A DNA stretch of 64,000 nucleotides from Polymorphobacter megasporae (GTDB lineage: Bacteria; Pseudomonadota; Alphaproteobacteria; Sphingomonadales; Sphingomonadaceae): NCBI RefSeq assembly GCF_018982885.2, contig NZ_CP081848.1, positions 2,666,001 to 2,730,000 of the forward strand, in the 5' to 3' direction. The notes under the pieces are model-generated. The model did no database searches and was not told the DNA's origin. It saw nothing but the letters and a program-made list of their open reading frames with translations. Below are positions 1 to 64,000 of this stretch, piece by piece (the first letter of the stretch is position 1; every line of letters begins with the position of its first letter). A program made the translations under genes and the position numbers.

Positions 1-1141
1 AGTACGCGTCGTAATAGCCCGCCGACAGGACGTACGTCCCGATCATGATCCGGCGCTTGACCTCGGGTCCGAAGCCCGCCGCGCGCGTCGCCTCGTACAT
101 CGCATCGAGGCTCCCGCCGTCGGGGGCGACCCGCAGGCCGTAGCGGACCCCGTCGTAGCGGGCGAGGTTCGACGATGCCTCTGCCGGGGCGATGATATAA
201 TAAGCGGGGAGGGCGTACTTGGTATGCGGCAGCGACACCTCGACGGTCTCGGCCCCGGCGTCGCGCAGCCAGCGCAGCCCCTCGTCCCACACCGCCGCGA
301 CCCGCGCATCCATCCCGTCGAGCCGGTACTCCTTCGGCACCCCGACCCGTTTCCCGCGCATATCCCCGGTCAGCGCCGCCTCGAAGTCGGGCACCGCGAT
401 GTCCAGCGAGGTCGCGTCCTTGGCGTCATACCCCGACATGCTCTGGAGGAGGATCGCGCAGTCCCTCACGTCCCGGGCCATCGGTCCGGCCTGGTCGAGC
501 GACGAGGCGAACGCCACCACCCCCCAGCGCGAGCAGCGGCCATAGGTCGGCTTGATCCCCGAGATGCCGACGAACGCCGCCGGCTGGCGGATCGAGCCGC
601 CGGTGTCGGTGCCGGTCGCCCCGGCGCACAGCATCGCCGACACCGCCGCCGCCGACCCGCCCGAGCTCCCGCCGGGGACCAGTGGCTGGTTCGATCCCGC
701 TGCCCGCCACGGCGAGATCACTCCGCCGAAGGCACTGGTTTCGTTCGACGAACCCATCGCGAACTGGTCCATGTTGAGCTTGCCGAGCATCCCCGCGCCG
801 TCGCCGAACAGCTTGGCGGTCACGGTCGACTCGTATGGGGGCACGAACCCCTCGAGGATCTTCGACCCCGCCGTCGTCTGGACCCCCGCGGTGGCGAACA
901 GGTCCTTGATCCCGAGCGGGATGCCCGCCAGCGGCCGCGCCGCGCCGTCGGCCAGCGCCGCATCCGCCGCCACCGCCGCCGCCCGGGCATGGTCCGGGGT
1001 CTCGACGATGAAGGCGTTGAGCACCCGCGCCGCCTCGACCGCGGCGATGTGGACTTCGGCCAGCTCGACCGCGGAGAAGGTCTTCGCCCGCAGCCCGTCG
1101 CGCATCGCGGCGATGGTCAAGCCATTGAGTTCATTGCTCAT
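1..1141 (-). CDS. gatA: Asp/Glu-tRNA amidotransferase subunit A (partial, C-terminus beyond left edge)
   Basis: Glutaminase/amidase subunit of the GatCAB complex, which converts mischarged Glu-tRNA(Gln) and Asp-tRNA(Asn) into the correct aminoacyl-tRNAs in the cytoplasm. About 380 codons are in the window. The amidase-signature catalytic set is visible: Lys79 in [10 protein letters not shown], Ser159 in [10 protein letters not shown] and Ser183 in [11 protein letters not shown], which matches the Lys-cisSer-Ser triad of the family. The ATG at 1141 overlaps the gatC stop as ATGA, so the two are translationally coupled. The product begins [17 protein letters not shown], a typical GatA start. 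gatB is not in the window and may lie to the left. The C-terminal part is missing only because of the window edge. Confidence 0.97.
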
Positions 1142-1425
1142 TCGATCACCTTCGGGACCGCGAAGAAGCCGATCTCGCTCGCCGGGGCGTTCGCCAGCAC
1201 CTTGTCGCGGACCCCGCCGTCGGTGACCGCGTCGGCGCGCCAGCGCAGGGTGTTGGGGATCACCGCGGTCATCGGCGCGACGCCGCTGGTGTCGACTTCG
1301 GCGAGCTGTTCGATCCACGTGAGGATGCCGTTGAGCTCCCCGACGAGCGGCTCGGCCTCGCCGGGGGCGAGCTTGATCCGCGCCAGCTTGGCGATGCGGA
1401 TGACGGTGGCGGCGTCGACGGACAT
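1138..1425 (-). CDS. gatC: Asp/Glu-tRNA amidotransferase subunit C
   Basis: Small 95-residue subunit that stabilises GatA within GatCAB. The sequence begins [19 protein letters not shown] and contains the family's [19 protein letters not shown] segment followed by the linker to TLRWRADAV. Length is normal for GatC. A longer frame runs upstream to 1515, but the extra 30 residues are low-complexity and unlike GatC, so the ATG at 1425 is chosen. It is followed directly by gatA with a 4-base overlap. The 385 bases upstream hold the spaced repeat array. Confidence 0.96.
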
Positions 1426-1514
1426 ATGACCCCTCGGGTTGAGCGAGGGCGGGTAGCATGGGGGTCCCGCCCGCTCAAGCCGGGGGGCGGGGAGGCGGGC
1501 GAAGACCGGGGTCA

Positions 1515-1788
1515 AAGGTTACACTAGTCCACACAACGACCAGCTTTTCGCGGTCCTCTACGCGTCATCCGCCCGCCAAAGGTTACACAAGTCCACACAA
1601 CGACCGGCTTTTCGCGCTCGCCGCGACCGCTCGAAGGTTACACAAGTCCACATAACGACCGGCTTTTTCGCGTTGCCGCCGCAAGCCGCCGTCCGCCCGA
1701 AGGTTACACAAGTCCACGGAACGACCAGCTTTTCGCGCCCTTCGCGCCCTGAAGGTTACACATGTCCACACAACGACCGGCTTTTTCA
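1515..1788. repeat. Array of five spaced ~37-39 bp direct repeats
   Basis: Five copies start at 1515, 1579, 1634, 1700 and 1752 on the plus strand. Each begins AAGGTTACAC, continues through a variable A/T and GTCCAC, then ACGACC(A/G)GC, and ends in a T-run plus CGCG. The first 30 positions differ at only one to three sites per copy. The stretches between copies are 14-27 bases, unrelated to each other and GC-rich. Start-to-start distances are 64, 55, 66 and 52, so reading frame is not kept and a protein repeat is unlikely. The array fills most of the space between gatC and the small gene ending at 1811. It does not fit CRISPR because the gaps are too short and uneven. Function unknown. Confidence 0.9.
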
Positions 1789-1810
1789 CCCGCACACCAG
1801 CCCCGCCCCG

Positions 1811-2035
1811 TCACCGCCCGCGCTGCTCCGCGACCCGGCGGCGGAAGATCGCGTCGTTGGCGAGCAGCGTCGCCTCGACCGCCGGGTCCATCTGCCGCTC
1901 GTGCGCCGTCGCGTCGAGCCGCGCCTGCCACTCGCTCCAGGCGTCGCTCTCCCCCCAGCCATCGCGCGGGAAGGGATAGGCGGCGGGGCCCTGGACGAAG
2001 GTCGGGCGGGGAAGGGGCGGTATCGGGCGGGTCAT
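1811..2035 (-). CDS. Small conserved-looking hypothetical protein
   Basis: A 74-residue soluble protein starting MTRPIPPLPRPTFVQG. It is proline-rich at the N-terminus and then has a charged helical stretch (SEWQARLDATAHERQMD) ending EQRGR. No family is recognised. The ATG at 2035 is preferred because AGGAG lies 8 bases upstream; the frame can be extended 8 codons to a TTG at 2059 that has no ribosome binding site. It sits alone between the SRAP gene and the repeat array, all on the minus strand. No membrane segment or signal peptide is seen. Confidence 0.6.
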   Translation of the reverse strand: MTRPIPPLPRPTFVQGPAAYPFPRDGWGESDAWSEWQARLDATAHERQMDPAVEATLLANDAIFRRRVAEQRGR

Positions 2036-2136
2036 CGCGTCGTCTCCTGCGTTGTTCAACAGGAGAACGTCTCACGAACGCGGGGGTGTAGGACAGCGGT
2101 TTCTAGGGGGCCGCCGCGCTCCCGGATTTGCCGAGC

Positions 2137-2859
2137 CTAGCCGACCTGCGCAACCGTCAGCGTCCCCGCGGGAGTCGGCGCGATGAGGTCGGCGGCGGGA
2201 ACCACGCCGCCGAGCCAGTCGGCCCAGCGATCGCGCGGCATCAACACGATCTGGCGCGAATGATATGGCGCGATGTCGGGGCCGGGCTCGCACGTCAGCA
2301 TCGTCCACGCCTCGGTCGCGGCGGGCGGAGCCCCGTCACCGACGCCCCCGCCGCCAACGCTCTCGCCAACCGCCCGCCACAGCCCCGCGACGCAGAACAA
2401 CCCCCGCTCCTCCGCCCCGTCGCGCATCGTGAACAGCCACTTCGTCTTGCGCTTGGCTCCGGGGGCGGGGTCGGTGAATTCGTAGAAGCCGTCGAGCGGG
2501 ATCAGGCAGCGCCCGTGCGATCCATCCGCCGCATTGCCGAACCGCCGCCCCTCGGAGCGGTAATTATACACCGGCCTGCCGCCCCCCTTGCCGGCCCCCG
2601 CCTTGCCCCCCGCGCTGCTACCGCCGCCCTTTCTGTCACCCGCGCCGCCCGCCGGGCCCGCCACCCAGCTCCACCGCCGCTGGACGAGCTGGTGCGCGCT
2701 GTCGCGGAGCCGGACGATTGCGGCGGGGTCGGTGATGCGGATGCTGTCAGTCGCGGGCAGATTCGGCAGCCCCTCGGGAAAGCTGAGGGGGATCTTGAGC
2801 ATGCTGAACGCCTCGACGATTTCACCGAGGGAGCGGAGACGGGCGGCTTCGTTGCACAT
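2137..2859 (-). CDS. yedK: SRAP/YedK-HMCES family abasic-site protein
   Basis: SOS-response-associated peptidase family member. The family covalently captures abasic sites in single-stranded DNA through the N-terminal cysteine exposed after Met removal. Seen here: Cys2 (MCNEAARLR), Asn99 in YNYRSEGRRF, Glu127 in IPLDGFYEF and His200 in APYHSRQIVLMP, the expected active-site set. Length is 240 residues, near normal. Unusual: residues 66-95 are a Gly/Ala/Lys low-complexity insert between the SWVAGP and RPVYNYRSE segments. uvrA lies 2.8 kb upstream on the same strand, but an accessory block separates them. No LexA box was seen in front of this gene. Confidence 0.92.
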   Translation of the reverse strand: MCNEAARLRSLGEIVEAFSMLKIPLSFPEGLPNLPATDSIRITDPAAIVRLRDSAHQLVQRRWSWVAGPAGGAGDRKGGGSSAGGKAGAGKGGGRPVYNYRSEGRRFGNAADGSHGRCLIPLDGFYEFTDPAPGAKRKTKWLFTMRDGAEERGLFCVAGLWRAVGESVGGGGVGDGAPPAATEAWTMLTCEPGPDIAPYHSRQIVLMPRDRWADWLGGVVPAADLIAPTPAGTLTVAQVG

Positions 2860-2970
2860 GGCGCAAGCGGCTTACGCTTTTGCCCTTGCAAAAGCGAAGC
2901 TCAAGCTGCGCCCGGCCGGCGCGGCCACCAGCCGCGTCCGACGGCGCGGCTTTGCCGCGACGCGTCCCGC

Positions 2971-3369
2971 TCAACCGTGCCCGATTGTCCCGTCACGTTC
3001 GCCAACGGCAAAGTCGGCCCGGCCTCGAAATCCCGTGCCCGAAGCATCGACCCGATACGTCACCCCGTGGACCGGAGGAGCAAAGCGGACCCCGGCTTCG
3101 AACCCGGCGGGGACGACGCCGATCGTGAAGTTGCGAACGCAAACGTCGTCACGGATTCGCGTAACTTGCCAAATTGCGGTCGCCTCATTGCCGTCACGAT
3201 AGACCACGAGGCGTTCGACGCACGGCTTCGCTGATGATGAGCGGGGTGTCACCGCGACCTGAACTGTTCCACCCGAATTGACGACGTCGACGGCGACGCC
3301 TTCCTCGCACGCCGCTAGACCCATGGTCACGGCAAGTGCAAGAAAGCGGCCGAAACGATTAATTGCCAT
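2971..3369 (-). CDS. Small lipoprotein of unknown function
   Basis: A 132-residue protein starting MAINRFGRFLALAVTMG, with a signal peptide that ends in the lipobox LAAC, so it should be lipidated and anchored in the envelope. The mature part looks like a small beta-rich domain with two further cysteines (KPCVERL and DDVCVRN) that could form a disulfide. The family is not recognised. The start was chosen because the signal peptide begins there; the frame runs further upstream into the preceding gene. It overlaps the end of the HExxH metallopeptidase gene by 11 bases, so the pair is probably co-translated. An envelope partner or inhibitor for that enzyme is conceivable but unproven. Confidence 0.7.
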   Translation of the reverse strand: MAINRFGRFLALAVTMGLAACEEGVAVDVVNSGGTVQVAVTPRSSSAKPCVERLVVYRDGNEATAIWQVTRIRDDVCVRNFTIGVVPAGFEAGVRFAPPVHGVTYRVDASGTGFRGRADFAVGERDGTIGHG

Positions 3370-4090
3370 AGATGCCAGTCCCTCGCAGACGAGGACGCAA
3401 TGCAGCGGCATTGCGCTGGTCGGCGGCAAGCGGTGAAGCCCGGCCGCCGGCATAATCCCCCGCGATAGCCGCCTGTCCTTCAAGCGTCTCGTGTTCGAAA
3501 TCGAGCTTGCGATGCTTGTAATCGTAGAGCCGGTCGGGATCGTTGCCGTTGGCGCGCATCTCGGCAAGATAACGCTTGCCGAAGCGAGCGAAGCCCAGCT
3601 CCTTGTACTGGATCACGTGCATAAACTCGTGGACCAGCATATTGACGTCGCCGACCGTCTTTGTAAGGTCTGCGCTATAATACTCGTGCTTGATATAAAT
3701 AGTATTGCCGACCGTGATCGCTGGATTGCCGTGAAGGAAGGCGACGGCGGCAATCGCCGAAAGCCCGGCACCATCGACGATCCGCACCGCGCTTGGATCG
3801 ACGCGGCCGCTATAAGCTTCAGCCACGCGTGCCGTCTCGCCAGCGGTCAGCCGGCGGGCGCTCCAGCCGCGGTCGAGGTTTGCAATCCCGTTTGCCGCGC
3901 GGTGCGGCACCGCAGCAAGAAGCTCGCAGACGTCGTCTGCACGCTGGAACAAGTTCCGCCGCGCAGTCCCCGCTGCTGCGCCGGCCGCACTGCCGATGCC
4001 AGCAACGACCCGATCAAACAGTTTGTGCTGCTCGCGCGCGATGGTCGCTCGGATCGCTGCGATGGGATCGTCAAACCCCGGATAACCCAT
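3359..4090 (-). CDS. HExxH metallopeptidase-like protein (DUF4157 / 'vgr-related' type)
   Basis: A 243-residue protein with the zinc-peptidase motif HEFMH at residues 154-158, preceded by TVGNTIYIKHEYYSADL and followed by EHETLEGQAAIAGDYA. This is the layout of DUF4157-like domains often annotated as vgr-related proteins in sphingomonads. The N-terminal 75 residues are helical and alanine-rich, with no clear signal peptide. The motif suggests a metal-dependent hydrolase; the substrate is unknown. The next gene downstream, overlapping by 11 bases, encodes a lipoprotein. The KAP NTPase gene lies upstream on the same strand with a 172-base gap. Base composition falls towards the right end of this gene. 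Confidence 0.75.
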   Translation of the reverse strand: MGYPGFDDPIAAIRATIAREQHKLFDRVVAGIGSAAGAAAGTARRNLFQRADDVCELLAAVPHRAANGIANLDRGWSARRLTAGETARVAEAYSGRVDPSAVRIVDGAGLSAIAAVAFLHGNPAITVGNTIYIKHEYYSADLTKTVGDVNMLVHEFMHVIQYKELGFARFGKRYLAEMRANGNDPDRLYDYKHRKLDFEHETLEGQAAIAGDYAGGRASPLAADQRNAAALRPRLRGTGIYGN

Positions 4091-4262
4091 CTCGGTCCCC
4101 CATCATTGGCGCGCTCGTATAGCACGTCGAAAGATAATAATGATCTAAACGGGCTGACGTTCCTTGAACGTTATGAACCGGCGGTATGAACAGAAAGTTT
4201 GTCAGGAGTGCTTGCCGCGTGGTCCATTATACAGCCCGGTACTACCTGATGTTTGCAAACGT

Positions 4263-5624
4263 CTAAAGAGCAGACGGATCGCCAAAGCGGTCTAAAACTG
4301 ATCTGCAAAGATACCTTATAGTATTTAGCGGCTCTAGGTTAAATTGACTATATCCTTGCTGCAGACCTCTCCACTTTGGATCACTAGTGTCGATACTGGG
4401 ATCTAAAAAGAATTTAAATGACTCAAGAACGTAAGAATAGTTAAAATTGGAATCCCACAAACCTTGATTAAAGAACTCGTTGATATCGAGATAGCTAAGT
4501 GTTCCGTCTCTTGCCTTCAAATATAGACTTGGCTTCAAAATCTTAAGCGCACAGAGAAATGCTATTAGGACTGTCGGCCTAAATTCTCGGTCATTCGAGG
4601 CGGCATTAGCCAGCACCACTGACGAAAATAAGGACTCGATTTGTCGCAGCGAGAGACGGAATGCGATTGAAATCTCGCGAATATAAGTCTCAATGTCATG
4701 CCCATATGGATTTGTGCCAAGAAGTTTTGCACGAAGATGACCGATAAATGATCTAATCGCGTCAGCATCATATTTGCTATAGCTAAGGCCATAACTTATG
4801 ACAAAGTCAAAAAACTTCTCTAAATACTCTTCTGACGCGCTACTAACTCCGTAACGATGTGCAACAGATAGTGCTAAGTGACTTTTATTTGTAACTAATA
4901 TAAAGTGAATTGAATCAGAACGGAAAAAGTGCTTTAAGGTTTCAATTACGCCAAGCGCAAAATCAGGCCGACATCGATCGAGTTCATCGATTACGACTAT
5001 CAGTGGTAAAGCAGTGCCGTCTGGTCGCGGTTCGGATAAAAGCTTGGGCAGGGAAGTAAGCGCCTCACGAAACGCTTTAAAACTATTTTCATTTTCTGCG
5101 TGCTTCTCAAGTGCGGATGCTACCGCATCGTCAGAAGCATCTCCCAACGCTTCTGCGATATCATCCTTCATGTCGGAAAGATGTTCAATTTCGGCGGCGC
5201 TGATTATGCCAAGAGTTGCAACCTTCACGCCAATTTTTACACCTGCGCCTGCTACCGCTTTACCTACTTTCGCTGCACGCGAAAGAAAGTTCGCATAGAT
5301 AGGATCACCGGTCTTTCCAGCCTCTTTGCTAGCTCTAATAAAAGTCGATGCTACTGCATCATAAGGACTGGCAATATAGTCATAACCAAAAGCATCAAAG
5401 TAAATTGTTGGAAAACCTCTCGATCGTAGCAATGCTAACCACGATTTGACGAAGGTCGTTTTGCCGCTGCCCCACTTTCCATCAAAGATTGATACGGTGC
5501 CGTGCTCAAGGTTCTTAAACAACGACGTCAACCGAAGGGCCAAGTCTCGTTGCCCTAGGGTATCAGATCCATCGATAAAAGCCTTTTCGATCTCAGCCTC
5601 AGGCAATGAATAATTTAGCCGCAT
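4263..5624 (-). CDS. KAP family P-loop NTPase
   Basis: A 453-residue ATPase of the KAP family (STAND-like AAA+ relatives, often membrane-associated; some members act in phage exclusion). Walker A is FDGKWGSGKTTFVK at about residues 48-60. Walker B is LPLIVVIDELDRCRPDF around 207-222. A hydrophobic, Gly/Ala-rich stretch at about 118-145 sits between them, where KAP proteins usually carry membrane helices. The C-terminal half is helical. The gene is strikingly AT-rich and uses codons rare in the surroundings, consistent with horizontal acquisition. It begins 36 bases after the uvrA stop on the same strand, so read-through from the LexA-controlled uvrA promoter is possible. Confidence 0.9.
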   Translation of the reverse strand: MRLNYSLPEAEIEKAFIDGSDTLGQRDLALRLTSLFKNLEHGTVSIFDGKWGSGKTTFVKSWLALLRSRGFPTIYFDAFGYDYIASPYDAVASTFIRASKEAGKTGDPIYANFLSRAAKVGKAVAGAGVKIGVKVATLGIISAAEIEHLSDMKDDIAEALGDASDDAVASALEKHAENENSFKAFREALTSLPKLLSEPRPDGTALPLIVVIDELDRCRPDFALGVIETLKHFFRSDSIHFILVTNKSHLALSVAHRYGVSSASEEYLEKFFDFVISYGLSYSKYDADAIRSFIGHLRAKLLGTNPYGHDIETYIREISIAFRLSLRQIESLFSSVVLANAASNDREFRPTVLIAFLCALKILKPSLYLKARDGTLSYLDINEFFNQGLWDSNFNYSYVLESFKFFLDPSIDTSDPKWRGLQQGYSQFNLEPLNTIRYLCRSVLDRFGDPSAL

Positions 5625-5660
5625 TCCGTCCCCCGCAAGTTGTATTGGTCAATCCTGTGA

Positions 5661-8534
<2,874 letters not shown>

Positions 8535-8551
8535 TGCGCAAACGCTCGCAG

Positions 8552-8591
8552 AGTATAGATCGACATGGCGCTATCTGTTCCATATTTGTTC
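8552..8591 (-). promoter_or_regulatory. uvrA promoter with LexA (SOS) operator
   Basis: GTTC at 8577-8580, seven bases (CATATTT), then GTTC at 8588-8591. This is the direct-repeat GTTC-N7-GTTC consensus of alphaproteobacterial LexA. Reading the minus strand, TATACT (8552-8557) is a good -10 hexamer, and the operator covers the -35 region about 17-18 bases further upstream. The expected transcription start near 8545 leaves a very short leader before the uvrA ATG at 8534. Operator position over the -35 element fits repression by LexA. Confidence 0.85.
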
Positions 8592-8719
8592 GAAAAGCGC
8601 CAGGCTGAAACGACTGGAGCGGCTTTCGAAAAATAGGGAGGCGAGGCGCGCGCGGCAAGCGACCGGAACGGGTTTGCCCCGTGGCGCGTAGAAGCGGCAG
8701 CCCTTTGGGAGCGAATATG

Positions 8720-8971
8720 ATGACCGACACCAGCGATACCGCCACAGACTCCGGCCGCCCGCTCGCCGACCCGAACACCCCCGTTCAGCCCGAGCACCGC
8801 GAGGCGCACGACGCCGAACATAAGCCGGCGCTGAAGCGCAACCCGTCCGACCCTGACGCCAAGCTCGATATCGAACTCGACGAGACTTTCCCGTCGAGCG
8901 ACCCGCCGTCGAACACCCAGCCGGGCAAGGGGAGCGATCCTGCGCCGTCGAGCGGGTATAACGGGGGGTAG
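8720..8971 (+). CDS. Small acidic disordered protein
   Basis: An 83-residue hydrophilic protein beginning MTDTSDTATDSGRPLAD and ending with a proline/serine-rich tail (FPSSDPPSNTQPG). It carries KLDIELDETFPSSDPP, a motif I associate with small conserved sphingomonad proteins of unknown role. GGGAG at 8707-8711 stands 8 bases before the ATG at 8720; an ATG three bases earlier is also possible. It is divergent from uvrA. There is no membrane segment, and most of it is likely disordered. Confidence 0.7.
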   Translation: MTDTSDTATDSGRPLADPNTPVQPEHREAHDAEHKPALKRNPSDPDAKLDIELDETFPSSDPPSNTQPGKGSDPAPSSGYNGG

Positions 8972-9035
8972 GGCAGGGTATCGCGCCGCACTATCGACGA
9001 CGTGGGGGTGCGATCACGCTTCGCGGAAGATGTAG

Positions 9036-9497
9036 GAGCAGTTCGTAGCAGACTGTGATATCGGCAGCCCAAATATCCAGGCGTTCCTGAAGTCAATTCG
9101 GTTTGCCGAACATTACCCCGACAAGAGTGACGATTTTTACGACACGCTATACGGCGGTGGTCGCTTTGCAGGATACACTACACATCCGAACACTGCGGTC
9201 TTCAAGTGGGGACATACTTCGACAGCGGCGGGCGCTTATCAGATCCTCTATTCGGCGTGGGCTGAAGCAAACAAGCAAGGGATCGTGCCGGACTTTACGC
9301 CTAAATCGCAGGATCGCCTTGCACTCGAAAAACTAAAGACACGGGGCGCGCTGGCTGCCGTGTGTAGCGGTGATCTCGCCGCGTCATTTGCGCTGCTTCG
9401 TAATGAGTGGACATCGCTCCCGGGTGCGAAGCAGACGCGCATGTCGTTCAATGACGGTAAGTCGGCGTTCGTGGGCTACGGAGGCAAAGTGAAATGA
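9036..9497 (+). pseudogene. Phage lambda R-like muramidase frame lacking a canonical start
   Basis: The continuous open frame from the stop at 9033 to 9497 reads as a lysozyme-like endolysin/transglycosylase. Order of features: NIQAFLKSIRFAEHYPD with a Glu (codon 9108) at the position of the lambda R catalytic Glu, then STAAGAYQILYSAWAEA, then DFTPKSQDRLALEKLKTRG and EWTSLPGAKQ, all matching the lambda R order. No ATG, GTG or TTG exists in frame before 9285, and that GTG lies after the catalytic Glu. It is therefore a decayed gene, a gene with a non-standard start (CTG at 9087 is available), or a frameshift error. Its stop overlaps the next gene as ATGA. Base composition is lower in GC than the neighbours. 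Confidence 0.6.
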
Positions 9498-9994
9498 TCT
9501 ACGCCGTTGCGCTCGCGCTCGCGTCAGCAGGCAATGCCTCACCAGTCACGCAAATCGAGACACTACACTGCGGCGCGGTCGAATATCGAATGGCAAGCGG
9601 CGCGTCGCCAGGCGAGGCGGCGCCATTAGCTCCTGCCTTTCAGACACTTATCCGGCGCGCGGGGGTCAAGCAGGATCATGGGCAGCTCGAACGCGGTCCC
9701 AGCGTGGTGATTCGAGGACATCGTGTGCTCGCGCGCTACGTTTCGTCCTGGGCCTGCCTGACTGGTCATCATCAGACGCATTACGCACTGCTAGCGTATG
9801 CCTGCTCAGTGGAACCCGGTGCAGAACATGATTGTGGCGGCGAAAAAGAGTGGTTTCGACTGCTCGACACGCGGGGCCGCTTTGTCGATCCGGGTGTGCC
9901 GCATGACGGCCCCCAGAGAGAACGACTTTACGCCCGGCTCGGAATTACTGCGGCGATGGCTGGTGGCGTGAAGATGACGCCGGTCGTTCGTTAG
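9494..9994 (+). CDS. Secreted cysteine-containing hypothetical protein
   Basis: A 166-residue protein with an N-terminal signal peptide (MIYAVALALASAGNAS) and four later cysteines (LHCGAVEY, WACLTGHH, YACSVEPG, HDCGGEK) that could make two disulfides in the periplasm. No family is recognised. The ATG overlaps the stop of the preceding muramidase frame by ATGA, indicating coupled translation. A periplasmic protein coupled to a peptidoglycan hydrolase could be an inhibitor or immunity protein; that is inference from context alone. Base composition resembles the muramidase frame rather than the GC-richer core genes. Confidence 0.65.
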   Translation: MIYAVALALASAGNASPVTQIETLHCGAVEYRMASGASPGEAAPLAPAFQTLIRRAGVKQDHGQLERGPSVVIRGHRVLARYVSSWACLTGHHQTHYALLAYACSVEPGAEHDCGGEKEWFRLLDTRGRFVDPGVPHDGPQRERLYARLGITAAMAGGVKMTPVVR

Positions 9995-10125
9995 TTGCCG
10001 GGCTACCAAGCCGGTTTTCGTGGCCAGTTTGTCTGTGCCATTTTCTGATCGCGATTCGCTCTCGGGCACACCATTGGCAAGACTGAGGCACTTGCGGCAA
10101 AGCGCCGCTGGATTAAGCTGACGTC

Positions 10126-10869
10126 ATGGCCACCGCTCCTGTCCCGACGATCACCGGTGAAGTCGTCCTGCGGCTCGAGGAGGAGACGATGACGATGACC
10201 GTCACCGTTCCGGTCGGGCCGACGGCGATGATCGATCTGCTGCCGCTGGCCAATGCCGCGACGGGGGCGATCGTCGAGCGCGCGACCGCGCGTGTGGTCG
10301 CCGCGGGTCGGACGGTGTCGTGCCGCGCCGGTTGTGGTGCGTGCTGCCGCCAGCCGGTCCCGCTCGCCCCGGCGGAGGCGCGGTCGCTCGCGGCGCTCGT
10401 CGCGGCAATGCCGGTGCCTGAGCAGGCCATTGTCCGCAACCGCTTCGCCGCGGGGCAGGCGGCCTTTGCGGCGGCGAACGTGCCGGTGCGCGGAGACCGC
10501 ATTTTCGGTGCCGACCTGCCCGAGATGCGCGTGCGCGTCGCCGCCTATATGGCGGCGTATGTCGCCTGCCCGTTTCTCGTCGACGAGTCGTGTTCGATCC
10601 ATCCCGACCGGCCGACCGCGTGCCGCGAATATCTGGTGACGAGCCCGGCCGAGAATTGCCGGTCGCCGACGCCCGAGACGATCGCCCGCGTCGAGCTGCC
10701 GGGATCGATCTCGACCGCGATGGCGAACGCCGATTGCGATCTCGAGGGGGTGCGCCGGGTGTTGCTGATCGACAGTCTCGACTGGGTCGCAACCCACCCC
10801 GCGCCGGCCCCGGTGCGGACCGGGCCCGAGCTGATCCAGCATGTCTTTGCGCAGCTGAGCAAGACGTAA
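10126..10869 (+). CDS. YkgJ-type cysteine-cluster protein
   Basis: A 247-residue cytoplasmic protein of the putative zinc- or iron-chelating CxxCxxCC family (PF03692). Visible: CRAGCGACCRQP near residue 66, then CPFLVDESCSIHPDRPTACREYL near residue 147, then two more cysteines (ENCRSP, ADCDLEG). The family's biochemical role is not established. The ATG at 10126 gives MATAPVPTITGEV. It is convergent with modA, and a long hairpin lies between the two. Confidence 0.8.
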   Translation: MATAPVPTITGEVVLRLEEETMTMTVTVPVGPTAMIDLLPLANAATGAIVERATARVVAAGRTVSCRAGCGACCRQPVPLAPAEARSLAALVAAMPVPEQAIVRNRFAAGQAAFAAANVPVRGDRIFGADLPEMRVRVAAYMAAYVACPFLVDESCSIHPDRPTACREYLVTSPAENCRSPTPETIARVELPGSISTAMANADCDLEGVRRVLLIDSLDWVATHPAPAPVRTGPELIQHVFAQLSKT

Positions 10870-10894
10870 GCCTCACGCTGCGGGAAGCGGCTCG

Positions 10895-10933
10895 CTGAAG
10901 CGGGTGTTCGGCCTAATCGGCCGCCCGCTTCAG
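10895..10933. terminator. Inverted repeat between convergent genes
   Basis: CTGAAGCGGG (10895-10904) pairs perfectly with CCCGCTTCAG (10924-10933), and an inner GGCC-TAATC-GGCC can pair as well. It lies between the ends of the Cys-cluster gene and modA and overlaps the modA stop codon. It could serve as a two-way terminator, although no T-tract follows on either side. Confidence 0.45.
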
Positions 10934-11679
10934 TGGACTTCGTACCCGTAGCGCTTGATGATCGCGACCGCCTCGGGCCCCTTGAGGAATTTGACGAAGG
11001 CGGCGGCGGCGGGGTTCTTGGCCCCGGTCCACAGCAGCACCGCCTGTTGGTCGATCGGCTTGTGGAGCGTCATCGGCACGAGCCAGCGCGAGCCGCCGGC
11101 GACGGTGATGACCTGACTCTGTGCGACGAAGCCGAGTTCGGCTGCCCCGGTCGCGACGAACTGGTACGCCTGGGTGATCGAGCTGCCCTTGACGATCTTC
11201 GGCGTCAGCGTGGCGAGGACGTTGAGCTTCGTCATCGTCTGCATGGCGGCGGTGCCATAAGGCGCGGCGGTCGGATCGGCGATCGAGATGTGAGTAAACT
11301 TGCCGCCTTTCAGTACCGCACCCTGCGCGTCGACCAGACCGGGGATGGTCGAGTACAGCACGAGGCGGCCGATCGCGTAGGTGAAGCGGCTGCCGGGAAC
11401 AGCGAGGCCGTCCTGCTCGGCCTTTTTCGGACGGTCGGCGTCGGCGGACAGGAACACCTCGAACGGCGCGCCGTGCGCCATCTGCGTGTAAAACGCCCCG
11501 GACGAGCCGAAGCTGAGGACGGCGGTGTTGCCGGTTGCCTTGAGGTAGGCGGCGGCGATTTCCTTTGCGGGCTCGGTAAAATTGGCGGCGACGGCGACCT
11601 GGGTCTCGGCGGCGCTGAGCGGGGCGGCGACGACGATCGTCGTCAGCGCCGCGAAGACAATACGGGCAAGATTGAGCAT
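10930..11679 (-). CDS. modA: ModA-type periplasmic oxyanion-binding protein
   Basis: Substrate-binding protein of the molybdate ABC-transporter family, 249 residues with a signal peptide ending LSAAE. The mature protein starts TQVAVAANFTEPAKEIAAAY and continues with VLSFGSSGAFYTQMAHGAPFEVFLSADADRP, the ligand-pocket region of the AANFT-type ModA group. The start MLNLARIVF is preferred to an upstream ATG because the signal peptide begins there. It follows the porin gene by 10 bases in what looks like a two-gene operon. No modB or modC is nearby, so the permease must be encoded elsewhere or the protein has another use. Ligand specificity is not shown by sequence alone. Confidence 0.88.
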   Translation of the reverse strand: MLNLARIVFAALTTIVVAAPLSAAETQVAVAANFTEPAKEIAAAYLKATGNTAVLSFGSSGAFYTQMAHGAPFEVFLSADADRPKKAEQDGLAVPGSRFTYAIGRLVLYSTIPGLVDAQGAVLKGGKFTHISIADPTAAPYGTAAMQTMTKLNVLATLTPKIVKGSSITQAYQFVATGAAELGFVAQSQVITVAGGSRWLVPMTLHKPIDQQAVLLWTGAKNPAAAAFVKFLKGPEAVAIIKRYGYEVH

Positions 11680-11689
11680 CGGTCGGCTC

Positions 11690-13378
11690 CTAGAAAGCGA
11701 GCTGCGAACGCAGCGAGATGACGTTGTACTTCTGCCCGATCTGCGCACCGACCGGGGTCAGGTAGGTCGTGGCGTTCGGCGAGAGGCGGTCGATCTCGAC
11801 ATGCTGATAGTCGAACATAAAGCGGATCACCGGGTTGAGGTACCAGTTTAGCCCGGCGGCGATGATCTTCTGCTTGCCGCCACGGATCCCGTCGAGCGGA
11901 GCCGCAACCCCGGCCTTGCCCTGATCGTAGTTCAGATCGGTGACCGAGTAGCGTCCGGCGAGTTCGAATGCGCCATAGGTGCCCTGCTTGAAGTCGAACG
12001 GGTGGTCGACCGTCGGCGCGTCGAAGGCGAAGGTGCCGGGGTTGTACTTGCGGCGCTCACCCGTGAGGACCCAGCCGCCCTCGACGTAGAAGCCGGTGAA
12101 GTGCGGGTTGGACAAGGTGCTTGCGAGCCGCTCGACGGTGATCCGCTCGACCTCGCCCTGAACCATTACCGGACCCTTCTGCGCCGCGACCTCGGCCCCG
12201 ATCGTGTTGACGTGGCTGGCGTTGATCGTGCCGGTGTCGATCAGCCTAGTGCCGTCGACGCGAAGTTCGGGACGCTCGCGGAACTGGACCGGGTAGCGGC
12301 CGGTGATCGCGACGTCGGGGCCGCCGTTGTCGGCGACCTTGAAGACGCGGCTGCCATGCGCGCCGAGATGGAGCAGATAGTCGTCGCCGACCAACGGCAG
12401 GACCGCGACGCGCGCGATGCCGCCGAAGCTCTGGTTGAAGGACGGCGCGCTGCCGAGCGCCGCTGCGTTGGCGACCCCAACGACGCGGGTGGTCAAGGCG
12501 ACGTTGGCGAACCAGCGCGACCCCGACGCAGCGAGCTGCCCGGCTTCGCGATAGTCGCCGCCCGCAACGCTGCGGGTGATATCGCTGATCGCCGGGCGTT
12601 CGAGGAACAGGCTGCCGTTCGTCGACCCCTGATCCTCCAGCCCGTACGACGGCGGGAAGGCACCGACGCGGAAGCGGAACGGCTTGAGCCCGGTATATTG
12701 GAGCCAGAGTTCCTGGATGTGCCCGGCGTCCTCGACCCCCGCGCCGCCGAATTCGAACAACACGTTATAGTCGAAGTCGCCGAACACCTTGCCGTCGATG
12801 CCGATCCGCGCGCGGCGGAAGTTGGTGCCGCTGGCGAGGTTGCGCGCGCGGGCGGTGTCGGCGACTGCGCCCGCGCGGCGCAGGTCGGTGGCGATCGGCC
12901 CGGCGGCGGCTTGCGAATAGCTGGCCGCGTCGAACTGCATGACGCTGTGGAGGTTGGCGACGAAACGTCCGTCCGGGCTTTGCAGCGACGGCTTGCCCGC
13001 GAGGAGCGTGACGCCGCCCGCGCTCGGTCCCGGGACCGATGTCGTCACCGGGCGGACCTGGTCGGGGCTCGTCGCGCGGGGCGAGGCATCGCCGCCGTTG
13101 GTCGGGACGCTGCTCGCAAGCTGGGCCGGCGCGGTGGCGGAGACCTGGCCGGCGGCGGGGGGCGCCGGCAACGGCGTCGTTGCTGCGACCGTTGCAGGGT
13201 GATCGCGCATATCGGTGACGATCTTGGTCAGCCGGTCGACCTGCGCCTCGAGCGCCTCGATCCGCTTATCGCGCGCGTCGGCGGCCTTGTGGACCGGCTT
13301 CGCGACGCCCGCGCTGGCGACCAGTCCAGCCGATAACATCGTCGCAGCCAGCCAGCGTGAACGACCCGATGATGACAT
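11690..13378 (-). CDS. OprO/OprP-type outer-membrane porin
   Basis: A 562-residue outer-membrane channel of the phosphate/anion-selective porin group. It has a signal peptide (MSSSGRSRWLAATMLSAGL to VAKP), a coiled-coil trimerisation segment (KRIEALEAQVDRLTKIV), a Pro/Ala/Ser linker, and a C-terminal beta-barrel ending in phenylalanine (LRSQLAF), as expected for BAM recognition. The barrel contains FRRARIGIDGKVFGDFDYN, typical of the family. The ATG at 13378 is chosen because the signal peptide starts there. The gene is directly upstream of modA on the same strand, suggesting a paired route for an oxyanion across the outer membrane and periplasm. Confidence 0.88.
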   Translation of the reverse strand: MSSSGRSRWLAATMLSAGLVASAGVAKPVHKAADARDKRIEALEAQVDRLTKIVTDMRDHPATVAATTPLPAPPAAGQVSATAPAQLASSVPTNGGDASPRATSPDQVRPVTTSVPGPSAGGVTLLAGKPSLQSPDGRFVANLHSVMQFDAASYSQAAAGPIATDLRRAGAVADTARARNLASGTNFRRARIGIDGKVFGDFDYNVLFEFGGAGVEDAGHIQELWLQYTGLKPFRFRVGAFPPSYGLEDQGSTNGSLFLERPAISDITRSVAGGDYREAGQLAASGSRWFANVALTTRVVGVANAAALGSAPSFNQSFGGIARVAVLPLVGDDYLLHLGAHGSRVFKVADNGGPDVAITGRYPVQFRERPELRVDGTRLIDTGTINASHVNTIGAEVAAQKGPVMVQGEVERITVERLASTLSNPHFTGFYVEGGWVLTGERRKYNPGTFAFDAPTVDHPFDFKQGTYGAFELAGRYSVTDLNYDQGKAGVAAPLDGIRGGKQKIIAAGLNWYLNPVIRFMFDYQHVEIDRLSPNATTYLTPVGAQIGQKYNVISLRSQLAF

Positions 13379-13510
13379 AGTAAACCCCTTGATCGCGCCG
13401 GCACCCTTGCCCCGGTGGCCGGCCGCCGCGACGTATTCCACCGTATACAGCGAACATCAAGCCCTGCCAGCGGGTTGGCTGTGATCGGCTTGTGCAATAC
13501 CGCGACGCGC

Positions 13511-14197
13511 TCAGCGGCACGCGTTCCACGCCGCCATGTCGAGGTGGAAATGATCTCGGTGCGCGCGGTTGTAGTTCGGGCCAAGGACGGTGCCGAACAG
13601 GCGGCAGGCTCCGGCGTGAAGTGCGGCAAGCGTTGCGCCACGCGGCCCCTCGCTGCCGAAGTCGCGGGCAACGCTGAGCGGGTGGTCGCGGCCGATGCGG
13701 ATCGCGGCGATGTCGACGGCGTTGGCGTGCGCGTGTTCGCTGAGACGGGCGGTTCCTGCGATCCGGCGGCAATTGAGGCTGCCGAGGTCGGCGAGACCGG
13801 TCGCGGTCAGGCCGCGCTCGCGCACCGAGCGAATGACGACGTGGCGGGTCCAAACCGTCATCGCCGCCGCCAGCGGGCACGTCATCACGAGGCTGTGATC
13901 GAGCGGCAGGCCGACATTCGCGACGCGCACCGCATCGGTGACGCGGCAGCCGGGTCCGGCGTCGAAGTCGGGGAGCGGCGTCGCGGAAATTCCGGCGGCG
14001 CTCAGGAGGGCGCGGCATTGTCCGGGATGTTTGCCAAGGGCGAGCAGCTTGCCGCCGGTCGCCCAGCCGATCGGCGCGGTCAGGTCGAGCGGGGTCCACG
14101 GCAGGTCTTGCGGGTAGCGGCGCGCGTGGTCGAACGCGATGAACAGCGCGAAACCGGCGAGGACGAGGACTGTGGCGAGGCGGACGGCGGCGAGCAT
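13511..14197 (-). CDS. Extensin-like family protein
   Basis: A 228-residue protein with one N-terminal membrane helix (LATVLVLAGFALFIAF), followed by the extensin-like C-terminal domain common in alphaproteobacteria. The metal-site pattern of this D-Ala-D-Ala-peptidase-like fold is visible: SEHAHANAVDIAAI near residue 157 and HRDHFHLDM near the C-terminus. Four or more cysteines suggest a periplasmic location with disulfides. A peptidoglycan-related hydrolase role is plausible but not established. The start MLAAVRLATVL immediately precedes the helix. Confidence 0.85.
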   Translation of the reverse strand: MLAAVRLATVLVLAGFALFIAFDHARRYPQDLPWTPLDLTAPIGWATGGKLLALGKHPGQCRALLSAAGISATPLPDFDAGPGCRVTDAVRVANVGLPLDHSLVMTCPLAAAMTVWTRHVVIRSVRERGLTATGLADLGSLNCRRIAGTARLSEHAHANAVDIAAIRIGRDHPLSVARDFGSEGPRGATLAALHAGACRLFGTVLGPNYNRAHRDHFHLDMAAWNACR

Positions 14198-14229
14198 CGC
14201 CGCTCAACGCGCCGGTGCTCGGTTGGGCG

Positions 14230-15012
14230 CTACTCGCGACGCGCGGTGTCGAGGCGTTCCTCGGTGACCGGATAGTCGCACCCCTCGGGGATCGTCAGCC
14301 ACATCGCCCCGTCGCGCTCGACGATCGCGGGCTGGGTGAGGACGACCGGGCGGGCGCGGGTCGCCGCCAGCAAAGCGTCGAGGCCGGCGTATTGCGCGAG
14401 GCGTTCGAGGTTGCGCCGCGTCGGGAAGACGAGCCCGATCTCGCCGGCGTCGGCGCGCGAAACGGCGGCGGCGGCGGTCGTCCAGTGCGCGGTCACCGCC
14501 TCATGCCCATCGGGGGCGACGACCTCGCCGGCGGGCAGCACCGCGAGATAGAAATGCGTGTCGAAGCGGCGCGAGATTTTTGCGGCAGCGGGCGGCACCC
14601 AGCGCGCGAACGGGACGAGCGTGGCGGCGTCGAGTGCGTGGCCGGTCGCGGCGAGGAAGTCGGCGTAGGTCGCGGTCGACGCATTGAGCCGCGCCCGCCA
14701 ATCGCGCCGCACCGCCGGATCGATCGCCGGACCGGTGCTCAGCAGGACATCGGCCTCCTCGAAGGTCTCGCGCGCCGCCGCGACTCGCGCCGCCGCATCG
14801 ACCGGATCGAGGCCTTCGCAGCCGGTGGCGAGTGCGGGGTCGGCGAACACCGCGCGGTCGCCGGGATCGACCCGACCGCCGGGAAAGACCATCGCGCCGC
14901 CGGCGAACGCGGTGCTGCCGTGGCGTTCGAGGAGCAGGAGCTCGCACGTCCCGTCGCGGTTGCGGAGGAGGACGACGGTTGCGGCGGGGATCGGGGTGTC
15001 GGCGTCGGTCAT
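14230..15012 (-). CDS. Nudix hydrolase
   Basis: A 260-residue Nudix-superfamily protein starting MTDADTPIPAATVVLLRN. The start of the Nudix box is AMVFPGGRVDPGD, and after an insertion the helix AAARETFEEADVLL supplies the REXXEE metal site. The split box and overall length resemble the NUDT19/acyl-CoA-diphosphatase-like group, but the substrate cannot be read from sequence. It lies 32 bases upstream of the extensin-like gene on the same strand and is divergent from the membrane protein at 15107. Confidence 0.88.
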   Translation of the reverse strand: MTDADTPIPAATVVLLRNRDGTCELLLLERHGSTAFAGGAMVFPGGRVDPGDRAVFADPALATGCEGLDPVDAAARVAAARETFEEADVLLSTGPAIDPAVRRDWRARLNASTATYADFLAATGHALDAATLVPFARWVPPAAAKISRRFDTHFYLAVLPAGEVVAPDGHEAVTAHWTTAAAAVSRADAGEIGLVFPTRRNLERLAQYAGLDALLAATRARPVVLTQPAIVERDGAMWLTIPEGCDYPVTEERLDTARRE

Positions 15013-15106
15013 ACCCGATCATAGGCGGATTGCCGCAGCGCGGCCAAGGCGGCGAAGCGCGGTCACGCCTCATGATTTTTCAACGTTTCACTGCCAAAGG
15101 GTGGGG

Positions 15107-16840
15107 GTGTCGAGTGTTGCGTATTTGCGTTCCCGGGTCTCCCGCGTTCCCGTCGTCGCGCTCGCGGGGGCGGTGCTGATCGCCGTGGCGGTCAGCCTGC
15201 TGCTGATCCAGATCGGTCCATCGGCGTGGGCGCTCGAACTCGGCGACAGCGACAATTTCATGCGGTTGGCGGAGGTGCGCGACTGGCTCGGCGGACAGTC
15301 GTGGTGGGACATCCGCCAGCATCGCGTCGACCCGCCGCATGGGCTTTACACGCACTGGTCGCGGCTTGCCGACCTGCCGCTCGCCGCCGCGATCGTCGCG
15401 CTGCGCCCGTTCGTGCCGGAGATCGCCGAGCGACTCGCGCTCGTCGTCGTGCCGCTGCTGCTGCTGGTTCCGGCGCTGCTCCTCCAATCGGCGATCGCGA
15501 CTGGGCTTGGCGGGCGGCTTGCGGGGCTGGCTGCGCTCGGGCTCGGTGCGCTGGCGACGCCGATGCTGGTCCAATTCGTTCCAGGCCGGATCGATCATCA
15601 CGGGCTGCAGATCGTCCTCGTCCTCGCCGCGGTTGCCGTATTGGTTCGATGGCCCGGCGCGCGCGGCGGGGCTTGGGCGGCGGTGGCGAGCGCGGTGTCG
15701 CTGACCGTCGGGCTGGAGACTGCGCCGTATCTCGCGGTGATCGCGGGCTATGTCGCGCTCGACTGGGCGTGGCACGGCGACGACCAGAATGCGGCGTCGA
15801 CGGCGCGCGGTTATGGCATCGCGCTTGCGGTCGCCGTGCCCGCACTGTTCGCCGCGACGGTGCCGATCGCCGATTGGTCGCTCGCGAAGGGCGATGCGAT
15901 CGGGCGCGGGCACGTCGCCATCGCGGTCGTCGGCGGGGTCGCGCTGGCGGTGCTACCGCAATTGTGGCTCGGGCGCGATGCGCGGCTGGTCGCGGTGGCG
16001 GCGCTCGGCGTCATCCTCGCCGGATTGGTCCTCAAGCTTTTCCCCGAACTGATTTTAGCGCCGTACGCAATGGTCGGGCCGCTGCTCGCGCGGCTGTGGA
16101 TGGGGCATATCGTCGAGATGCGCTCGGTGTTCGCCGATGCCGCGACGTCGCCGATGGCGGCGCTCGGACGCGTGTGGTTCGTCGCGGTGGCGGCGGTCGC
16201 GGCAGTGATCCTGGCGCGGCGCGGCGGGCGAAAGCTGCTGGTTGCGCTCCTCGCGGTCACCGCGCTCGGCCTCGGCTGCTGGGAGATGCGCGCGCTCGGG
16301 CTGGCGACTGCGGTCGCGGTCCCGCAGGCGGGCGCGGCGCTCGCGGCGCTGTGGCACCGCCGCGCAGCCGGGGGATCACTGATGCCGTTCATCGTCGGCC
16401 TGCTGATAATCGGGCACCTGCCGTCGATCGTGCTGAGCGCGCGGGCATCGGCGCCGGCCGTCGATCGCGGGCTGCCGTGCAACACCCCTTCGGCGCTGGC
16501 CCCGCTCGCGGTACTCCCGCGCGGCGTCGTGCTCGCGCCGATCGACATGGGCGGCAGCCTGCTCGCGCTGACCCCGCACAGCGTCGTCGCGACGCCGATC
16601 CACCGCGATGTCCATGGCAACATGCTCGCTTACACGATCCTGCGCGCGCCGCCGTCGGCCGAGCCGCCGCCCGGCATCGATTACATCGGCTATTGCCCCG
16701 CCGACGGCGAGACCCGCATCCTCGCCGCCGACGCTCCACGCGGGCTGCTTGCAGCGTTGATCGCTGGGCGCGTGCCGCCTTGGCTCACATCCGTCGGGAG
16801 CGGGCCGTTCCGGACGTGGCGCGTTACCGCTTCGCGCTGA
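15107..16840 (+). CDS. Polytopic membrane protein, GT-C glycosyltransferase-like
   Basis: A 577-residue integral membrane protein with many hydrophobic helices. After the first helix comes a periplasmic loop with GDSDNFMRLAEVRDWL, an acidic DxD-like motif as in STT3/GT-C enzymes, then QHRVDPPHGLYTHWSRLAD and later GRIDHHGLQ. The C-terminal region is a soluble domain. The fold suggests transfer of sugars from lipid-linked donors; substrate unknown. The GTG at 15107 is chosen because AAAGG lies 6 bases upstream; the longer open frame would run antisense through the Nudix gene. The 3' end overlaps the convergent dehydrogenase gene by 17 bases. Confidence 0.75.
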   Translation: MSSVAYLRSRVSRVPVVALAGAVLIAVAVSLLLIQIGPSAWALELGDSDNFMRLAEVRDWLGGQSWWDIRQHRVDPPHGLYTHWSRLADLPLAAAIVALRPFVPEIAERLALVVVPLLLLVPALLLQSAIATGLGGRLAGLAALGLGALATPMLVQFVPGRIDHHGLQIVLVLAAVAVLVRWPGARGGAWAAVASAVSLTVGLETAPYLAVIAGYVALDWAWHGDDQNAASTARGYGIALAVAVPALFAATVPIADWSLAKGDAIGRGHVAIAVVGGVALAVLPQLWLGRDARLVAVAALGVILAGLVLKLFPELILAPYAMVGPLLARLWMGHIVEMRSVFADAATSPMAALGRVWFVAVAAVAAVILARRGGRKLLVALLAVTALGLGCWEMRALGLATAVAVPQAGAALAALWHRRAAGGSLMPFIVGLLIIGHLPSIVLSARASAPAVDRGLPCNTPSALAPLAVLPRGVVLAPIDMGGSLLALTPHSVVATPIHRDVHGNMLAYTILRAPPSAEPPPGIDYIGYCPADGETRILAADAPRGLLAALIAGRVPPWLTSVGSGPFRTWRVTASR

Positions 16841-18014
16841 CCCGAAGCAATTTCCCGTTGTCGTCGTCCGTGACGATCCAGATTGCACCGTCGGGGCCTT
16901 CGACCGCATCGCGGATCCGTTCGGCGCGATCGGTGAGCAGTCGCTCCTCGCCGACGACGCGGTCGTTCTTGACGACCAGCCGGACGAGCGCGGTACTGGC
17001 GAGGCCGCCGATGAAGAAGTCGCCGCGCCATTCGGGGAACATCCTGCCCGAATGGATCATCAGGCTTGCCGGGGCGACGATCGGGTCCCAGTAATACACC
17101 GGCTGTTCCATCCCGGGCGCGGCGGTGATGCCCTTGCCGACCGGCTTGCCCGAATATTCTTCGCCGTAGCCGATCGTCGGCCAGCCGTAATCCTTGCCGC
17201 GTGTGACGAGGTTCAACTCGTCGCCGCCGCGCGGGCCCATCTCGACTTCCCATAATTTGCCGCGCGCATCGAAGGCGATGCCGAGGATGTTGCGGTGGCC
17301 GTCACTCCAGATCTCGGGGCGGGCACCTGCCTTGCCGATGAACGGATTGTCTTTTGCCGGGGTGCCGTCGGGGTTGAGGTGGACGATCTTGCCGAGGTCG
17401 CTGCCGAGGTCCTGCGCCTGGACGCGCCCCGGCAGGATCGAGCGCTCGCCGAGGCCGAGGAACAAGGTGCCGTCGGCGGCGAACACCAGCCGCCCGCCAT
17501 TGTGCAGGTTGGACTCGAGCGCGGGCTCGACGCGGAAGATCACCGTCACCCCGTCGAGGCGCGGGGTCGGGCCGTCGACCAATGTCGCGCGGGCGAGCGC
17601 GAGGCCGTTGCCGCCGCCCGCGCGCGGCTCCGAATACGTCCAGTAGACGACATGGTCGGTCGCGAACTTCGGGCTGAGCGCGAGGCCGAGCAGCCCGCTC
17701 TGGCCGTTGGCGTTGACCTTGGGGATGCCCGCGACGGCCATGGAGATCTTGCCCGCCTGCGTCACGATCCGCAGCGCCGCGGGGTTCTTCTCGGTCACCA
17801 GCATCCGCCCGTCGGGCATGAATGCGATCGCCCACGGAGAGTGGAGGCCGGTCGCGACCTCGGTAACGGTCAGCGGCGTCTTGGTGTGGACCTCCTCGGC
17901 GCGATGCTGCCCGGCGAACGCGGGCTTATACGTCGGATTGTTCGGCGGATCGGTCGCGACGGGGGCGGCGAGCGCGGGGGTGGCGAGGAGGACGGCAAGG
18001 AGGGCGATACGCAT
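16824..18014 (-). CDS. PQQ-dependent sugar dehydrogenase family protein
   Basis: A 396-residue secreted beta-propeller protein of the soluble glucose/aldose dehydrogenase family (YliI/GDH type). The signal peptide is MRIALLAVLLATPALA. Conserved segments: GLHSPWAIAFMPDGRMLVTE, NGQSGLLGLALSPKF, SNLHNGGRLVFAADGTLFLG, IWSDGHRNILGIAFD, WEVEMGPRGGDELN and GRDFFIGGLASTALVR-like strands near the end. It should oxidise an aldose in the periplasm using PQQ. PQQ biosynthesis genes are not in the window. It is convergent with and overlaps the preceding membrane protein gene. Confidence 0.9.
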   Translation of the reverse strand: MRIALLAVLLATPALAAPVATDPPNNPTYKPAFAGQHRAEEVHTKTPLTVTEVATGLHSPWAIAFMPDGRMLVTEKNPAALRIVTQAGKISMAVAGIPKVNANGQSGLLGLALSPKFATDHVVYWTYSEPRAGGGNGLALARATLVDGPTPRLDGVTVIFRVEPALESNLHNGGRLVFAADGTLFLGLGERSILPGRVQAQDLGSDLGKIVHLNPDGTPAKDNPFIGKAGARPEIWSDGHRNILGIAFDARGKLWEVEMGPRGGDELNLVTRGKDYGWPTIGYGEEYSGKPVGKGITAAPGMEQPVYYWDPIVAPASLMIHSGRMFPEWRGDFFIGGLASTALVRLVVKNDRVVGEERLLTDRAERIRDAVEGPDGAIWIVTDDDNGKLLRVSAKR

Positions 18015-18081
18015 GGGAGTCCTTCGACGCGATGGGGGTGTGCAGCGGTCCGAACGCGCCGCCGGGCGATGCTATCCGAAC

Positions 18082-19779
18082 CTAGTGATGCAGGCTGTAG
18101 GTGGCGACGCTCGCCGCGATTGGATCGAGCCGCACCGATAAGGCGATAGCGATCGCCGCAACAAGCAGGGCAGCCGCGACAACCCAGTTCACCTGTCGCC
18201 CCGACGGGAGCAACGGCCACAGCAGGATCGCCGACGCCGCCAGCGGGATCGCCGCCGCGACCGGCATCGTCGGCCCGATCCCCTGCATCAGGAAGAAGCC
18301 GAAGCCGACGAGGTACCCGACGCCGACGGCAGCCGCGGCGACCGTTGCGGCGGTGCCGAAGCGCGGCGCGAATGCGGCCGTCGCCGCGGCGATCCCGGCG
18401 AGCAGGACCGGCCAGGCAATGATGAACGCAGCGGTCGGCGCGATAATCTGGACCGCGACGCCGGCAATCAGCAGCGGGATCGTCACGCCCAGCCATGTCC
18501 CGATGCCGTCGGGCGACCGGCGAAACAGCGCCGCGACCGCCGACAGCGCCGCCGTGCATAGCAACAACGCCTGAAGCTGCAGCCGCGGGATCGCCGCGAG
18601 CCGGTCGTAGTAATTGACCTTGCCGTCCGCCCCCGAGACGAGGTTGACGAGGTAAAGCGCGCCTCCGGCGACGACGATCAACACCACCAGCGCCGCGACA
18701 CCGCGCCCGAGGTCGCGCGGCCTCGCCTTACCGCGCAGGGCGGCGGCGGTGAGGATGAGCGCGGCGACCCCGAGGATCGCCCATCCGACAGCCGCGGGAT
18801 AAATCATCAGGAAAGAGCTGAACGCGTCGAAGAAGACGAGGCTTGGCGCATTATGCGGCAGCGCCGGGACCGTCGCCAGCGCGCGGGCGATGTCGAGACC
18901 CTGCGCCCCCATGTCCTGCAGCGCGCCGCGATCGAGATTGGCCGGCGTCGCCAGCGGCGAGTGGTAAAAACCCGACCGCCCGATGAAGGCGAAGTTGAAT
19001 CCCGGGATGCCGAGCGCCTTCGCCGGCGTATAATCGGTATCGTTGGGCAGCAACTCGTAGATCAGCACGCTCAGCGATGTCGCCGACGGGTGGCCAACCG
19101 TGCTCGCGAACAGCCGCATCATCCCGCCATTGTCGTGCCCGGTCTCGAACATCGCGGCGCGTCCGCCGCCGCCGCGCGTCTCGAAATTGACGATGACGCC
19201 GGGTCGTGCGCGCTCGGGATCGGTCCGGAAGAACGCGCGGGCGCCTTCGAGGCCGAGCTCCTCGCCGTCGGTGAGGAGGACGATGACGTCGCGCCGCGGT
19301 GGCGGCCCCGCCTTGAGCGCGCGGACGATCTCGATGATCGATGCGACCCCGGCGCCGTCGTCGGCGGCACCCGGCGATCCCCAGACGCTGTCGTAATGCG
19401 CCATCAGGACCAGCGCCGGTGCGGTCCGGTCGCGGCCGGGCAGGGTGGCGACGATGTTGACAACCGGCCGTACTGTTGCGTCGCCGCTCCACTTGGCGAG
19501 GCCCTTCGCGCCCTTGGCGCTCATCGGGTTGACCGTCGTTCGCACCGACAGGCCGAGCCCGCGCAGCCGCTCGATCAGCCACGCCCTGACGCGGGCGTTG
19601 TCGGCACTCCCGCTCGGATGCGGCGCGCGCCCGATTTCCTGCACGTCGCTCATCGCGCGCTCGGCGGAGAAGTCGGCGGCCGGCGTATCGACGCCGCGCG
19701 GCCCCGGCGGCGTTGTCGCCAGCACTGCGAACAACGCCGCGCCGATCACAGCCAAGAACAACGCCCAATAGTCGCGCAT
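18082..19779 (-). CDS. M28 family metallopeptidase with C-terminal membrane domain
   Basis: A 565-residue protein. One N-terminal helix (FLAVIGAALFAVLAT) leads into a zinc aminopeptidase-like M28 domain, with metal and catalytic residues in LMAHYDSVWGSPGAADDGAG, LLTDGEELGLEGAR and GRSGFYHSP. The second half carries about eight to nine membrane helices, as in ER/Fxna-like M28 proteins. It should cleave peptides at the periplasmic face. The start at 19779 is supported by a GGGGGGAA stretch about 6 bases upstream; an earlier ATG at 19803 would add 8 residues. It follows the S9 peptidase gene by 32 bases on the same strand. Confidence 0.9.
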   Translation of the reverse strand: MRDYWALFLAVIGAALFAVLATTPPGPRGVDTPAADFSAERAMSDVQEIGRAPHPSGSADNARVRAWLIERLRGLGLSVRTTVNPMSAKGAKGLAKWSGDATVRPVVNIVATLPGRDRTAPALVLMAHYDSVWGSPGAADDGAGVASIIEIVRALKAGPPPRRDVIVLLTDGEELGLEGARAFFRTDPERARPGVIVNFETRGGGGRAAMFETGHDNGGMMRLFASTVGHPSATSLSVLIYELLPNDTDYTPAKALGIPGFNFAFIGRSGFYHSPLATPANLDRGALQDMGAQGLDIARALATVPALPHNAPSLVFFDAFSSFLMIYPAAVGWAILGVAALILTAAALRGKARPRDLGRGVAALVVLIVVAGGALYLVNLVSGADGKVNYYDRLAAIPRLQLQALLLCTAALSAVAALFRRSPDGIGTWLGVTIPLLIAGVAVQIIAPTAAFIIAWPVLLAGIAAATAAFAPRFGTAATVAAAAVGVGYLVGFGFFLMQGIGPTMPVAAAIPLAASAILLWPLLPSGRQVNWVVAAALLVAAIAIALSVRLDPIAASVATYSLHH

Positions 19780-19811
19780 GTATTTCCCCCCGGACTTTAT
19801 CATTACGACAG

Positions 19812-21905
19812 CTACTTGCTTGAGCTGGCCGGCATCGTCGCGTTGACCGGCGTGCCCGTCCGATACCGCCCGAACCATGCGAGGATCACCCCGTTCTCCG
19901 CCGCCAACTGCGAGGGCCGTTCCGCCAGCCCGTGGTGGCTCGCCCCCGGCACCCGCACCAGCGCGGTCGGGATCTTGCGGATCTGGAGGGCGTCGTAGAA
20001 CTGCTCGGCCTCGCTGCCGGGGGTGCGGTGGTCTTCCTCGCCGACCATCAGCAGGGTCGGGGTGGTGACGTTGCCGACGAGGCTGAGCGGCGAGTGTTTC
20101 CACAGCAGGTCGGGGTTCTCCCACGGCTGTGCGCCGAACCAGTATTTGAGCATTTCGGCATAGCCGTCGGTCGTCAGCCCCTCGCTTGCCCAGTTGATGA
20201 CGGGCTTCTGGCTAACCGCGGCCTTGAAGCGGTTGGTCTTGCCGACGACCCATGCGGTGAGCAGCCCGCCGCCCGATCCGCCGGTGACAAACAGGTTGTT
20301 CGGATCGACCGGGCCGTGGGCGATCGCATCGTCGACGACGCTCATGAGGTCGTCATAGTCGTGGCTCGGATAGTCCTTCCAGATGGTGTTGGCGAAGGCC
20401 GCGCCCTGGCTCGTCGACCCGCGCGGGTTGGCATAGACGACGACGTAACCGGCGGCGGCATAGAGTTGGTCCTCGGTCGACCACACCGGCGAATACGCCG
20501 CGTAGGGCCCGCCGTGGATTTCGAGGATCAACGGCATCTTGAACGCCGGGTCGTAGTTCGGCGGGGTAACCATCCAATAGTCGATCATCATGCCGTCGGC
20601 CGACGAGGCGACGTGATGCGCCTTGACCTCGCCGAGCGTCTTGCCCGCGAACAGCCCGTCGTTGAGCCGGGTGAGCAGGCGGGTCTTGCCGCCGCTCGCC
20701 AGCCCGACGTCGGCGGGATGTGCGGGGGTGCCGGCGGTGAAGGCGACCGCGCCGGTCTTCGCGACGCTGAACGACCCGCCGGTGTACGGCCGGTCGAGGT
20801 CGCCGCCCGCGAGGCCCTCGGCGACGGGGGTCATCCTGCCGTCGAGGTCGAAGCGCGCGACCTTGGTGACGCCGTGGTCTTCGTACGCCGCGACGATGCT
20901 CCGCCCGTCGGCCGACCAGCGCGGCGAATGGACCGAGCGGTCGAGGCTGGCGCTGATGACGCGCGACCCGCTGCCGTCGCGGTTCATCACGCTAAGCTGG
21001 CTGTTCTCATATGCGCGCAGGTGGTCGTCGAAGCCGGTGTAGGCGATGAGCTTGCCGTCGGGCGATGCTTGCGGCGCGGTGTCGGGGCCGTTGCGCGTCG
21101 TCAGCTGGGTGATCGTGCCGCGCTCGACCGCGACGGCGAAGATATCGGAGTTGAGCGGCTCGCGCTCCCAGTCCTTGCCGTGGTTCGAGCTGAACAGGAT
21201 CGCGTCGCCGTCGCGGGTCCAGCTCAGTCCGGCGTCGTCGTCATACTTGCCGAAGGTCAGCTGGCGCGGCGCGCCGCCGTCGGAGCCGACGACGAAGACA
21301 TGGGTGAAGCCGGGCTTGAGATAACCCTCGCCGTCGGCGCGGTAGTTGACCTTGGTGACGATGTTGAGCGGGTCGGCCCATTTCGCGCCCTCGGGCTTGG
21401 CGAGCGGGGTGCCGATCTTCTCGCCCTCGTCGGGGGTGAACAATGTGAAGGCAATGCGCTTGCCGTCGGGCGACCACGCCATGTCCTCGGGTGCGTCGGG
21501 CAGGGCGGTGATGCGCGCGTTGGTCCCGCTGTTCATCCAGTGGACGTACAACTGCGGCTTGCCCCCCGCGTCGGCGGCGGCATAGGCGATCTTGGTCCCG
21601 TCGGGCGACCAGCGCGGGCGGCTCGCGACGCCGTCGAGCAGCGGGGACTGCGCACCGGTGGCGACGTCGACGAGCCAGATCGTCCGCCGCGCCTTGTCGG
21701 TCATGATGTCCTCCGACGAGCGGACATAGGCGATGTGCTTGCCGTCGGGGCTGATCTGGACGTCGGTCGCCTGTTCGAGGCCAAAAACGTCGCGCGGCGT
21801 GAAGACCGGCGACGCGGCGGTCGCGAGCGGCGTCTGGGCGGCGAGGGGCAGGGCGGGAAAGGCGGCGGTAAAGAGGAGGACGGCGGTCAGCGTCAGGCGC
21901 ATCAT
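19812..21905 (-). CDS. S9 family prolyl oligopeptidase / acylaminoacyl-peptidase
   Basis: A 697-residue secreted serine peptidase. It has a signal peptide (ending LPLAAQ), then a WD40-like beta-propeller with repeated SPDGKHIAY/SPDGTKIAY units, then an alpha/beta-hydrolase domain. Catalytic Ser is in FVTGGSGGGLLTAWVVG near residue 543, Asp in MVGEEDHRTPGSE near 626, His in VPGASHHGLAERP near 655. It likely degrades short peptides in the periplasm. Paired with the M28 peptidase just downstream, it may form a peptide-scavenging operon. Translation could start at either of two adjacent ATGs. Confidence 0.93.
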   Translation of the reverse strand: MMRLTLTAVLLFTAAFPALPLAAQTPLATAASPVFTPRDVFGLEQATDVQISPDGKHIAYVRSSEDIMTDKARRTIWLVDVATGAQSPLLDGVASRPRWSPDGTKIAYAAADAGGKPQLYVHWMNSGTNARITALPDAPEDMAWSPDGKRIAFTLFTPDEGEKIGTPLAKPEGAKWADPLNIVTKVNYRADGEGYLKPGFTHVFVVGSDGGAPRQLTFGKYDDDAGLSWTRDGDAILFSSNHGKDWEREPLNSDIFAVAVERGTITQLTTRNGPDTAPQASPDGKLIAYTGFDDHLRAYENSQLSVMNRDGSGSRVISASLDRSVHSPRWSADGRSIVAAYEDHGVTKVARFDLDGRMTPVAEGLAGGDLDRPYTGGSFSVAKTGAVAFTAGTPAHPADVGLASGGKTRLLTRLNDGLFAGKTLGEVKAHHVASSADGMMIDYWMVTPPNYDPAFKMPLILEIHGGPYAAYSPVWSTEDQLYAAAGYVVVYANPRGSTSQGAAFANTIWKDYPSHDYDDLMSVVDDAIAHGPVDPNNLFVTGGSGGGLLTAWVVGKTNRFKAAVSQKPVINWASEGLTTDGYAEMLKYWFGAQPWENPDLLWKHSPLSLVGNVTTPTLLMVGEEDHRTPGSEAEQFYDALQIRKIPTALVRVPGASHHGLAERPSQLAAENGVILAWFGRYRTGTPVNATMPASSSK

Positions 21906-21995
21906 GGTCTCGCTTCAAAGGACACACGGATTTATGACGCTTGATGCGCGTTCCGCACAAGTGTAATAGACAGGCAATACAGTATGGAGACGAAC

Positions 21996-22568
21996 ATGCG
22001 CCGCGCCGCCCTGCTTTTCATGGTCCCGCTTGCCCTCGCCCCGCTCGCCCTGACAGCGTGCAACCGTCACCGCACCGAGGAGACGACGACGGTCGTGACC
22101 AAGGACGGGGTGACGACGACGACGGTAACGACGCGGAAGGTCGGGGCGCACGACGACGATAAGACCGCCGCCGGGCTCGACATCGACACCGACAAGTTCA
22201 AGGCGAACATCGAAATCCCGGGGCTGTCGCTCGGCGGCGACCACATGGATATGGACGGGATGAAACTGTATCCCGGGTCGACGGTCAAGGGCATGCACGT
22301 CAAGGCGAGCGATCATAATGGTGACTCGCGCGGCACGGTGACGATGGACTTCACCAGCCCCGCCGCTCCCGCCGCGGTCGCCGATCACATGAAGGCGCAG
22401 GCGGAAAAAGCCGGCTTCACCGTGGTGGGTGCCTCCGCCGCCGGGCTGACCGGGACGAAGGTCGAGGACAAGGACACCAACCACTTCACCATCACGCTCA
22501 ATCCCAATGGTGATGCGACCGTCGGGCAGCTGGTGATGACGGGATCGAAGGAAAAGTTGGGCTGGTAA
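21996..22568 (+). CDS. Threonine-rich lipoprotein of unknown function
   Basis: A 190-residue protein with a lipoprotein signal peptide (MRRAALLFMVPLALAPLALTAC). The mature N-terminus is Thr-rich (TEETTTVVTKDGVTTTT). A C-terminal domain around residues 95-190 (KLYPGSTVKGMHVKASD, then ADHMKAQAEKAGFTVVG) resembles small envelope domains of unknown role. GGAGA at 21986-21990 sits 5 bases before this ATG; a further ATG at 21984 lacks a Shine-Dalgarno sequence. It is divergent from the S9 peptidase. Confidence 0.75.
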   Translation: MRRAALLFMVPLALAPLALTACNRHRTEETTTVVTKDGVTTTTVTTRKVGAHDDDKTAAGLDIDTDKFKANIEIPGLSLGGDHMDMDGMKLYPGSTVKGMHVKASDHNGDSRGTVTMDFTSPAAPAAVADHMKAQAEKAGFTVVGASAAGLTGTKVEDKDTNHFTITLNPNGDATVGQLVMTGSKEKLGW

Positions 22569-22569
22569 T

Positions 22570-22605
22570 CTAATTCCTTCCTCGCTCTTGCGGGGGAGGA
22601 ATTAG
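22570..22605. terminator. Strong hairpin between convergent genes
   Basis: CTAATTCCT followed by TCCTCGC (22570-22585), loop TCTT, then GCGGGGG and AGGAATTAG (22590-22605). This gives a 16-pair stem including a few G-T pairs. It lies just after the lipoprotein stop and before the end of tesB on the other strand, as expected for a bidirectional transcription end. No long T-tract is present. Confidence 0.6.
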
Positions 22606-22628
22606 GCGATCCGCGTCTGCCGGCGAGC

Positions 22629-23537
22629 CTACTCCCGATACCTAATCAACCCCTCCTGCATCACCGTCGCGACCATCCGCCCATCGTGCGCGAAGATCAG
22701 CCCCCGGTTCATGCCCCGGCCGCCGCTCGCGCGCGGGGAGTCCTGGGCGAACAAATGCCAGTCGTTGAGGTCGGGCGTCGCGTGGAACCACATCGCATGG
22801 TCGATCGACGCGACCTGAAGCTTGGGGTCGGCCCAGCTGATCGCGTGCGGCATCAGGCAGGTGTCGAGCAATGTCATGTCGCTGGCGAAGGCGAGTAGGC
22901 AGCGCGCGAGGACCGGATCACCCGGCACCGGGCTCGCCGCGCGGAACCAGTTATGCTGGACCGGCTTCGCCTTCTTCGGCTTGAACGGGTCCATCGGCTC
23001 GACCGGGCGGAATTCGATCGGCCGGTCGCGGTTGCCCCATAAGGTGCGGAATGGCTCGGGAGTCGTCGCGGCGCGGCGCTCGAACAGCTCGCGCTCGTTG
23101 CGCAGCCCGTCGGGACCAGCGACCTTGGGCAACGCCGCGGCATGGTCGAAGCCGGTCTCGGCGATGGCGAACGACGCCGCCATGTTGAAGATTGGTCGAC
23201 CGTGCTGGATCGCGATGACCCGCCGCGTGGCGAAGCTGGTGCCGTCGCGGTCGCGCTCGACGCGGTAGACGATCGGCGCGGCGGGATCGCCGGGGCGGAG
23301 GAAATAGGCGTGGAGCGAGTGCGCCAGCCGGTCGGCGCGGACCGTCCGCGACGCCGCCATCAACGCCTGCGCGACGACCTGCCCGCCATAGACGCGGGTC
23401 CAGCCGGGGTCGTTCGAGATGCCGCGAAAGAGGTCGACCTCGAGCGCCTCGACGTCGAGCAACGCCAGCAGCCGTTCGACCGCAGCGGCGTCGGGGCCGG
23501 CATCAGGGGCAGCGGCAGGCGGAAGCGGATTATTCAT
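22629..23537 (-). CDS. tesB: Acyl-CoA thioesterase II
   Basis: A 302-residue double-hotdog thioesterase that hydrolyses acyl-CoA to free fatty acid and CoA. Family segments: NDPGWTRVYGGQVVAQALMAASRTV, HSLHAYFLRPGDP and DGTSFATRRVIAIQHGRPIF in the first hotdog; LLDTCLMPHAISW, SIDHAMWFHATPDLNDW and SPRASGGRGMNRGLIFAHDG in the second, where the Asp/Thr/Gln-type active-site residues lie. Normal length. It starts MNNPLPPAAAPDAGPDAAAVERLL. Confidence 0.95.
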   Translation of the reverse strand: MNNPLPPAAAPDAGPDAAAVERLLALLDVEALEVDLFRGISNDPGWTRVYGGQVVAQALMAASRTVRADRLAHSLHAYFLRPGDPAAPIVYRVERDRDGTSFATRRVIAIQHGRPIFNMAASFAIAETGFDHAAALPKVAGPDGLRNERELFERRAATTPEPFRTLWGNRDRPIEFRPVEPMDPFKPKKAKPVQHNWFRAASPVPGDPVLARCLLAFASDMTLLDTCLMPHAISWADPKLQVASIDHAMWFHATPDLNDWHLFAQDSPRASGGRGMNRGLIFAHDGRMVATVMQEGLIRYRE

Positions 23538-23640
23538 TACGCCCGGGTAGCGATCGTGCGCACGCCTGTCACCGGAACTTTCGATCGGGACGTTCGCTTT
23601 GGGATCACTACGGCTTCACAACGGTCAAGGGGTCCCGCAA

Positions 23641-23814
23641 ATGCTTCGTTACGCTCTTATCTTTCTCGTCGTCGCGCTCGTCGCCGGCCTCCTCGGCTTC
23701 GGCGGTCTTGCCGGTGCCGCCGTCGGTATCGCCAAGATTCTGTTCTACATCTTCATCATTCTGTTCGTCGTGGGTCTCGTGATGCACCTCGTCCGGGGTG
23801 GCCGCACGATCTAA
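23641..23814 (+). CDS. DUF1328 (YtjA family) small membrane protein
   Basis: A 57-residue protein, [20 protein letters not shown] followed by a second hydrophobic segment ([20 protein letters not shown]) and a short basic tail. This two-helix architecture and the [19 protein letters not shown] core identify DUF1328. Function unknown; members are often induced by envelope or general stress. A rho-independent terminator follows 24 bases after the stop. Confidence 0.9.
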
Positions 23815-23838
23815 CGATCGATTTCGGATAAAGCTTGA

Positions 23839-23866
23839 GGCCGTCGGAGCAATCCGGCGGCCTTTT
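23839..23866 (+). terminator. Rho-independent terminator of the DUF1328 gene
   Basis: Stem GGCCGTCGG (23839-23847) with CCGGCGGCC (23854-23862), one T-G pair, a six-base loop, followed by TTTT. It sits between DUF1328 and the tRNA-Asp gene. Confidence 0.85.
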
Positions 23867-23912
23867 GCTTGACACCATCGGGGGGGTCGCCTAACCCCGC
23901 CGCCTCGCGCAA

Positions 23913-23989
<77 letters not shown>

Positions 23990-24044
23990 CGCGGCGCGAA
24001 ATCTCCCGCCGCTTGCGCCGATCATTCCCGCCGATTGTTTGCGC

Positions 24045-24338
24045 TCAGTTCCGGGCGTCGAACGTCTTCAATTCATAAGCGATCGATGCTTCGACGAGGG
24101 CTTCCCACAGCGTCGCTGCAAGACCGTCGGGCAGCTCGGCGGCAGCGGCCTCGCGCACGGCGTTGGCGATGACTTCGGCCTTGCGCGGCTCGTCGCGAAC
24201 GGCGGTGCGATCCGGCTTGATCCGGGCGGCGGCGAGCATGAAGTCGAACCGGCGGCGAAGCACCGCGACCAGTTCGCGGTCGATTGCGTCAACCCCGGCA
24301 CGGACCTCGGTCATCGACATGCAATCGGCGGCGGTCAT
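24045..24338 (-). CDS. Chorismate mutase (AroQ/PchB type)
   Basis: A 97-residue all-helical chorismate mutase converting chorismate to prephenate for Phe/Tyr synthesis. It reads MTAADCMSMTEVRAGVDAID, then LRRRFDFMLAAARIKPDRTAVRD, then EALVEASIAYELKTFDA. The charged residues expected in the active site (Arg in EVRAGVD, Lys in ARIK, Arg in TAVRDEPRK) are present. The start at 24338 overlaps the DUF2842 stop as ATGA; shorter starts at 24320 or 24314 are possible. It is last in a minus-strand run of 6S RNA, 5-FCL, DUF2842 and this gene. Confidence 0.88.
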   Translation of the reverse strand: MTAADCMSMTEVRAGVDAIDRELVAVLRRRFDFMLAAARIKPDRTAVRDEPRKAEVIANAVREAAAAELPDGLAATLWEALVEASIAYELKTFDARN

Positions 24339-24559
24339 CGCGGCGCGCGCCACGACCCGGTCTCCATCCACTGCAGCAGCGGCTTCAACGGCAACAGCCA
24401 CAGGCAGCCGAGCAGCAGGTACACCGGGGTCGCGATATACCATGGCAGCGCGCCGATCGGGCCGAGCAGCCGCGACACCAACCCGGCATAGATGATCAGG
24501 CCCAGCACCATCGCCAGCACGCCGATGGGTTTGCGGTACGTCGGGGGTTTCATGGCCAT
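24335..24559 (-). CDS. DUF2842 small membrane protein
   Basis: A 74-residue protein, MAMKPPTYRKPIGVLAMVLG, with two hydrophobic helices separated by the GPIGALPWYIATPVYLLLG segment, ending WMETGSWRAPR. It matches DUF2842, a short alphaproteobacterial inner-membrane family of unknown role. The ATG could be 24559 or 24553. Its stop overlaps the chorismate mutase start by four bases. The space to the 5-FCL gene is 44 bases, so the three are probably one transcript. Confidence 0.85.
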   Translation of the reverse strand: MAMKPPTYRKPIGVLAMVLGLIIYAGLVSRLLGPIGALPWYIATPVYLLLGCLWLLPLKPLLQWMETGSWRAPR

Positions 24560-24603
24560 GCCGCCGACATAAGCGCAGGGGGTGACATTGTCAGCCTCGT
24601 GCG

Positions 24604-25185
24604 TCACCGGGTAAAGCGGTGCCACCCCGACGGCGTCGCCAGCGCATCGAGCGGCGCGTCCCACGCATCGGCAGGCAATGCCTCGACCCGCTGCACGTCC
24701 CAGGCGACCCCGATCGCGAACACTTGCCCGCTCCCCCGCAGCAGCGCCAACGTCCGGTCGTAATAGCCGCCCCCCTGACCGAGCCGGTGGCCGCGCGCGT
24801 CGACCGCGATCAGCGGCACGAGGATGATAGTCGGGACCGCGACGGGAGCGTCCGCCGCCGGTTCGGGGATGCCGAGTGCGCCGGGAACGAGGCTCGCTGC
24901 GCCGGCATGATGGAAGGTCAGCGGCGAATCGCGGGTGACGCGCGGATAGAGCATCGCGCGCGCGAAGCCGCACGGGTCGATCTCGTCACCACACGCCCGA
25001 TAGACTGCGACCGGCCCCGGTCCGAGATTGGCGTCGAGGACAGCGGCAAGCGCAGCCTCGAGCCGCGCCCGCTCGCCCGGCGCCAGCCCCGCGACATACG
25101 CCGCCCGCGCCGCTCGCAACGTCCGGCGCAACGCTGCCTTGGTAGGGGTCGACGCTGGGTGAGGGGAGGTCGGCGGGACCACCAT
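24604..25185 (-). CDS. 5-formyltetrahydrofolate cyclo-ligase
   Basis: A 193-residue enzyme (ygfA/fau/MTHFS family) that converts 5-formyl-THF to 5,10-methenyl-THF with ATP. Visible: N-terminal basic helix TKAALRRTLRAARAAY, the CGDEIDP segment, LVPLIAVDARGHRLGQGGGY and YYDRTLALL, which is the family's nucleotide/substrate loop. It is immediately downstream of 6S RNA on the same strand, the order seen widely in proteobacteria, so 6S is likely processed from or co-transcribed with this mRNA. Confidence 0.95.
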   Translation of the reverse strand: MVVPPTSPHPASTPTKAALRRTLRAARAAYVAGLAPGERARLEAALAAVLDANLGPGPVAVYRACGDEIDPCGFARAMLYPRVTRDSPLTFHHAGAASLVPGALGIPEPAADAPVAVPTIILVPLIAVDARGHRLGQGGGYYDRTLALLRGSGQVFAIGVAWDVQRVEALPADAWDAPLDALATPSGWHRFTR

Positions 25186-25194
25186 AGCCGTTTG

Positions 25195-25327
25195 CCTGAA
25201 AGTCCTCTGATGCCAAGTACATCAGGTGGGGACCATGTAGTTCGGACCAGGATCCGACCAGAGACAGCCCCCTAGGAGAGTGAATCGCCTCAGGGAAATA
25301 TGGGCTCGTACAAGGCAGTGCCCGCCT
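25195..25327 (-). ncRNA. ssrS: 6S RNA (approximate ends)
   Basis: Regulatory RNA that binds sigma70 RNA polymerase. Evidence: position between zapA and the 5-FCL gene and on their strand; the segment CCCTGAGGCGATTCAC, close to the E. coli 6S segment CCCUGAGCCGAU; and long-range pairing of TGCC-TT-GTAC (25308-25317) with GTAC-TT-GGCA (25211-25220), as in the rod-shaped fold. A small hairpin with stem TCGGA/TCCGA lies on the 3' arm. A sigma70-type promoter is placed exactly upstream, predicting a 5' end near 25327. The 3' end is uncertain and may extend to the 5-FCL start. Confidence 0.75.
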
Positions 25328-25333
25328 CATCCC

Positions 25334-25362
25334 GATATAGGCGCTTTGTCCCGGGCGCTCAA
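25334..25362 (-). promoter_or_regulatory. Sigma70-type promoter of 6S RNA
   Basis: Reading the minus strand, TTGAGC (25357-25362) is followed by exactly 17 bases and TATATC (25334-25339). The predicted transcription start is at about 25327-25328, at the 5' edge of the 6S-like sequence. Confidence 0.65.
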
Positions 25363-25444
25363 CCACCGGTGCTCGACCATCGGCAAATTGAATCGGCGAT
25401 CGATTTGTGTAGTTTAGTACGAAGTCGGACTTTTGGGGGTGCAC

Positions 25445-26014
25445 ATGCCGTTGAACGAAGAGCTGAGCTGGTCGCAGGTTGGAGCGATCGTCACCAATGC
25501 CGATATCTCGCCGCCGGGAACAGTCAGCGACGCGTTCCAGCTGGCGTACGGCATGCCGACGAAGGAGCTGCTTCCAGCGGGCATGTCGCTCTACAAATTC
25601 AACGGCTGGAACTCGCTCGGGCAGGGGGCGATCACTGCGGGGACCGAACTGTCGCCGTGGTGGAGCCCGACCGCGCCATTCAAGCACGATGCCGGGCTCG
25701 TCCAGCGGCAGAAGATCGCCGACGCCAACGGCGTGTCGTTCCGCGAATGGGGCCGCCTGACCTCGGTCATCAAGGAAAACTGGAGCTCACTCGACTGGCT
25801 GCTGACGGTCCAGCTCGCGGTGCCGGTCTATGCCTGGTTCGGCGGCTTCAAGGGCATGGCGCGGATCGACAAGGACACCCAGTCGCGCCGGAACGCCGCG
25901 CTCGAAAAGCGCGGCGCCGGTAGCAACCTGCCCGGCGGCGGGACGCAGTTCTACATCCCCAACCTGACGGTCGGCGCGATCGTCAGCCCGGCGTTCCGCT
26001 CACTCGGCGCTTAA
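25445..26014 (+). CDS. Hypothetical Trp/Tyr-rich protein divergent from 6S RNA
   Basis: A 189-residue soluble-looking protein starting MPLNEELSWSQVGAIVTNAD. Notable segments: MSLYKFNGWNSLGQG, ELSPWWSP, NWSSLDWLLTVQLAVPVYAWFGGFKG and QFYIPNLTVGAIVSPAF. No family is recognised with certainty. GGGGGTG precedes the ATG, and TTGAAT (25388-25393) with TAGTTT (25410-25415) could be its promoter, back-to-back with that of 6S RNA. The stop shares the bases TTAA with the zapA stop on the other strand. Its codon use is like the genome core, so it is unlikely to be a shadow frame. Confidence 0.7.
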   Translation: MPLNEELSWSQVGAIVTNADISPPGTVSDAFQLAYGMPTKELLPAGMSLYKFNGWNSLGQGAITAGTELSPWWSPTAPFKHDAGLVQRQKIADANGVSFREWGRLTSVIKENWSSLDWLLTVQLAVPVYAWFGGFKGMARIDKDTQSRRNAALEKRGAGSNLPGGGTQFYIPNLTVGAIVSPAFRSLGA

Positions 26015-26331
26015 TCGCGCCCCGCCTCGAGCGTCGCGGCGAGGGTTTCAACGCGGGCAAGCAAGGCGGCGTAACGCTCGTCATCTGCAGCACCTGCCGC
26101 CGGGGCGATCGGTGCCGTCGCACCACCGTTGCGCGCGGCGAACAACTCGTCGGCGACCTGGATGCCCGCCATCAACAATAGGCGTGGCTCGCTCATCGTG
26201 CCGATCGCGGCGGTGAGCTCGTCGGCTTTCGCCGCGAGAAGCGCAGCGAGCGCGGTGATGTGCCCCTCCTCGCCGTCGCCGCACGACAGCGGATAGGTGC
26301 GTCCGCCGATCCCGACCCTGACCTGGCCCAT
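26011..26331 (-). CDS. zapA: Cell division protein ZapA
   Basis: A 106-residue FtsZ-ring-associated protein that bundles FtsZ filaments at mid-cell. It begins MGQVRVGIGGRTYPLSCGDGEEGHI, the typical ZapA beta-strand start, followed by helix ALAALLAAKADELTAAIG and MAGIQVADELFAAR, then an alanine-rich linker and a C-terminal coiled coil (YAALLARVETLAATLE). It is immediately downstream of a small coiled-coil gene and upstream of the 6S/5-FCL unit, the classical neighbourhood. Confidence 0.92.
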   Translation of the reverse strand: MGQVRVGIGGRTYPLSCGDGEEGHITALAALLAAKADELTAAIGTMSEPRLLLMAGIQVADELFAARNGGATAPIAPAAGAADDERYAALLARVETLAATLEAGRD

Positions 26332-26504
26332 TACTTCGCCTCCGCGATCAACGCATCGAGTGCGCTGATCGCGTCACCTGCGGCCACATCGAGCGCGGTA
26401 GCCTTCGCCGCAGCGCGATCGCGTTCACCACGAAGTTTCGCCGCCGCTGCCTCGATCCGGTCGACCGCCGCGGACAGGCGTTCGAGTGTCGTCGTATCCG
26501 CCAC
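26331..26504 (-). CDS. Small coiled-coil protein upstream of zapA
   Basis: A 57-residue all-helical protein (TTLERLSAAVDRIEAAAAK, then LRGERDRAAAKATALD, ending ALDALIAEAK) forming one coiled coil. A GTG at 26504 is chosen because AGGAG (26512-26516 on the plus strand) stands 7 bases before it; the open frame further upstream would overlap tkt and is not protein-like. Its stop overlaps the zapA start region, so they are coupled. A role with ZapA in division, comparable to ZapB-like or DUF4164 partners, is inference. It is divergent from tkt. Confidence 0.65.
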   Translation of the reverse strand: MADTTTLERLSAAVDRIEAAAAKLRGERDRAAAKATALDVAAGDAISALDALIAEAK

Positions 26505-26643
26505 CGGCAAACTCCTGAAATCGCGCAACTGCGGTTCAAATCGTCCAAAATGGCCCCCGCCGTCAAATATTGACCCGCCGCGGGGGGGTCGCCATGGTGC
26601 GCCGCGCTCTGTTCCCGAGTCGCTCGCAAGGTTCATTTCGCCG

Positions 26644-28623
26644 ATGTCCGTACCCAACCGCCAAATGGCGAATGCGATCCGCGCGCTGGCGATGGATGCG
26701 GTGGAGCGTGCAAATTCGGGGCACCCCGGCATGCCGATGGGGATGGCCGACGCCGCGACGGCGCTGTTCACGCGTCACCTCAAGTACGATCCCGCCCAGC
26801 CGAAATGGGCCGACCGCGACCGCTTCGTCCTGTCGGCGGGGCACGGCTCGATGCTGATCTATGCGCTGCTGTACCTGACCGGCTACACCCGCCCGACGAT
26901 TTCCGACATCGAAAATTTCCGCCAGCTCGGGTCGCCCTGCGCCGGACATCCCGAGAATTTCGAGCTTGAAGGCGTCGAGACGACGACCGGCCCGCTCGGG
27001 CAGGGGCTCGCCACCGCCGTCGGCATGGCGATCGCCGAACGCCACCTCAACGCGGTCTACGGCGACGCGCTGGTCGACCATCACACCTATGTCATCGCCG
27101 GCGACGGTTGCTTGATGGAGGGCATCAGCCACGAGGCGATCGGCCTCGCGGGGCACCTCGGCCTCGGACGGCTCATCGTGATGTGGGACGACAACCGCAT
27201 ATCGATCGATGGGCCGACGAGCCTGTCGACCAGCGAAGATACCGCCAAGCGGTTCGACGCCGCCGGGTGGCACGTCCTCGCTTGCGATGGGATGGACTTC
27301 GACGCGGTCGACGCGGCGCTGACCGCAGCGAAGGCCGATCCGCGCCCGACGCTGATCGCGTGCCGGACGACGATTGGCTTCGGCGCGCCGAAAAAGGCGG
27401 GGACGAGCGGCGCGCATGGTTCGCCGCTCGGTGCTGCCGAGATCGCCGGAGCCCGTGAGGCGCTCGGCTGGACGGCTGAACCGTTCGTCGTTCCCGACGA
27501 GATCTTCGCCGCTTGGCGCGATGCCGGAAAGCGCGGCGTCGCAGCGCGTGCGGCATGGGATGCGCGCCTTGCGAGCGCTGACGAGCACGTCCGTGCGGGC
27601 TTCGTGCGCCGGTTGAGCGGCACGCCGCCGCAGGCCGCCTACGACGCGATCGACGCGCATATCGCCGGGCTGATCGCCGCGCCGCAGACGATCGCGACGC
27701 GCAAGGCGTCCGAACTCGTGCTCGACGTCGTCACCCCCGTTGCCCCCGGGATGATCGGCGGATCAGCCGACCTGACGGGATCGAACAACACCAAGACCAA
27801 GGCTTTACAGCCGCTTACGCGCGACAGTTATGACGGGCGCTACATTTATTACGGCATCCGCGAGTTCGGCATGGCGGCGGCGATGAACGGCATCGCGCTG
27901 CATGGCCAGTGCCTGCCGTTTGGCGGCACCTTCCTCGTTTTCTCGGACTACATGCGCAACGCGATCCGCATGTCGGCACTCCAGCAGACCCGCGTGATCT
28001 ACGTCTTGACCCACGACAGCATCGGCCTCGGCGAGGACGGCCCGACCCATCAGCCGGTCGAGCATCTGCTGTCGCTCCGCGCGATCCCGAACCTCGCGGT
28101 CTATCGCCCCGCCGATGCGGTCGAGACCGCCGAGTGCTGGGCGCTGGCGATTGCCGATGCCCACCGTCCGTCGGTGCTCGCGCTGTCGCGGCAGAATCTG
28201 CCGCAGCTTCGCCTCACAGCCGCAGCGAACCAGTCGGCGCTCGGGGGGTACACGCTACGCGCCGCGACCGCCGAGCGCCGCGTCGTGCTGATCGCCACTG
28301 GCTCCGAGGTCCACATCGCGCTCGCCGCCGCCGACCGCCTCGAAGCCGACGGGATCGGCGCCGACGTCGTCTCGATGCCGTGCTGCGAGCGCTTCGAGGA
28401 CCAGACCGCGATGTACCGAGCGAGCGTCCTCCCCGACGGCGTTTTGACGTGTTCGGTCGAGGCGGGCGTCACCCTCGGCTGGGAGCGCTATACCGGCCGC
28501 GACGGGCTGCGCTTCGGCATTGACAGTTTCGGCGCCTCGGCCCCGATCGACACACTATATGACAAGTTCGGCCTGACCGCGCCGGCAATCGCCGCGCGGA
28601 TCAGCAGTCATTTCAAGGAGTAG
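26644..28623 (+). CDS. tkt: Transketolase
   Basis: A 659-residue thiamine-diphosphate enzyme of the pentose phosphate and Calvin-type carbon rearrangements, transferring two-carbon ketol units. Motifs: ANSGHPGMPMGMADAA at the N-terminus, GDGCLMEGISHEA (ThDP/Mg site), LTHDSIGLGEDGPTHQPVEH (pyrimidine-domain transketolase motif) and the C-terminal domain from VVLIATGSEVHIAL. The start MSVPNRQMANAIRAL is a normal transketolase start; the longer upstream frame runs antisense to the zapA region. It is first in a plus-strand operon with gap and pgk. Confidence 0.97.
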   Translation: MSVPNRQMANAIRALAMDAVERANSGHPGMPMGMADAATALFTRHLKYDPAQPKWADRDRFVLSAGHGSMLIYALLYLTGYTRPTISDIENFRQLGSPCAGHPENFELEGVETTTGPLGQGLATAVGMAIAERHLNAVYGDALVDHHTYVIAGDGCLMEGISHEAIGLAGHLGLGRLIVMWDDNRISIDGPTSLSTSEDTAKRFDAAGWHVLACDGMDFDAVDAALTAAKADPRPTLIACRTTIGFGAPKKAGTSGAHGSPLGAAEIAGAREALGWTAEPFVVPDEIFAAWRDAGKRGVAARAAWDARLASADEHVRAGFVRRLSGTPPQAAYDAIDAHIAGLIAAPQTIATRKASELVLDVVTPVAPGMIGGSADLTGSNNTKTKALQPLTRDSYDGRYIYYGIREFGMAAAMNGIALHGQCLPFGGTFLVFSDYMRNAIRMSALQQTRVIYVLTHDSIGLGEDGPTHQPVEHLLSLRAIPNLAVYRPADAVETAECWALAIADAHRPSVLALSRQNLPQLRLTAAANQSALGGYTLRAATAERRVVLIATGSEVHIALAAADRLEADGIGADVVSMPCCERFEDQTAMYRASVLPDGVLTCSVEAGVTLGWERYTGRDGLRFGIDSFGASAPIDTLYDKFGLTAPAIAARISSHFKE

Positions 28624-28626
28624 GGT

Positions 28627-29640
28627 ATGACCAAGGTAGCGATCAACGGCTTCGGCCGGATCGGACGGCTCGTGATGCGCGCAATCCTCGCGCGCGCCGC
28701 CGAGGGTGCCGACATCGAGATCGTCGCGATCAACGACCTCGCCGACATCAACACCAACGCGCTGCTGCTCAAGCGCGATTCGACCCACGGCACCTATGCC
28801 GGCACCGTCACTGTCGATGGCTCCGACCTGATCGTTGACGGCAAGCGCATCCGCGTCACCGCCGAGCGCGACCCCGCCAAACTTCCGCACGCCGAACTCG
28901 GCGTCGACATCGCGCTCGAGTGCACCGGGCTGTTCACCGACGCCGAGAAGGCGCGGCTGCACCTGACGGCGGGCGCGAAGAAGGTTCTGATTTCGGCCCC
29001 GGGCAAGGGCGTCGACCTCACCGTCGTCTACGGCGTCAACCACAAACTGCTCGAAGCCGGACACACCGTCGTCTCAAACGCATCGTGCACGACCAACTGC
29101 TTGGCCCCGATCGTCAAGGTGATGCATGAGGCGATCGGCATCGAGCGCGGGCTGATGCTGACGATCCACAGCTACACCAACGACCAGGCGCTGCTCGACC
29201 AGATGCATAAGGACCCACGCCGCGCCCGCGCCGCCGCGGTATCGATGATCCCGACAAGCACGGGTGCGGCCAAGACCGTCGGCGAGGTCATCCCCGAGTT
29301 GAAGGGCAAGCTCGACGGCATCTCGATCCGCGTGCCGACGCCGAACGTCAGCCTCGTCGACTTCACCTTCACGCCGTCGCGCGACACGACGATCGAGGAA
29401 GTCAACGCCGCACTCAAGGCTGCATCCGAAACCGCTGATTTCAAGGGCATTCTCAATTACAGCATCGAGCCGCTGGTCAGCCGCGACTACAACGGCGATC
29501 CGGCGTCGTCGACGATCGACAGCCTCGAGACGACCGTCCTCGACAAGAAGCTCGTCCGTGTCGTCAGCTGGTACGACAATGAATGGGGCTTCTCGAACCG
29601 CATGGTCGACACCACGCTGCTGATGGGCAGCCTCGTATAG
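28627..29640 (+). CDS. gap: Glyceraldehyde-3-phosphate dehydrogenase
   Basis: A 337-residue glycolytic enzyme oxidising glyceraldehyde-3-phosphate to 1,3-bisphosphoglycerate. N-terminal Rossmann motif [16 protein letters not shown]; catalytic Cys154 in [17 protein letters not shown]; the His motif in [12 protein letters not shown]-terminal [16 protein letters not shown]. It begins 3 bases after the tkt stop, and its stop overlaps the GTG of pgk by one base. Confidence 0.98.
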
Positions 29641-30830
29641 TGTTTAAAACACTCGACGATATCGGCGACGTCCACGGCAAGCGCGTCCTCGTCCGTTCCG
29701 ACCTAAACGTGCCGATGGAGGGCGGAGTGGTCGGCGATGCGTCGCGGCTGCGGGCGACGGTGCCGACGATCGCCGAACTCGCCGACGGCGGCGCGATCGT
29801 CCTGATCCTGTCGCACTTCGGACGACCCAAGGGCGTCGACGCGAGCCTGTCGCTGCGCCCGGTCGCCGTTGCGCTCGCCGATGTCCTCGGTCGCCCGGTC
29901 GGCTTCGTCACCGATTGCGTCGGTCCGATCGCCGAGGCAGCGGTCGCGGCGATGCATCCGGGCGATATCGCGGTCCTCGAGAACCTCCGCTTTCATCTCG
30001 GCGAGGAGGCAAACGACCCAGATTTCGTCGCGAGTCTCGCGAAGCTCGGCGAACTCTATGTCGACGACTCGTTCTCGACCGCGCACCGCGCGCACGCCTC
30101 GACCGAGGGCCTCGCGCATGTCCTTCCCGCGTTCGCCGGACGCGAGATGGGTGCCGAACTGAACGCGCTCGACAAGGCGCTCGGCCACCCGGTCCACCCG
30201 GTCGCGGCGGTCGTCGGCGGTTCGAAGGTCTCGTCGAAGCTCGACGTCCTGCTCCACCTCGTCACCAAGGTCAATCACCTGATGATCGGCGGCGCGATGG
30301 CGAACACCTTCCTCGCCGCGCGCGGAATAAACGTCGGCAAGTCGTTGTGCGAACACGATATGGCGGCAACAGCGCTCGATGTTCTCGCGCGAGCAGAAGC
30401 GGCTAATTGCACCGTCCACCTGCCGTACGACGTTGTCGTCGCGACCGAGTTCAAGGCCGGAGCGGCGAACCGCACCGTTAACGTCCACGAAATTCCCGCC
30501 GACGCGATGGTCCTCGACCTCGGCCCGGCGGCAGTCGAGATGCTCGGCGACGTCCTGAAGACGTGCAAGACACTCGTCTGGAACGGCCCGCTCGGCGCGT
30601 TCGAGATCGAACCGTTCGACCGCGCGACCGTCGCGCTTGCGCGGATCGCCGCCGCATTGACCGCCGAGGGGCTGGTGTCGGTCGCCGGGGGCGGCGATAC
30701 TGTCGCCGCGCTCAACCACGCCGGTGTCGCCGACGGCTTCACCTTCGTATCGAACGCCGGGGGCGCTTTCCTCGAATGGATGGAGGGCAAGGCGTTGCCC
30801 GGAATCGTCGCGCTCGGGGGTGATGCATGA
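29640..30830 (+). CDS. pgk: Phosphoglycerate kinase
   Basis: A 396-residue kinase that makes ATP from 1,3-bisphosphoglycerate. Family landmarks: [77 protein letters not shown] and the C-terminal [12 protein letters not shown]. The GTG at 29640 uses the last base of the gap stop codon; it gives the normal PGK N-terminus, whereas the open frame further upstream is inside gap. It overlaps the following small gene by four bases. Confidence 0.97.
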
Positions 30831-31156
30831 TCGATATCGACCGGATCTGGGAGAAACTCTACCCGGCGGCGTGGAAGCTGGCGCGCTCGGCCGACCCGAT
30901 CCACGACCGGATCGGCGAGGCATACCGCGGCTTCCGCGATTTGAAGGGCGAGGCCTTCCCGCCCGAAAGCCGCATCCTCTACAACAGCATCACAACGCGG
31001 ATGACCGCGGCGGGGGCCGTGGTCGAGAATGGGGTGATCAAGACCGGCGCGGTCGCGAACACCCTCGCCTCGATGCCCGAAGATGACGCCTGCGAAGTCG
31101 CCGAACACATCTTCGAACTCTTCGTCCAGGTCGCTGAGGTCCATTTCGCGCGTTGA
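30827..31156 (+). CDS. Hypothetical protein in the glycolytic operon
   Basis: A 109-residue soluble, mostly helical protein starting [20 protein letters not shown] and ending [18 protein letters not shown]. No family is recognised. The ATG overlaps the pgk stop (ATGA), so it is co-translated with pgk, and the aldolase gene follows 88 bases later. There are no cysteines except one near the C-terminus (DDACEVAEH), and no signal peptide. The context suggests an accessory role near glycolysis, but nothing in the sequence proves it. Confidence 0.75.
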
Positions 31157-31244
31157 CCATCTTAGGCGTTGGCTCGGCCTGTAGCGCGTTGCCCCGGCGG
31201 GGAGGCGGCGCTATCGCCATACCATCCATCTTTCGGAGCATTCC

Positions 31245-32153
31245 ATGACCCCCGCCGTCCGCGCCATTCTCGCCAACTACGAATCCGACAATCCCGGGAC
31301 CAAGGCGAACCTCGCCCGCATCCTGATGCAGGGGCGGCTCGGCGGGACGGGGAAGCTCGTGATCCTGCCGGTCGACCAGGGCTTCGAGCATGGCCCGGCG
31401 CGGAGCTTCGCGGTCAATCCCGACGCGTATGACCCGCACTACCATTTCCAGCTCGCGATCGACGCCGGGCTGTCGGCGTACGCCGCGCCGCTCGGGATGC
31501 TCGAGGCGGGGGCGGATACGTTTGCCGGGCAGATCCCGACGATCCTCAAGGTCAACAGCTCGAACAGCTGGTCGACCTCGATCGACCAGGCGGTGACTGG
31601 CGGCGTCGACGACGCGCTGCGCCTCGGCTGCGCCGCGATCGGCTTCACCATCTACCCCGGCAGCGACGAGATTTTCGAGCTGATGGAGGAAATCCGCGAA
31701 CTGTCGGCCGAAGCGAAGTCGGTCGGCATCGCGACCGTTATCTGGTCGTATCCACGCGGCGGCGACATTTCCAAGGCGGGCGAACTCGCGCTCGACGTCG
31801 GTGCATACGCTGCGCACATGGCCGCACTCGCAGGCGCCCACATCATCAAGGTCAAGCTGCCGACCGATCATATCGAGCAGAAGGACGCGAAGAAGGCGTA
31901 CGAGGACGGCGACTGGTCGACGCAGGCGAAGCGCGTCGCGCATGTCCGCCAGGCGTGTTTCAACGGCCGCCGCATCGTCGTCTTCTCGGGCGGCGCGGCG
32001 AAGGGTGCCGACGCGGTCTATCAGGATGCGCGCGACATTCGCGACGGCGGCGGCAACGGCTCGATCATCGGTCGTAACACCTTCCAGCGCCCGCGCGCCG
32101 AGGCGCTGGCGATGCTCGACAAGATCGTCGGCATCTACATGGGGGCCGAATGA
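31245..32153 (+). CDS. fbaB: Class I fructose-bisphosphate aldolase (FbaB/DhnA type)
   Basis: A 302-residue Schiff-base aldolase cleaving fructose-1,6-bisphosphate. Segments: KLVILPVDQGFEHGPARSF, GFTIYPGSDEIFELMEEI, VIWSYPRGG, and HIIKVKLPTDHIEQ, which holds the lysines (202/204) expected for the Schiff base. The phosphate-binding end is FSGGAAKG and GSIIGRNTFQRP. It sits just after pgk and its small companion, and its stop overlaps the thiE start (ATGA). Confidence 0.95.
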   Translation: MTPAVRAILANYESDNPGTKANLARILMQGRLGGTGKLVILPVDQGFEHGPARSFAVNPDAYDPHYHFQLAIDAGLSAYAAPLGMLEAGADTFAGQIPTILKVNSSNSWSTSIDQAVTGGVDDALRLGCAAIGFTIYPGSDEIFELMEEIRELSAEAKSVGIATVIWSYPRGGDISKAGELALDVGAYAAHMAALAGAHIIKVKLPTDHIEQKDAKKAYEDGDWSTQAKRVAHVRQACFNGRRIVVFSGGAAKGADAVYQDARDIRDGGGNGSIIGRNTFQRPRAEALAMLDKIVGIYMGAE

Positions 32154-32854
32154 GCGAGCCGGAGCACGACGCCGAAAGCGAGCTGATTCCGCTCGATCCC
32201 GGCTTCGGCGAGCGCTTTGAACGCCAACGGCGGCCGAAGTGCCAGTTGTACATCGTCTCGCCGCCGGTGATCGACGTAGGGTTCGCCGACCGGCTGCGCG
32301 CGGCGCTCGGGGCAGGGCCGGTCGCGGCGTTCCAGTTGCGGATGAAGGACGTCTCCGACGACGCGATCCTCCGCGCCGCCGAGACGCTGCTGCCGATCTG
32401 CAACGAGCATGAGGTCGCGTTCCTGCTCAATGACCGGATGGACCTCGCCAAGGCGTGCGGTGCCGATGGGGTCCACCTCGGCCAGTCCGACGGCCGCGTG
32501 CAGGACGCGCGCGCGCTTCTCGGGGCCGACGCGCAGATCGGCGTGACGTGCCACGACAGCCGCCACCTCGCGATGGAGGCGGGCGAGGCGGGGGCCGATT
32601 ATGTCGCGTTCGGCGCGTTCTATGAGACGACGACCAAGCCGTCGCACTACCGCCCCGAACCGCCGCTGCTGACGTGGTGGACGACGCTGAGCCAGCTGCC
32701 GTGTGTCGCGATCGGCGGGATCACCCCGGCCAACGCGCCGCCGCTGATTGCTGCCGGGGCCGACTTCATCGCGGTGGTCAACGCGGTTTGGGCGCACCCG
32801 GATGGCCCGGCGGCGGGCGTGGCGTCGTTCGGCCCGGTGTTGGCAGGGGCCTGA
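32150..32854 (+). CDS. thiE: Thiamine-phosphate synthase
   Basis: A 234-residue TIM-barrel enzyme that joins the pyrimidine and thiazole phosphates in thiamine biosynthesis. Landmarks: [96 protein letters not shown]. An N-terminal extension of about 30 charged residues precedes the barrel. No TPP riboswitch was seen upstream; the gene is coupled to the aldolase gene. Confidence 0.93.
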
Positions 32855-32903
32855 CCTTGCGCTAGGAGACGCGCCTTCCCCTCCCGCAGAGCCGACCCGC
32901 CCC

Positions 32904-33467
32904 ATGAAAATCAACGCCGTCGAAATTCGCCCCGGCAATATCCTCGAATATCAGTCCGGGCTGTGGCGCGCGGTCAAGATCCAGCACACCCAGCCGGGCA
33001 AGGGCGGGGCGTATATGCAGGTCGAGCTCAAGAATTTGATCGACGGGCGCAAGACCAACGAGCGCTTCCGTTCGGCCGAGACGGTCGAGAAGGTGCGGCT
33101 CGATACGCGCGACTTCCAGTTCCTCTACGCCGAGGGCGACGAGCTGACCTTCATGGACAAGCTCAACTATGATCAGGTCCAACTGCCGAAGGACCTGCTC
33201 GGCGACGCTGCCGAGTTCCTCACCGACGGCATGGACGTCGTCATGGAGACGTGGGAGGAAAAGCCGATTTCGGTCCAGCTTCCCGACCATATCGAAGCGG
33301 TGATCGCCGACACCGAGGCCGTCGTGAAGGGCCAGACCGCGTCGTCGAGCTACAAGCCGGCGCGGCTCGAAAACGGCGTCCGCGTCATGGTGCCCCCGTT
33401 CATCGGTGTCGGCACCAAGATCGTCGTCGACGTCTACGAGCGCGAATACGTCCGCCGCGCCGACTGA
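32904..33467 (+). CDS. efp: Elongation factor P
   Basis: A 187-residue translation factor that relieves ribosome stalling at polyproline. It begins [19 protein letters not shown]. The loop [17 protein letters not shown] carries Lys33, the residue modified by beta-lysylation in the Lys-type EF-P group. C-terminal domains end [19 protein letters not shown]. The ATG at 32904 gives the canonical start; the longer frame runs inside thiE. The modifying enzymes are not in the window. Confidence 0.97.
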
Positions 33468-33565
33468 TTATTTCCCTCCCCCTCGGGGGAGGGCAGGGGC
33501 AGGGGAGTCGCCCCGTTCCCGCATCCCCACCGGCCTTGCTCCCGACGGAGCGGGGAGGAGACGAT

Positions 33566-34363
33566 ATGCCGATTCATTCCGCCCTGATCACCGTCATGGA
33601 AAAGGCCGCGCGCAAGGCCGGGATCCGGCTGCGCCGCGACTTCAACGAGGTCGACGCGCTCCAGGTGTCGCGCAAGGGTCCGGCCGACTTCGTTTCGAAT
33701 GCCGATCAACAGGCCGAGCGGACGATCCGCGAAATCCTGACGCACGCGCGCCCCGACTGGGGATTGCTGATGGAGGAGGAGGGCGAGATCGTCGGCAACG
33801 ATCCCGACCACCGCTGGATCGTCGATCCGCTCGACGGCACGACCAACTTCCTCCACGGCCTGCCGCACTTCGCCATCTCGATTGCCGCCGAGGAGCGCGG
33901 TGAGGTCGTCGCCGGGCTGGTTTATCAACCACTTACCGACGAAAGCTTCTGGGCCGAGAAAGGCAAAGGCGCGTGGTTGCAGGACCGGCGGCTGCGCGTC
34001 TCGGCACGCGGCGACATGGCCGACGCGCTGATCGCCACCGGCATCCCGTTCAGCGGCCACGGCGACCAGCAGGAGTTCGAGAAGGTATTGGCCAAGGTCA
34101 TGCCCGAGGTCGCCGGCATCCGCCGCTTCGGGTCGGCGGCGCTCGACCTCGCATGGGTCGCGGCAGGGCGTTACGACGGCTATTGGGAAAGCGACCTCCA
34201 TTACTGGGATGTCGCCGCCGGCATCCTGCTGGTCCGCGAAGCCGGGGGCTTCGTCACCGATTTCCGCGGCGGCGACAAGCCGGTCGAGAAGGCGCAGATC
34301 GTCGCTGGGAACGACCGCATCCATAACAAGCTCGGAAAGATGATCGCGACGGCGCTGCGGTAA
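33566..34363 (+). CDS. suhB: Inositol monophosphatase family protein (SuhB-like)
   Basis: A 265-residue Mg-dependent sugar-phosphate phosphatase. Metal-site motifs: MEEEGEIVGND (Glu), WIVDPLDGTTNFLHGLPHFA around residue 88, and SDLHYWDVAAGILLVREAGG near residue 212. The N-terminus is MPIHSALITVMEKAARKAG. GGGGAGGAG (33552-33560) supports the start. A CCCTCCCCC/GGGGGAGGG inverted repeat (33474-33493) lies between efp and this gene. Confidence 0.93.
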   Translation: MPIHSALITVMEKAARKAGIRLRRDFNEVDALQVSRKGPADFVSNADQQAERTIREILTHARPDWGLLMEEEGEIVGNDPDHRWIVDPLDGTTNFLHGLPHFAISIAAEERGEVVAGLVYQPLTDESFWAEKGKGAWLQDRRLRVSARGDMADALIATGIPFSGHGDQQEFEKVLAKVMPEVAGIRRFGSAALDLAWVAAGRYDGYWESDLHYWDVAAGILLVREAGGFVTDFRGGDKPVEKAQIVAGNDRIHNKLGKMIATALR

Positions 34364-34489
34364 ATCCTCGCGCTACCAAAGGCGGCGGCCTCGTACCGCA
34401 CCGCACCATGCTTGCGCGCGGCCCCCCTCGCGCTTAGACACGCCGGAGCGAAACCCGCGCGCTGCCGCCGGTTTCGAAGAGGTCCGCCG

Positions 34490-34891
34490 ATGCCGTCAGT
34501 CACGTCCCTTGCGATGCCCGACATCGCGTATCAATATTTGCCGATCCTGCTGTTTATCGGCGTCGGCATCGCGTTTTCGCTGATCTTCGTCGGCGCGCCG
34601 GTGATCGTGTCGAAGCTGACGGGGACGTCGCAGCCCGACGCCAACAAGCTCAGCGAGTATGAGAGCGGCTTCCCGGCGTTCAGCGACTCCCGCGCGCAGT
34701 TCGATGTCCGCTTCTATCTCGTGTCGATCTTGTTCATCGTCTTCGACCTCGAGGCGGCGTATCTGTTTCCCTGGGCGGTGTCGCTCCACTGGACCGGGGT
34801 GCCGGGGTGGGTCGCAATGATGCAGTTCCTGGCAGAGCTGGCGATCGGCCTTATCTACGCCTGGAAGATCGGCGCACTGGAGTGGGAATGA
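34490..34891 (+). CDS. nuoA: NADH:quinone oxidoreductase subunit A
   Basis: A 133-residue membrane subunit of complex I with three helices ([57 protein letters not shown]). The conserved loop [21 protein letters not shown], which lies at the quinone-channel entrance, is intact. The start [14 protein letters not shown] is chosen; an internal ATG at 34514 is an alternative. It is first in the nuo operon, and its stop overlaps nuoB (ATGA). Confidence 0.96.
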
Positions 34892-35469
34892 ACACCAATT
34901 TGCTCACCGAGGAGCAGCAGGCGCGGGCGCTGGGCGACAGCCCGGTGTCGGCGCTGACGATCCCCGCGGGGCTGCGCGACGGCTTCCTCAGCGACGTCAA
35001 TTCGGAGATGTCGAACAAGGGCTTCGTCGTCACCTCGACCGAGGACCTGTTCAACTGGGCGCGGACCGGGTCGCTGTGGTGGATGACCTTCGGGCTCGCC
35101 TGCTGCGCGGTCGAGATGATGCACGCGTCGATGCCGCGCTACGACAACGAACGCTTCGGCTATGCCCCGCGCGCTTCGCCGCGCCAGTCGGATGTGATGA
35201 TGGTCGCCGGTACGCTGTGCAACAAGATGGCCCCCGCGCTGCGCCGCGTTTACGATCAGATGCCCGAGCCGCGCTACGTCATCTCGATGGGGTCGTGCGC
35301 CAATGGCGGGGGCTATTATCACTATAGCTACTCGGTCGTCCGCGGCTGCGACCGGATCGTGCCGGTCGATATCTACGTTCCCGGCTGCCCGCCGACCGCC
35401 GAAGCGCTGATGTACGGTGTCCTCGCGCTCCAGCGGAAAATCCGCCGGACGGGGAGTTTCGAGCGGTGA
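34888..35469 (+). CDS. nuoB: NADH:quinone oxidoreductase subunit B
   Basis: A 193-residue peripheral subunit carrying cluster N2, the last iron-sulfur centre before quinone. Ligands: the tandem Cys in [15 protein letters not shown], Cys in [17 protein letters not shown] and Cys in [16 protein letters not shown]. The N-terminal 40 residues are a variable extension. The start overlaps nuoA by four bases, and the end overlaps the GTG of nuoC. Confidence 0.97.
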
Positions 35470-36182
35470 GCACGACCGCGCACTGGCCGCAGACCAAGCC
35501 TGACGACGGCGTTCAGGCGCGCGTCGAGGCGCTGTTCGGCTCGGCCGTCCTCGGCATTACCGAGCACGCCGGTGAACTCACCGTGCTCATCGTCCGCGAT
35601 GCGATCGTCGACGTCATCACCGGCCTGCGCGACGATCCCGACCTCGCCTTCAACCAGCTGATGGATCTGTCGGGGGCCGATTACCCCGAGCGCGTCTGCC
35701 GCTTCGACGTCAATTACCATCTGCTGTCGCTGACGAAGAACCGCCGCCTGCGCGTCAAGCTCCACACCGACGACACGATGCCGGTGCCGTCGATCACTGG
35801 CGTGTTCCCGGTCGCGGGCTGGTTCGAGCGCGAGACATGGGATTGCTACGGCGTGCTGTTCGAGGGCAATCCCGACCTGCGCCGCATCCTCACCGACTAC
35901 GGCTTCCAGGGTCACCCGTTCCGCAAGGACTTCCCGCTGACCGGCTACGTCGAGCTGCGGTATTCGGAGGAGCACAAGCGGGTGGTCTACGAACCCGTCC
36001 AACTCGCGCAGGACTTCCGCAATTTCGACTTCCTGTCGCCGTGGGAGGGGACCGACTACATCCTGCCGGGCGACGAGAAGGCCCAGGCTCCCCAGGCGGG
36101 CGCGGTGCCGACCGCTCCGGCGCAGGTGCCGCCGGTGCCGACCGCCGACAGCCTAGCTGCAAAGGCCAAGCCCAATGGTTGA
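35466..36182 (+). CDS. nuoC: NADH:quinone oxidoreductase subunit C
   Basis: A 238-residue peripheral-arm subunit (30 kDa type). Core motifs: [40 protein letters not shown], and [20 protein letters not shown]. After residue about 195 there is a proline/alanine-rich tail ([18 protein letters not shown]) absent from short homologues. GTG start overlapping the nuoB stop; the end overlaps nuoD by 8 bases. Confidence 0.96.
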
Positions 36183-37413
36183 GCAAGCCACCGTCCCCGA
36201 TTTCAAGCCCACCACGATGCTGCTCGATTCCGACCCGACGATCCCCGGGCCGCAGAATTACCTGCTCAATTTCGGCCCGCAGCACCCGTCAGCGCATGGC
36301 GTCCTGCGGCTGGTGATGGAGCTCGACGGCGAGATCATCGAGCGTTGCGACCCGCACATCGGCCTGCTCCACCGCGGAACCGAAAAGCTGTGCGAATACA
36401 AGACCTATCTCCAGGCGCTGCCGTACATGGACCGGCTCGATTACGTTTCGCCGATGTGCATGGAGCACAGCTATGTGTTGGCGATCGAGAAGCTCGCCGG
36501 CATCGAGGTGCCGCTGCGCGGGCAGTATATCCGCGTCCTTTTCGCCGAGATCACCCGCATCCTCAACCACCTGATGTCGATCGGCAGCCAGGGCAACGAC
36601 GTCGGCGCGCTCAGCCCGATGCTGTGGCTGTTCGAGGAGCGCGAGAAGCTGATGGGCTTCTACGAACGCGTTTCCGGTGCGCGGATGCACGCGGCGTATT
36701 TCCGCCCCGGCGGGGTCCATCAGGACCTGCCCGACGGGCTGCTCGGCGATATCGTCGACTGGGCCGCCGAATTCGAGAAGGTGCTCAACGACGCTGAGTC
36801 GCTCGTCGTCAACAACCGCATCTTCAAGCAGCGCAACGTCGACATCGGGGCGATCTCGGCGACCGACGCGGTCGCATGGGGCTTCTCCGGGCCGTGCCTG
36901 CGGGCAAGCGGGGTCGCGTGGGACTTGCGGAAAAGCCAGCCGTACGACGTCTACGACCGGATGGATTTCGACGTGATCGTCGGCCACCACGGCGACTGCT
37001 ACGACCGCTTCATGGTCCGCTACGAGGAGGTCCGCCAGTCGCTGCGGATCATCCGCCAGTGCTGCGCCGAGATGCCCGCCGGCCGCCACGCCAGCCTCGA
37101 CCGCAAGATCGTGCCCCCGCAGCGCGGCGAGATGAAGCGCTCGATGGAGGCGCTGATCCACCACTTCAAGCTCTACACCGAAGGCTTCCACGTCCCTGCG
37201 GGCGAAGTCTATGTCGCGACCGAAAGCCCCAAGGGCGAATTCGGTATCTTCATGGTCGCCGACGGGACGAACAAGCCGTACCGCTGCCATATCCGCGCGA
37301 CGGGGTTTTCGCACCTCCAGGCGATGGATTTCTTGTGCAAGGGGCACATGCTGGCGGATGCGCCGGCAGTGCTGGGGTCGCTGGATATCGTATTCGGCGA
37401 GGTGGATCGGTGA
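36175..37413 (+). CDS. nuoD: NADH:quinone oxidoreductase subunit D
   Basis: A 412-residue 49 kDa-type subunit forming the quinone-binding pocket with NuoB. Motifs: [66 protein letters not shown] and the C-terminal [11 protein letters not shown]. Full length. The stop overlaps a GTG-started small membrane protein gene not found in the standard 14-gene set. Confidence 0.97.
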
Positions 37414-37634
37414 AGGGGCGCGCGTTATTTGCGACATTGTTCGCCATGGCTGCGCTGATCGCCGCTTTCTGCCTGTCGATCGCCTATTTGGCATTTACGT
37501 ATCTGGGTAATGCGCGTGCGGAGATGATTGCGTTTGCGTTGATCCTCGCGCTCGTCGTTTCCTTCGCAGCGAGCCTGATCGCCCGCGCCTATCGCAAGGC
37601 TGCTGGCGTCGGAGAAGCGAGAAAGACCGCATGA
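37410..37634 (+). CDS. Small two-helix membrane protein inside the nuo operon
   Basis: A 74-residue protein starting with GTG at 37410, which overlaps the nuoD stop by four bases. Two hydrophobic segments (about residues 5-33 and 38-60) are followed by a basic tail ending [10 protein letters not shown]. No family is recognised. Its stop overlaps the nuoE start (ATGA), so it is coupled on both sides. A complex I assembly or supernumerary role is possible by position only. Confidence 0.75.
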
Positions 37635-38278
37635 CCACCGCCACCTACAGCCCCACGACGACCGCCCGCCGCGACGCGTCCCGTCCGCGCGAGTATAGCG
37701 ATTTTGCGTGGACCGCCGCGAACGCCGAGCAGGTCACGGTTATCCTCGCCCGCTATCCCGAAGCGCGCCGCCACTCAGCGATCATGCCGCTGCTTTGGCT
37801 GGCGCAGGAGCAGATGGCGGCGGCGACCGGGTCGGCGTGGCTGCCGGTACCGGTGATCGAGTATGTCGCCGGGCAGATCGGCATGCCGTACATGCGTGCC
37901 TACGAGGTCGCGACCTTCTACACGATGTACAATCTGAAGCCGATCGGGCGCTATCTGGTGCAGGTCTGCGGGACGACGCCGTGCATGCTGCGCGGCTCGG
38001 ACGACCTGTTCAAGGCGTGCAAGGACAAGAGCTTGGTCAAGGGCGGCACCACCGCCGACGGGCTGTTCACGCTGAGCGAAGTCGAGTGCCTCGGTGCCTG
38101 CGCCAACGCGCCGATGGTCCAGATCAACGCCGACAATTACGAGGATCTCGACTATACCAGCATGACCGCCCTGCTCGACGCGCTGGCTCGCGGCGAGATG
38201 CCGAAGACCGGCTCGGCGATCGGGCGGCAGGCGAGCTGCCCCGAGGGCGGGCCGACGTCGCTGCTGGAGATGGTGTGA
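37631..38278 (+). CDS. nuoE: NADH:quinone oxidoreductase subunit E
   Basis: A 215-residue 24 kDa-type subunit with [2Fe-2S] cluster N1a. Ligands: CGTTPCMLRGSD and ECLGACANAPMVQ. The thioredoxin-like domain follows the helical region (MRAYEVATFYTMYNLKPIGR). The N-terminal 20 residues are variable. ATGA overlaps on both sides, with a small membrane protein gene before and another after it. Confidence 0.96.
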   Translation: MTTATYSPTTTARRDASRPREYSDFAWTAANAEQVTVILARYPEARRHSAIMPLLWLAQEQMAAATGSAWLPVPVIEYVAGQIGMPYMRAYEVATFYTMYNLKPIGRYLVQVCGTTPCMLRGSDDLFKACKDKSLVKGGTTADGLFTLSEVECLGACANAPMVQINADNYEDLDYTSMTALLDALARGEMPKTGSAIGRQASCPEGGPTSLLEMV

Positions 38279-38478
38279 TGAACAGTCCGCAGGTGCTGCG
38301 CTACCTCGCGATGCTGCCGGTTGCGGTTGCGGCTGGCTGCGTGCTGGTCCTGCTTTACAACTGGACGCACGGATTGCCTTTCCGGGAGCCGGCAATTGCC
38401 GTGATCTCGTCGTGTATCGCGTTGGCGGCGCTGACATGGACGCGCGCGGCGCGACTGGAGCAGAGCAATGCTCGCTGA
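38278..38478 (+). CDS. Second small membrane protein inside the nuo operon
   Basis: A 66-residue protein, [20 protein letters not shown], with two hydrophobic helices (to LVLLYNW, and [16 protein letters not shown]) and a short charged tail. The ATG overlaps the nuoE stop by one base (TGATG), and the gene overlaps the nuoF start by 11 bases. No family is recognised. Its size and topology resemble the other passengers at 37410 and 43490. Confidence 0.72.
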
Positions 38479-39775
38479 CAAGGACCGCATCTTCACAAAC
38501 CTCTACGGCTTCCAGCCGTGGGGCCTCGAAGCTGCGCGCAAGCGTGGCGACTGGGCCGACACCAAGGAATTGATGGCGGGCGGGTCCGACGCGATCATCG
38601 ACGTGATGAAGGCGAGCGGCTTGCGCGGACGCGGCGGGGCAGGGTTCCCGACGGGCATGAAGTGGAGCTTCATGCCGAAGGTCCCGAAGCCCGATCGCCC
38701 GAGCTACCTCGTCATCAACGCCGACGAATCCGAGCCGGGGTCGTGCAAGGACCGCGAGATCATCCGCCACGATCCGCACAAGCTGATCGAAGGCGCGCTG
38801 ATCGCCGGCTTCGCGATGCGCGCGTCGGCTGCTTACATCTATGTTCGCGGCGAATATGTCCGCGAGGCCGAGACGCTGTTCGCCGCGGTCGCCGAGGCAT
38901 ACGCCGCCGGGCTGATCGGCAAGAACGCGTGCGGGACGGGGTACGATTTCGACGTCGTCGTCCACCGCGGCGCGGGCGCATACATCTGCGGCGAGGAAAC
39001 CGCGATGCTCGAATCGCTCGAGGGCAAGAAGGGCCAGCCGCGTCTCAAGCCGCCGTTCCCAGCGGGCGCGGGCCTGTACGGCAACCCGACGACGGTCAAC
39101 AACGTCGAATCGATCGCGGTCGCGCCGACGATCCTGCGGCGCGGCGCGGCGTGGTTTTCAGCGATCGGCCGCCCGAAGAACGAAGGCACCAAGCTGTTCC
39201 AGATCAGCGGCCACGTGAACAAGCCGTGCGTCGTCGAGGACGCGATGTCGGTTCCGTTCCGCGAGCTGATCGACACGCATTGCGGCGGCATCCGCGGCGG
39301 CTGGGATAATCTGCTGTGCGTCATCCCCGGCGGCTCGTCGGTCCCGCTCGTCCCCGCGCACCAGATCATCGACTGCCCGATGGACTTCGATGCGTTGAAG
39401 GACCTGAAGTCGGGCCTAGGCACCGCCGCGATCATCGTCATGGACAAGTCGACCGACGTCGTCCGCGCGATCGCCCGGCTGAGCTACTTCTACAAGCACG
39501 AAAGCTGCGGCCAGTGCACCCCGTGCCGCGAAGGCACCGGCTGGATGTGGCGCGTGATGGAACGCCTCGTCACCGGCGAGGCCGAATATCACGAGATCGA
39601 CCTGCTGCTCGAAGTCACCACCGAGATCGAGGGCCACACGATCTGCGCGCTCGGCGACGCCGCGGCTTGGCCGATCCAGGGGCTCATCCGACATTTCCGC
39701 CCCGAGGTCGAAGCGCGGATCGCGAAGCGCAAGGGCTTCGTCCAGGTCCCGGCGATGCTGGAAGCGGCGGAGTGA
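38468..39775 (+). CDS. nuoF: NADH:quinone oxidoreductase subunit F
   Basis: A 435-residue NADH-binding 51 kDa subunit with FMN and cluster N3. Motifs: [18 protein letters not shown] (NADH), [15 protein letters not shown] (FMN), [19 protein letters not shown] and the [4Fe-4S] ligands in [18 protein letters not shown]. Full length. The stop overlaps the GTG of a secreted-protein gene. Confidence 0.98.
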
Positions 39776-40431
39776 AGTACGTCGCTCTGATCGGGCGGGC
39801 GCTGGTGACCGGTGCCGCAATCGCATTTGCAGCGATGCCGGTGCTTGCGCAGACGCCGCCGCCGGCGGGACGCCCGCCGCTCGAGGGGCCGCTGATGGCG
39901 CGGTACCTCGCTGCGGAACAGGTCGGCGGATGTGTCGTGCGAAACAAGCCAAAGGTCGCACAACGTTTCGTCCTGTCTGGAGGCGGCGACCGGTCCGATC
40001 CGGCCTCGAACGCCGCCGAGCTTCGTTATGCAGCAGTGCCATGCCTCAAAGGCGAATTTCGCTCGGTTCATCTCGATGGCCTCGAAATGCGCGGCGCAAT
40101 GGCCGAGGCGCTGTTGAAAGAACATAGCGCGGCCTTGCTGCTTAAGGCGCGGTCGACGCCTCCGCATCTGGCCGAGCGCATTGCGCCTCCGGTCGAGGGG
40201 ATCAATCTCGCGCTGTTCGGCTGTGTCGTCGCAGCGATGCCCGCGCAGGCGGCGGCGCTGCTCGATGCGGCTCCATCGACGTCGGGCGAGGCATCCGCAT
40301 TCGCGGCGATCGAACCGGCGTTGCAGGGTTGCGCGCCCGCCGATGCCGCACTGCATATCAAGCCGAGCGCTGTCCGCTGGCTCGTCGCGACGTCGCTTTA
40401 CCGCCTCGTCGAAACCAATCCCGGGACCTGA
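39772..40431 (+). CDS. Secreted hypothetical protein inside the nuo operon
   Basis: A 219-residue protein beginning at a GTG that overlaps the nuoF stop. The N-terminus is a signal peptide ([19 protein letters not shown], cleavage near VLAQ). The mature part has four cysteines ([28 protein letters not shown]) and ends [14 protein letters not shown]. No family is recognised, and similar secreted proteins occur in sphingomonads. nuoG starts 3 bases after its stop. Why a periplasmic protein sits between two peripheral-arm subunits is unclear. Confidence 0.78.
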
Positions 40432-40434
40432 CCA

Positions 40435-42444
40435 ATGCCTATACTCACCGTCGACGGCATCGAGGTCGAGGTTCCCGCCGGGGCGACCGTCATGCAGGCG
40501 TGCGAAGCCGCGGGGGCCGAGATTCCGCGCTTTTGTTATCACGAAAGATTAAGCATCGCCGGTAACTGCCGGATGTGCCTCGTCGATGTGTCGCCGGGAC
40601 CGCCGAAGCCGCAGGCATCGTGCGCGCTTCCCGCCGCCGACAAAATGGTCGTGTCGACGCGCTCGGCCAAGACGCAGAAGGCGCGTGAGGGGGTCATGGA
40701 GTTCCTCCTGATCAACCACCCGCTCGACTGCCCGATCTGCGACCAGGGCGGCGAATGCGACCTGCAGGACCAGAGCCTCAACTACGGCAAGGGCCACACG
40801 CGCTACCTCGAGAACAAGCGCGCGGTGACCGAGAAATACATGGGCCCGCTGGTCAAGACCGTGATGACGCGGTGCATCCACTGCACCCGCTGCGTCCGCT
40901 TTGCCGAGGAGATCGCCGGCGTCGAGGAGATCGGCGCGATCGGGCGCGGCGAAAACATGCAGATCACATCGTACCTCGAAGGCGCGGTGCGGTCGGAGTT
41001 GTCGGGCAATATCATCGACCTGTGCCCGGTCGGCGCGCTGACGTCGAAGCCGTACGCATTCGAAGCGCGGCCGTGGGAATTGAAGCGCACCGAATCGATC
41101 GACGTGATGGACGCGGTCGGGACCAACATCACCGTCCACACCCGCGGCGCGGCGGTGATGCGCGTGACGCCGCGGATCAACGACGACGTCAACGAGGAGT
41201 GGGCGAGCGACGTGACGCGGTTCGCGGTCGACGGGCTTCAGCGCGGACGCCTCGACACGCCGTATGTCCGGGTTGGCGGCAAGTTGCAGAAGGCATCGTG
41301 GGCGCAGGCGTTCGACGCGATCAAGACCGCGCTCGCGGGCGTTGCGGGCGACGAAATCGCGGCGGTCGCGGGTGATTTGTGCGACGTCGAGGCGATGGTC
41401 GCGCTGAAGGACCTGCTCGGCACGCTCGGGTCGAGCCGCCACGAATGCCGCGTCGACGGCGCGGAGATTCCGTCCGCCGACCGCGCGCACTATCTGTTCA
41501 ACACCGGCCTCGCCCAGATCGAGCGCGCCGATGTCATCATCCTCGTCGGCACCAACCCGCGCTGGGAGGCGCCGCTGGTCAACACGCGCATCCGCAAGGC
41601 GGTCCGGCGCGGCGGGGCGAAGGTATTCAACATCGGGCCCGAGGTCGACCTGACCTATCCGCTGATGCAGCTCGGCGATGACGCGGGCGTGCTCGGCGAC
41701 CTGCCGCAGGTCGTCGTCGACGCTTTGGCGAGCGCCGAGCGTCCCGCGATCATCGTCGGGACGGGCGGGATGTCGAGCCTCGGCGCAGTTCACGCGCTGG
41801 TCGCAACGCACAATCTTGTCCGCGACGGCTGGAACGGCGTCAACATCCTCCACACCGCAGCGTCGCGGGTCGGCGCGCTCGACATCGGCTTCGTCACTGA
41901 CGGCGGCATAGCTGCGCTGACGACGGCCGCGCCGAAGATCCTGTTCAACCTCGGCATCGACGAGGTCGAGGTCACGGGCGGATTCACCGTCTATATCGGC
42001 CACCACGGCGACCGCGGCGTCCGCACCGCCGACGTCATTCTGCCCGCCGCCGCCTACACCGAGAAATCGGGAACGTGGGTCAACCTCGAAGGCCGGGTCC
42101 AGCGCGGCGCGCGCGCAGCGTTTCCGCCGGGCGAGGCGCGCGAGGACTGGACGATCTTCCGCGCGCTGTCGGCGGTGCTCGGGCAGGCGCTGCCATACGA
42201 CGACCTCCGCGCGCTACGGACGAGGATCGCGGCGGAGTGGCGGCATCTTGCGAGCGAGGGCGCAACTCCAGCGGTGTGGTCCGCGCCGACCGCATCGACG
42301 GCCGCCGCGCCGTCGGGGCCGTTCACGCTGCCGGTCAAAAACTTCTACCTGACCAACGCGATCGCCCGCGCCAGCGTGACGATGGCTGAATGCGTCGACC
42401 AGATCGTCAACGCAGATGAACCCCAGCTCGAGGCGGCCGAATAA
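40435..42444 (+). CDS. nuoG: NADH:quinone oxidoreductase subunit G
   Basis: A 669-residue 75 kDa-type subunit. Order: N-terminal ferredoxin-like [2Fe-2S] domain ([19 protein letters not shown]), His-Cys3 site ([20 protein letters not shown]), [4Fe-4S] site ([16 protein letters not shown]), then a molybdopterin-oxidoreductase-like domain without cofactor ([20 protein letters not shown]). Length fits alphaproteobacterial NuoG, shorter than in E. coli. Its stop overlaps the nuoH start. Confidence 0.97.
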
Positions 42445-43493
42445 TGGGCTTCACCGGCTTCTTCCAAGGCTTTCTCGGCCACGACGTCGGCTATCTCGTC
42501 GCGACGCTCATCCTGATTTTGCTGATCGCGCTGCCGGTCATGCTCGGGGTCGCGATCGCGGTTTATGCCGACCGCAAGATCTGGGCGGGAATGCAGATGC
42601 GGCGCGGCCCGAACGTCGTCGGACCGTTCGGTGCGTTTCAGACCTTCGCCGACGCGCTCAAGCTGTTCCTCAAGGAAACGATCATCCCGTCGGGGGCGAA
42701 CAAGGGCGTCTTCCTGATCGCGCCGATGATCACCTTCACCCTCGCGCTGGTCGCATGGGCGGTGATCCCGTTCGACGCGGGCGTCGTCCTCGCCGACATC
42801 AACGTCGGGCTGTTGTATCTGTTCGCGGTGAGTTCCATGGGCGTCTACGGCATCATCATGTCGGGCTGGGCGTCGAACTCGAAATACCCGTTCCTCGGCG
42901 GCCTGCGCTCGGCGGCGCAGATGGTCAGCTACGAAGTGTCGATCGGCTTCGTCATCGTCTGCGTCGTGCTGTATTCGTCGAGCTTCAACCTGAGCGACAT
43001 CGTGATGAGCCAGAAGGGCAACGTCCTCGGCATCTTCAACGGCAACATCCTCAACCCGTTGCTGTTTCCGATGGCGATCGTGTTCTTCATCTCGGCGCTC
43101 GCCGAGACCAACCGTCCGCCGTTCGATCTTCCGGAGGCCGAGGCGGAACTCGTCGCCGGCTATCAGGTCGAATATTCGTCGATGGCGTTCGCGCTGTTTT
43201 TCCTCGGGGAATACGCCAACGTCCTGCTGATGTGCGCGCTGACGAGCCTGTTGTTCCTCGGCGGCTGGCTGCCCCCGCTTAATTGGGCGCCGCTCTACCT
43301 CGTCCCCGGGTTCATCTGGTTCTTCGCCAAGCTGTTCATGATGTTCTACATTTTCGCCTGGGTGAAGGCGACGGTGCCGCGATACCGCTATGACCAGCTG
43401 ATGCGATTGGGGTGGAAGATATTCCTGCCGATCTCGCTGTTCTGGGTGTGCGTGGTCAGCGGGTGGCTCGTCTTCACGGGGCATTACGCGTGA
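42444..43493 (+). CDS. nuoH: NADH:quinone oxidoreductase subunit H
   Basis: A 349-residue membrane subunit (eight helices) linking the quinone site with the proton pumps. Motifs: [84 protein letters not shown]. Full length. Start ATG overlaps the nuoG stop; the stop overlaps a GTG-started passenger gene. Confidence 0.97.
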
Positions 43494-43699
43494 ACGCGCG
43501 GCAGAAGCAGGCTTGGTTCCATACCGTGTGGATGAGCATTGCGTTGTTCCTCCTCTCGGTCGGTTGGACTGCCTTTTCCGACGTCGATCGCATCAAGCAA
43601 AGTCCGGCAAGCTTCGTCGTCGCGCTTCTGATCGTAACGGTGATTTTCCTCGTTGTGCTGGGGGCCATGCGGCTCGTCTTTACAAGGTTTGTCCGATGA
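43490..43699 (+). CDS. Third small membrane protein inside the nuo operon
   Basis: A 69-residue protein with GTG start overlapping the nuoH stop and stop overlapping the nuoI ATG. Two hydrophobic segments ([16 protein letters not shown] and [19 protein letters not shown]) are joined by the short polar loop [10 protein letters not shown]. No family is recognised. It is distinct in sequence from the passengers at 37410 and 38278 but alike in size and layout. Confidence 0.72.
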
Positions 43700-44184
43700 A
43701 CGCCGTCTTCCGCGCCGCCAAATCCCTCCTCCTGCTTGAGTTCCTTCGCGGGCTGGCACTGACCTTCAGCTATCAGTTCAAGCCGAAGGCGACGCTCAAC
43801 TACCCGTATGAGAAGGGCCCGCTCAGCCCGCGATTCCGTGGCGAACACGCGCTGCGCCGTTATCCGAATGGCGAGGAACGCTGCATCGCGTGCAAGTTGT
43901 GCGAGGCGGTGTGCCCGGCGCAGGCGATCACGATCGAGGCCGAGCCGCGCGAGGACGGCAGCCGCCGGACGACGCGCTACGACATCGACATGACAAAGTG
44001 CATCTACTGCGGCTTCTGCCAGGAAGCGTGCCCGGTCGACGCGATCGTCGAGGGACCGAACTTCGAATTCTCGACCGAGACGCGCGAGGAACTGATCTAC
44101 GACAAGGACAAGCTTCTCCAGAACGGCGAGCGCTGGGAGCGGGTGATCGCGGCGAACCTGCAGGCCGATGCGGCGTGGCGTTGA
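43696..44184 (+). CDS. nuoI: NADH:quinone oxidoreductase subunit I
   Basis: A 162-residue 23 kDa-type ferredoxin subunit with clusters N6a and N6b. Ligand motifs [16 protein letters not shown] and [16 protein letters not shown]. The N-terminal amphipathic helix ([20 protein letters not shown]) docks to the membrane arm. The ATG overlaps the small membrane protein gene by one codon. Confidence 0.97.
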
Positions 44185-44380
44185 GCACCGCGGTGCTCGG
44201 GACGGCGGGGCCCACCGCTCGCCGGCTCATCGTGCGCCCGCGCCGCGCGGCCGACGGCGTGAGATTGAGTCTAACCATGCGCGCAGCGAACCCGCTGTCC
44301 GTGATCACGACCGTACCGTCCTCTTTGCTTGCCGCGCTTGTCGCAGGGCGTTAGACGCACCGCAGCATAACCAATCACGC

Positions 44381-44440
44381 GTCATCCCGCGAAGGCGAGG
44401 ACCCATCACCCACATTGTCGGGGTGATGGGTCGCTGCCTT
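44381..44440. repeat. REP-like palindromic element in the nuoI-nuoJ gap
   Basis: The 297 bases between nuoI and nuoJ hold no supported gene. From 44381, GTCATCCCGCGAAGGCGAGG is followed by ACCCATCACC and its inverted copy GGTGATGGGT (44422-44431). The motif resembles the elements at 50473 and 53831. The first part of the gap (44185-44380) shows nothing clear. Confidence 0.55.
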
Positions 44441-44481
44441 CCAAAAGACGACGAAACCAAAACTGGACAACGCCTCTACCC

Positions 44482-45093
44482 ATGATCGCCGCGCTCGCCT
44501 TTTACCTGTTCGCGGGCTTCGTCATCCTCGGTGGCGCGCTGACGATCCTGTCGCGCAACCCGGTCCACTCGGTGCTGTGGCTGATCCTCGCCTTCTTCAA
44601 CGCCGCCGGGCTGTTCGTCCTGCTCGGGGCGGAGTTCCTCGCGATGATCCTCGTCATCGTTTACGTCGGCGCGGTCGCGGTGCTGTTTCTGTTCGTCGTG
44701 ATGATGCTCGACGTCGACTTCGCCCAGCTCCGCGCGGGTTTCGCCAAATACCTGCCATTCGGCATCGGGCTCGCGGTCGTGCTCCTCGCCGAACTGCTGC
44801 TGATCCTCGGCGGCGGCAGCTTCGGCATCAGCGCGCCCGCCGTCAGTCACGCCCCTGTGATCGCCGGAATGACCAACACCCAGGCGCTCGGCAGCCTGAT
44901 CTACACGCGCTACGTCTACATCTTCCAGGCGGCGGGCATGGTGCTGCTGACCGCGATGATCGGCGCGATCGTCCTGACGCACCGCCAGCGCCCCGGCATC
45001 CGCAAGCAGAATATCAGCATGCAGAACGCGCGCACCCCGGGCGAAGCGACGTCGAAGGTCCAGCCCGTCAGCGGCGAGGGCGTGACGCTATGA
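44482..45093 (+). CDS. nuoJ: NADH:quinone oxidoreductase subunit J
   Basis: A 203-residue membrane subunit with five helices. Motifs: [52 protein letters not shown]. Subunit J contains the helix that couples quinone reduction to pumping. After the last helix is a polar tail ([20 protein letters not shown]). It follows the only sizeable gap in the nuo operon; a separate promoter there is possible but not recognised. Overlaps nuoK by four bases. Confidence 0.96.
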
Positions 45094-45410
45094 GCGCTCC
45101 CGTCGTGATCGGTCTCGGGCATTACCTTGCGGTCGGGGCGATCCTGTTCGTCCTCGGTGTGCTCGGCATCTTCATCAACCGCAAGAACGTCATCATCATC
45201 CTGATGTCGATCGAGCTGATCCTGCTCAGCGTCAACATCAACCTCGTCGCCTTCTCGTCGTTCGCGCACGACATGGTTGGGCAGGTGTTCGCGATGTTCG
45301 TCCTGACCGTCGCGGCGGGCGAGGCGGCGATCGGGCTGGCGATCCTCGTCGTCTATTTCCGCAATCGCGGGACGATCGCGGTCGACGATATCAACCAGAT
45401 GAAGGGCTAG
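45090..45410 (+). CDS. nuoK: NADH:quinone oxidoreductase subunit K
   Basis: A 106-residue three-helix membrane subunit. Visible: [39 protein letters not shown] with the conserved membrane Glu, and [19 protein letters not shown] with the second conserved Glu. Start overlaps the nuoJ stop (ATGA). Confidence 0.97.
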
Positions 45411-45412
45411 GC

Positions 45413-47488
45413 ATGATCCAGCTCCTCGTCTTCCTGCCGCTCGTCGCCGCGTTGATCGCCGGCCTCGGCAACCGCATGCTCGGCGACACGATCGCCAAGT
45501 CGGTGACGACCGCCGCGCTGTTTGTCTCCGCCGCGCTGGCATGGGTGGTGTTCGTCCAGACCGGCCTCGGCCACGGCACGGGCTACACGCTGCCGGTCCT
45601 CGACTGGATCGATTCGGGCGACCTTCACGTCGCCTGGGCGTTCAAGATCGACGCGTTGACGTCGGTCATGCTCGTCGTCATCACCACCGTCTCGGCGCTC
45701 GTCCATCTCTACTCGTGGGGGTACATGGCCGAGGATCCCGACCAGCCGCGCTTCTTCGCCTATCTCAGCCTGTTCACCTTCGCGATGCTGATGCTCGTGA
45801 CCGCCGACAACCTCGTCCAGATGTTCATGGGCTGGGAGGGCGTCGGCCTCGCGTCGTACCTGCTGATCGGCTTCTGGTATTACAAGCCGAGCGCCAACGC
45901 CGCCGCGATCAAGGCGTTCGTCGTCAACCGCGTCGGCGACTTCGGCTTCTCGCTCGGCATCTTCGGCACCTTCCTCGTCTTCAAGACGGTCAAGCTCGAC
46001 GTCATCCTCGCCGCCGCCGCGGGCATGAAGGGCACGACCTTCTTGTTTCTCGGCGTGCCGGTCGACGTGATGACGTGCCTGTGCCTGCTGCTGTTCGTCG
46101 GCGCGATGGGCAAGTCGGCGCAGCTCGGCCTCCACACGTGGCTGCCCGACGCGATGGAGGGGCCGACCCCGGTGTCGGCGCTGATCCACGCCGCGACGAT
46201 GGTCACCGCCGGCGTCTTCATGGTCTGCCGACTGTCGCCGATGTTCGAGACGAGCGCGACTGCGTTGACCGTTGTCACCTATGTCGGCGCGGCGACCGCG
46301 CTGTTCGCTGCGACGGTCGCGTGCGTCCAGACCGACATCAAGCGCGTCATCGCCTATTCGACGTGCTCGCAGCTTGGCTACATGTTCTTCGCCGCCGGGT
46401 CGGGCGCGTACGGCGCGGCGATGTTCCACCTGTTCACCCACGCCTTCTTCAAGGCGCTGCTTTTCCTTGGCGCGGGCGCGGTGATCCATTCGATGCACCA
46501 CGAGCAGGACATGCGCTTCTACGGCGGCCTGCGGAAGAACCTGCCGCTGACCTTCGCGGCGATGACGATCGGGACGCTGTCGCTGACCGGCTTCTTCTTC
46601 ACCAGCGGCTATTATTCGAAGGACGCGATCATCGAGGCGGCGTTCGCGCGCGGGACGCAGGCAGGATATTTCGCCTTTGCGATCGGTGCGTTCGTCGCGC
46701 TGCTGACGAGCTTCTATTCGTGGCGGCTCGCGTTCCTGACCTTCTTCGGCGAACCACGCTGGGCGGGGAGCGAGCATATCGCGCATGCCCACGATGAGCA
46801 TCACGGCCACGATGCCGAGACCGGGCACGCCGCGCACGATACGGAATCGACCAACGACAGCGTCGGCATGGAGCACGACCATGCCCCGGTCCACGCGCAG
46901 GTCGCCACCGGCACCGGCGGCTATCACCCGCACGAATCGCCGTGGACGATGCTGCTCCCGCTTGCCGTGCTGAGCATCGGCGCATTGTTCGCCGGCTTCG
47001 TCTTCCACAATGCCTTCATCTCGCCCGAAGGCGGTGCCGCGTTCTGGCAGGGCTCAGCGGTGTTCAACGCGCACCTCGCCGAGGCGAGCGAGCATCTGCC
47101 GGCGTGGGTCGTCTGGACCCCGGGCGTCATGTTCTTCCTCGGGCTCGGCCTCGCCGCGCAATATTACCTGCGCGATCGCGACGCCCCGGCGCGCTTCGTC
47201 AAGGCGTTCGGCGGGCTGTACGCCTTCCTCGTCCACAAATGGTATTTCGACGAGCTGTATAATCTCGTCTTCGTCCGCGGCGCGTTCTTCTTCGGCAATC
47301 TGTTCTGGAAGGTCGGCGACCAGGGCATCATCGACCGCTTCGGTCCCGACGGCATCGCCGCCGCGGTATCGGAATCGGCGTCGGTGGCGAAGCGCTTCCA
47401 GTCGGGCTACCTCTATTCGTACGCGCTGGTCATGCTGATCGGGGTCGCCGCGGCGGCGACATGGTTCGTGCCGCGAGTGTTCCAGTGA
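45413..47488 (+). CDS. nuoL: NADH:quinone oxidoreductase subunit L
   Basis: A 691-residue antiporter-like proton-pumping subunit at the distal end of the membrane arm. Motifs: FMGWEGVGLASYLLIGFWY, GKSAQLGLHTWLPDAMEGPT, VSALIHAATMVTAGVFMV, the conserved Lys/His helices, and the C-terminal lateral helix region. Residues about 453-510 form a loop rich in His, Asp and Glu (for example HAHDEHHGHDAETGHAAHD), longer than in many homologues. Full length. Confidence 0.97.
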   Translation: MIQLLVFLPLVAALIAGLGNRMLGDTIAKSVTTAALFVSAALAWVVFVQTGLGHGTGYTLPVLDWIDSGDLHVAWAFKIDALTSVMLVVITTVSALVHLYSWGYMAEDPDQPRFFAYLSLFTFAMLMLVTADNLVQMFMGWEGVGLASYLLIGFWYYKPSANAAAIKAFVVNRVGDFGFSLGIFGTFLVFKTVKLDVILAAAAGMKGTTFLFLGVPVDVMTCLCLLLFVGAMGKSAQLGLHTWLPDAMEGPTPVSALIHAATMVTAGVFMVCRLSPMFETSATALTVVTYVGAATALFAATVACVQTDIKRVIAYSTCSQLGYMFFAAGSGAYGAAMFHLFTHAFFKALLFLGAGAVIHSMHHEQDMRFYGGLRKNLPLTFAAMTIGTLSLTGFFFTSGYYSKDAIIEAAFARGTQAGYFAFAIGAFVALLTSFYSWRLAFLTFFGEPRWAGSEHIAHAHDEHHGHDAETGHAAHDTESTNDSVGMEHDHAPVHAQVATGTGGYHPHESPWTMLLPLAVLSIGALFAGFVFHNAFISPEGGAAFWQGSAVFNAHLAEASEHLPAWVVWTPGVMFFLGLGLAAQYYLRDRDAPARFVKAFGGLYAFLVHKWYFDELYNLVFVRGAFFFGNLFWKVGDQGIIDRFGPDGIAAAVSESASVAKRFQSGYLYSYALVMLIGVAAAATWFVPRVFQ

Positions 47489-49008
47489 GCTTCCCCATCC
47501 TTTCGGTCATCGTCCTCTTGCCCCTCGTCGCCGCCTTCTGGGTGCTGCTTGCGCCCGGGGCCGAGGACGCGCGCGCAAAGAACGCCCGGATCACCGCGCT
47601 CGTCGTCACGCTGATCGAACTCGCGCTCGGTGTCGTCCTGTGGGTCAGCTTCGACACCTCGACCGCGGCGTTCCAGTATGTCGAGAAGATCGACCTGTTC
47701 GCACCGTTCCTGTCGTGGCACCTCGGCATCGACGGCATCGCGCTGATGCTGATCGTCCTGTCGACCTTCCTGATGCCGTTCTGCATCCTCGCGTCGTGGG
47801 ACTCGATCCAGAAGCGCGTGCCCGAATACATGGCGGCGTTCCTGCTGATGGAGACGCTGATGATCGGCGTCTTCGCGAGCCTCGACCTGTTCCTATTCTA
47901 CGTCTTCTTCGAAGGCGGGCTGATCCCGATGTACTTGATCATCGGCATCTGGGGCGGCGCGCGGCGGATATACGCGAGCTACAAGTTCTTCCTCTACACG
48001 CTTCTCGGCTCGGTGCTGATGCTGCTGGCGATGATCTACATGGTCAGCGTCGCGCACACGACCGACATCCCGACGCTGCTGACCTTCAATTTCGATCCCG
48101 AAGTCCAGACGTGGCTGTGGCTCGCCTTCTTCGCCTCGTTCGCGGTCAAGATGCCGATGTGGCCGGTCCACACCTGGCTGCCCGACGCGCACGTCGAGGC
48201 GCCGACCGCGGGGTCGGTGATCCTGGCCGGCGTCCTGCTCAAGATGGGCGGCTATGGTTTCGTCCGCTTCTCGCTGCCGATGTTCCCCGACGCGTCGGTC
48301 GAACTGATGTGGCTGGTGTTCGGCCTGTCGATCGTCGCGGTCGTCTACACCAGCCTCGTCGCGCTGGTGCAGTCGGACATGAAGAAGCTGATCGCTTATT
48401 CGTCGATCGCGCACATGGCGTTCGTCACCGCCGGCTTGTTCGTCTTCAACACCCAGGGGATCGAGGGCTCGCTGCTGATGATGCTCAGCCACGGCCTCGT
48501 CTCGGGCGCGTTGTTCCTGTGCGTCGGGGTGATCTACGACCGGCTCCACACCCGCGAGATCGCGCGCTACGGCGGGCTGGCGAACAACATGCCGCGTTAC
48601 GCCCTGTTCTTCATGCTGTTCACGATGGCGTCGGTTGGCTTGCCGGCGACGAGCGGCTTCGTCGCCGAGTTCCTCGTCCTCCTCGGCACCTTCGCGGCGT
48701 CGACGTGGCTCGCGGTCGGTATGACGACGGGCATCATCCTCGGCGCGGCGTACATGCTGTATCTGTACCGCCGGGTGATCTTCGGGACGCAGGATAATCC
48801 CGAAGTGCTGGCGATGACCGACCTCAACCCGCGCGAGATCATCACGCTGGTGCCGATCGCGCTCGCGGTGCTGTGGATGGGGATTTATCCGACGAGCTTC
48901 CTGACGCCGCTTCATGCGCCGGTGGCGAACCTGCTCGCGCGCCTCCATCACGCCGCGCCACCGGTCCAGAAGGTGATGCCCGCGACGGCAAAGGGTCCGG
49001 CCAAGTGA
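47485..49008 (+). CDS. nuoM: NADH:quinone oxidoreductase subunit M
   Basis: A 507-residue antiporter-like subunit. Motifs: WHLGIDGIALMLIVLSTFLM, FYVFFEGGLIPMYLIIGIWG, KMPMWPVHTWLPDAHVEAPT, SVILAGVLLKMGGYGFVRF, QSDMKKLIAYSSIAHMAFV. GTG start at 47485 overlapping the nuoL stop, in keeping with the coupling style of this operon; an upstream GTG in the ORF lies inside nuoL. Confidence 0.97.
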   Translation: MSFPILSVIVLLPLVAAFWVLLAPGAEDARAKNARITALVVTLIELALGVVLWVSFDTSTAAFQYVEKIDLFAPFLSWHLGIDGIALMLIVLSTFLMPFCILASWDSIQKRVPEYMAAFLLMETLMIGVFASLDLFLFYVFFEGGLIPMYLIIGIWGGARRIYASYKFFLYTLLGSVLMLLAMIYMVSVAHTTDIPTLLTFNFDPEVQTWLWLAFFASFAVKMPMWPVHTWLPDAHVEAPTAGSVILAGVLLKMGGYGFVRFSLPMFPDASVELMWLVFGLSIVAVVYTSLVALVQSDMKKLIAYSSIAHMAFVTAGLFVFNTQGIEGSLLMMLSHGLVSGALFLCVGVIYDRLHTREIARYGGLANNMPRYALFFMLFTMASVGLPATSGFVAEFLVLLGTFAASTWLAVGMTTGIILGAAYMLYLYRRVIFGTQDNPEVLAMTDLNPREIITLVPIALAVLWMGIYPTSFLTPLHAPVANLLARLHHAAPPVQKVMPATAKGPAK

Positions 49009-49013
49009 CTGCC

Positions 49014-50462
49014 ATGACCACGCTCGCCCAATCGGTCCATCTCGCGTCGGTCGAGGCGATCCTGGCCGCGGGTGTTTTCGTTACGCTGATGCTCGGCGTG
49101 TTCCGCGGCGACCGCAGCCTGGTGCCGCTGACATGGGTCGTCGTCGCGATCATGGCGCTCGCGGGCGTCTATCTCGGCGTCGTCCCCGCCGCCGGGGCGA
49201 CCGGTTTCGGCGGATTGTATATCGCCGACGGCTTCTCGACCTTCCTCAAGGTGCTGATCCTCGTCGCGGCAGCGGTATCGGCGGTGCTCGCGCTGCCGTA
49301 CCTCAAGCAATCGGCGACCGCGCGCTTCGAATATCCGGTGCTGCTGCTGTTGTCGGCGCTCGGCATGTGCATGATGGTCAGCGCGAACGACATGCTGTCG
49401 CTCTATGTCGGCCTCGAGCTGCAAAGCCTCGCCGCATACGTCCTCGCCGCCTTCCACCGCAACGAGGCGAAGTCGAGCGAAGCGGGGCTCAAGTATTTCG
49501 TCCTCGGCGCGCTCGCGAGCGGCATCCTGCTCTACGGCATCAGCCTCGTCTACGGCTTCACCGGGACGACGAGCTTCACCGCGCTCCACGCCGTTGTGCG
49601 CGGGCACGGCGCGGCCGATATCGGCGTGCTGTTCGGGCTGGTCTTCATCCTCAGCGGCATCGCCTTCAAGATCGCCGCGGTGCCGTTCCACATGTGGACC
49701 CCCGACGTCTACGAAGGCGCGCCGACCCCTGTCGCGGCGTTCTTCGCCAGCGCCCCCAAGGCGGCGGCGATGGGCCTGCTCCTCCGCGTCGCGATCGACG
49801 CGTTCGGGGGCATGACCTTCGACTGGCGCCAGATCGTCACCTTCGTCTCGATTGCATCGATGCTGCTCGGCGCGGTCGGCGCGATCGGGCAGGTCAACAT
49901 CAAGCGGCTGCTCGCGTACTCGTCGATCAACAACATCGGCTTCGCGCTGATCGGCCTCGCCGCCGGAACCCGCGAGGGCGTCACCGGCGTGCTGTTCTAT
50001 CTCGCGGTTTATTTGGCGATGACGCTCGGCAGTTTCCTCTGCGTCCTCCAGATGCGCGGCCCCGACGGCGAGCCGGTCGAGACGCTCGCTTCACTCAGCG
50101 GCCTGTCGCGGACGCGCCCGTGGCTCGCCACCGGCTTCGCGATCTTCATGTTCAGCCTTGCGGGCATTCCGCCGCTGCTCGGCTTCTGGCCCAAGTTCGC
50201 GGTGTTCCAGGCGGCGATGGACGCGCATCTCTACGTCCTCGCCATCGTCGGCGTCGTCGCGTCGGTGGTGGGAGCCTATTATTATCTGCGCGTCATCAAG
50301 TCGGTCTACTTCGACGATCCCGCCCCGGCGTACGCCCCCGCCGACAGCCGCACCAACAGCGCGCTGATCGTCGTCGCGGCGGTGTTCTGCTCGCCGATCG
50401 GGATGCTCGCGATCACCCCCCTCGTCGCGGCGGCGAGCCGTGCCGCGGCGGCGTTGCTCTGA
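49014..50462 (+). CDS. nuoN: NADH:quinone oxidoreductase subunit N
   Basis: A 482-residue antiporter-like subunit, last of the 14 complex I genes. Motifs: MLSLYVGLELQSLAAYVLAA, KYFVLGALASGILLYGISL, FHMWTPDVYEGAPTPVAAFF, RLLAYSSINNIGFALIGLA. The ATG at 49014 is used; a GTG at 49005 that overlaps the nuoM stop would add three residues and is equally possible. The REP-like element begins 10 bases after the stop. Confidence 0.97.
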   Translation: MTTLAQSVHLASVEAILAAGVFVTLMLGVFRGDRSLVPLTWVVVAIMALAGVYLGVVPAAGATGFGGLYIADGFSTFLKVLILVAAAVSAVLALPYLKQSATARFEYPVLLLLSALGMCMMVSANDMLSLYVGLELQSLAAYVLAAFHRNEAKSSEAGLKYFVLGALASGILLYGISLVYGFTGTTSFTALHAVVRGHGAADIGVLFGLVFILSGIAFKIAAVPFHMWTPDVYEGAPTPVAAFFASAPKAAAMGLLLRVAIDAFGGMTFDWRQIVTFVSIASMLLGAVGAIGQVNIKRLLAYSSINNIGFALIGLAAGTREGVTGVLFYLAVYLAMTLGSFLCVLQMRGPDGEPVETLASLSGLSRTRPWLATGFAIFMFSLAGIPPLLGFWPKFAVFQAAMDAHLYVLAIVGVVASVVGAYYYLRVIKSVYFDDPAPAYAPADSRTNSALIVVAAVFCSPIGMLAITPLVAAASRAAAALL

Positions 50463-50472
50463 CTGCAAATTT

Positions 50473-50546
50473 GTCATTCCCGCGAACGCGGGAACCCAAG
50501 GTCACAATCGTCGGTGACTTTGGGTCCCCGCATTCGCGGGGATGAC
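50473..50546. repeat. REP-like inverted repeat between nuoN and birA
   Basis: GTCATTCCCGCGAACGCGGG and a following AACCCAA are mirrored by TTGGGTCCCCGC and ATTCGCGGGGATGAC. Each arm also contains its own small palindrome. The whole can fold into a long imperfect stem. It could stop or slow transcription at the end of the nuo operon. Confidence 0.75.
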
Positions 50547-50554
50547 CTCGTAAA

Positions 50555-51250
50555 ATGATCACCCACCTCGCCACCGTCGGATCGACCAACGACTGGCTTG
50601 CCGAACGCCCCGACCTGCCCGACGAAAGCTGGGTCCGCGCCGATACCCAGACCGGCGGGCGTGGACGGCGCGGGCGGGCGTGGCTGTCGATCCCGGGCAA
50701 TCTTTTCACCAGCGTCGTCGTCCGCCCGCAACTGGGGGAGGGGCCGCCGCAGCAATTGTCGTTCGTCGCCGCAGTCGCGCTCGCGGCGATGCTCGACCGC
50801 TGGGTCGCCCCCGACCGACTGAGCCTGAAATGGCCAAACGACGTCCTGCTCGACGTGGTCAAGGTCGCGGGCATCCTGCTCGAGGGCGGAAGCGGGGCGA
50901 CGATCATCGGCTTCGGCGTCAACCTCGCCGGCCACCCCGACGCAACCGAGCGCCCGGCAACCTCGCTCCCCGCCGCGGGTATCGCCGCGCCGACCGCCGC
51001 CGAAGCCGCCGACCGGCTCGCCGCGACCTTCGCCGACGCGCGGGCGATATGGCGGACCTATGGTTTCGAGGCGGTTCGCACCGCATGGCTCGTGCGCGCC
51101 GCTGGGCTCGGCAAACCGATCGAGGCGCGGCTCGGCAGCGAGACGATCAGCGGCACCTTCACCGGCATCGCCTCCGACGGCGCTCTCGACCTGACCCTCG
51201 CCGACGCCAGCGTCCGCCGGATTCACGCTGGCGAGGTCTTCGCGCTATGA
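50555..51250 (+). CDS. birA: Biotin--[acetyl-CoA-carboxylase] ligase (no DNA-binding domain)
   Basis: A 231-residue biotin protein ligase that activates biotin with ATP and transfers it to the carboxyl carrier protein. Motifs: [25 protein letters not shown] (nucleotide loop), [22 protein letters not shown], and a C-terminal SH3-like domain ([14 protein letters not shown]). The N-terminal helix-turn-helix of E. coli BirA is absent, so it is a group I ligase without repressor activity. It lies between nuoN and coaX on the plus strand. Confidence 0.94.
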
Positions 51251-51269
51251 GCGCGTCAGGGACACCGCC

Positions 51270-52070
51270 ATGCTGCTAGCGATCGACGTCGGCAATACCA
51301 ACATCGTCTTCGCGCTCGTCGAGGGTAAGGACATCCGCCAGCGTTGGCGGATCTCGACCGATCGCAACCGCACCGCCGATGAATATGCCGTCTGGCTCAA
51401 CCAGTTGATGCAGCTCGAAGGCGTCGAGCGCACGCATATCAGCGCGGCGATCATTGCCACCGTCGTGCCCCCGACGCTGTTCAACCTCCAGCATCTGTGC
51501 CGCAAATACTTCAAGGTCGAGCCGATCGTCGTTGGGACCGAGGGGATCGAATACGGCATCAGCATCGCCGTGCCGAACCCGGGCGAGGTCGGCGCCGACC
51601 GTATCGTCAACGCCGTCGCCGCGCACGCCGCGACGCGCGGCAACCTGATCGTCGTCGACTTTGGCACGGCGACGACCTTCGACGTCATTACCGAGGATCC
51701 GATGACGGGTCAGGGGTCGTATCGCGGCGGGGCGATCGCGCCCGGGATCAACCTGTCGATGGACGCGCTCTACGCCGCCGCCGCCAAGCTGCCGCGCATC
51801 GCGGTCGAGCCTCCCGGCGGCAATCACAGCGTCATCGGCACCAACACCGTCCACGCGATGCAGTCCGGCGTGTTCTACGGTTACGTCGGCCTTATTGAAG
51901 GATTGGTCGCGCGCATTACATCGGAGATCGGGCGACCCATAACGGTGATCGGCACCGGGGGCCTCGCCACCCTTTTCAATCGCCATACTGAGGCCATCGA
52001 TATGGTCGATGGCGACCTTACCATTCGCGGATTGCTCCGCATCTACGCCCTCAACACGACTGGAACATAA
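51270..52070 (+). CDS. coaX: Type III pantothenate kinase
   Basis: A 266-residue ASKHA-fold kinase for the first step of CoA synthesis. Motifs: [76 protein letters not shown] and [11 protein letters not shown]. The taa stop shares its last base with the RNase J ATG. It needs K+ or NH4+ in known members. Confidence 0.95.
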
Positions 52071-53743
52071 TGGCCGTCAATAAAAACAAGAACTTCCTCA
52101 CCCCCGGCGACGAACTGCTCTTCCTGCCTCTCGGAGGGTCGGGGGAGATTGGCATGAACGTCAATCTCTACGGCTGCCGCGGCAAGTGGGTGATGGTCGA
52201 TCTCGGCATGACCTTCGCCGACCCGAGCTATCCGGGCGTCGACCTGATCCTGCCCGACCTCAGCTTCATCGAGGAGCGCCGCGAGGATCTGCTCGGCATC
52301 GTCATCACGCACGGGCACGAGGACCATATCGGCGCGATCCCGTATCTCGCCGCCGACCTCGGCGTTCCGATCTATGCGACGCCGTTCACCGCCGGGCTGA
52401 TCCGCGGCAAGCTCGAGGAGGAGGGGCTGACCAAGGAGGTCAAGCTCCACGTCATCCCGATGGGCGGGTCGATGACGCTGGGCGACTTCAAGTTCAGCTA
52501 TGCCGCGATGGCGCACTCGATCCCCGAGGGCAACGGGCTGATCATCGAGACGCCGCACGGCCGCATCTTCCACACCGGCGACTGGAAGCTCGACGACCAG
52601 CCGCAGATGGGGACGCCGTCGACCCCCGAGCAGATGCGCGCGCTCGGCGACAGCGGCGTGCTGGCGATGATTGGCGATTCGACCAACGTCTTCAACGCCA
52701 AGGCCAGCGGCTCCGAAGCCGGGGTCCGCGACGGGCTGCTCGAGGTCATCCGCAACCGCAAGACCGGGCGCGTGCTCGTTACGACCTTCGCGTCGAACGC
52801 GGCGCGGCTGCACACCCTCGGCCAGGTCGCGCTCCAGGTCGGGCGGCAGGTCTGCGTCGTCGGTCGGTCGATGGACCGCATCCTCGGCGTCGCCCGCGCC
52901 ACCGGCTACCTCAAGGACTTCCCGCCGATCCTGTCGTTCGACCAGGCGGCGCGGCTCGATCCGTCGAAGCTGCTGATCATCTGCACCGGCGCGCAGGGCG
53001 AGCCGGCAGCGGCCCTGAGCCGCATCGCCAGCGGCAGCCACCAGCATCTTAAGCTCGAGCGCGGCGACTGCGTGATCTACTCGTCAAAGGAAATTCCCGG
53101 CAACGAGCTGTCGATCGGCATCGTCCAGAACGCGCTCGCGACGCGCGGGGTCGAGGTCATCACCGAACGCCAGGCGCACGTCCACGTCTCGGGCCACCCC
53201 GGCAAGCCCGAACTCGAGGCGATGTACGGCTGGGTCCGGCCGGAGATCGCAATTCCGGTCCACGGCGAACGCCGCCACCTCGAGGCGCACGCCAAGCTGG
53301 CGCTCGACATCGGCGTACCGCGCGCAATGGTGCCGACCAACGGCAACGTCATCCGCCTCGCCCCGAACGGCCCCAAGCTGATCGGCAACGAAAAGGTCGG
53401 GCGGCTCGTGCTCGACGGCGACGTCATCCTGCCCGCCGACGGCTCGACGATGCTCAGCCGTCGCCGCATCATGCACAACGGCTACATGTCGGCGACGGTT
53501 GTGCTCAACGGCAGCGGCAAGTTGGCAGCGAAGCCGGCGATCATGGCGCAGGGCGTGCCGGTCGAGGAAGACGCGACCGAGTTCATCGCGGAGTGTTCGG
53601 AAGCCGCCGCGCAGGCGGTGCGCAACGGCGATTCGCGCAACCCCGAGAAGTTCTCGGAGAGCATCCGCGTCGCGGTGCGGCGCGTGGCGCGCGACTGGAC
53701 GGGGAAAAAGCCCGTTACCGACGTGCAGATCGTCCGGGTGTGA
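52070..53743 (+). CDS. rnj: Ribonuclease J
   Basis: A 557-residue metallo-beta-lactamase/beta-CASP nuclease with 5'-3' exo- and endonuclease activity in RNA maturation and turnover. Visible: LPLGGSGEIGMNVNLYGCRG, the zinc motif VITHGHEDHIGAIPY, GDSTNVF, beta-CASP segments TFASNAARLHTLGQVALQ and IICTGAQGEPAAALSRIASG, and HVSGHPGKPELEAMYGWVRP. Full length. ATG start overlapping the coaX stop, so co-transcribed. Confidence 0.96.
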   Translation: MAVNKNKNFLTPGDELLFLPLGGSGEIGMNVNLYGCRGKWVMVDLGMTFADPSYPGVDLILPDLSFIEERREDLLGIVITHGHEDHIGAIPYLAADLGVPIYATPFTAGLIRGKLEEEGLTKEVKLHVIPMGGSMTLGDFKFSYAAMAHSIPEGNGLIIETPHGRIFHTGDWKLDDQPQMGTPSTPEQMRALGDSGVLAMIGDSTNVFNAKASGSEAGVRDGLLEVIRNRKTGRVLVTTFASNAARLHTLGQVALQVGRQVCVVGRSMDRILGVARATGYLKDFPPILSFDQAARLDPSKLLIICTGAQGEPAAALSRIASGSHQHLKLERGDCVIYSSKEIPGNELSIGIVQNALATRGVEVITERQAHVHVSGHPGKPELEAMYGWVRPEIAIPVHGERRHLEAHAKLALDIGVPRAMVPTNGNVIRLAPNGPKLIGNEKVGRLVLDGDVILPADGSTMLSRRRIMHNGYMSATVVLNGSGKLAAKPAIMAQGVPVEEDATEFIAECSEAAAQAVRNGDSRNPEKFSESIRVAVRRVARDWTGKKPVTDVQIVRV

Positions 53744-53830
53744 CGGTGGCGGCAGGTCCTGCACGCCGGGATGTGGCGGGTGCCGAAGTGCCTGTTCGTC
53801 ACCTCGGCACAGGGGCTGCGGTAAAGTTTC

Positions 53831-53921
53831 GTCACATCGGCGCAGGCCGGGGCCCATGTTTGAACACGCGACGGCCTTCGCGTTGTGCGGATAATTGGGT
53901 CCCGGCCTTCGCCGGGATGAC
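53831..53921. repeat. REP-like imperfect inverted repeat after the RNase J gene
   Basis: GTCACATCGGCGCAGGCCGG with GGGCCCA at the left is mirrored by TGGGTCCCGGCC and TTCGCCGGGATGAC at the right, around a 40-base centre. The arms resemble the elements at 44381 and 50473, with the left arm more diverged. It lies in the 201-base gap before the DUF1467 gene. Confidence 0.6.
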
Positions 53922-53944
53922 GGCAGGGTAAAGGGCGGTTCGTC

Positions 53945-54205
53945 ATGCGCTGGTACTCCGCCGTCGTCATCTACATCCTGTTCTGGATGCTGACCTTGTT
54001 CGCCGTCCTCCCGTTCGGCGTCCGCACCTCCGCCGAAACCGGCGAGGCGCTGATCCCCGGTCAGGCCGACAGCGCCCCAGTGCGTCCGATGCTCCGGACC
54101 AAGGCGCTGTGGACGACCGCGGTCTCCGCCGTGCTGTTCGGCATCTACTACTGCAACTATGTCTACGGCTGGATCACGATCGCCGATATCCCGGGGTGGG
54201 GCTGA
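53945..54205 (+). CDS. DUF1467 family small membrane protein
   Basis: An 86-residue inner-membrane protein with two helices (VVIYILFWMLTLFAVLPFGV and TTAVSAVLFGIYYCNYVYGW). The short loop contains ALIPGQADSAPVRPMLRTKA, matching the PGxxxSAP-type loop of DUF1467, an alphaproteobacterial family of unknown role. ATG at 53945 directly before the first helix. Confidence 0.9.
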   Translation: MRWYSAVVIYILFWMLTLFAVLPFGVRTSAETGEALIPGQADSAPVRPMLRTKALWTTAVSAVLFGIYYCNYVYGWITIADIPGWG

Positions 54206-54326
54206 CAAAAACGCTGTCCTACACTGCGCCGGTCCGCCTAGATTGCTGGCATGACTGAGTCGGCCCCTTGACCGAAATCCGGAGCGCCACCGCGCAAAAC
54301 AACCGGACCGGTACGACGGGGAGGAT

Positions 54327-54377
54327 ATGCGGGGGGTACGTGGCGTCAGGTTCATCAACTTCGTCCAGTTTGCTTGA
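54327..54377 (+). other. Possible leader peptide or abandoned start of the DctA-type gene
   Basis: GGGGAGGA (54318-54325) stands just before an ATG that opens a 16-codon frame, MRGVRGVRFINFVQFA, ended by TGA at 54375. The frame is the same as that of the carrier gene starting at GTG 54402, so the TGA separates a strong translation start from the gene. It is either a short leader peptide or the relic of a longer N-terminus. Confidence 0.35.
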
Positions 54378-54401
54378 CACTCGGCCGAACCGGACGGGCT
54401 C

Positions 54402-55715
54402 GTGACGATCTCGGCGGCTTCTCGAGCCGGGCCGCCCGCCGTTGCGGTCCCAGCGAGGCCGCGGCACTTCACCGGCGCGCTCTACCTCCAGGTCATCGTT
54501 GCAATCGTCGCCGGCGTCCTCGTCGGCTATTTCTTTCCAGCGACCGGGGCGGCGCTGAAGCCGCTCGGTGACGCCTTCATCAAGCTCGTCAAGATGGTCA
54601 TCGCGCCGGTGATCTTCCTGACTGTCGCGACCGGCATCGCCGGGATGGGCGAGTTGCGCTCGGTCGGGCGGGTGGTCGGCAAGTCGTTTGCCTATTTCCT
54701 GTTCTTCTCGACGCTCGCGCTGGCACTCGGGCTCGTCGTCGCCAACATCGTCCAGCCGGGGACGGGGCTCCACATCGCCCCCGCGAGCCTCGATTCAGGC
54801 GCCATCGCGAGCTACACCGCAAAGGCGCACGACACGACCGTCGTCGGCTTCCTGACCAACATCATCCCGACGACGATGGTCAGCGCGCTGACCGAAGGCG
54901 ACATCCTTCAGGTGCTGTTCGTCGCGATCCTGACCGGGGTCGCGCTCGTCCTGATCGGCGACAAAGGTCAGCCGGTCCTGACCGTGCTGACGTCGGCGAC
55001 CGCGCTCATCTTCCGCATCGTCTCGATCCTGATGCGCTCCGCGCCCGTCGGCGCGTTCGGCGCAATGGCGTTCACCATCGGCAAGTTCGGGCTGGGGACG
55101 CTCGCGCATCTCGCGACGCTGGTGGCGAGCTTCTACATCACCTCGCTGCTGTTCGTCTTCGTCATCCTCGGCGGCGTCGGGTTGTATTGCGGCTTCTCGA
55201 TCTTCCGCCTCGTCGCGTATTTGAAGGAGGAACTCCTCCTCGTCCTCGGCACGTCGTCGTCCGAAGCGGCGTTGCCGAATCTGATCGCCAAGATGGAGGC
55301 GGCGGGGTGCCGGCAGGAGGTCGTCGGGCTCGTCGTGCCGACCGGCTACAGCTTCAACCTCGACGGGACCAACATCTACATGACCCTCGCCGCGCTGTTC
55401 ATCGCGCAGGCGACCGACGTTCATTTGACCATCGGCCAGCAGGCGCTGCTGCTCGGCGTCGCGATGCTGAGTTCGAAGGGCGCGGCGGGGGTGACCGGGG
55501 CAGGGTTCATCACGCTCGCGGCGACCCTCGCGGTGGTGCCGTCGGTGCCGGTCGCGGGGATGGCGCTGATCCTCGGGGTCGACCGATTCATGAGCGAATG
55601 CAGGAGCTTGACTAACTTCGTCGGAAATGCCGTGGCGACGATCGTCGTATCGAAGTGGGAGGGCGGACTGGATCACGCGAAGCTCGACGCGGCGTTGGGG
55701 CGGAAGGCCCTCTGA
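54402..55715 (+). CDS. dctA: Dicarboxylate:cation symporter (DctA/GltP family)
   Basis: A 437-residue inner-membrane carrier of the DAACS family taking up C4-dicarboxylates or acidic amino acids with cations. Motifs: [40 protein letters not shown] (reentrant loop HP1), [20 protein letters not shown] (NMDGT-type TM7 motif, here NLDGT), [20 protein letters not shown] (HP2). About eight helices. The GTG at 54402 is the first usable start after an in-frame TGA at 54375; it has no clear ribosome binding site. Confidence 0.9.
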
Positions 55716-55748
55716 TCCTCCGCGTCTTCGGAGAAGGCTTGGAAGATC

Positions 55749-57875
55749 CTACTTCAATCGCTCCAGCGCCTGCGCCAGCACGACGTACAGCTTGCCCACA
55801 TCCGACGACACCAGCGTCACCGCCAGCGCCTGTCCCTCGCGGTCCGCCCGGACCCGGTCGAGCAGCGTCTCGAACTCGCCGATGTAGCGCGTCGCCTGCT
55901 CGGCGAAGACCGGGTCGTGCTGGAAGTGGCGGGCGATGGCGCGGGCGGTGCCGCCGTCGATCAGGCGGACGGCCCGCCTCGCGAACAGCCCGCGGTCGCC
56001 CTTGAGGTACGCCGCCCAGTCGCCGTCGCGGACCTCGATCGCCATCGGCCGGGCGATGTCGATCGCCTGCGCCCGAAGCGAATCGAGCAGCGATGCCGAC
56101 CGCTTGGCGATGTCATCGCGCAGCCGCAGGTCATAGCGGGTGTCGACCTCGTCGATCCGTGCCTCGACCGTGGCAACGGTCGCGGTCAGCCCCAAAAGCC
56201 GCGCGGCGATCCGGTCGGCGGTCGCCTGCGCGGCCAATCCAGCCTGCGTCGCGGCACCGTCGAGTCCGGCAATCTCGGCGCGGATCGGGTCGCCGAATGC
56301 AGCCTTGGCGCGCGCGGTGCCGGCGTTGTCGAGCGCCGCCTCGGCCTCGGCAACGATGGCGTCGAGCGTTGTCCGCATCGTGCCGGCGGTGGCATTGGCG
56401 ACTTCGCGGACGCGCGACAGCACCTCGATCAGCGCCTGCGCCGATGTCAGCGCCGACCCCTGCGCGACGCCCTCGATCGCCGCGAGCGTTGCCTGCGCGG
56501 TCCCGAGTTCGGCGGTCAGGCCATGTGCGGCCTTCTCGACGACGGCCTGCTGGCGGGCGACTTCGGCTCCAGCCGCAGCGATCGCCGCCGCCGCCGCATC
56601 GACCGGCGGGACAAGCGCGGTCGTCGCGGTGTTGAGCCGGTCGAGATCGCTGGTCAGCGCCGCCACGGCCTCGGCGTGAACCGGCAAATGCTCGGCGAGT
56701 GTCGCGATGACTCCGTCCGCCCCGCCGGTCAACCGTGCGATCCCGGCGTGCGCATCGTCGAGCGCAGCGTTTGCCTGCGCCAGCGGCGGGTTGACGCTGT
56801 CCGCCGTGTCGCGGATCGCCGCCATTCGTGTCTGGAAACCGTCGAGCGTTGCGGTGCCCATCGCAGCAGCATGACCGAGCCGCTTGTCGAGGATGGCGAA
56901 GCTGCGCTCGATGCCCTCGACCATCGCCTGCGACCCTGCGTCGTGATCCGCGAGCCGTGCCGCCAGCGTGTCGCTGACATCGATGATCGCGGTCAGGCGG
57001 GCGGTCACCCGCTGCGCCGCCTCGCCGCCGATCGCATCGAGCGCCACGCGCGCCTGGTCGACGCTCGCGAGCAGGGCATCGGTCTGGACATGGATGCCGT
57101 CGCGAGTGGCGTCGAGGGCGGCGGTGGCACGATCGAGCGCGGTGTCGACGGTGCGCCCGAGCGTCGCCGTCCGGTCGGCGATCGCCCCCGCTGCCGCAAC
57201 CGACGCGTTTTCGATCCCGGCGAGCAGTCCAGCCATCGTCGCGCTCGCCTCGGTGACCTGTGCCGCGGCGGCATCGTTGCGCGACCAGACCCCGGCGAGC
57301 ATCGTCTCGACCGACTCGAGCTGGCGCCCCGTCTCCGACGCGGTCCGTTCAAGGATCGTCGCGAGCGACGTTGCCTGGCGGCTGGCTTCGGGGAGGAGCG
57401 TGCCGATCTGCTGCGACGCGCCGCTGGCGGTGTTGCTCGCGAGCTGGAGCGCCGCTGCCCCGGCTTCGAGCCGGGTCGCGGCGAGGACGAGGCCGCCGCC
57501 ATCGCCTGTCGCGGCAGCGCGCAGGCCCTCGACGCGGGTCAGGACCGCAGCGAGCGTCGCGTCGATGTCGAACAGCCCCTCCCGGATCGCCGCCGTCGCT
57601 GCGCCCGCCGCAGCGCTGCGTGCCTCGAGCTCGTCGAGGTCGCGGCGCGCGGACCGCTGGAGCAGGTCGATGCCGATCACGACGACCGCGAGCGGCGCGG
57701 CGATCTGGACCACGAGCTGCGCGACGAGCCCGGCGATCAGCACCGGGTCGCGTTGCGCGAAGCTGCCGGTCATCGACCCGGCGATGATCGCCCCGGCAAT
57801 GACGATCAGCCACGCAAGGCCGATGAGGAAAATGATGACCGGGCGGCGGCGCGAAGTCTCGGACGAATTGGTCAC
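55749..57875 (-). CDS. Membrane-anchored long coiled-coil protein of unknown function
   Basis: A 708-residue protein. Two N-terminal membrane helices (VIIFLIGLAWLIVIAGAIIAG and LIAGLVAQLVVQIAAPLAVV) are followed by about 450 residues of alanine-rich heptad-like helix without Pro/Gly interruptions. The C-terminal part is globular and ends VTLVSSDVGKLYVVLAQALE. It resembles chemoreceptor or apolipoprotein-type helical bundles, but I see no HAMP or methyl-accepting signalling hairpin. The GTG at 57875 is chosen because the frame upstream runs antisense through the neighbouring gene. It is divergent from the fused transferase-like gene, with 118 bases between. Confidence 0.78.
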   Translation of the reverse strand: MTNSSETSRRRPVIIFLIGLAWLIVIAGAIIAGSMTGSFAQRDPVLIAGLVAQLVVQIAAPLAVVVIGIDLLQRSARRDLDELEARSAAAGAATAAIREGLFDIDATLAAVLTRVEGLRAAATGDGGGLVLAATRLEAGAAALQLASNTASGASQQIGTLLPEASRQATSLATILERTASETGRQLESVETMLAGVWSRNDAAAAQVTEASATMAGLLAGIENASVAAAGAIADRTATLGRTVDTALDRATAALDATRDGIHVQTDALLASVDQARVALDAIGGEAAQRVTARLTAIIDVSDTLAARLADHDAGSQAMVEGIERSFAILDKRLGHAAAMGTATLDGFQTRMAAIRDTADSVNPPLAQANAALDDAHAGIARLTGGADGVIATLAEHLPVHAEAVAALTSDLDRLNTATTALVPPVDAAAAAIAAAGAEVARQQAVVEKAAHGLTAELGTAQATLAAIEGVAQGSALTSAQALIEVLSRVREVANATAGTMRTTLDAIVAEAEAALDNAGTARAKAAFGDPIRAEIAGLDGAATQAGLAAQATADRIAARLLGLTATVATVEARIDEVDTRYDLRLRDDIAKRSASLLDSLRAQAIDIARPMAIEVRDGDWAAYLKGDRGLFARRAVRLIDGGTARAIARHFQHDPVFAEQATRYIGEFETLLDRVRADREGQALAVTLVSSDVGKLYVVLAQALERLK

Positions 57876-57993
57876 GGCGGGACGGTCACCTTCGCACACG
57901 GCTGTTGGGATCACAGGGTCTATCACCCGTCGCCGGGCGAGGACAGTCCGCCCGCTTGGCAGACCGGGGTTGCGGCCCGTATGACCCCGGCCA

Positions 57994-59157
57994 ATGTCGA
58001 CCGCCGTCCTTTTCTCAGCCCCGCCGCCCCCGCCGGGAACGTCGGCACCGCTCGTTGGCGGGTTGACCGTCCTCGAACGCCAGATGCGGCAGGTGCGTCG
58101 GGCGGGCATCGCGCGGGTGTTGATCGTCGACGACGGCCCACTCGACTGGGCGACGCTCAACGGCGACGTCGTGGTGATCGACCCCGGTGTCGTCCTCGAC
58201 GACCGGATCGTCGCCGCGCTCGCCTTGGCCACCGCCCCCGCGATCGCGACGTGGCCGGCGGCGAGCGGTCGCGGCAGCGAGCGCATCGACGCGCAGGATA
58301 TGACGGCGGGTATCGCGCTTTATCCAGCGTCGCTGGTCCGCGATACGGCTGCGTCGCTCGGCGACTGGGATCTTGCGCCGACGCTGCTCCGTGCAGGGTT
58401 GATGGCGGGGGCGATGCGCGTCGACATGACGAGGCTGCCCCTGTTCGAGGCGACGTTGGACCGTGATGCGCCGCTCGTCTGGGCGCAGCCCGACGATGCC
58501 GATGGTGCCGAGAAGACGACTGCGGCGCTGATCGCCGCTACTCAGCCGGGATGCCGCGACGCGCCGGGGCGGTGGCTCGAGACGCCCGCCGAGGATGCCG
58601 CAGTCCGGCTCTTGTTGCCGCTTCGCGTGCCTGCCGATGCCGTGGCGCTCGCAGCGATCTGGCTCGCAACGGGTTCCGCGATCGCTTTCGCGCTCGGCTG
58701 GATGTGGGTCGGCCTGCTCCTCGCTCTGCTCTGTGGCCCGATTGCCGGCACCGAAGAAAAACTCGCCGGGGTCCGCGTCGAGCGCGTTCGGGTCGGCGGC
58801 GACGCAATCGAGTTTGCGCCGTACGGCTGGTTCGTCGCAGCGGCGGCGCACTTCGCTGCAATCGGAACGACGACGGCGTGGCCCGTCGCGGCGCTGTTAA
58901 TCGGCTTCATGCTCGCCGAACGCATCCAGCGCGGCTTCTTCCGCCGCTTAACCGGCTCCACGCTCGATTTGGCCGGAACGTTCGAGGCGCGCTTCGGGCT
59001 CATTGCGGCGCGGCGCGGTACGCTGCTCTGGACGTGGCTGCCGTTCGCGCTGTTCGGCGCGTGGTTCGCGGGCTTCGTCGTCCTCGCCGCCTACGCCACG
59101 GCGAGCTTTTTTGCCGCCCAGTGGCGGACCTTCAAGCGGCTCGGCACCGCCCGATAA
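57994..59157 (+). CDS. Nucleotidyltransferase-like / CDP-alcohol phosphotransferase-like fusion, motifs degenerate
   Basis: A 387-residue protein laid out like bifunctional sugar-nucleotidyltransferase plus CDP-alcohol phosphotransferase enzymes. The N-terminal part has a Rossmann-like start with SAPLVGGLTVLERQMRQVRR, but the LAAGxGxR nucleotide loop is replaced by FSAPPPPPGTS. The C-terminal part has about five helices. Where the Asp-rich signature (DGxxARxxxxxxxxGxxxDxxxD) is expected, it reads PIAGTEEKLAGVRVERVRVG, without the aspartates. Both active sites therefore look lost, and I infer a pseudoenzyme or new function, perhaps linked to membrane lipids. ATG at 57994. Confidence 0.6.
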   Translation: MSTAVLFSAPPPPPGTSAPLVGGLTVLERQMRQVRRAGIARVLIVDDGPLDWATLNGDVVVIDPGVVLDDRIVAALALATAPAIATWPAASGRGSERIDAQDMTAGIALYPASLVRDTAASLGDWDLAPTLLRAGLMAGAMRVDMTRLPLFEATLDRDAPLVWAQPDDADGAEKTTAALIAATQPGCRDAPGRWLETPAEDAAVRLLLPLRVPADAVALAAIWLATGSAIAFALGWMWVGLLLALLCGPIAGTEEKLAGVRVERVRVGGDAIEFAPYGWFVAAAAHFAAIGTTTAWPVAALLIGFMLAERIQRGFFRRLTGSTLDLAGTFEARFGLIAARRGTLLWTWLPFALFGAWFAGFVVLAAYATASFFAAQWRTFKRLGTAR

Positions 59158-59175
59158 GTCCGCCGACGGCTGTCG

Positions 59176-60459
59176 TTACCGCGCGCTGAGGGGAACATAC
59201 TCGCGGTGCGTCGCGCCGGTGTAGAGCTGGCGCGGGCGGCCGATCTTCTGGTCGTGGTCCTCGATCATCTCGTTCCACTGCGCGACCCACCCGACGGTCC
59301 GTGCGATCGCGAACAGCACGGTGAACATCGACGTCGGGAAGCCGATCGCCGCCATGACAATGCCCGAATAGAAATCGACGTTCGGGTACAGCTTCTTTTC
59401 GATGAAATACGGATCGCTCAGCGCAATCCGCTCGAGTTCGAGCGCGACGTCGAAGATCGGGTCCTTGAGTTGGAGCTTGTCGAGGACCTCCTTCGCCGTC
59501 ACCGCCATGACCTTCGCACGCGGGTCGTAGCTTTTGTAGACGCGGTGACCGAAGCCCATCAGGCGGAACGGGTCGTCCTTGTCCTTGGCGCGGGCGATGA
59601 ATTCGGGGATGCGGTCGACGGTGCCGATCTCGCGGAGCATGTTGAGCGCCGCCTCGTTCGCGCCGCCGTGCGCCGGGCCCCACAGGCAGGCGATGCCGGC
59701 GGCGATGCACGCGAACGGGTTGGCTCCCGACGAGCCGGCGAGGCGGACGGTCGAGGTCGACGCGTTCTGCTCGTGGTCGGCCATCAGCATGAACAACTTG
59801 TCCATCGCGCTCTCGATCACCGGATCGACGACGTACGGCTCGGCGGGCACGCCAAAGGTCATCCGCAGGAAGTTGCCGGTGTAGCTCAACGAGTTGTCGG
59901 GATAGAGGAACGGCTGCCCGACCGCGTATTTATACGCCATCGCGCCGAGCGTCGGCAGCTTGGCGATCAGCCGGTGGCTGGCGATGACGCGCTGCTTGGG
60001 GTCATGGATGTCGGTCGAGTCGTGGTAGAACGCCGACAGCGCGCCGACGACGCCGCACATGATCGCCATCGGATGCGCGTCGCGCCGGAAGCCACGGAAG
60101 AAGGTCGACAGCTGCTCGTGGACCATCGTGTGGCGGGTGATCGTGTGGGTGAACTCGTCGTGCTGTGCCTTCGACGGCAGCTCGCCGTTGAGCAGCAGGT
60201 ATGACAGCTCCATGAAGCTCGACTGCTCGGCGAGCTGGTCGATCGGGTAGCCGCGGTGGAGCAGGATGCCGGCATCGCCGTCGATGTAGGTGATCTTCGA
60301 CTCACACGCCGCTGTGCTGGTGAAGCCGGGGTCGTAGGTGAAGCGCCCGGTGTTGGCGTAAAGCTTGCGGATGTCGACGACCTCGGGGCCGACCGACCCG
60401 GCCATGACCGGATAGTCGAACGATGCGTCGTCGATGCTGAGATGGGCGTTGCCGGTCAT
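59176..60459 (-). CDS. gltA: Citrate synthase
   Basis: A 427-residue hexameric-type citrate synthase, entry enzyme of the TCA cycle. Catalytic His in [18 protein letters not shown], second His in [17 protein letters not shown], and Asp in [19 protein letters not shown]-terminal beta domain with [19 protein letters not shown]. It lies 31 bases downstream of gltX on the same strand, likely co-transcribed. Confidence 0.97.
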
Positions 60460-60490
60460 ATCGCTCGTCCTTGTTAAAGAAGTGGCGGCA

Positions 60491-61927
60491 TCACTGCCGC
60501 GGCCCTTTCGTCACCACGTCGTCGATCCGCCCGAGGCTTTCGTCGCGCCCGAGCAGCTCCAATACCTCGAACAGCCCCGGCGAAGTCGCCGATCCTGTCA
60601 CCGCCGCGCGCAGCGGTTGCGCGACCTTGCCGAGCTTGAGGCCGTGCGCCTCGGCGACCTGCCGCACCGCCGCCTCGATCGCGGCAGTGGTCCACTCAAC
60701 GCCATCGAGCGCGGATCGGACCGCCGTCAGCACCGCGGATGCGGCGGGATCGTCTAACAGTTTTTGTGCACCTGCGTCCATGGGGAGGGGACGCGTCCGG
60801 AGGTAAAACAGCGAGGACGCTGCCAGCTCGTCGAGGTCCTTCGCGCGCAGCTTGAGTTCTGCCATGCCGCGGTGCAGCAGCGCGAGATCGGCGTCGGTCG
60901 GTGGTCGGTCGAGCAGCTTTGCGATCCGGGGCGCGATCAGGTCGACGAGCCGTGCATCGTCGGCCAACCGGATGTAATGGCCGTTGACGCTCTCGAGCTT
61001 CTTGAGGTCGAACCGCGCCGGGCCGCGCCCGATGCCGCCGAGGTCGAACCACTCGATCGCCTGCTCGCGCCCGATGAATTCGTCGTCGCCATGGCCCCAG
61101 CCGAGCTTGAGCAGATAATTGTCGACCGCCTCGGGGAGCATGCCGAGTTCGTCGCGATACGCGTCGACGCCCAGCGCGCCGTGGCGCTTCGACAACTTGG
61201 CGCCGTCGCTGCCGTGGATCAGCGGGATGTGTGCGTAGACCGGGTCGGGCCAGCCGCCCTCGACCGCATCAAGCGCGCGGATCAGCGCAAGCTGGCGGAA
61301 GGCGTTGTTGAGATGGTCGTCGCCGCGGATGACGTGGGTCACCCCCATGTCGTGATCGTCGACGACGACCGCGAGCATGTACGTCGGGGTATCGTCGGAG
61401 CGGAGCAGGACCATGTCGTCGAGTTCGGCGTTGGCGACGGTTACGTTATCCTGGACCTCGTCGGCGATCGTGACGCTGCCGTCCTTCGGCGCGCGGAAGC
61501 GGATGACGAACGGCGTGCCCTCAGGGTGATCGGTGCGGTCGCGCCAGCGTCCGTCGTAGCGCAGCGGCAGCTTCGCCGCCCTTTGTTCGGCACGCATCGT
61601 CTCGAGTTCGGCGGCGGTGGCGAAGCACTTATAGGCGTGGCCCGCCGCGAGCAGCGCTTTCGCCACCTCGGCATGGCGGGCGGCGCGCTCGAATTGCATA
61701 ACCGGCTCGCCGTCCCAGTCGAGGCCGAGCCAGCGCATCCCGTCGAGGATCGCGTCGACCGCCGCCTGCGTCGACCGCGCCCGGTCGGTGTCCTCGATCC
61801 GCAGCAGGAACTTGCCGCCGTGGTGCCGCGCGAACAACAGGTTGAACAACGCCGTCCGCGCCCCGCCGATGTGGAGGAAGCCGGTCGGGGAGGGGGCGAA
61901 GCGGGTGACGACAGGCGCTGCGCCCAT
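60491..61927 (-). CDS. gltX: Glutamyl-tRNA synthetase
   Basis: A 478-residue class I aminoacyl-tRNA synthetase. HIGH motif variant in [25 protein letters not shown] variant in [21 protein letters not shown]-terminal anticodon-binding helical domain. With gatCA in the window, this organism probably uses a non-discriminating GluRS plus transamidation for Gln-tRNA. It starts [14 protein letters not shown] and is divergent from the small membrane protein gene at 61968. Confidence 0.97.
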
Positions 61928-61967
61928 GTGATACTATCCAACGAAGAGGGATTGAGGGGGAGGGCGC

Positions 61968-62285
61968 GTGTCTAGCACAAGCTATCAGCCGGCGAACAGT
62001 CGCTGGCGTCCGACCCTTCCGAAACGCCGGCCCCCGTCTGCAGCGACGCGCGGCGTTAGTTTGGCAGGGCTGGTCATCTTCGCGGTTGGGTTCACGATCT
62101 GGGTTTCGGCCTTCACCGCGATGGCGTTGATGCATTGGATGCCGCGGGGACTACAGCGATTGGCGCTCGAGGCGGGGATGGCCCTTTCGCTTGGAGCTGT
62201 CGCCGTCGACGCGATCATCGCGTGGCAGTTGACGCAGCGTCTTCACCGGGCGGCGCTTAGCGAGCCGGATCACGCCGACGGCTAA
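61968..62285 (+). CDS. Small hypothetical membrane protein upstream of comEC
   Basis: A 105-residue protein with GTG start preceded by GGGGGAGGG. A basic, polar N-terminus (about 28 residues) is followed by two hydrophobic helices (SLAGLVIFAVGFTIWVSAF and LEAGMALSLGAVAVDAIIAW) and a short tail ending SEPDHADG. No family is recognised. Its 3' end overlaps the comEC reading frame, so it may drive translation of comEC. Existence is likely but not certain. Confidence 0.6.
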   Translation: MSSTSYQPANSRWRPTLPKRRPPSAATRGVSLAGLVIFAVGFTIWVSAFTAMALMHWMPRGLQRLALEAGMALSLGAVAVDAIIAWQLTQRLHRAALSEPDHADG

Positions 62286-62301
62286 CCCAGCGGCAGGCAC
62301 C

Positions 62302-64000
62302 ATTACAGCACGCTGGCCGCTGTTCGCGGGCTGGAGGACCGCGCTCGACTACTGGCTCGACAGCGAGCGCGCGCAGGTTCCGCTGTGGTCGCCGGTCGCG
62401 TTCGGGCTCGGCATCACGCTGTATTTCATGCTGCCGTGGGAGAGCCAGCGGTTGGCGGCGGTGGTCGCCGCGCTCGGCGTCGCCGGGGCTGGGACGATCG
62501 TCCGCGGCAGCGCCGGGCGGATGCTCGTGTGGGGCGGGGTGCTCGTCGCGCTCGGCATCAGTATCGCGGCGTGGCGCAGCGCCGACGTCGCGCTCCCCGT
62601 CCTCCGCGACCGCTTCGAAGGCGAGGTCAGTGGCACCGTCGAGGCGGTCGAGATCCGCAGCGGGCGCGGGCAGGTCCGCTTCCAGCTCGCTCCCGACGAC
62701 CCCGGCCTCCCGCCGCACGTCCGCATCAGCCTCAAGGCCAATGTCCCCGCCGGGCTGGTGCCGGGGGCGAAGGTGACGGTGCGCGCGATGCTGCTGCCGC
62801 CCGCCGGGCCGAGCTTCCCCGGCGGTTACGACTTCGCCCGTCGCGAGTGGTTCGACCAGCTCGGTGCGACCGGTTACCCGCTCGGTCCGACCGTCATCAC
62901 CCGCAAAGCACCGCCGCCCGCCGGGGTCGAAGCGTGGCTCGATGATCTCCGCGCGCGGCTGACGGTGCGGATCGAGACGGTGGTCGGCGGCGACGCCGGG
63001 GCGATCTCGGCGGCGTTCGTCACCGGCGACCAGGGCGGCATCTCGACCGCGACCAACCTCGCGATGCGCTATTCGGGAATGGCGCATTTGCTGTCGATCT
63101 CGGGGGTGCATATCGCGATCGTCGTCGGTGGGACGATGTGGATCACCCGCGCTTTGCTCGCGCTGAGCCCGTGGATCGCGCTGCGCTGGCCACTCAAGGC
63201 GATCTCGGCGGGGACGGCGGCGGTCGCGGGGATCGGCTACACGATCCTCGCGGGCGCGCAGGTGCCGACGGTGCGGTCATGCATCGGCACGGTGATCGTT
63301 CTGCTCGGAGTCATCATGGGGCGCGAGGCGCTGTCGCTGCGGCTGCTCGCGGGCGGCGGCTTCGTCATCATGGCGGTCCGCCCCGAGGCGCTGCTAGGGC
63401 CGAGCTTTCAGCTGACCTTTGCCGCGGTCACCGGGCTCGTCGCCTTGTTCAATTCGCGGCTCGGTCGCTGGCTGTCGGCGCCGCGGCAGAATGCGGGTTG
63501 GGTGTCGCGGACGCTCCAGCACCTCGCCGGGCTGCTCGTCACCGGGGTCATCGCCGAGGCGCTGCTATCAGCAACGGCGCTGTTCCACTTCAACCAGACC
63601 GGGGCGTACGGGGTGTTCGCCAACCTGCTCGCGATCCCGTGGACGAGCTTCGTCGTCATGCCGCTGCTCGTGGTCGCGCTGCTGCTCGACCCGCTCGGGA
63701 TCGCCGCCCCGGCGTGGTGGGCGCTCGGCAAGTCGATGGACGCGCTGATCGCGCTCGCGGTGTGGGTCGCCGGGTGGCCGGGGTCGGTCGTCCGGGTTGG
63801 GTTGATGCCGATTACCGCGTACGCGCTGCTCGTCGGCGGCGGGCTGTGGCTGTTCATCTGGCAGGGTCGCGCGCGCTGGCTCGGCGCGGTGCCGGTGGTG
63901 ATCGGTGCCGTGATGGCGCTGACCTCGCACCCGCCCGATCTGCTCGTCAGCGCCGACGGCCACCATGTCGCGGTTCTGCTCGACGCGTACGACGACGAGG
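62302..64000 (+). CDS. comEC: ComEC/Rec2 family DNA-uptake protein (partial, start uncertain)
   Basis: Inner-membrane channel for DNA uptake in transformation. Seen: N-terminal helices and OB-like DUF4131 domain (VSGTVEAVEIRSGRGQVRFQ, PGGYDFARREWFDQLG), then the Competence domain with AAFVTGDQGGIS, MAHLLSISGVHIAIVVG and QVPTVRSCIGTVIVLLG. A C-terminal LLVSADGHHVAVLLD segment is cut by the window edge. The frame is open from 62233, but no ATG, GTG or TTG occurs before ATG 62428, while homology-like sequence begins earlier (RWPLFAGWRTALDYWL). I place the start at the ATT at 62302 with low certainty; a frameshift or start at 62428 are alternatives. Confidence 0.85.
   Translation, partial: MTARWPLFAGWRTALDYWLDSERAQVPLWSPVAFGLGITLYFMLPWESQRLAAVVAALGVAGAGTIVRGSAGRMLVWGGVLVALGISIAAWRSADVALPVLRDRFEGEVSGTVEAVEIRSGRGQVRFQLAPDDPGLPPHVRISLKANVPAGLVPGAKVTVRAMLLPPAGPSFPGGYDFARREWFDQLGATGYPLGPTVITRKAPPPAGVEAWLDDLRARLTVRIETVVGGDAGAISAAFVTGDQGGISTATNLAMRYSGMAHLLSISGVHIAIVVGGTMWITRALLALSPWIALRWPLKAISAGTAAVAGIGYTILAGAQVPTVRSCIGTVIVLLGVIMGREALSLRLLAGGGFVIMAVRPEALLGPSFQLTFAAVTGLVALFNSRLGRWLSAPRQNAGWVSRTLQHLAGLLVTGVIAEALLSATALFHFNQTGAYGVFANLLAIPWTSFVVMPLLVVALLLDPLGIAAPAWWALGKSMDALIALAVWVAGWPGSVVRVGLMPITAYALLVGGGLWLFIWQGRARWLGAVPVVIGAVMALTSHPPDLLVSADGHHVAVLLDAYDDE

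Follow-up and report, generated by a model that had tools for sequence, protein, structure and literature searches.

A five-copy repeat array upstream of gatC in Polymorphobacter megasporae as a candidate companion of a dispersed promoter-like motif

Dispersed repeats of bacterial genomes are often hard to tie to a function. Tandem sites are known from OmpR/PhoB-type response regulators, whose boxes pair two direct half-sites at a distance of about 11 bp. TAACTGA direct repeats, which are intergenic and occur in marine Beggiatoaceae, Cyanobacteria and Bacteroidetes, are proposed to be regulator binding sites (PMC4679880). Among the matches listed in the open PMC literature, there was no paper on the repeat described here, termed class 1, or on the sequence TGTCCTACA in sphingomonads.

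The window, that is the 64,000-nt stretch of the P. megasporae genome under analysis, carries five plus-strand copies of the class-1 unit AAGGTTACACAAGTCCACnnAACGACCnGnTTTT at 1515-1785. Copy 1 (AAGG..TTTT) occupies 1515-1548, and copies 2 to 5 follow at 1579-1612, 1634-1667, 1700-1733 and 1752-1785, giving start-to-start spacings of 64, 55, 66 and 52. The five copies and their location upstream of gatC and gatA had been recognized in a sequence-only reading of this DNA and are confirmed here, as five matches with at most three mismatches compare with none in 100 dinucleotide shuffles. The array starts 90 nt upstream of the start of gatC (1138-1425, minus strand; Pfam GatC, E 1.1e-19), which is followed on the same strand by gatA (Pfam Amidase, E 5.7e-109). 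The same reading had held that the spacing breaks the reading frame, which is true for 64, 55 and 52, whereas 66 is a multiple of three; its conclusion that selection acts on DNA or RNA rather than on protein remains the best fit.

Comparison of 42 genomic copies revealed the constant core AAGGTTACACAAGTCCAC-nn-AACGACC-n-G-n-TTTT. A core of 30 bases with a T-run/CGCG tail had been proposed; the core is real, but the two positions 5' of AACGACC vary freely (their commonest bases reach 43% and 48%), conservation 3' of the T run is weak (about 43-67%) and copy 5 of the window lacks CGCG. The idea that a doubled ACACAA in every copy marks a dimer site did not hold up, as both exact words are present only in copy 2 of the window's five and in 9 of the 42 genomic copies. 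What stays constant in tandem is AAGGTTACAC followed by AAGTCCAC..TTTT, with a half-site period of 10 bp. Class-1 units are non-palindromic and all point in the same direction within a locus. Their cores are constant and the linkers variable, yet the linkers are not all unrelated, as had been stated: the eight linkers of pairs spaced at 52-53 bp genome-wide align at 1.32 versus -1.64 (sd 0.45) for shuffled linkers. For the four window linkers (1.25 versus -1.18 when shuffled, with an sd of 0.90 and a best value of 1.33 among 300 shuffles), kinship is suggestive only. Helical phasing at 52-53 bp, where 8 of 26 spacings fall, was rejected as an explanation: the linkers of those pairs are related, and ancestry thus accounts for at least part of this spacing.

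In the P. megasporae genome (G000; 4.89 Mb, three contigs) the class-1 unit occurs 42 times with at most three mismatches, as opposed to 0 matches for the reversed control, and these copies form 16 loci, all on contig C1. Five other genomes of the genus were searched, yielding one copy in the sister species G002, a Polymorphobacter sp. MAG, and none in the remaining four; likewise, a family-wide search of 199 genomes, P. megasporae included, returned matches with at most two mismatches in these two species only. A search of plasmids gave no match, exact scans of viral contigs gave none to class 1 or to the orphan element introduced below, and an exact class-1 scan of a genome contig collection, from which near genomes may be left out, gave none either. 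The sequence-only reading would have been refuted by copies found only here and in no relative; in this genome there are 16 loci, but hardly any of the other genomes searched has the exact unit. Its suggestion of a leader-RNA element of gatC fails, since the unit occurs at 15 other loci and accompanies a promoter-like motif containing TGTCCTACA rather than gatC. An iteron-like array was a further suggestion; protein binding stays the best fit, but replication iterons are not supported, given 16 dispersed chromosomal loci and window neighbours such as gatC, gatA and an SRAP gene. A CRISPR array, dismissed already in that reading, indeed does not fit the uneven spacing and the varying units.

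The motif that accompanies the arrays, TGTAGGACAG, lies on the same strand as the class-1 array and 142-477 bp beyond it at 14 of 16 loci, as compared to 0.1 upon random placement; allowing a free 11th base raises this to 15 of 16, because locus L020 carries TGTAGGACAGG, which differs at that position. No partner motif was seen at L013. Read on the opposite strand, the motif becomes GCTGTCCTACA-N15-TANNNT, which, in the -35 and -10 terms used for bacterial promoters, looks like a rigid promoter-like motif with an unusual and very constant -35 part. TANNNT follows CTGTCCTACA at exactly 15 nt in 39 of 51 distinct copies, a set that includes copies fetched because a site was present, and in 22 of 30 when only copies retrieved through the motif itself are counted. 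The analysis points to 80 near-exact copies of GCTGTCCTACA-N15-TANNNT (at most one mismatch) in the P. megasporae genome versus 1 for the control, and TGTAGGACAGC alone, a part of the orphan element, is found 66 times versus 7 for the reversed control. At the same stringency, 88 other genomes of the order, G002 not among them, contain 0-9 copies each, that is 60 versus 57 for the control and hence no excess, so that fewer data back its occurrence outside the genus.

At gatC, the partner motif CTGTCCTACA-N15-GACGTT is located at 2066-2096 on the minus strand, and its -10 place thus reads GACGTT, not TANNNT. This place is covered by a GTTC-N7-GTTC box (2065-2079, minus strand), which we take to be LexA-like and which is also present in G002 and at L178; the SRAP gene (2137-2859) lies beside it. 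Between motif and array there is a 74-aa ORF (1811-2035, minus strand) without a Pfam family, which is found in G002 at 67% identity and is absent from the other 28 genomes searched. A scan of 1400-2200 for TTGACA/TATAAT-type promoters found none. The window contains a second promoter-like motif, CTGTCCTACA-N15-TAGATT (54214-54244, plus strand), with a class-C-like tandem site (GTCAGGTTCATCAACTTCG..) about 120 nt past it (54345-54371, plus strand).

Class 1 is one of several site types found next to the motif. One to five sites stand in tandem per motif, each composed of two similar half-sites, in one orientation and on the would-be transcribed strand. In array orientation, class A reads AAGTTCAnnnnAAGTTCACAC (AAGTTCA-N4-AAGTTCAC; period 11 bp; 31 matches in the P. 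megasporae genome), class B reads AAGGTCACACGAAGTTCAC (AAGGTCA-N4-AAGTTCAC; period 11 bp; 14 matches) and class C reads GGAAGTTGACGAAGTTGAC (AAGTTGACG then AAGTTGAC; period 9 bp; 8 matches). Many class-A sites carry ACAC..GTGT ahead of a T run. The rsmB leader contains a class-A site; cobT, an MFS gene and a peptidase S10 gene have class-C-type sites in theirs. In 22 of 25 class-C-type motif-site pairs, some of them orthologous, an ATG comes 35-39 nt after TGTCCTAC begins, just past the -10 place, and in 20 of these 22 cases the ORF stays open through the site. Short ORFs at L018, L080, L081, L090, L094, L133, L191 and others accordingly look leaderless. A conserved leader peptide is rejected, as the ORFs pass through the sites in all three frames (10, 6 and 4 cases). 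Yet another site class, in which TTAAGTTGACAGAGTTGAC stands twice in tandem, was noticed at L076 and L221, and L094 contains a sub-threshold Rfam match to whalefall-1 (positions 1638-1693, minus strand; 25.6 bits versus a gathering threshold of 37), which is probably due to chance.

The linkage between sites and motif is well shown within the genus. Within 650 bp, 14 of 16 class-1 loci have a partner motif, as do 23 of 29 class-A loci and 13 of 13 class-B loci. In each case the motif shares the strand of the site and lies 3' of it, with 0 cases in a 5' or opposite-strand position; random rotations yielded means of 0.08-0.18 and at most 3. The six class-A loci without a partner are at 279394, 2499867, 2946792, 3062054, 3104721 and 3877491. 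Conversely, a tandem half-site pair was present downstream of the motif in 37 of 51 copies, as compared to 0, 0 and 1 in three controls, and a same-strand downstream pair in 21 of the 30 copies fetched by motif alone (0, 0 and 1 in controls). Nine of the 14 motif copies without a pair are class-1 loci, which the search expression could not match; L071 and L076 carry variant sites, and at L073 a class-B site lies past the 500-nt limit, which leaves L051 and L097 unaccounted for. In other genera, TGTCCTACA with at most one mismatch is located within 190 nt upstream of 6 of 11 class-C sites (L179, L186, L182, L195, L185 and L191); the sites at L183, L189, L194, L184 and L190 lack it.

The far ends of the clusters recurrently consist of an orphan element, AATGAGAAAGARC...TGTAGGACAGC, in which the promoter-like motif is followed after 13-42 nt by the constant sequence GYTCTTTCTCATTG, as deduced from 74 aligned sequences (L038-L067 and L098-L134). 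Among 99 genomes, this pattern occurs 32 times in P. megasporae, 19 times in G002 and once in G080, and 28 of the 32 P. megasporae elements possess a site. The genome contig collection contributed 38 stretches, nearly all titled sphingomonads; one derives from an unplaced alphaproteobacterial MAG (L116), and another, from a Paludibacteraceae MAG outside the sphingomonads (L099), may reflect chance. Going by their layout, the orphan elements are possible intergenic non-coding RNA genes. The 74 aligned elements gave no consensus fold; many fold singly, as judged without a control.

Comparison with the sister species showed that the slot next to the motif is kept while class and copy number can change. 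At gatC, G002 and the window can be aligned as far as position 1486 (91%) and then from 1811 onwards (71%); in between, G002 contains three class-A units spaced 87-88 bp apart in place of the five class-1 units. G002 also has both TGTAGGACAG and the GTTC-N7-GTTC box. L078/L048 represents a clean switch between classes A and B. At L014/L062 the switch is not clean: opposite three class-1 units, the sister locus has one class-B site together with one degenerate class-1-like unit. An apparent switch at L009/L054 was discarded, since the G002 side is cut off by a contig end and a class-C-like site is common to the two loci; L140/L131 and L047/L056 were left out of the comparison along with it for the same contig-end reason. 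Elsewhere the class is the same on both sides: A at L172/L042, L045/L046, L053/L060 and L158/L171, B at L067/L064, L061/L066, L093/L120 and L136/L145, and C at L080/L133. Copy number varies in place between the species, as in minisatellite or VNTR loci, with 3 versus 1 units at L015/L024 and 2 versus 3 at L174/L100. The plus cluster of L021 has class A in G002 and lacks class 1, and its minus cluster is missing as a whole composite, the gap measuring ~158 bp in G002 versus ~825 bp here. Positions 8869-8996 of L021 harbour a ~128-nt dispersed repeat, which has dozens of matches in G001, G002 and G005.

The array folds less stably than its shuffles on both strands (z = +1.82 minus, +1.85 plus), and the only Rfam matches in the window, one tRNA and one 6S RNA, are away from it; together with the missing consensus fold of the orphan elements, this led us to reject a structured leader RNA. 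Hairpins between units were likewise rejected, since 14 linkers fold like shuffles (mean z 0.13). An intrinsic terminator, that is a G+C-rich hairpin plus T run, was sought at 1400-2200 with 0 found. Regarding MITEs or transposon ends, there is no inverted repeat at 1200-2100, and the one locus whose composite is absent from G002 has borders that are not sharp.

The polarity is fixed, the slot persists while its unit class changes, and the cores stay constant; on these grounds we regard the array as a companion of the promoter-like motif. Judging from sequence patterns, we tentatively favour, short of confidence, the view that it represents multi-copy dispersed cis-acting sites for protein docking, which would act on transcription from promoter-like motifs. 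A sequence-specific protein would dock on the tandem sites, with more copies allowing higher occupancy, and might thereby limit or condition transcription begun at the motif through a roadblock or attenuation. At gatC, a LexA-like box overlaps the motif and the array lies between the 74-aa ORF and gatC, so that the array may insulate gatCA from this putative promoter and could keep DNA-damage-induced transcription out of gatCA. Several observations speak against this model: half-site periods of 9, 10 and 11 bp, depending on class, are awkward for one rigid dimer; the motif at gatC has no TANNNT, and no TTGACA/TATAAT-type promoter was found at 1400-2200; the motif shows no excess in the 88 other genomes of the order; relatives have hardly any class-1 copies; and the class-1 loci L013 and L020 lack the strict partner motif. 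It is possible, although we would not count on it, that the whole amounts to an undescribed sphingomonad regulatory system, in which a promoter class GCTGTCCTACA-N15-TANNNT would drive leaderless short ORFs or orphan non-coding RNAs and would be combined with interchangeable docking-site arrays in the first few hundred transcribed bases, the slot persisting as unit type and number change from species to species. Control-level motif counts in the 88 genomes and loss of the L009/L054 switch make this wider reading slightly less probable.

After protein docking on DNA, we rank recognition in RNA and then selfish or neutral turnover. The sites could act in the transcript, be it a 5' leader or an orphan non-coding RNA begun at TGTCCTACA, as unstructured motifs for an RNA-binding protein or ribosomes; this is rather doubtful, although the sites share one orientation on the would-be transcript, the array has little structure, varying half-site spacing would be tolerable for single-stranded RNA, and 22 of 25 class-C pairs have an ATG at 35-39 nt, its ORF crossing the site without a stop in 20 of these 22. 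The mixed frames of these ORFs (10, 6 and 4) leave no conserved peptide, at most orphan loci there is no gene that could be controlled, Rfam offers nothing convincing, and we know of no RNA-binding partner or family for these sites.

The turnover of units is what a selfish or neutral repeat would show, spreading and changing by duplication, conversion, loss and hitch-hiking beside the motif: class 1 has 42 copies here, a single one in G002 and 0 in four further genomes of the genus, L015/L024 (3 versus 1) and L174/L100 (2 versus 3) differ in number, the linkers of 52-53 bp pairs are related, and G002 lacks the L021 minus-cluster composite (~158 versus ~825 bp gap). The mobile mini-repeat of the sequence-only reading retains this much, that is class 1 only here and once in G002, with unit type and number turning over in slots; it is at odds with the fixed orientation relative to the motif. 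Side and orientation are fixed at nearly all loci, the same place is held by three different classes, cores stay constant while linkers drift, and terminal repeats or a transposase were not seen, albeit without a systematic search, all of which renders such an origin unlikely. Least probable of these, and in our estimate quite improbable, are 3' end elements, that is terminators or 3' processing signals of a gene ending just before the array in array orientation. Several loci do have their first unit some tens of nt past a same-direction stop codon, and the T run, preceded by ACAC..GTGT in many class-A sites, would fit. However, 1400-2200 contains no terminator-like site, class 1 lacks a hairpin, linkers average z 0.13, no plus-strand gene ends before the array at gatC, and the sites at L018 and L082 lie in 5' leaders. 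Docking of a protein on DNA thus stays our preferred explanation, and fixed side and orientation together with an orthologous slot holding a different but analogous array provide a testable handle on the function of such repeats.

Among known systems, OmpR/PhoB boxes resemble classes A and B in having half-sites about 11 bp apart; they differ from class 1 (period 10 bp, which speaks against such a box) and class C (period 9), and from all sites here in that these lie downstream of the promoter-like motif. Staphylococcal STAR elements are not known to us to be linked to promoters or to switch classes. They share with the present repeats an interspersed, intergenic direct-repeat organization with variable arrays, and differ in sequence and host (PMC3532100). 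REP/BIME elements are similar in having many short extragenic copies, some of them clustered, but REPs are palindromes in alternating orientations (PMC2817692), whereas class-1 units are non-palindromic and run in one direction per locus; with no inverted repeats at 1200-2100 and folding below that of shuffles, a REP/BIME identity was rejected. TAACTGA repeats also consist of short tandem sites with few copies per set at many loci, and their neighbours lack a functional theme (PMC4679880). Their heptamer is absent from the unit consensus, which argues against a repeat of that type, and sequence and spacing are different; most of them are described there as lying just upstream of start codons, whereas the sites here are tied to an upstream motif and mostly do not lie by a start codon.
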